IMG/VR virus record: IMGVR_UViG_3300025695_000119
Span: 1 to 20,948 of that record
Reading direction: 5' to 3' (one strand)
Source of the DNA: a virus
DNA: 20,948 nt
A program made the position numbers and the translations under genes. The notes beneath the pieces are model-generated. The model worked only from the letters and a program-made list of their open reading frames with translations, was not told the origin of the DNA and searched no databases. How positions within the stretch are numbered: the first letter of the stretch is position 1; each line of letters starts with the position of its first letter. This document shows, piece by piece, positions 1 through 20,948 of the stretch.

Positions 1-1
1 G

Positions 2-1375
2 AATGAATCAGAAAAATTAGCTTGGATGTCGACTTACTGTCACAACCATAAACTTTATGAAGACGCAAACATTATGTCTTTAGACCCAACAATGAACTTA
101 GCAGGTATGGGTGCTGCAAAATTCCCATCTGCACATGGTGTAGCTGATGGATCAGGAGACAAATCTCCTTCTTTATTACCTTTAGCAATGCAAGTTGCTG
201 CTCAAACTGTAGGTTTAGATTTAGTACCTGTAGTTCCTATGGCTGGACCAATGGGATTATTATCTTACTTAGACTTTACTTATGAAGGTGGTAGATTAGA
301 TAATGGTGTTGCTCCAACTTACGTAAAAGCTTCTGGAGCTGCTTCTGCAGATATTACTGCAGTTTCTGGAACTAATGGTGATTACGAATATATTGGTGAT
401 TCTCGTATAGATGGTAAGCAAATCTATAAAGTTGGTACTATCGATAGTTCTAACGCAACTGTAGCTGCTGATTTAGAAGATGCAGGTGCTGATGCTGGTT
501 CAGTTGAACTAGTAAAAGCTTTAGAAGATCACATTAAAGGATTTGTTGCTGCTGATAAAGCTGGTAATCCATTCTCAAGAGAAGCTGGTGAATCAACTCC
601 AGACAAAGTAATGGGTCTTTCTTTATTCTCTAAAAGCGTTGCTGCTCAAACTTTCCAAGTTGCTGCTGCCGTAACAAGAGAGCAAGTTCAAGATTTAAAA
701 CAATTCGGTGTAGATGCTGTTGCTCAAGTTGAGTCAGTATTAACTAACGAATTAACTCAATCTATTAACCAACACATCTTAGGTGCTATTAGAGCTCAAG
801 GTACTTCTAACGTAACTAAAGCTTTCGGTGCTGCTACATCATTTGATATAGCATTAGCTGATGCATCTGCTTTAGCTGGTGGTGAAACAGTTGCTTCTGA
901 GCAAAGAAAAATCTTAACTCAGATCTTAGCTGCTGCTAACTTAATCGCAAACAGAGGACGTAGAGGTGCTGGTAACTTCGCTGTTGTTGGAGCACAAGTT
1001 GCTACTGTATTACAATCAGTTTCTGGTTTCGTAGCTAACCCAATGAACAACACATTCACTCAATCTGCAGGTGCAATCTATCCATTAGGATCTGTTGCTG
1101 GAATCAATGTTTACACTGATCCAACTTTAGACTGGGCTGATTACCAAGTTGCTGTAGGTAGAAAAGGTGACGGAAACGGACCTGGATTAGTATTCATGCC
1201 TTATTTAATGGCTGAATCTGTACAAACAATCGCTGAAGGAACTATGGCTCCTAAAGTTGCTGTTAAGTCAAGATTCGCATTAGTTGAAGCTGGATTCCAT
1301 CCTGAAACTCAATATGTTACTTTCAACATTTCTAACGGAAGTGGTTCATGGACTAACTTAATCAACTTAGCTTAA
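2..1375 (+). CDS. 23: Major capsid protein, T4 gp23-like (5' end outside window)
   Basis: The main shell protein of the head. The frame is open to the left edge (residues NESEKLAW precede the first internal ATG at 26), so the true start lies upstream. Family recognition comes from the segment with LLPLAMQVAAQ and VVPMAGPMGLLSYLDFTYEG, which matches the conserved gp23 block around the LP...QP/VPM.GP.G...A motif, and from the C-terminal FALVEAGFHPET. Gp23-type capsid proteins are made as precursors and trimmed by the gp21 prohead protease after (I/L)xE. The only such site in the visible N-terminal region is LYE (codons 53-61) followed by Asp, about 40 residues ahead of the conserved core, so cleavage there is plausible but inferred. 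Genes 20, 21 and 22 would be expected upstream, off the window. A strong terminator follows directly. Confidence 0.93.
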   Translation, partial: NESEKLAWMSTYCHNHKLYEDANIMSLDPTMNLAGMGAAKFPSAHGVADGSGDKSPSLLPLAMQVAAQTVGLDLVPVVPMAGPMGLLSYLDFTYEGGRLDNGVAPTYVKASGAASADITAVSGTNGDYEYIGDSRIDGKQIYKVGTIDSSNATVAADLEDAGADAGSVELVKALEDHIKGFVAADKAGNPFSREAGESTPDKVMGLSLFSKSVAAQTFQVAAAVTREQVQDLKQFGVDAVAQVESVLTNELTQSINQHILGAIRAQGTSNVTKAFGAATSFDIALADASALAGGETVASEQRKILTQILAAANLIANRGRRGAGNFAVVGAQVATVLQSVSGFVANPMNNTFTQSAGAIYPLGSVAGINVYTDPTLDWADYQVAVGRKGDGNGPGLVFMPYLMAESVQTIAEGTMAPKVAVKSRFALVEAGFHPETQYVTFNISNGSGSWTNLINLA

Positions 1376-1398
1376 TCTTAGATTATACTAAATATTTT

Positions 1399-1430
1399 AA
1401 AAAGGGAAATCGAAAGATTTCCCTTTTTTA
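1399..1430 (+). terminator. Intrinsic terminator after the capsid gene
   Basis: A 13-bp perfect stem (1399-1411 with 1416-1428) capped by a GAAA tetraloop and ending in a run of six T. It starts 23 bases after the capsid stop codon and should end the highly expressed capsid transcript before the next promoter motif at 1444. Confidence 0.93.
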
Positions 1431-1443
1431 TTTAATTAATATA

Positions 1444-1451
1444 GATATATA
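1444..1451 (+). promoter_or_regulatory. Putative late promoter motif GATATATA
   Basis: Exact GATATATA just after the capsid terminator and 23 bases before the ATG of the coiled-coil gene. It is one of six identical intergenic copies in the window placed at similar distance from structural-gene starts. A role as a late promoter is inferred from position and recurrence. Confidence 0.55.
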
Positions 1452-1474
1452 AGTTATAAACAAAAATAAATGTA

Positions 1475-2689
1475 ATGGAAGAATTTAATAATTGGTATAA
1501 TTTAATTAAGGAACAGATATCCGAACCTACTGTAGCAACAAATGAACCTACTGTAGCAATAACAGAACCTACTGTAGCAATAACAGAACCTAAAAGTAAT
1601 AGAGACGTTATTATTAATGATGTTGATTCTATTATGACCTCATTAGAAACTCTTTCTAATGAATTAAAAGAACAATTAATAAATGAAGAAGGTCTAGCCA
1701 CTGTTGCTGCCGCTGGTGCAGCTGGTGCTGCTTTAGTAGGACTTGGAATGGGCGCTAAGAAATTGTATGATGCTTCAGTTACTGCACCAAAGGCTCGTAA
1801 AGCTCAGGCAAAGGTAAATGTAATGAATTTGAAGGTTGCTGGTGTTGAAAATATGATTAGTAGTGCTGATAAAGAACAAAAAGATAAATTAAAGGCAAAA
1901 CTAGACGCGGCTAAAGAAGCTGCCAAGGAACTACAAAGCTCGGTAGATGATAGGTACGCAAACTCATCGGGTGTGGTTAAGAAGGCACTCAGCTCTGAAA
2001 AAGCAAAGGGTAAAATGGAAGTGTTAAAGGCAAGTTTAGGTGATTCAAGCCCTGAGCAGCAAAAACAAATCAAAGATCAATTAGTTAAATTGAAAAATAA
2101 AATTGCTAAAGATGATGCTGCGTTTCAAAAAGAAGTAAAAGGCGCCAAAGAAGAAACTCCAGCTAAAGAACTTGATAAAGTAAAAGAACTAACTACTAAA
2201 GATGGTAAAAAGGCATCTACCCCGGAACAAGATAAAGTTGCAAAGATGGAGGGAGAAATCAATCAGTATGCTAAAAACATTGATGAAACTAATGCCAATA
2301 TAAAGAAATATGAAACTAAAATCAGACAGCTGCAGGCAGAAATGGAAAAAGCAACTGATAAACAAAAATTCGAACAAGGAATTGAAGCTCTACAGAATAA
2401 AATTAAAGCGGACAAAGAAGATGTCAAAGAGATGCAAACCACTAGAAACAACTTAAAAAAACAGCTTGCTAAAATTGCACCTAAAGAGTCTTTAGTAATC
2501 AGAGCAAATGATTTGGGCTTACATGAATTAGCTACTGAAATCTTAGAAAAAGAATCTTGGCAGTTAAGTAACACTAAGTTGTATTCAATGTATAACGAAC
2601 AACTAACTAAACTAGAATCTGTTGGAATTTTAAACGAATCTAAGTATGTTACAACTTCTATTAAAGATAGATTTTCTAGACTACTATAA
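1475..2689 (+). CDS. Alanine-rich coiled-coil protein of unknown function
   Basis: 404 residues; no family recognised. The N-terminus carries a perfect-to-near-perfect repeat of seven residues (EPTVAxx, three copies plus EP), encoded by a 21-bp tandem repeat. Residues about 73-95 form a small-residue hydrophobic stretch (TVAAAGAAGAALVGLGMGA) that could be a membrane-inserting or packing helix. Residues about 105-340 are highly charged, Lys/Glu/Ala-rich and predicted coiled coil. The C-terminal 65 residues (from about ESLVIRANDLG) look like a compact helical domain. It sits alone between two terminators behind its own GATATATA motif, next to the capsid gene, so a virion, scaffold or internal head protein is possible, but this is only context. 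It overlaps the convergent minus-strand gene by six bases. Confidence 0.85.
   Translation: MEEFNNWYNLIKEQISEPTVATNEPTVAITEPTVAITEPKSNRDVIINDVDSIMTSLETLSNELKEQLINEEGLATVAAAGAAGAALVGLGMGAKKLYDASVTAPKARKAQAKVNVMNLKVAGVENMISSADKEQKDKLKAKLDAAKEAAKELQSSVDDRYANSSGVVKKALSSEKAKGKMEVLKASLGDSSPEQQKQIKDQLVKLKNKIAKDDAAFQKEVKGAKEETPAKELDKVKELTTKDGKKASTPEQDKVAKMEGEINQYAKNIDETNANIKKYETKIRQLQAEMEKATDKQKFEQGIEALQNKIKADKEDVKEMQTTRNNLKKQLAKIAPKESLVIRANDLGLHELATEILEKESWQLSNTKLYSMYNEQLTKLESVGILNESKYVTTSIKDRFSRLL
1523..1591 (+). repeat. 21-bp in-frame tandem repeat, 3.3 copies
   Basis: Units at 1523-1543, 1544-1564 and 1565-1585 plus six bases of a fourth. Units two and three are identical; unit one differs near its 3' end (caacaaat versus caataaca). 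Each encodes EPTVA plus two variable residues. The length is a multiple of three, so copy number can change without breaking the gene. Confidence 0.95.
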
Positions 2690-3187
2690 TTTAGCGTTAG
2701 AATTCTTTTTTGCTAATCTCATAAAATCCTTTTGTTCTCGCAAGAGGATTTTTTTTACATGTTTACGAAAAGCAATCGAAGATTTTAATATTCGACTATC
2801 TACTGCACCGACTAAAGTATCCCAATATTTAGGATGAACAAAGTTTTTAGCTCTAAAGTCATCAATTTTAGCTTCAATTGGTAAATCACTTAAAGCACAT
2901 TTCCATTCAATTGTTTTATAACTATCTTTTAATTCATCTAATTGTGAAAATTCATTTTTAGACCAATCATAATAGTACTTGCTATCTTTATCTGCTTGGT
3001 GGAATCTACAAATCTCAAATATAATATGTAAGAATTGATCACTTTGCGCACGTTCTTTTAATATCGGATGTTCTAATAATAATCTACGCTGTTGCTTTGA
3101 TATTGAATTATATTTAACACCGTATCTATTTCTAGGGTATGGACCTCCAGTCCTTTGAATATTAGGATATTTTTTATTATATGCCAT
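2684..3187 (-). CDS. Hypothetical protein (only minus-strand gene)
   Basis: 167 residues, not recognised. It is basic and rich in Lys, Arg, Tyr and Ser, with a start reading MAYNKKYPNIQRTGGPYPRN, no membrane segment and a C-terminus with a helical basic stretch (AFRKHVKKILLREQKDFMRL). The ATG is at 3187-3185. It is divergent from gp44 (61 bases between starts) and convergent with the coiled-coil gene, whose last six bases it overlaps. It is kept as real because it fills an otherwise gene-free interval, has phage-like codon use, and the plus-strand frames there are short. Basic character could fit nucleic-acid binding, but nothing specific shows that. The terminator of the opposing gene lies inside its 3' coding part. 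Confidence 0.8.
   Translation of the reverse strand: MAYNKKYPNIQRTGGPYPRNRYGVKYNSISKQQRRLLLEHPILKERAQSDQFLHIIFEICRFHQADKDSKYYYDWSKNEFSQLDELKDSYKTIEWKCALSDLPIEAKIDDFRAKNFVHPKYWDTLVGAVDSRILKSSIAFRKHVKKILLREQKDFMRLAKKNSNAKL
2723..2756 (+). terminator. Terminator of the coiled-coil gene, inside the opposing CDS
   Basis: A 12-bp stem with one G-T pair (2723-2734 with 2741-2752), a six-base loop TTCTCG and a run of eight T (2749-2756). It reads as an intrinsic terminator only in the plus direction, 34 bases after the stop of the plus gene. On the minus strand these bases encode residues around KKILLREQKDF. Confidence 0.8.
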
Positions 3188-3248
3188 ATACTATTTATCA
3201 TGAAACATTTATGCTATAATTTATATAATTAATATAAAATTTATACAT
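3188..3248. promoter_or_regulatory. Divergent AT-rich promoter region
   Basis: 61 bases between the divergent starts of the minus-strand gene and gp44, almost entirely A/T. The plus strand contains TGCTATAAT, resembling an extended -10 box, about 30 bases before the gp44 ATG. No GATATATA and no clear TAnnTTTG box is present. That promoters lie here follows from the gene arrangement; exact elements are uncertain. Confidence 0.45.
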
Positions 3249-4199
3249 ATGATCCAAGCTTTATTTACTGAAAAATACAGACCTAAAAATCTACAAGATT
3301 TAATATTACCCGATATGGTAATGAATAAATTTAAAGATGGTTTAACACAAAATACTTTATTGGCAGGAAGTGCTGGAACTGGTAAGACTTCAACTGCAAA
3401 GGCTATTGTACAACAGTTTGAATTACCATATTTGTATATTAATGCTTCTACAGATACTTCGGTTGATGTGATTAGAACCAGAATTACAGATTTTTGTTCT
3501 ACTATGTCGATTTTAGATGATCGTGATAAATTTAAGGTAGTTATTTTAGATGAGGTTGATGGTGTATCTGACCAATTCTTTAAAGCTCTTAGAGCAACAA
3601 TGGAGCAATTTGCAAGTAATAGTAGATTTATTGCTACATGTAACTATATTAATAAGATACCAGATCCTATATTAAGTAGATTTGAAGTAGTTAACTTTGA
3701 TTTTAATAAAGATGAAGAGGTTGAATTAACCAAGAAGTATATTCGTAGAGTATATGATATTTGTGGTAAAGAAGGAATGACTATAGAAAAACCAGCACTT
3801 GTTGAATTTGTTCGTAGAAACTTTCCAGATTTAAGAAGTACTCTTAATAAATTACAGGGTTATAAATCACAAGGTACTACTAATATTACAGTTGAAGATG
3901 TTAAAAAATTCAACTCAGTTTATAAGGATATATTTGAATTAATATTTAATGAAACTGATCCAGTTAAAAACTATCAATATTTAGTAGGAGAATATTCTAA
4001 TAGAGTTGATGATGTTTTACAAACTTTAGGTGAAGAGTTTATTGAATATATTCAAACTGAAAAGCCTAATGCAATTAGGTTTATTCCACAGATTGCAATT
4101 GTAGTGGCAGAACACCAAGCACAAAGAACTTTAGTAATTGATGCTGTAATTACAATGCTTTCTTGTGTATATAAAATTCAAGAAATAGTTAGACAATAA
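3249..4199 (+). CDS. 44: Clamp loader ATPase subunit, T4 gp44-like
   Basis: An AAA+ ATPase of the RFC/DnaX type that, with gp62, loads the sliding clamp onto primed DNA. Length 316, close to T4 gp44 (319). In order: the N-terminal TEKYRPKNLQDL signature (7-18), Walker A GSAGTGKTS (40-48), Walker B VVILDEVD (97-104), sensor I TCN (130-132) and the SRF motif with the arginine finger R144. The C-terminal third is the helical collar. The ATG at 3249 directly precedes the conserved RPKNL region. It begins the replication block and is followed by RNase H; a gp62-like candidate lies two genes on. The sliding clamp gp45 and the polymerase are not in the window. Confidence 0.95.
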   Translation: MIQALFTEKYRPKNLQDLILPDMVMNKFKDGLTQNTLLAGSAGTGKTSTAKAIVQQFELPYLYINASTDTSVDVIRTRITDFCSTMSILDDRDKFKVVILDEVDGVSDQFFKALRATMEQFASNSRFIATCNYINKIPDPILSRFEVVNFDFNKDEEVELTKKYIRRVYDICGKEGMTIEKPALVEFVRRNFPDLRSTLNKLQGYKSQGTTNITVEDVKKFNSVYKDIFELIFNETDPVKNYQYLVGEYSNRVDDVLQTLGEEFIEYIQTEKPNAIRFIPQIAIVVAEHQAQRTLVIDAVITMLSCVYKIQEIVRQ

Positions 4200-4205
4200 T
4201 TTTTA

Positions 4206-4231
4206 TTTGTCATTAAAAATAGTTATATTTG
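4206..4231 (+). promoter_or_regulatory. Bacteroidetes-type promoter ahead of RNase H
   Basis: TATATTTG at 4224-4231 is a perfect match to the TAnnTTTG (-7) box of Bacteroidetes housekeeping promoters, 22 bases before the RNase H ATG. A TTTG at 4206-4209 could be the upstream box, but the 14-base spacer is shorter than the usual 17-23, so only the -7 box is well supported. Confidence 0.5.
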
Positions 4232-4253
4232 TATATAACATAAAACTAATATT

Positions 4254-5483
4254 ATGAAATTAGCAAAACATACTTTATTAATTGATGGTAATTACTTCCT
4301 ACATAGTAGATTATTTGTATTACCAAGAAAAAAGGGTACTCAATTACTAGGAGACCATAAGAGCCAATCGCAATTAATGCGAAAGTTATCTATTGACTTT
4401 GCATCAGAGCTGCGTAAAATGGCACCATTCATTGATCAGGTAGTTGTTGCTGTAGATGCTAAATCATGGAGAAAGGATCTTTTTCCAGATGCACAATATA
4501 AAGGTACTCGTACGCATGATGATTCTATTAACTGGAAAGCCGTATTTGATGTATATACTAAATGGCAAGAACTATTGGCTAAGCAAGGTGTTGTTATTCA
4601 TAGAATTAATGGTGCAGAAGCAGATGATGTTATCTTTGGTTGGTCAACTCAATTAAATAATGAAGGTAAAAACTGTATTGTATGGACTGGAGACCGTGAC
4701 TTAATCCAACTAGTTAATTATAATACTGCAATGGATGCTTATACTCTATGGTATTATAATAGTAAACGTAAATTAATTACATTTGATGGATTTACAAATC
4801 TATTAGATAGTGATATGCAAGATACATTAACTAATGAAGAGTTATTATTTGATATGTCATCAACAAATGCTATGGGTAGTAAATTAGTAGATGATATTAA
4901 ATCGTGGTCAGATAAAAATAATATACAGTTTGAAAGTGTTAATTGTGATGAATTTATTTTTAGTAAGATTTTACAAGGTGATAAAAGTGATAATATAAAG
5001 AGTGTTGTTAACTGGACTAAAACTGCAAAGTCTGGTCGTATCATGAATTATTCTATTAGTGAAAAGATTTCATTTAAAGTATTAGATCAATTTACAGCAG
5101 AGAATGGTGAATTTAGAATCGATATGTTTTTCAATCAAGATTATTTAGATAAAATAGTTAATATAATTCATAAAGTTGTTGGTAAATCTACTATTGAGGA
5201 TATACGTACTAGATTTAATCAAAACTTAGATTTAATGTTATTACATTATAATACTATTCCAGAAGCAATACAAAATGAAATATACAAGAGTATCGAATCA
5301 GATTTAAATATTAAACCTAATTTTAAAGTTTTATCTAAGATGGAAAGTATATTAGAAGGTACTGAATGGCTGGAAAGGAAAGGAGATAGTGCACCTTCGG
5401 GCTATGACCCATTTGCTGGTTTAACACCAACTCCAAAAAATACTTGGCAGGGAGATAATATAAATACTAGTAAATTATTTTAA
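4254..5483 (+). CDS. rnh: RNase H / 5'-3' exonuclease, T4 Rnh-like (FEN family)
   Basis: A metal-dependent 5' nuclease that removes RNA primers and flaps during lagging-strand synthesis. All acidic motifs of the FEN/T4 RNase H fold are present: LLIDGNYF (D11), VVAVDAKSWRKDLFP (D68) followed by YKGTR, GAEADDVIFG (E122, D124, D125), WTGDRDLIQLV (D147, D149) and GDKSDN (D243, D246). At 409 residues it is about 100 longer than T4 Rnh (305). The extra length includes a stretch between D149 and D243 and a proline-rich C-terminal tail (GYDPFAGLTPTPKNTW) that may be a flexible partner-binding arm. It is preceded by a host-like promoter box and followed after nine bases by the gp62-like gene, suggesting one transcript. 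Confidence 0.93.
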   Translation: MKLAKHTLLIDGNYFLHSRLFVLPRKKGTQLLGDHKSQSQLMRKLSIDFASELRKMAPFIDQVVVAVDAKSWRKDLFPDAQYKGTRTHDDSINWKAVFDVYTKWQELLAKQGVVIHRINGAEADDVIFGWSTQLNNEGKNCIVWTGDRDLIQLVNYNTAMDAYTLWYYNSKRKLITFDGFTNLLDSDMQDTLTNEELLFDMSSTNAMGSKLVDDIKSWSDKNNIQFESVNCDEFIFSKILQGDKSDNIKSVVNWTKTAKSGRIMNYSISEKISFKVLDQFTAENGEFRIDMFFNQDYLDKIVNIIHKVVGKSTIEDIRTRFNQNLDLMLLHYNTIPEAIQNEIYKSIESDLNIKPNFKVLSKMESILEGTEWLERKGDSAPSGYDPFAGLTPTPKNTWQGDNINTSKLF

Positions 5484-5492
5484 GGTAAAAAT

Positions 5493-5924
5493 ATGTTAGA
5501 CGAAACAAAGCTATTTGATTTTATAAAAATAATGTTCACAAAGCCGGGTGAATATAGTAAGATAAAAAATTATAATAAAAAGAGACACCACTTTATGGTA
5601 AATCGATTCTTTGCTATTAAATTTCCTGCAAATGCTCAATTATTTAACCGAAATGGGATTAATCCAATAGCAGTTATAGATAGCTGGTCTTTGGTTGCTG
5701 CAAGATTTAAAAGTGTACCATTCTGGATTTATACTAAAACTAAAAAATCAAATAAAAAATCAAATAAAAAATCAAGCAAATATATACCTAGTGATGAAGT
5801 AATTAAAATATTCATCGATAAAAATGAAATCGGTATTCGAGAATATAAAGAACTCGAAAAATATGCCAAGGATGATTTATATACACAACTAGAGTTAATT
5901 GAAAATTCAATTAAAGTATATTAG
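5493..5924 (+). CDS. Probable clamp loader small subunit (gp62-like)
   Basis: 143 residues. In T4, gp62 is the non-ATPase subunit that completes the clamp loader with four gp44. The call rests on a pattern I recall from marine T4-like gp62 proteins: an F(I/M)VNR motif (here HFMVNR), an Ala...Asn segment about ten residues later (FPANAQLFNR), a helix ending in arginine and a tryptophan-lysine stretch (here SVPFWIYTKTKK), then a C-terminal helix with Tyr-Lys-Leu spacing. Sequence identity is low, so this is a pattern match plus context (gp44 and RNase H just upstream). An odd insert of three KKS(N/S) repeats lies at about residues 84-96. The alternative is an unrelated small phage protein. The start is the first ATG, nine bases after the rnh stop. 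Confidence 0.55.
   Translation: MLDETKLFDFIKIMFTKPGEYSKIKNYNKKRHHFMVNRFFAIKFPANAQLFNRNGINPIAVIDSWSLVAARFKSVPFWIYTKTKKSNKKSNKKSSKYIPSDEVIKIFIDKNEIGIREYKELEKYAKDDLYTQLELIENSIKVY
5741..5776 (+). repeat. 12-bp in-frame tandem repeat, three copies
   Basis: TAAAAAATCAAA at 5741-5752 and 5753-5764, and the variant ending in G at 5765-5776. It encodes the repeated (K/N)KKS basic linker in the gp62-like protein. Confidence 0.93.
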
Positions 5925-5932
5925 CTAGATTT

Positions 5933-6592
5933 ATGAAGATATTAGAATTAAATTCACTTCCAACATCTATAGATGTTACGTTATACCGATATAATTATAT
6001 AGATAATAAATTATGGGTTCAAATAAAAAATCAATTAGACTATATTGAAGTTAATAAAACTTCTGTTTTAGTATCTAAGGATCAATTGAATTTAATTTTA
6101 TTACAAAATTATAAAGATGATCTTAATGCAATAAATTCTACAGGATCTAAGTTTTTTCATAATAGAGTAAATACTATATATTTTATATGGATGCTTCTTA
6201 AAGACATGAAAAATCTAAATTATCTTAAAATATCATTAAATACTGATAAATCATATACTAGAATATCTACCGATAGCGATGGTGCTAAAACTATTGATTT
6301 TGATTTTAAGATATTAACAGCTACTCTTAGACTTTCTGATATTTTTGAATATGATGAAATAAATATAATTAATTCAGCTTTATATAAATTAAATATACTC
6401 CAACAAAATGAACCATATATCAATATAGGTGCATTAAAATTAATAGATATTGTTGATACTTATTTAGTTGAATTAGAACAAAATAATGAAGATCATACAG
6501 AATCATTTTCAATCATATCAGAGTTCCTAGAATTATTTACTTATAAAATAGAAAGAGATAATCCATTAATTCTTTTAATAACCGACTATTAA
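5933..6592 (+). CDS. Hypothetical protein
   Basis: 219 residues, not recognised. Begins MKILELNSLPTSIDVTLYRY, then an alternating hydrophobic pattern (KLWVQIKNQLDYIEVNKTSVLVS) suggesting beta strands, a helical middle (FIWMLLKDMKNLNYLKISL) and an acidic helical C-terminus. No signal peptide, membrane segment, cysteine motif or catalytic motif is visible. It follows the gp62-like gene after eight bases, so probably shares its transcript, and ends just ahead of a GATATATA motif that begins the structural block. A replication or late-transcription role would fit its neighbours but is not shown by the sequence. Confidence 0.85.
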   Translation: MKILELNSLPTSIDVTLYRYNYIDNKLWVQIKNQLDYIEVNKTSVLVSKDQLNLILLQNYKDDLNAINSTGSKFFHNRVNTIYFIWMLLKDMKNLNYLKISLNTDKSYTRISTDSDGAKTIDFDFKILTATLRLSDIFEYDEINIINSALYKLNILQQNEPYINIGALKLIDIVDTYLVELEQNNEDHTESFSIISEFLELFTYKIERDNPLILLITDY

Positions 6593-6599
6593 AATATTA

Positions 6600-6607
6600 G
6601 ATATATA
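6600..6607 (+). promoter_or_regulatory. Putative late promoter motif GATATATA
   Basis: Exact copy of the motif, eight bases after the stop of the preceding gene and 21 bases before the TTG start of the duplicated membrane protein. It marks the switch from replication genes to the head and tail block. Confidence 0.55.
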
Positions 6608-6628
6608 GATTAAATAAATCTGTATACA

Positions 6629-7027
6629 TTGAAAATATTAAAGGATTTTGGTAAACGAGAAGCATTGATTTATATTATAGTATTTCTATGGATATCATTA
6701 GGTATTATGGCTTTTTGGAGAGGCGCTAGTCTTTCTGACTTAGCAGTATATTTTGGTTCATTGACTACATATGCTGCTACTTATATTTGGGCTGAAAGTA
6801 AAAGACCTAGTGTTAAAACTGGTATTTTAAAACCAGGACCATCTTCGAGGAGAGAAATAATGATATATGCTATGGTTTTTATATGGGCAATTGCTGGTAT
6901 AGTTGCAATTTGGTTTGCGGCTAACTTAGAAGAATTATCAGTTTACTTCTTTTCATTAACAGGTTTTGTAACATCTTGGTTAGCTGGAGAAGCTTATAAA
7001 CCAGAAGATAGAATTAATAAAAAATAA
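6629..7027 (+). CDS. Four-helix membrane protein made of a tandem duplication; TTG start
   Basis: 132 residues, unknown function. Four predicted membrane helices, at about 13-30, 38-54, 78-95 and 103-119. Residues 10-60 and 75-125 align without a gap at an offset of 65, with 22 of 51 identical (shared IY..VF.W...GI.A.W, L..L.VYF.SLT and the final E...P), so the protein is a duplicated two-helix hairpin. The start is TTG at 6629: a stop lies in frame at 6611 and the first ATG would delete most of helix one. It comes first in the neck/packaging transcript, five bases before the neck gene. A holin or membrane-anchoring role is possible, but no holin family was recognised and position alone does not decide. 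Confidence 0.8.
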   Translation: MKILKDFGKREALIYIIVFLWISLGIMAFWRGASLSDLAVYFGSLTTYAATYIWAESKRPSVKTGILKPGPSSRREIMIYAMVFIWAIAGIVAIWFAANLEELSVYFFSLTGFVTSWLAGEAYKPEDRINKK

Positions 7028-7032
7028 ATTAA

Positions 7033-8982
7033 ATGGTAACAGGATATACTGCAACTGAATACGGTGATTACTTAATAGCATCTTTACAAGAACCTTACTA
7101 TAATACAGTAAAAGTATTAGATTGGGAAATTATAGCAGGTGTGCAAAATTCTACAACTATCGGGACTGTTAGTACTACGGCTGGTTCAACCACACTTTTA
7201 GGTACTGGTACAGATTTTACAGTATTTTCAGCTGGTAATGAAATTATTTTAGGAAATACAACTTTTGAAATCGCTAGTATTAGCGCTCAAAACGTATTAG
7301 AACTAACAGTAGCACCAACTTTTACGACAACTAATTTAGAATATTATCTACCGGTTAATGATAATAATAAATTTGAATATGAATATAGATGGTCACATAC
7401 TAATAGTGAGTTTTCGGAGTTTAGAGAATTAAATGAAGGTATTTCTATTGGAGATATCAAGTCATTAATATTTGATCCATCAAAACCGCTATGGATTGAT
7501 ATAAAGGCTGAGGTTGCATCATTATCTGCAGGCCATAGTATTTCAATCATATCAGTTACATTTACCTTAGAAACCGAATCAGGTGTAATAGAAAGCTGCC
7601 CACAGTTTTGTGTAGAATGTACTGATCCGTTTGCAATGGATGGTTGTGCTAATATTAAAGTTTCATGTGATACAGATACATTTAATCCTTATCAATTAAC
7701 TAAAAGTGCAACAATCTATAAACAATTAGTAGGTATTACTAATAATATTTTTGGACATGATGTAACTTATTTTAGAACAGAATCTGATTCTAGAACTGAA
7801 GATATTATTCTTATGGAATATTCATTACATAATGTAGTTGAAAAGGGTACTATTAAGATTTTAGTACCAGACAATGAATTTCCAGATGAGGCAAATACAT
7901 ATGATATTTTTGGTATTGAATTCGCAGAGTTTGAAATCCATATTGTAGCAGAAGAGTTTGAACGAGTTTTTGGATTAGGTAAAACACCTCGTAATAAAGA
8001 TTATATGTACATTCCAATTATTAATAGAATGTATGAAATAGAATCTATGTCCCTTGCCGATGAATTTAATCGAGATCATTCTTATTGGAGAGTTAAATTA
8101 GTTAAATATCAAGACAGAACTTCAGTTATTAAGGGACAATTTGAAGATGACACAGATGCTTTAGTAACAGGAGTAGAAGAAATATTTGGTGAAAGACAAG
8201 CCGAGGAAATGGAGAAGGATACAAATCCTCAACAATTCCAAACGGTTTCTACATTATATCGAGATGGTATTAGACAATTTGCAGATAAAAGTTTATCTAT
8301 TATCGATTATGATTTAAAAAATAGATGGACTGTTATTAGTAAAAATTACTATGATTTAAAAAATATAACTACTAATAATACTGCAATTTTATATACAGTT
8401 CCTTCTAAATTAAGTTTAACTGAAAATTTAGGAATTAGCTTATGGTTTTCACCGCAGTTTAACAGTACAGATACTACAGAGTACGTTCTATTTGGTGATA
8501 TCGCAGCTATTGGTGGATTTAAAATTTATATTAGTAATACTAAATTAAAAGTTGTAGTAGGTTCAATAGAACATGAATTTAATCATGGCTTAACTTTTAG
8601 TAATAGTAGTTGGTATGGTTTAATTTTAAATATTAGTAATACATTCTTACAATTAAGTACTTCTATTTATAAATTAGATTCAACAAATAATCAAGGTATG
8701 GTACCAGGTCAAAGACCTCAAGATGCTTCTAACAATTTAATTCAAGAGTATACAAATACTATAGAAATGCCACAAGAGTTAATTTGGAATCCAAATGAAA
8801 ATTATCATCTAAGAGGTAATAATACATATATGACTAATATTAGAGTGTTTAAGAAAACAATCGAACTTGAACAGCACCATAATATTTTAAATCAATACGT
8901 TGTTAGAGATAATCAATTATCTAATTTGATTGATAATGCTATTCCAAGCTTAGGATACCAAAAATTTTACAATGCAAGATAA
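7033..8982 (+). CDS. Neck protein (T4 gp14-like core) with Cys cluster and LamG-like C-terminus
   Basis: 649 residues. The N-terminal part (about 40-100) is a Thr/Gly-rich beta module (GTVSTTAGSTTLLGTGTDFT) of a type common in phage structural proteins. Residues 189-212 hold five cysteines (C189, C193, C196, C205, C212). The middle, about 240-365, with EIHIVAEEFERVFG, the segment PRNKDYMYIPIINRMYEIES and YWRVKLVKYQDR, resembles the core of gp14 neck proteins, where a EGDLIYFP...FEI segment occurs. Residues about 425-615 read as a concanavalin/LamG-like jelly roll (LGISLWFSPQF; GFKIYISNTKLKVVVG; SSWYGLILNIS; NIRVFKKTIE). T4 gp14 is 256 residues, so this is a much enlarged form. Its place just before gp16 and gp17 matches T4 gene order 13-14-15-16-17. 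Whether it is gp14 or another connector protein is uncertain. Confidence 0.6.
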   Translation: MVTGYTATEYGDYLIASLQEPYYNTVKVLDWEIIAGVQNSTTIGTVSTTAGSTTLLGTGTDFTVFSAGNEIILGNTTFEIASISAQNVLELTVAPTFTTTNLEYYLPVNDNNKFEYEYRWSHTNSEFSEFRELNEGISIGDIKSLIFDPSKPLWIDIKAEVASLSAGHSISIISVTFTLETESGVIESCPQFCVECTDPFAMDGCANIKVSCDTDTFNPYQLTKSATIYKQLVGITNNIFGHDVTYFRTESDSRTEDIILMEYSLHNVVEKGTIKILVPDNEFPDEANTYDIFGIEFAEFEIHIVAEEFERVFGLGKTPRNKDYMYIPIINRMYEIESMSLADEFNRDHSYWRVKLVKYQDRTSVIKGQFEDDTDALVTGVEEIFGERQAEEMEKDTNPQQFQTVSTLYRDGIRQFADKSLSIIDYDLKNRWTVISKNYYDLKNITTNNTAILYTVPSKLSLTENLGISLWFSPQFNSTDTTEYVLFGDIAAIGGFKIYISNTKLKVVVGSIEHEFNHGLTFSNSSWYGLILNISNTFLQLSTSIYKLDSTNNQGMVPGQRPQDASNNLIQEYTNTIEMPQELIWNPNENYHLRGNNTYMTNIRVFKKTIELEQHHNILNQYVVRDNQLSNLIDNAIPSLGYQKFYNAR

Positions 8983-8985
8983 TAT

Positions 8986-8993
8986 GATATATA
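8986..8993 (+). promoter_or_regulatory. Putative late promoter motif GATATATA
   Basis: Exact copy four bases after the neck gene stop, 26 bases before the gp16 ATG. Inferred promoter for the terminase genes. Confidence 0.55.
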
Positions 8994-9019
8994 GCTTATA
9001 AACTATATTATAATATTAT

Positions 9020-9670
9020 ATGTCAGACGAAAAGAATATTAAATCACAGGCCGAAGATATCCGAAAAGAATTAGATGATTTAATTGGCGGAAATAGTCCA
9101 ATTGAAGAAACTGTAAATACAGACCCGGAACTTCCGGCTAAAAGGGAAAAACAGCGACTTCCATCGTATACAGAACTTAAAACTTCTTCTAGTAAAAGAG
9201 CACAAAAAACTATTACTTCATTAATGAAGTTTTATTTAGATAGCGATATTATTGAGAAAGATGAATATATCCAGGCTAAAAAGAAAATAGATGAAATGAC
9301 AATGAGTTCTTTGATCTATCAGCTACAAGCAGGAGAAAGAGCATTAACAACCCTATTACAAACAATAGAAGATGGTGATATTGCACCTAGAATGTTTGAA
9401 GTATTAGCGACCTTACAAAAATCAATGTTAGATATTATTAAGTCGCAAACAATGTACTTAATGGCAGCCGAAGAAGGTACTAAACGTATTGCTAGAGATA
9501 TTGAATTATATCGTAAACGTGAAAATACCAGAGAAATTTCTGAAGCAAGTGGTGGTCAACAAACTAGTGATACCACACAGCGAGGGACTAAAGATTTAAT
9601 GCGAATGATTCGTAGTGGTATTGATGGTGCTATTGATGAAGAGATTGAAGATATAAACATAGAAGAATAA
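9020..9670 (+). CDS. 16: Terminase small subunit, T4 gp16-like
   Basis: 216 residues, longer than T4 gp16 (164). The small terminase recognises phage DNA and regulates the gp17 packaging motor. The N-terminal 60 residues are acidic and disordered-looking. Residues about 60-165 are predicted long helices (SLMKFYLDSDIIEKDEY; LIYQLQAGERALTTLLQTIEDG; RMFEVLATLQKSMLDIIKSQ), matching the helical oligomerising core of gp16. The tail is acidic (DEEIEDINIEE). The identification relies on this architecture and, strongly, on the large terminase starting one base after its stop, as in T4-like gene order. The close spacing suggests translational coupling. Confidence 0.82.
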   Translation: MSDEKNIKSQAEDIRKELDDLIGGNSPIEETVNTDPELPAKREKQRLPSYTELKTSSSKRAQKTITSLMKFYLDSDIIEKDEYIQAKKKIDEMTMSSLIYQLQAGERALTTLLQTIEDGDIAPRMFEVLATLQKSMLDIIKSQTMYLMAAEEGTKRIARDIELYRKRENTREISEASGGQQTSDTTQRGTKDLMRMIRSGIDGAIDEEIEDINIEE

Positions 9671-9671
9671 T

Positions 9672-11501
9672 ATGGGAGATTCATATGTAGGAGATAATCG
9701 TTGGATACCAAAGGGTGAATCCGAAGAAGCTGCCGCTAAATTAATCTGGTCAACTAAAAGTGTTAATGAATTACTATTGGCACTAGATAAAGGATATAGA
9801 CCTAAAGTACCTCTGCCTTTTTATGAAGGTAAACAGTTTCTTCGTAAAGGTAATATTGTTTTTGAATATACCGAAGCTGAAATTACAGAATTAGCTAAAT
9901 GTGCTAATGATATTGTGTATTTTGCAGAGAAATATGCGGTAGTAATGACAGATAATGGAGTACAGCAAGTAAAGTTACGAGACTATCAAAAACAGATGTT
10001 ACGAGATTTTCAACACAATCGCTTTAATATAGTTTTAGCGTCACGCCAGATGGGTAAAACGGTAACAGCTTCTATTTTTAACGCATGGTATATTACTTTT
10101 AATTATGATAAAACAACTCTATTACTTGCTAATAAATCTGAATCAACAAAGGAAATTATAGATAAAGCCAAGGTAGTAATAGAAAACTTACCATTCTTTA
10201 TGAAGCCTGGTATTATTAAATATGACGTAATGAACGTTAGATCTGATAATGGATGTCGTTTAGTTGGACAATCAACTACTGCTAAATCAGGTATTGGTTT
10301 TACGATTCATAATTTATATCTTGATGAGTTTGCACACGTTCACCCAACAATTGTAGATTCTTTTTATGAAAATGTTTATCCAACACTATCTGCTTCTAAG
10401 ATTTCTAGAATTAATATTACTTCTACGCCAAATGGTTTTAATAAGTTTTATGAGATTTATTCAGAAGCTGAAAAAGGTAATAATGAATATGTAGCAACTA
10501 GAATTGATTGGTGGCAACATCCAGATCGAGATGATGCTTGGTATAAGCGAGAACTTGGAAACTTAGGTTCAGAAGAAGCATTTAATAGACAATACGGAAA
10601 TGAATTTACAAGTTCTTCTAGTTTATTATTAAGCCCAGGAACAATGAAAAATTTAAGAAGTAATGCTAAAAAGTTTAAATGGTATGACTTTGAAGAATTT
10701 GATAACATCCATATCGATACAAAAGGCTATTTAGGATTTGATCCAGACTGGGATGTAGAAGATGCTGCTAATAGCCAAAGATACTATCTATTTTCAGTTG
10801 ATATTGCAGAAGGAAACGGCGGAGATTACAGTGTAATTAATATGTTTGAGATAGTACCGATGGGAGATGATGATATTAGAAATTTTGTAAGTCCGGGTGC
10901 TATGTATGATTTCTTTAAATTAAAACAAGTAGGTGTATTTAAAAGTAATGAACATCCTATTGAAGATTTTGCAAAGATATTATATACATTAGCGATTGAC
11001 ATTTTTAATTCGGAAAATACAAAGTTAATAATCGAATATAATACTTATGGTAGTATCTTATTAAAATACTTAAGTACGGTTTTTCCAGGTAGAAATGACT
11101 TTGAAGATGAAATGGTTTTAAGGTTTAAACACCGACATGATGCCAAGACTTTAAAACCAGGAATTAGATTAAAATCCGATAATAAATCAGTCTTTTGTCA
11201 AAACTTTAAGAAGCTAATAGAGATGAACAAGCTAAAACTATCAGATATAGATACTATTCAAGAAGCTAGTTTATTTGGAGTATTAAAGAATAATAGTTAT
11301 GGTGCTCAAATGGGACATGATGATATTATTATGACAGCCATTACGGCAACCGAATTTTTTGGAACTACTGATTATGCAGATTATGTAGAAGAGCTATTAG
11401 ACATAATAGATCCAGAGAAACATACACTAATGGAAGAAGTTTTGTATAAAGAAAGTGATGTACAAGGAGATTTACAGTTTGATATTTACGATTTATTGTA
11501 A
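9672..11501 (+). CDS. 17: Terminase large subunit, T4 gp17-like
   Basis: The packaging motor: an N-terminal ATPase that translocates DNA into the prohead and a C-terminal RNase H-fold nuclease that cuts concatemers. 609 residues (T4 gp17 is 610). ATPase: adenine-binding QMLRDFQ region, Walker A SRQMGKTV (124-131), Walker B LYLDEF with D218-E219, and coupling motif TSTPNG (250-255). Nuclease: D377 in FSVDIAEGNGGD, E455 in IIEYNTYG and D550-D551 in MGHDDIIMT give the metal-binding acidic triad. All key residues are intact. The ATG sits one base after the gp16 stop. Confidence 0.98.
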   Translation: MGDSYVGDNRWIPKGESEEAAAKLIWSTKSVNELLLALDKGYRPKVPLPFYEGKQFLRKGNIVFEYTEAEITELAKCANDIVYFAEKYAVVMTDNGVQQVKLRDYQKQMLRDFQHNRFNIVLASRQMGKTVTASIFNAWYITFNYDKTTLLLANKSESTKEIIDKAKVVIENLPFFMKPGIIKYDVMNVRSDNGCRLVGQSTTAKSGIGFTIHNLYLDEFAHVHPTIVDSFYENVYPTLSASKISRINITSTPNGFNKFYEIYSEAEKGNNEYVATRIDWWQHPDRDDAWYKRELGNLGSEEAFNRQYGNEFTSSSSLLLSPGTMKNLRSNAKKFKWYDFEEFDNIHIDTKGYLGFDPDWDVEDAANSQRYYLFSVDIAEGNGGDYSVINMFEIVPMGDDDIRNFVSPGAMYDFFKLKQVGVFKSNEHPIEDFAKILYTLAIDIFNSENTKLIIEYNTYGSILLKYLSTVFPGRNDFEDEMVLRFKHRHDAKTLKPGIRLKSDNKSVFCQNFKKLIEMNKLKLSDIDTIQEASLFGVLKNNSYGAQMGHDDIIMTAITATEFFGTTDYADYVEELLDIIDPEKHTLMEEVLYKESDVQGDLQFDIYDLL

Positions 11502-11528
11502 ATCTATATAAAGTACAAAGATTACACA

Positions 11529-11536
11529 GATATATA
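11529..11536 (+). promoter_or_regulatory. Putative late promoter motif GATATATA
   Basis: Exact copy 27 bases after the gp17 stop and 28 bases before the sheath ATG. The leader after it is nearly all A and T, as expected for strong Bacteroidetes translation starts. Confidence 0.55.
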
Positions 11537-11564
11537 ATAAAAGAAAAAAAATAAAAATAAAATT

Positions 11565-13961
11565 ATGGCACTAAGTCCGCAATTATTACAATTTAAATCT
11601 AGTGGAGTTTACAGATTAGAATTCGATAAGTCTCAGACTGCGAATATTAATGTTGATACACTAAGATTAATTGTAGGTCACTCAAGAAAGGGACCTTACA
11701 ACACACCAGTTTTAATCGATAACACTGAAAACTTCAGAAATGTTTTTGGTTCAATTGATAGAAACTTAGAAAGAAAAGGAATGTTTTTCCACAGATCTGC
11801 TATTGAAGCATTATCAAGAGGACCAATCCTAGCTTTAAATGTTAGTTCATTTGGTGAAAATGATAAAGGTTACTATGCACAACCAATTACAAATGGTTCA
11901 GTTGATAGTTTACCAGCACTTTCTAATCAAAAAACAGAGTATTCTAAATTCTTTGATATGGATAAGTTTATGACACCATCTGATTCTAAAATTTTAGAAT
12001 TATCATCTACTGATAATCAATTACTTAACTTTGTTAATATCAAACAGTCTGGAATTACAGTATTTGTAAGAAAGGCACAAGATGTAGCAGAATTTGATAT
12101 AACAGCTAGAGAATGGTATGGTGCTGGTGAAGTACCTGCATTTATGAATGACTTTGATTATATTTCAGATTTCATGATCGATGTTTTCGTATTTAAAGGC
12201 GAATTTAACCCAGCTGATATGGATACAGATCCAGTATATGGTGCATTCTTTACAGATGAAGGTTTAGACAAAACAAAATTAGATCAATTCGCAAATTTAC
12301 GTCAAGTAACTTTAGAAGCTCAATACACAGGTTCTATGATCCCAGGATTTAAAGATCTTGAAGGTAGAAACTTATACATTGAATCTATTATTAATGCAGA
12401 AGCTCGTAGAACTGGATTATTCTGTGCAGTTAACGAAGATGCAGTAATTGATGAAGATGGAACTGGATTAGATTTAGTTGGACATTCAGTAGATTCTACA
12501 AAAAATTATGAATTACTTTCATATATTACTGGAATAGCTGGTGAATCTAATGCTAGAGCAATTGCTTATGACTTTGAGGGTGGTGCTGGAACATATACAG
12601 TTAACGGTACGTCTTTTGAAATTATTACTACTGCAACATCTATTGATATCTCTGCTGGAGATTATGTAGAGGCTGCAACTGCAATTGGAGAAGACGATAG
12701 ATTAGCAAAAGTATCGAGAATCGGTAAAGTAGTTACTGAGGCTATTGATGAAGTATTAGCAACACAAGAAGATGTAGATAATGGAGCTATAGGTGCCGAT
12801 GGTAATCCTGTAACAGCAATAGGTGATGTAATTGTTGCCGGAGTTGCAGCATCATATGCTTTTACAATTTACTGTGACGTAGCACCTGCTGCAGCATGGG
12901 GTGGATATTACTATAAATCATTTGAGGATGCAACTTCAATTTACAAACCATTTGTATTAAAGGGTGCAGCTTTAGATCCTAAAGAAATTAGCGACTGTTT
13001 AAATACTTTAGTTGGTGGAAATGGAGTTTACAACACATTAATAGATAAAGATGCAATAGACTTTAGATACGTAGTTGATACATTCTCTTCTTATGATTCA
13101 ACTGGAATTTTAAACAAAGCGCAATTATCTCAATTAGCAATGGACAGACAAAATGCTTCAGCTATTTTGAATGCACCAACTGTTGCAGACTTTAAAGCTT
13201 CATTTGACCCTTCATTTACAGATGCAAACGGAACTTTCAATACTGCATTCATTGCACAAGGAGGTAACTTAGATAAAAACCCAACTAAAATATATGCATT
13301 ACCATCAATTCAAGATGGAGCAAACTACGCGTTCTATTATGGACCTGGTTTAATAGTTAGTGATAACGGTAAAGATATTATCGTTCCACCAGCTGCTTAT
13401 GTAGCAAACAACTATTTAGACAAGTATACAACTGCCCTTCCATGGTCAATTGTTGCTGGACCACGTAGAGGTGTAGTATCTGGTATAAATGTTAAAGGAG
13501 CTGAATATTCTTTTGACAAATCAGATAGAGATGTTTTAGAGCCATTTGGAATTAACCCAATAGTTTTCCAAAGAGGTGTAGGTTTAACTATTACAGGTAA
13601 CAAAACAGCACAACAATCAATTAAATCAGCACTTTCTTCAGCACATGTTAGAGAAGCTCTGATTTATATCCAAGAAGGTATTGCAGATATCTTAAAAGAT
13701 TACGTTTTTGAATTCAACAATGTTCAAACTCGTTTAGAAATTAAGACGGTTGTAGATTCTTTTATGGAAAGTGTAAAACAAGATGGTGGTGTATTTGAAT
13801 ACAGAAACATTATGGATCAATCAAATAATACAAATGATGTAATTGACCAGAATTTCGGTATTATAGATACATATGTTGAGCCAGTTAAAGGTTTAGAAAT
13901 TGTAGTTCATAGAACAACAGTCTTAAATACCGGGGAAATTTCAACAGGAAACTTTCTATAA
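11565..13961 (+). CDS. 18: Tail sheath protein, T4 gp18-like
   Basis: Subunit of the contractile sheath. 798 residues versus 659 in T4. The N-terminus carries SPQLLQFKSSGVY and TLRLIVGHSRKGPYNTPVLI. The C-terminal domain is typical of sheath proteins: LPWSIVAGPRRGVVSG, FGINPIVFQRGVGLTITGNK (rG.g..i.G.kT), AHVREALIYIQEGI, FEFNNVQTRLEI and the QSNNTNDVID segment, then VEPVKGLEIVVHRT. Residues about 335-450 are a Gly/Ala/Thr-rich stretch that probably forms an extra surface beta domain and accounts for much of the added length. It is followed by the tube gene, as in T4, each with its own GATATATA motif. Confidence 0.96.
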   Translation: MALSPQLLQFKSSGVYRLEFDKSQTANINVDTLRLIVGHSRKGPYNTPVLIDNTENFRNVFGSIDRNLERKGMFFHRSAIEALSRGPILALNVSSFGENDKGYYAQPITNGSVDSLPALSNQKTEYSKFFDMDKFMTPSDSKILELSSTDNQLLNFVNIKQSGITVFVRKAQDVAEFDITAREWYGAGEVPAFMNDFDYISDFMIDVFVFKGEFNPADMDTDPVYGAFFTDEGLDKTKLDQFANLRQVTLEAQYTGSMIPGFKDLEGRNLYIESIINAEARRTGLFCAVNEDAVIDEDGTGLDLVGHSVDSTKNYELLSYITGIAGESNARAIAYDFEGGAGTYTVNGTSFEIITTATSIDISAGDYVEAATAIGEDDRLAKVSRIGKVVTEAIDEVLATQEDVDNGAIGADGNPVTAIGDVIVAGVAASYAFTIYCDVAPAAAWGGYYYKSFEDATSIYKPFVLKGAALDPKEISDCLNTLVGGNGVYNTLIDKDAIDFRYVVDTFSSYDSTGILNKAQLSQLAMDRQNASAILNAPTVADFKASFDPSFTDANGTFNTAFIAQGGNLDKNPTKIYALPSIQDGANYAFYYGPGLIVSDNGKDIIVPPAAYVANNYLDKYTTALPWSIVAGPRRGVVSGINVKGAEYSFDKSDRDVLEPFGINPIVFQRGVGLTITGNKTAQQSIKSALSSAHVREALIYIQEGIADILKDYVFEFNNVQTRLEIKTVVDSFMESVKQDGGVFEYRNIMDQSNNTNDVIDQNFGIIDTYVEPVKGLEIVVHRTTVLNTGEISTGNFL

Positions 13962-13971
13962 TAAATAATTA

Positions 13972-13979
13972 GATATATA
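13972..13979 (+). promoter_or_regulatory. Putative late promoter motif GATATATA
   Basis: Exact copy ten bases after the sheath stop, 21 bases before the tube ATG. An independent promoter would allow the tube to be expressed apart from the sheath. Confidence 0.55.
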
Positions 13980-14000
13980 AAAAAATAAAAACAATTAAAC

Positions 14001-14555
14001 ATGGCTTTACCACATTATTCACAAGATCAGACAAGCAGACAAGGTAGACAGTTTGAACCAGTACAGGCAAATTTGTTTGAAGTAACAGTACTTCCACCAG
14101 CGGGTGTTGCAGATGCACCTTTAATGATTCAACACGTAAACTCAATCGGCGGACTAGATCTTTATAAAGAAGTAGCTGCTGTTGAACAAAAATATAAGTT
14201 CTCAACTAGATCTTATGCAGGAATGCCTGATGCAACAACAGTTGATGTGAATATTAACTTTTCACTTAACTTAAATGATGCAAATCAAGCATACTTATAT
14301 AAATCAATGAGACAATGGTATAATAACCAATACAATCCACAAACTGGAGAATTAGGTTTAAAAAAGGATTACGTTGGAACTATTGTAATTGTACAGTTCA
14401 ACCGAGCAGGTGATATTTATAGAACAGTAACTTTAGAAGATTGCTTTATTACTTCTGGATTACCATTTACAAATGAACTTAGTTATGAGACAACAGATGC
14501 TCAACAACTAGAAGTAACTTGGAGATGTGATACCTGGAGAGAAGTATTAGCTTAA
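14001..14555 (+). CDS. 19: Tail tube protein, T4 gp19-like
   Basis: Subunit of the inner tail tube. 184 residues (T4 gp19 is 163). Recognised by NLFEVTVLPP near the start, the segment ending KFSTRSYAGMPDATTVDVNI, a helix AYLYKSMRQWYNNQYNPQTG, then VQFNRAGDIYRTVTLEDCFI and a C-terminal strand QQLEVTWRCDTW, the beta-sandwich layout shared by tube proteins of contractile tails. It lies directly after the sheath and is closed by a strong terminator, so sheath and tube form the T4-like 18-19 pair. Confidence 0.95.
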   Translation: MALPHYSQDQTSRQGRQFEPVQANLFEVTVLPPAGVADAPLMIQHVNSIGGLDLYKEVAAVEQKYKFSTRSYAGMPDATTVDVNINFSLNLNDANQAYLYKSMRQWYNNQYNPQTGELGLKKDYVGTIVIVQFNRAGDIYRTVTLEDCFITSGLPFTNELSYETTDAQQLEVTWRCDTWREVLA

Positions 14556-14567
14556 GATAATTATCAT

Positions 14568-14601
14568 AAAAATAGGGTTTTTAAGTAAACCCTATTTTTT
14601 T
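14568..14601 (+). terminator. Intrinsic terminator after the tube gene
   Basis: A perfect 13-bp stem (14568-14580 with 14587-14599), loop TTAAGT, and a run of seven T ending at 14601. It begins 12 bases after the tube stop. Confidence 0.93.
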
Positions 14602-14641
14602 ATGAAACAAAAATATAATATAATAGTATAATAATAATAAC

Positions 14642-14857
14642 ATGGATAAATTAAATAAGAAATTACAAGTTCTTTTATCTGAAGATGAAGTTACTACTAT
14701 CAATAGAATTATTTTAAATGAAGCAATAGAACTTGGTGAAAGACCGATTTCAATTTCAGCATTTATTAGACAAATAATTAGAGATGAAATTGACAGAAAA
14801 TCTGATAATTTAAAAGAATGGAAAAAAGATAATTTAAGAAAACTCAAAAAGAAATAA
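14642..14857 (+). CDS. Small ribbon-helix-helix-like protein
   Basis: 71 residues. Layout fits a ribbon-helix-helix DNA-binding fold: a short strand KLQVLLS (7-13), helix A (about 14-31), a turn with GERP, and helix B beginning ISISAFIRQIIRDEI (36-50), where the Ser-x-Phe-Ile-Arg pattern is typical of the second helix. The C-terminal 20 residues are strongly basic (EWKKDNLRKLKKK). RHH proteins act as dimers that insert the strand into the DNA major groove, usually as repressors. It sits between the tube terminator and the gp26-like gene, three bases upstream of the latter, so it is co-transcribed with tail genes. No GATATATA precedes it. The target is unknown; fold assignment is from pattern only. 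Confidence 0.72.
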   Translation: MDKLNKKLQVLLSEDEVTTINRIILNEAIELGERPISISAFIRQIIRDEIDRKSDNLKEWKKDNLRKLKKK

Positions 14858-14860
14858 TTA

Positions 14861-15802
14861 ATGAATAGCGAAGAAAACAACAATTTAAATGACGATTATA
14901 AAAAAATCGTTGAAAGTGCTGAACAACCACAAGAACGTGAGGATTTAGGCCGAGTTGACATGAATAAATTTAAACCACAAGAAGCACAAGAAGCTGATTT
15001 TGTGTTAGGTTATCATAATATTCCAAGCATAGATTTACCATCAGGTGGAATGTTTTATCCTAAAGATACTCAAATTTCTATTCGTAGTGCTAAAGTGGCT
15101 GAAATTAGACATTTCTCAACTATTGATGAGAATAATGTATTAGATGTAGATGATAAATTAAATTCAATTGTAGAATCATGTACTAGGGTTACTTCTAATA
15201 AAAAGAGACTATCCTATAAAGATTTATGTGAAGAAGATCGTTTTTATCTAATCCTATCAATCAGAGATTTAACTTTTCCAGAGCCAGAGTCTCAGTTAAC
15301 AGTTGAACATAAAGATAAAAAAGGTAAAAAGCACACTGTTGAAATTAAGAAAGATTACTTTCAGTATTTTAACATTCCAGACACTCTAGATAAATATTAC
15401 GATGAAGATAAAAGAACTTTCTTAATTGAGACTAAGTCATTTGGTACTATCGAAATGAGACCTCCATCAATCGGAGTAATGCAAAAGATGACTGAATATA
15501 TTAAAGACCGTCAAGAGAAAGGTGAAAACATAGATCAATCAGTATTACAGGTAATGCCATACTTAGTTCATGAATGGAGAGGTTTTACCGAAAAGGATAT
15601 TTTCAAGTTTGAAATTGAAATGAATAGTTGGACAAATAAAAAATACAGTTTAATTTATAAACTAGCAGAACAAATGAAGGTTGGAATTCAACCTGAAATG
15701 AATGTGCAGATTGGGGATGTTGAGGAGGTCGTCCCAATTAGCTTTCGCGATGGCATCAAATCTCTTTTCATTGTTCAAGATATCGCTGGAGAACTTCTTT
15801 AA
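14861..15802 (+). CDS. 26: Baseplate hub / tail assembly protein, T4 gp26-like
   Basis: 313 residues (T4 gp26 is 208). It resembles the family of T4-type baseplate hub proteins: the block IDLPSGGMFYPKD followed by ISIRSAKVAEIRHFSTIDE, an acidic helix ending SIVESCTRV, DRFYLILSIRDLTF and then a charged beta segment. In T4, gp26 and gp51 help build the hub, and other tailed phages have chaperones at the same place that coat the tape measure protein. The frame ends in CTT CTT TAA A, and the next short ORF continues in the +1 frame, so a longer fused product may be made. The final 100 bases use unusually many C- and G-ending codons. Start ATG at 14861, three bases after the RHH stop. Confidence 0.72.
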   Translation: MNSEENNNLNDDYKKIVESAEQPQEREDLGRVDMNKFKPQEAQEADFVLGYHNIPSIDLPSGGMFYPKDTQISIRSAKVAEIRHFSTIDENNVLDVDDKLNSIVESCTRVTSNKKRLSYKDLCEEDRFYLILSIRDLTFPEPESQLTVEHKDKKGKKHTVEIKKDYFQYFNIPDTLDKYYDEDKRTFLIETKSFGTIEMRPPSIGVMQKMTEYIKDRQEKGENIDQSVLQVMPYLVHEWRGFTEKDIFKFEIEMNSWTNKKYSLIYKLAEQMKVGIQPEMNVQIGDVEEVVPISFRDGIKSLFIVQDIAGELL

Positions 15803-15814
15803 AACGAAGTTTTA
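15788..15814 (+). promoter_or_regulatory. Candidate +1 programmed ribosomal frameshift site
   Basis: CTT CTT TAA A at 15794-15803, with the last CTT (15797-15799) directly before the TAA stop. This matches the layout of the prfB site (CTT TGA C), where the Leu tRNA slips from CUU to UUU while the stop is slowly read. A GGAG (15788-15791) lies five bases upstream of the slipping CTT. The stop lies in the loop of a possible hairpin (15790-15797 with 15806-15813). After a +1 shift the frame stays open to 16019. Function is inferred. Confidence 0.45.
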
Positions 15815-15833
15815 CATTTATCTTCACCTTCAT

Positions 15834-16019
15834 ATGCAACCTTCAGAACTGGAGGCCTTGGAATACTATGAATTCCACTATTTAATGAAGGACTTGGCTG
15901 ACTACTTGAAGAAAAAGAATGAAGCTGAAGGCGGTCAACAAGAACAAGGTAACGACATGATGAGCAAGATGAAAATGCCGAACATGAAAATGCCAAGTAT
16001 GAAAATGCCAAAATTATAA
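15834..16019 (+). CDS. Short tail-assembly-chaperone-like protein or +1 frameshift extension of gp26
   Basis: 61 residues from ATG 15834 (MQPSELEALEYYEFHYLMKDL...). The SELEALEYYEFHYLMKDLADYLKK helix resembles the short C-terminal parts of phage tail assembly chaperones, where a Leu-Pro/Tyr-Tyr-Glu helix is common. The tail is methionine-rich: three KMP(N/S/K) repeats. It lies in the +1 frame relative to the gp26-like gene and is open upstream, past the gp26 stop. The leader before ATG 15834 is pyrimidine-rich (tatcttcaccttcat), unlike the A-rich leaders of every other gene here, which argues that this stretch is mainly translated by frameshifting from gp26, adding about 73 residues. Independent initiation at 15834 or a sequencing indel remain possible. 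The tape-measure-like gene is next. Confidence 0.65.
   Translation: MQPSELEALEYYEFHYLMKDLADYLKKKNEAEGGQQEQGNDMMSKMKMPNMKMPSMKMPKL
15969..16013 (+). repeat. 15-bp in-frame tandem repeat, three copies
   Basis: ATGAAAATGCC plus four variable bases at 15969-15983, 15984-15998 and 15999-16013. It encodes the methionine-rich MKMPx repeats at the C-terminus of the chaperone-like frame. Confidence 0.92.
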
Positions 16020-16048
16020 AATAAAGGTCCTAGGACCTTTATTTTTTT
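16018..16048 (+). terminator. Intrinsic terminator ahead of the tape-measure-like gene
   Basis: A perfect 28-base inverted repeat (16018-16045) centred on CCTAGG, with a run of seven T (16042-16048). It overlaps the last bases of the chaperone-like stop codon and abuts the next GATATATA motif with no gap. The symmetry means it could also bind a dimeric protein, but the T run favours a terminator. Confidence 0.88.
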
Positions 16049-16056
16049 GATATATA
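16049..16056 (+). promoter_or_regulatory. Putative late promoter motif GATATATA
   Basis: Exact copy beginning at the base after the terminator T run, 30 bases before the ATG of the tape-measure-like gene. Confidence 0.55.
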
Positions 16057-16086
16057 GATTACAAGTAAAAGAACTTTAAACTTTAT

Positions 16087-18561
16087 ATGAAATTATTATT
16101 AGCACCTTTAGCTAAACTAGGCAACCTTATTGAAGAAGAAAAGAAGCTGGTTGAGGAAATTCACTCAGTATTAACAGTGGATTTAAAGCGTGCTTCGACT
16201 GAAACTCATAAGGAGCTAAAGCAACATACAGTATTATTAGGTGAAATTAGAGATTTATTAAAGGCTCAAAATAAGCGTCAAGAATCAGAATCTTCTGGTA
16301 AAGCACCAAAGGTAAATCTACCAGGCATAAAGGGTGGAATAGGTGCAGGGTTTGCGATTGTTGTTATGGCCGCGGCTTTAGTGGCTGCTGCGGGTATTTT
16401 TAGTGTGATGCCGTCTGTAGCTCCAGTACAATTATTAACTGCTTTAGCGGTTGGTGGTATCATGTTAATATTAGCCCCAATTTTTGTAAAAATAAGTGAT
16501 TCTTTCGAAAGAAGTTCTGCTAGATTACTATTAGATAAAGTAACTGGAAATAAACTTGGAGATGCCTCTTTAAAGGGTATGATGCAAACTATGGGTACTG
16601 TTGGTTTAGCTGTAATTGGAATGTCTATTGTTACAACGTTGGCGGCTAATATATTTACATTATTACCTTCTAGTTTATCAGGAACTCAATTTTTAGTTGC
16701 CTTAGCAACTGCAGTTGTACTTATACCACTAACGGCAGCAACTAGTCTAATTATAATAGGATTAAGAAGATCAAAATTAAAACTAAATAAGAGTGGATTA
16801 CAGCAAGTTGCAATCTTACCCTTAATAGTATCTGCAATGGCTTTAGGTATTGTTGGAGCTGCTTATGCATTTAGACTTTTACCTAGTGAATATGCTACAT
16901 TACCCGATATTGGTTGGGTGATTAAAACTAGTCTTATTTTATTTGCTTTTTCTTTTGCATTTGCTAAAATTGCAAAAGCAGTTAAAAAATTAAAAGCAAA
17001 AGATTTATTAATGATTGCTTTAGCTATGCCAGTAATTGCATTGGGTATTATTTTAACAGCTAAAGTATTTACAATGATGCCAGGTGAAGATGATTTTAAA
17101 TCACCACCCTTAAAATGGGCAGCTAAAGCAGGTTTAGCAATCTTAATATTTTCAATACCATTTGCAGTTTTAGCAACTTTTGGTAAAATTAGTAAAAGAA
17201 ATCCAAAAGAACTAGGTATGGTGGCTTTAGGTATGGCTGCGATTGCAGGTGCGATTGCAGCGACTGCATGGATTTTTTCAGTTTTACCAGATGAATATAA
17301 ATCACCACCCCTAGATTGGTCTATACGGGCAGGGTTAGCGGTATTGGGATTTGGTACTGCATTTGCTCTAATTGGATTAATAGTAAATAAGGTAGGGAAT
17401 ATCGCAAAATTTGTAATAGCAGGTGCGCTTTCCGTTATTGCAATAGCCGGAGCGATTCTAGCGACTGCCTGGATATTTTCATTTTTACCTGGGACATATG
17501 TTGCTCCTCCAATGGACTGGGCTGTTAGTGCAGCACTTGCAATTGGAATATTTGCTATACCATTTTTAATCATTGGTGCCATTGCTAGTTCAGGTGTTGG
17601 AGCCGCTGGTATTGCTCTAGGTGCATTAGGAATGATATTAATTGCCGGTACGATGTGGGTAGTTGCCTGGATTTTTAGTAAACTACCAGATTTAAGTGCA
17701 ATCTCTAAGAATTTTACAGATGCCATTATGTATCCAGTTAATTCTATGATTGATGCCCTAAATAGATTCAAAAATGAAATTGGAATTGAAAACATGTTAC
17801 CTATGGCTGGTGGTATTTTAGCCATTGCTGGTAGTTGGTTAGCATTAACCGCAGCTTTAGCCGGTGCTGGGATTGGAGATGTTGTAAATAAAGGTACAAG
17901 TTTTATAGGAGGTCTTATTGATAAAGGTGCAAAAGCTCTTAATATTGACAATAAAGTAGATACACCACTTTCTATTTTAGATAAATTAATTGAAAGAAAG
18001 GCAGGCATTCAAGCCTTAGCTAAACCAATGGACATACTTGGAAAAACCTATAAAGTTATTTCAGCATATACAGATTCAGTAGTTCGAGGTATTGGAGCGT
18101 TTGTACCATTCTTAGATGAAGATAACTCTGAGTATTTTACAACTAGTGCGACTGCAGCTGAGAAATTAGCAACCGCTTATCAAAAAATTGGGAAAGCAAC
18201 TGAAACTATGAATGTAGAAGCCATTAAAGAATCTCGTTATATGTTTGAGGCTTTAACCAGATTGGCTGAAGCAGATGGCGAAGATGCATTAACGGTTTTT
18301 GCAGAAAAGCTAATGGTAGCAGTAGAAGAACTTTCAGGTACAGTAGAAAACTTACAAAATGCAGTAGGTGAACAATCATCGGGTATTAAAGATGTAGTTG
18401 GTGGTTTATTAAATAAAGTAACTGATAAAGTAAAAGAAGTTACAGGAGCTGCTGGTGATAAAGCAACAGAAGGAACTAGTACTGATATGAGTGAGGTAGT
18501 TGAGCTATTAGGTGAAATAGAAGAAAGATTAAATAGACCGCTTAGAATAATCGCAGAATAA
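16087..18561 (+). CDS. Tape-measure-like protein with seven hydrophobic repeats
   Basis: 824 residues. Residues 1-70 are charged helix/coiled coil (IEEEKKLVEEIHSVL). Residues about 85-560 are extremely hydrophobic, with many predicted membrane-type helices arranged as seven imperfect repeats marked by (I/V/A)F.(L/M/V)(L/M)P at residues 104, 189, 261, 327, 396, 463 and 529, spaced 66-85. The best copies read A.AWIFS.LP..Y..PP.DW....ALAI..F. Residues about 600-824 are helical and soluble-looking, ending in a Glu-rich helix (VVELLGEIEERLNRPL). Tape measure proteins set tail length and are often hydrophobic and repetitive; the place after tube and chaperone-like genes fits. T4 gp29 (590) shows no similarity I can see. 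An alternative is an injected or membrane-integral virion protein. Confidence 0.7.
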   Translation: MKLLLAPLAKLGNLIEEEKKLVEEIHSVLTVDLKRASTETHKELKQHTVLLGEIRDLLKAQNKRQESESSGKAPKVNLPGIKGGIGAGFAIVVMAAALVAAAGIFSVMPSVAPVQLLTALAVGGIMLILAPIFVKISDSFERSSARLLLDKVTGNKLGDASLKGMMQTMGTVGLAVIGMSIVTTLAANIFTLLPSSLSGTQFLVALATAVVLIPLTAATSLIIIGLRRSKLKLNKSGLQQVAILPLIVSAMALGIVGAAYAFRLLPSEYATLPDIGWVIKTSLILFAFSFAFAKIAKAVKKLKAKDLLMIALAMPVIALGIILTAKVFTMMPGEDDFKSPPLKWAAKAGLAILIFSIPFAVLATFGKISKRNPKELGMVALGMAAIAGAIAATAWIFSVLPDEYKSPPLDWSIRAGLAVLGFGTAFALIGLIVNKVGNIAKFVIAGALSVIAIAGAILATAWIFSFLPGTYVAPPMDWAVSAALAIGIFAIPFLIIGAIASSGVGAAGIALGALGMILIAGTMWVVAWIFSKLPDLSAISKNFTDAIMYPVNSMIDALNRFKNEIGIENMLPMAGGILAIAGSWLALTAALAGAGIGDVVNKGTSFIGGLIDKGAKALNIDNKVDTPLSILDKLIERKAGIQALAKPMDILGKTYKVISAYTDSVVRGIGAFVPFLDEDNSEYFTTSATAAEKLATAYQKIGKATETMNVEAIKESRYMFEALTRLAEADGEDALTVFAEKLMVAVEELSGTVENLQNAVGEQSSGIKDVVGGLLNKVTDKVKEVTGAAGDKATEGTSTDMSEVVELLGEIEERLNRPLRIIAE

Positions 18562-18591
18562 TCTAATAATGAAACAATATTGTTAGATTAT
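18558..18591 (+). other. AT-rich hairpin at the 3' end of the tape-measure-like gene
   Basis: A 13-bp stem with one G-T pair (18558-18570 with 18579-18591) and an eight-base loop, overlapping the stop codon. No T run follows, so it is a poor intrinsic terminator. It may protect the 3' end of the transcript or be incidental in AT-rich DNA. Confidence 0.45.
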
Positions 18592-18612
18592 GTATAATAA
18601 AAAAATAATATT

Positions 18613-19530
18613 ATGCACGGAACTTTTACTGAAAACATATTTTTAAACCTAGATTCATCTAAAAAAACTACAGATGGATATTTACTTAAAGGATGGGTAG
18701 GATCACCACTTGGAAAGATTTCGTATATTACAACTAATACTAATGAATCTATTTCTGTAAAATTTACAGATAGAGAAGATGTATTAAAAATTTATCCAGA
18801 TTTTAAAACTGCTGAAAAATTAGGGTTTGAATTTAAATTAAAAAATATAGAAGCAGATTTATCAGTTACTATTGATGGCCATCAATATGAAATAGGATCA
18901 TTATACCCAAAAATTATTGAAAAATCAGGGTTTATGCCTAGAACTGATAAAGATATTATTGTAGTTGATGATTTTTATGCAGATCCAGATGCTGTTAGAA
19001 AATTTGCAATGAATAATCTAGAATTTAATCCTTCTGATTACCATAAAGGACAAAGAGCTAATCAAAGATTTATTTTAGAAGGTACTAAAGAAAAATTAGA
19101 AGAAATTATTGGCCGAGAAATCTACAATTGGAATCATGATGGATATGCAAACGGTATATTTCAATTTTGTACTGCAGATCAACCAATAGTATTTCATATA
19201 GATAGTCAGATGATGGCTGCAATGGTTTATCTTACACCAGATGCACCTGTTTCTACAGGAACTGCAATGTATAAAAGTAAAACAACTGGATTAAGATCAT
19301 TCCCGGATAATACTAGAAATACAAAATTATATGAAGATACATTCAAAGGTCTTAGTGAAGGATATAATTTTTATGATTCAACTCAATTTGAAATGGTAGA
19401 TACTGTTGGTAATGTTTATAATAGATTAGTTATCTTTAATTCATCTAATATACATGCTGCTACCGAATATTTTGGAGATAATATTAAAAACTCTAGGTTT
19501 TTTCACATGTTTTTCTTTGACGTAAAATAA
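18613..19530 (+). CDS. 2-oxoglutarate/Fe(II) oxygenase-like protein with N-terminal beta domain
   Basis: 305 residues in two parts. Residues 1-95 form a beta-rich domain (DGYLLKGWVGSPLGKISYI; LSVTIDGHQYEIGSL) like accessory domains found beside glycosyltransferases. Residues about 110-305 fit a phage 2OG-Fe(II) oxygenase-like family: VVDDFYADPDAVRKFA at the entry, the KGQRANQRFI segment, the HxD iron motif (H195, D197 in FHIDSQ), VYLTPDAP...GTAMYKS, the distal histidine H281 (NIHAATEYFG) and R295 in SRFFHMFFFD as the 2OG-binding arginine. All four expected ligands are present, so catalysis is likely; the substrate is unknown. It opens the accessory cluster. No promoter motif was found ahead of it; read-through from the tape-measure gene is possible. 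Confidence 0.75.
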   Translation: MHGTFTENIFLNLDSSKKTTDGYLLKGWVGSPLGKISYITTNTNESISVKFTDREDVLKIYPDFKTAEKLGFEFKLKNIEADLSVTIDGHQYEIGSLYPKIIEKSGFMPRTDKDIIVVDDFYADPDAVRKFAMNNLEFNPSDYHKGQRANQRFILEGTKEKLEEIIGREIYNWNHDGYANGIFQFCTADQPIVFHIDSQMMAAMVYLTPDAPVSTGTAMYKSKTTGLRSFPDNTRNTKLYEDTFKGLSEGYNFYDSTQFEMVDTVGNVYNRLVIFNSSNIHAATEYFGDNIKNSRFFHMFFFDVK

Positions 19531-19545
19531 TAAAATTAATTTAAT

Positions 19546-19839
19546 ATGATAAATAGAGATTCAATAATAGAAAGATTACTAGAACAAGGCCACATTGTAA
19601 TAGCATGTGCTGATAGAATATTAAATAAGAGGGGTGAGTATTTACAGGATATAGAAGATTTACGTAGAGATGGTAATATATCAACCAGTGAGGCCTTAAC
19701 ACTTATTAAAGATACCAATCTTTTTGAAAATCCATATAGACCAGAACCAATACTAGCACCTCCATATCCATATCAATGGTTTCCAGATACTACAGGAACT
19801 CCACCTCAAATTTATTGTCAAACAACTTCACATGATTAA
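19546..19839 (+). CDS. Hypothetical small protein
   Basis: 97 residues, not recognised. The N-terminal 65 residues are helical and charged (MINRDSIIERLLEQGHIVIACADRI...), and the C-terminal 30 are rich in proline, tyrosine and threonine (NPYRPEPILAPPYPYQWFP), probably extended. No membrane segment or catalytic motif. Its stop overlaps the thermonuclease start by one base (TAATG), which suggests translational coupling and perhaps a shared function. Confidence 0.8.
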   Translation: MINRDSIIERLLEQGHIVIACADRILNKRGEYLQDIEDLRRDGNISTSEALTLIKDTNLFENPYRPEPILAPPYPYQWFPDTTGTPPQIYCQTTSHD

Positions 19840-20267
19840 TGTATCAGTATAGAGCAAGAGTTAATAGAATAATAGATGGAGATTCAATCGTCTTAGATAT
19901 TGATTTAGGATTTGATACCTGGTTAAACAATCAATCTGTTAGGGTTTATGGAATTGACACTCCTGAATGCAGAACCCGTAATCTTGACGAAAAAGCAAGA
20001 GGTTTATTAGCCAAAAACAGAGTAAAAGAACTTTTAAATAAAGGTGATATTGTAATAATCAATACCTTTAAAGATAAGGGTGGTAAATTTGGTAGGATAT
20101 TGGCTAAAATAGAAAATCCAGATGGTATTGATATTGGTGAATGTTTATTAGAAGAACATCTGGCTGTAAAATACTATGGACAATCAAAATCAGAAATAGA
20201 ACAAGAACATCTTAATAATAGAGATATTTTAATAACTGAAGGAATATTTATACCAAATGAAAGTTAA
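19839..20267 (+). CDS. Thermonuclease (staphylococcal nuclease homologue)
   Basis: 142 residues, an OB-fold Ca-dependent nuclease that cuts DNA and RNA. The SNase signatures are intact: RIIDGDSIVLDIDLG (with D15 matching the Ca ligand D21), VRVYGIDTPECRTR with R35, D40 and E43, and KGGKFGRILAKI with R86 matching R87 of the staphylococcal enzyme. There is no signal peptide, so it should act in the infected cell. Phage SNase proteins may degrade host DNA or process phage DNA; nothing here distinguishes these. The start overlaps the previous stop by one base and its 3' end overlaps the epimerase gene by 11 bases. Confidence 0.93.
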   Translation: MYQYRARVNRIIDGDSIVLDIDLGFDTWLNNQSVRVYGIDTPECRTRNLDEKARGLLAKNRVKELLNKGDIVIINTFKDKGGKFGRILAKIENPDGIDIGECLLEEHLAVKYYGQSKSEIEQEHLNNRDILITEGIFIPNES

Positions 20268-20805
20268 CAAATTTAAAATAGAAGGTTTAATAGAATTTAT
20301 ACCAAACACCTATAAAGACAGTCGAGGTGAATTTACAGAAACATATAATCAACAGTTAATGACATCACTCGGATTGACTAAAATGTTTGTACAAGATAAT
20401 CAATCAATTTCACACAAAGGTGTCTTTAGAGGTATTCATTTACAAGAAGGCTGGAGTGCTCAAGGAAAATTAGTTAGAGTTTCTAGAGGTAGTGTGATTG
20501 ATTTTGCGGTTGATTTAAGAAAAGATTCTCCAACTTATGGTCAATGGCAATCTTTAAAATTAACTGCAGATTTAGGAAATCAATTTTATGTTCCAGCTGG
20601 TTTTGGTCATGCCTTTTTAGCATTAGAAGACAATACAACCTTTTGCTATAAATGTACTAATTTATACGATCCAAGTTCTCAAGTATGTATTAAATGGGAT
20701 GATGAAGATTTAAATTTAGATTTAGAATCTTATATAGATTGTGATATACATATCTCACCAAAAGATTTAGAAGGAATTTCACTTAATGAATATACCAACT
20801 TATGA
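20257..20805 (+). CDS. rfbC: dTDP-4-dehydrorhamnose 3,5-epimerase (RmlC/RfbC)
   Basis: 182 residues, full length for RmlC. It epimerises dTDP-4-keto-6-deoxyglucose at C3 and C5 on the way to dTDP-L-rhamnose. Conserved parts: FVQDNQSIS, GVFRGIHLQ with catalytic H61, GKLVRVSRGSVIDFAVDLR (K71, D82), SPTYGQW, FYVPAGFGHAFLAL (H118), CYKCTNLYDP (Y131, Y137) and D170 in SPKD, which would pair with H61. The usual Glu after Y.P.S is Gln (Q142). Residue spacing matches bacterial RmlC. The other rml genes are not in the window, so it may feed from host intermediates or from genes to the right, for modifying host surface polysaccharide or a virion sugar. It overlaps the nuclease gene by 11 bases. Confidence 0.95.
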   Translation: MKVNKFKIEGLIEFIPNTYKDSRGEFTETYNQQLMTSLGLTKMFVQDNQSISHKGVFRGIHLQEGWSAQGKLVRVSRGSVIDFAVDLRKDSPTYGQWQSLKLTADLGNQFYVPAGFGHAFLALEDNTTFCYKCTNLYDPSSQVCIKWDDEDLNLDLESYIDCDIHISPKDLEGISLNEYTNL

Positions 20806-20933
20806 TAATTTATATGGAAGTTACTATCAATCTAATTGCTAGTAAATCAGGTATTAAAGCTGCTAAAAAAATTGCAGATTTAGGAAAATTGAAACAAACT
20901 GAAAAATCTAAGTATATTATTATAAATAACTAA
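20802..20933 (+). CDS. Possible 43-residue protein
   Basis: ATG at 20802 overlaps the epimerase stop in an ATGA arrangement, and the frame runs to TAA at 20931. The product (MIIYMEVTINLIASKSGIKA...) is small, basic and helical in its second half. A second ATG at 20814 gives a 39-residue version. The stop-start overlap and the following ATG three bases after its stop support a real gene; its short length keeps confidence modest. Confidence 0.55.
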   Translation: MIIYMEVTINLIASKSGIKAAKKIADLGKLKQTEKSKYIIINN

Positions 20934-20935
20934 AC

Positions 20936-20948
20936 ATGGAAAAATTTA
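20936..20948 (+). CDS. Start of a gene running off the right edge
   Basis: ATG GAA AAA TTT at the right edge, after the A-rich leader taaac and two bases past the previous stop. Only four codons are visible (MEKF), so nothing can be said about the product. Confidence 0.4.

Follow-up and report, generated by a model that had tools for sequence, protein, structure and literature searches.

A gp26-family tail chaperone gene of large phages with a likely +1 frameshift site at UUU_C

Introduction

In an uncultured virus record from IMG/VR, of a large tailed bacteriophage (IMGVR_UViG_3300025695_000119; the 20,948 nucleotides analysed are called the window here), a gp26-like gene ends GAA CTT CTT TAA A, and reading in +1 continues past this TAA as far as 16019 without a stop codon. 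Is the second frame a gene of its own, or do ribosomes enter it from the first, and where? An initial annotation, which described the gene end and the open +1 frame correctly, proposed a prfB-like +1 slip at the stop codon and a minor, C-terminally extended product. Our comparisons uphold such a product as part of a +1 frameshift reading, but place the shift elsewhere. The best explanation, which we consider quite probable, is that the locus encodes two forms of a T4 gp26-family chaperone through a +1 slip at UUU_C, a pair of the lambda gpG/gpGT kind.

Results

Gene order and protein family

The genes of the locus (Table 1) run sheath, tube, chaperone, extension and presumed tape measure, which is the order of G/GT loci; the gp26-like gene thus sits between the tube gene and the tape measure gene, the latter assignment being itself weak. 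The extension carries a QPSELE...YYEF helical motif and KMP repeats. Within the window, a 71-aa ORF with a weak ribbon-helix-helix match lies between the tube and chaperone genes (14642-14857), a terminator-like hairpin with a T run (AAAGGTCCTAGGACCTTTATTTTTTT; 16022-16050) separates the extension from the presumed tape measure gene, and no tRNA genes were found.

Table 1. Features of the locus, with window coordinates and the basis for each assignment
Feature	Coordinates	Strand	Basis
Tail tube protein, upstream neighbour	14001..14555	+	PHROG 32623; weak PHROG 3629 tail tube match
gp26-like hub/tail assembly chaperone, frame-0 product, 313 aa	14861..15802	+	PHROG 36717
Predicted long product, 14861-15745 joined to 15747-16019, 385 aa	14861..16019	+	Inferred from the shift site
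SD-like GAGGAGG, possible frameshift stimulator	15722..15728	+	GAGG enrichment upstream of the shift site
Likely frameshift site TTT CGC (P-site UUU to UUC; rare CGC in the A site)	15743..15748	+	Invariance and fixed position
Dual-coded stretch, frame-0 C-terminus and start of the putative +1 product (AMASNLFSLFKISLENFF)	15747..15799	+	Substitutions per codon position
Frame-0 stop TAA; in +1 belongs to TTT AAA (F-K)	15800..15802	+
Post-stop +1-frame extension, 72 aa	15801..16019	+	+1 homologues in all relatives
Presumed tape measure protein, 824 aa, downstream neighbour	16087..18561	+	Position, hydrophobic repeats; weak PHROG 32 tail assembly match

By family, the upstream protein is a hub chaperone of the T4 gp26/gp51 type (PF12322, T4_baseplate), in keeping with its first description as gp26-like. 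The window protein itself gave no Pfam match; the family cut-off was passed by the gp26-like proteins of LR756500, PAU and LR756502, the first being a close relative (44% identical). An AlphaFold model of the window protein (pLDDT 80.8) resembles baseplate hub subunits of SP-15, VH7D and other phages, at E-values down to 1e-9; T4 gp26 is itself counted among the hub assembly chaperones (PMC3004832). PF12322 strongly matches T4 gp26 and gp51 alike, and these two hub chaperones look like paralogues; the gp26-like protein also matches two places per record in LR756502 and LR745206, possibly marking a second, gp51-like copy. Folded alone, starting from TTC, the +1 part gave a helical model of modest confidence (pLDDT 70), with an unbroken helix (residues 3-29) across the frame-0 stop. 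Pfam and PDB searches with the extension returned no meaningful match, T domains being too divergent for such searches to decide; nothing was significant in the PDB fold search, where the HK97 chaperone 2OB9 appeared only at E 5.8.

The +1 arrangement among relatives

A tblastn search of phage records yielded 31 relatives. Almost all of them come from large phages of Bacteroidota (Prevotella Lak, Tenacibaculum, Chryseobacterium and Flavobacterium phages), together with PAU and huge uncultured phages, and scans of IMG/VR contributed 80, 80, 80 and 4 further loci. As queries, MA9V-1 found no new relatives and PTm1 only itself; a genome-contig scan gave a single 3.6-kb MAG contig labelled beta proteobacterium, which is no basis for host assignment. 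The extension matches LR756500 and PTm1 in the +1 frame, immediately after their gp26-like gene.

All 258 loci share one arrangement: the downstream ORF lies in +1, and that frame is already open at the frame-0 stop. The open stretch past the stop measures 52-156 codons, with frames 0 and +2 usually closed. The exceptions are the Lak entries, in which an in-frame TAG ends the +1 reading after 18 codons; Lak phages reassign TAG. This conserved second ORF in another frame strongly supports a shift out of the gp26-like gene, and on such comparative rather than biochemical evidence a conserved +1 programmed frameshift at the locus is very likely.

Dual coding ahead of the stop

Codon-aligned 3' ends were mapped by parsimony on the trees of two clades. 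Clade A consists of 96 sequences, the window and the kin of LR756500; clade B consists of 60, the kin of LR756502. Changes at positions 1:2:3 in the upstream codons of clade A number 117:107:287, mostly at position 3, against 37:9:12 in the last 11 codons, dominated by position 1, equivalent to the third position of a +1 codon (positions 1 and 3 compared, 37:12 versus 117:287, Fisher P = 3.5e-10). Past the stop, changes again fall mostly at position 3 of the +1 codons. Protein-level selection on the +1 frame starts about 11-18 codons before the frame-0 stop and is detectable by codons -15 to -13. The +1 residues L, F, I, S, L, N and F are each conserved in 94-96 of the 96 sequences, and frame 0 varies (I/V, V/I, I/F/L, A/S/T) at several codons whose +1 residues stay near invariant: ATC/TTC/CTC (I/F/L) gives Ile throughout in +1, and GCT/TCT/ACT (A/S/T) gives Ser throughout. 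The entire overlap is strongly constrained in clade B, where the positional shift is weaker (P = 0.05). The comparison thus shows a +1 frame that is evidently translated before the frame-0 stop; because the last 11 codons carry the +1-frame substitution pattern, ribosomes making the extension would already be in +1 ahead of the stop.

The shift site

Where the substitution regime changes, a TTT codon (-19 in clade A, -21 in clade B) shows zero changes on the two trees, and the base after it is C, both in 96 of 96 and 60 of 60 sequences; elsewhere in these genes TTT accounts for 73% (clade A) and 57% (clade B) of the Phe codons. In-frame TTTC is fixed at -57 in 81 of 81 distinct sequences of clade A and at -63 in 57 of 57 of clade B, and lies at -54 to -66 in Lak, locus L258, PAU, pT24, LR756501 and MaF61. 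The residue that follows varies (R, P or Q; L in L258), yet its codon begins with C in every case. Rare codons, CGC, CGT and CCC, fill the A-site position: codon usage in the window gives CGC 3/6365 (0.47 per 1000) and CCC 5/6365 (0.79 per 1000), and clade B prolines are CCC in 59/59 cases at the site versus 4/559 elsewhere. No +1 stop falls between TTTC and the extension in any relative examined; the nearest ones sit just ahead of TTTC, by one codon or a few, in LR756500, LR756501 and some LR756502 kin. TTTC is absent at the homologous position in LR756504, MA9V-1/2 and PTm1. An in-frame TTT CAA occurs at -75 in PTm1 and TTT CTA at -36 in MA9V-1, and the site may have moved there.

We regard UUU_C at 15743-15746 as the likely frameshift site. 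The predicted junction should read ...VVPISF-AMASNLFSLFK, with VGIQPEMNVQIGDVEEVVPISFAMASNLFSLFK as the predicted tryptic junction peptide of the window and ...VVPISFR as its frame-0 counterpart. The GELL-KTKF peptide named in the initial annotation is not expected, because the shift would occur at TTT CGC (15743-15748), 57 nt before the stop. A shift at CTT TTC (codons -12/-11) was also considered and rejected: codon -12 varies (CTT, CTC, CTG, TTA, ATG), and the +1 constraint is present earlier, at codons -15 to -13.

An independent start or a slip at the stop

Dual coding alone would produce the same substitution pattern if the extension were a separate, overlapping gene that starts inside the gp26-like gene and needs no frameshift. 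Start-like codons do exist: at least one +1-frame ATG is kept in every LR756502-kin locus, where separate initiation may therefore occur, and a +1 TTG in many loci of the window clade, the window and its close kin included. However, ATG, GTG and TTG are all absent after the last +1 stop in LR756501 and L258, LR756500 has no start codon until extension codon 10, and the start-like codons of the window clade vary (TTG/TTA, CTG/CTA/CTC/CTT). The ATG at 15834 was rightly doubted from the outset, extension codon 12 being ATG in only 7 of 96 sequences. A separate gene also leaves the invariant TTTC and the rare A-site codons unexplained, and we consider it unlikely. What comparison within the window clade shows is a conserved putative shift site and no conserved start codon.

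The prfB-like slip first proposed would occur at CTT TAA, the stop serving as the slow A-site codon. It draws on the conservation of GAA CTT CTT TAA R within the window clade and on CUU U being the classic RF2 site, often carried by Bacteroidia (PMC8710568). The codon before the frame-0 stop is CTT in 75 of the 96 clade A sequences, but TTA in 21, and 57 of 60 clade B sequences have GAA TAA; CUU slippage is impossible at either. The +1 codons AAC TTC TTT AAR (N-F-F-K) account for the conserved CTT TAA, and N-F-Y-K in their place gives frame-0 CTT TTA TAA (21/96). Moreover, +1 selection begins 11-18 codons upstream of the stop, and the GGAG noted nearby, although present at 15788-15791, is not conserved, its codon being GGA in 54/96. 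The prfB-type combination of CUU and a stop at the shift with an SD-like element 3 nt upstream is thus not what we find. The TTA TAA and GAA TAA relatives, together with the substitution pattern, led us to reject a prfB-like site at CTT TAA as very improbable; nor does the stop appear to be part of the signal, with +1 coding starting upstream of it and TTA TAA or GAA TAA common. An alignment of relatives, the check that had been suggested, therefore bears out a universal +1 arrangement and an unconserved ATG but not a universal CTT TAA. The suggested hairpin with the stop in its loop exists in the window (7 bp; z -2.1 for a 51-nt piece), but all 7 pairs are kept in only 27/96, and it was rejected as a signal.

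Candidate stimulators and the direction of the shift

No unusual RNA folding was found around the site (z 0.05 to 0.19 for three of four pieces and a 171-nt fold). GAGG occurs at most 39 nt upstream of the TTT in 96/96 (clade A) and 58/60 (clade B) sequences, against 123/1056 (12%) and 17/660 (3%) of other segments of the same genes. Its spacing to the TTT is mostly 17 nt, PAU, Lak and LR756501 included; the window has two overlapping copies, ending 17 and 14 nt from the TTT. A spacing of about 17 nt exceeds that of known +1 sites, and this SD-like element may act as a stimulator. In the window's 15722-15728, Glu codon -26 is GAG, never GAA, throughout clade A, and its amino-acid changes (W, V, T) mostly keep G as third base, a nucleotide-level constraint upstream of the shift site. 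Bacteroidia generally do not recognise SD sequences; most still retain the prfB frameshift with its SD-like element (PMC8710568).

An SD-like element so far upstream suits backward shifts better, and a -2 shift at the same place, as in phage Mu, would yield an identical product frame. Codon -20 is variable, however, so that tRNA-Phe could not re-pair two bases back, whereas +1 re-pairing onto UUC is perfect in every sequence; we hold a -2 shift to be exceedingly improbable. The record is of an uncultured virus, but an indel introduced in sequencing or assembly, or the mere adjacency of two unrelated genes, has a practically negligible probability given the identical arrangement in 258 loci, among them the isolates PAU, pT24, PTm1, MA9V and MaF61.

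Discussion

We envision that most ribosomes would stay in frame 0 to the TAA and make the 313 aa form. In a minority, tRNA-Phe on the P-site UUU (15743-15745), with the rare CGC waiting in the A site, would slip +1 onto UUC; these ribosomes would pass 18 dual-coded codons, cross the stop and reach 16019, and their 385-aa product would end in a helical, T-like tail. The common part would coat the tape measure and the rare extension recruit tube subunits, as with lambda gpG/gpGT, a likeness we draw because of the gene position tube, chaperone, extension, tape measure. The slippage mechanism, its efficiency, the role of GAGG and the chaperone function are what we infer from these comparisons.

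On this reading of the sequences, the locus would be a new variant of tail-chaperone frameshifting, a gp26-family gene with a +1 UUU_C site; no prior description of a gp26-family UUU_C frameshift was found in the literature searched, which was covered in part. The UUU_C site is kept in viruses from about 168 kb (MaF61) to more than 700 kb, Lak phages included, and would rank among the most deeply conserved UUU_C sites known for bacterial ribosomes. It would also provide a natural +1 system in Bacteroidia hosts, whose ribosomes largely ignore SD sequences, and give gp26, whose role is unsettled in T4, a testable function. The extension has been missed or mis-started in existing annotations of relatives.

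Published accounts describe chaperone frameshifting as conserved among long-tailed phages "except T4", nearly always in the -1 direction. In the single genome of Bacillus phage SP-15 (34990-35929), the order is tube, gp26, extension ORF and large tail protein. The extension there reads in +1, and the gp26-family gene has an in-frame TTT CAC 21 nt ahead of its stop codon; SP15_046 resembles a mis-started piece of this extension. The gp26 genes of Vibrio phage VH7D (KVP40-like; ~123.5 kb) and Acidovorax phage ACP17 (~89.4 kb), again single genomes, end GAT TTT TTC GTA TAA, with U_UUU_UUC and a -1 ORF reaching 53-55 codons past the stop, and are candidate -1 chaperone frameshifts; the -1 ORF of VH7D lacks annotation. 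We give about even chances to the broader view that T4-type myophages have their gpG counterpart in the gp26 family, of which many members would have a gpGT-like form made by +1 (UUU_C, in large Bacteroidota-type phages and SP-15) or -1 (U_UUU_UUC, in VH7D and ACP17), with T4 as a loss.

Among known systems, lambda gpG/gpGT and other tail chaperone frameshifts likewise have the chaperone gene between tube and tape measure genes, and the lambda pair likewise consists of a short major form and a frameshifted C-terminal extension; the lambda type is usually -1, with a tandem slippery heptamer and a short G protein, whereas here a +1 UUU_C site would serve a 313 aa gp26-family protein (PMC5009743). 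T4 gp26/gp51 share their family with the upstream protein (PF12322; PMC3004832), and T4 gene 26 overlaps gene 25, without a comparable extension. SPP1 also has phage tail frameshifts, in roles that differ from those at this locus: gp17.1* (CCC UAA, +1) is a tube protein and gp17.5* (-1) a chaperone (PMC6316719). The prfB/RF2 system, which occurs in Bacteroidia, resembles the proposed one in its +1 P-site slippage, slow A site and SD-like element (PMC12421855, PMC8710568), but shifts on CUU next to a stop codon, 3 nt from its SD-like sequence, where the phage has UUU, a sense codon and GAGG about 17 nt away. The bacterial UUU_Ynn +1 sites, such as Yersinia YopN-TyeA (reviewed in PMC5009743), for which the slippage model is also established, have the tetranucleotide class and bacterial ribosomes in common with the phage site, which differs in being deeply conserved and within a structural operon. 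Finally, influenza A PA-X, the best-known case of this type of site, for which a +1 slippage model is established at UCC_UUU_CGU, offers the same UUU_C P-site slip to UUC with a rare CGN codon and no stop in the A site (PMC3498833); PA-X belongs to eukaryotic ribosomes and an RNA virus and has no homology to this locus, where the A-site codon may also be CCC or CAA and an SD-like element is present.
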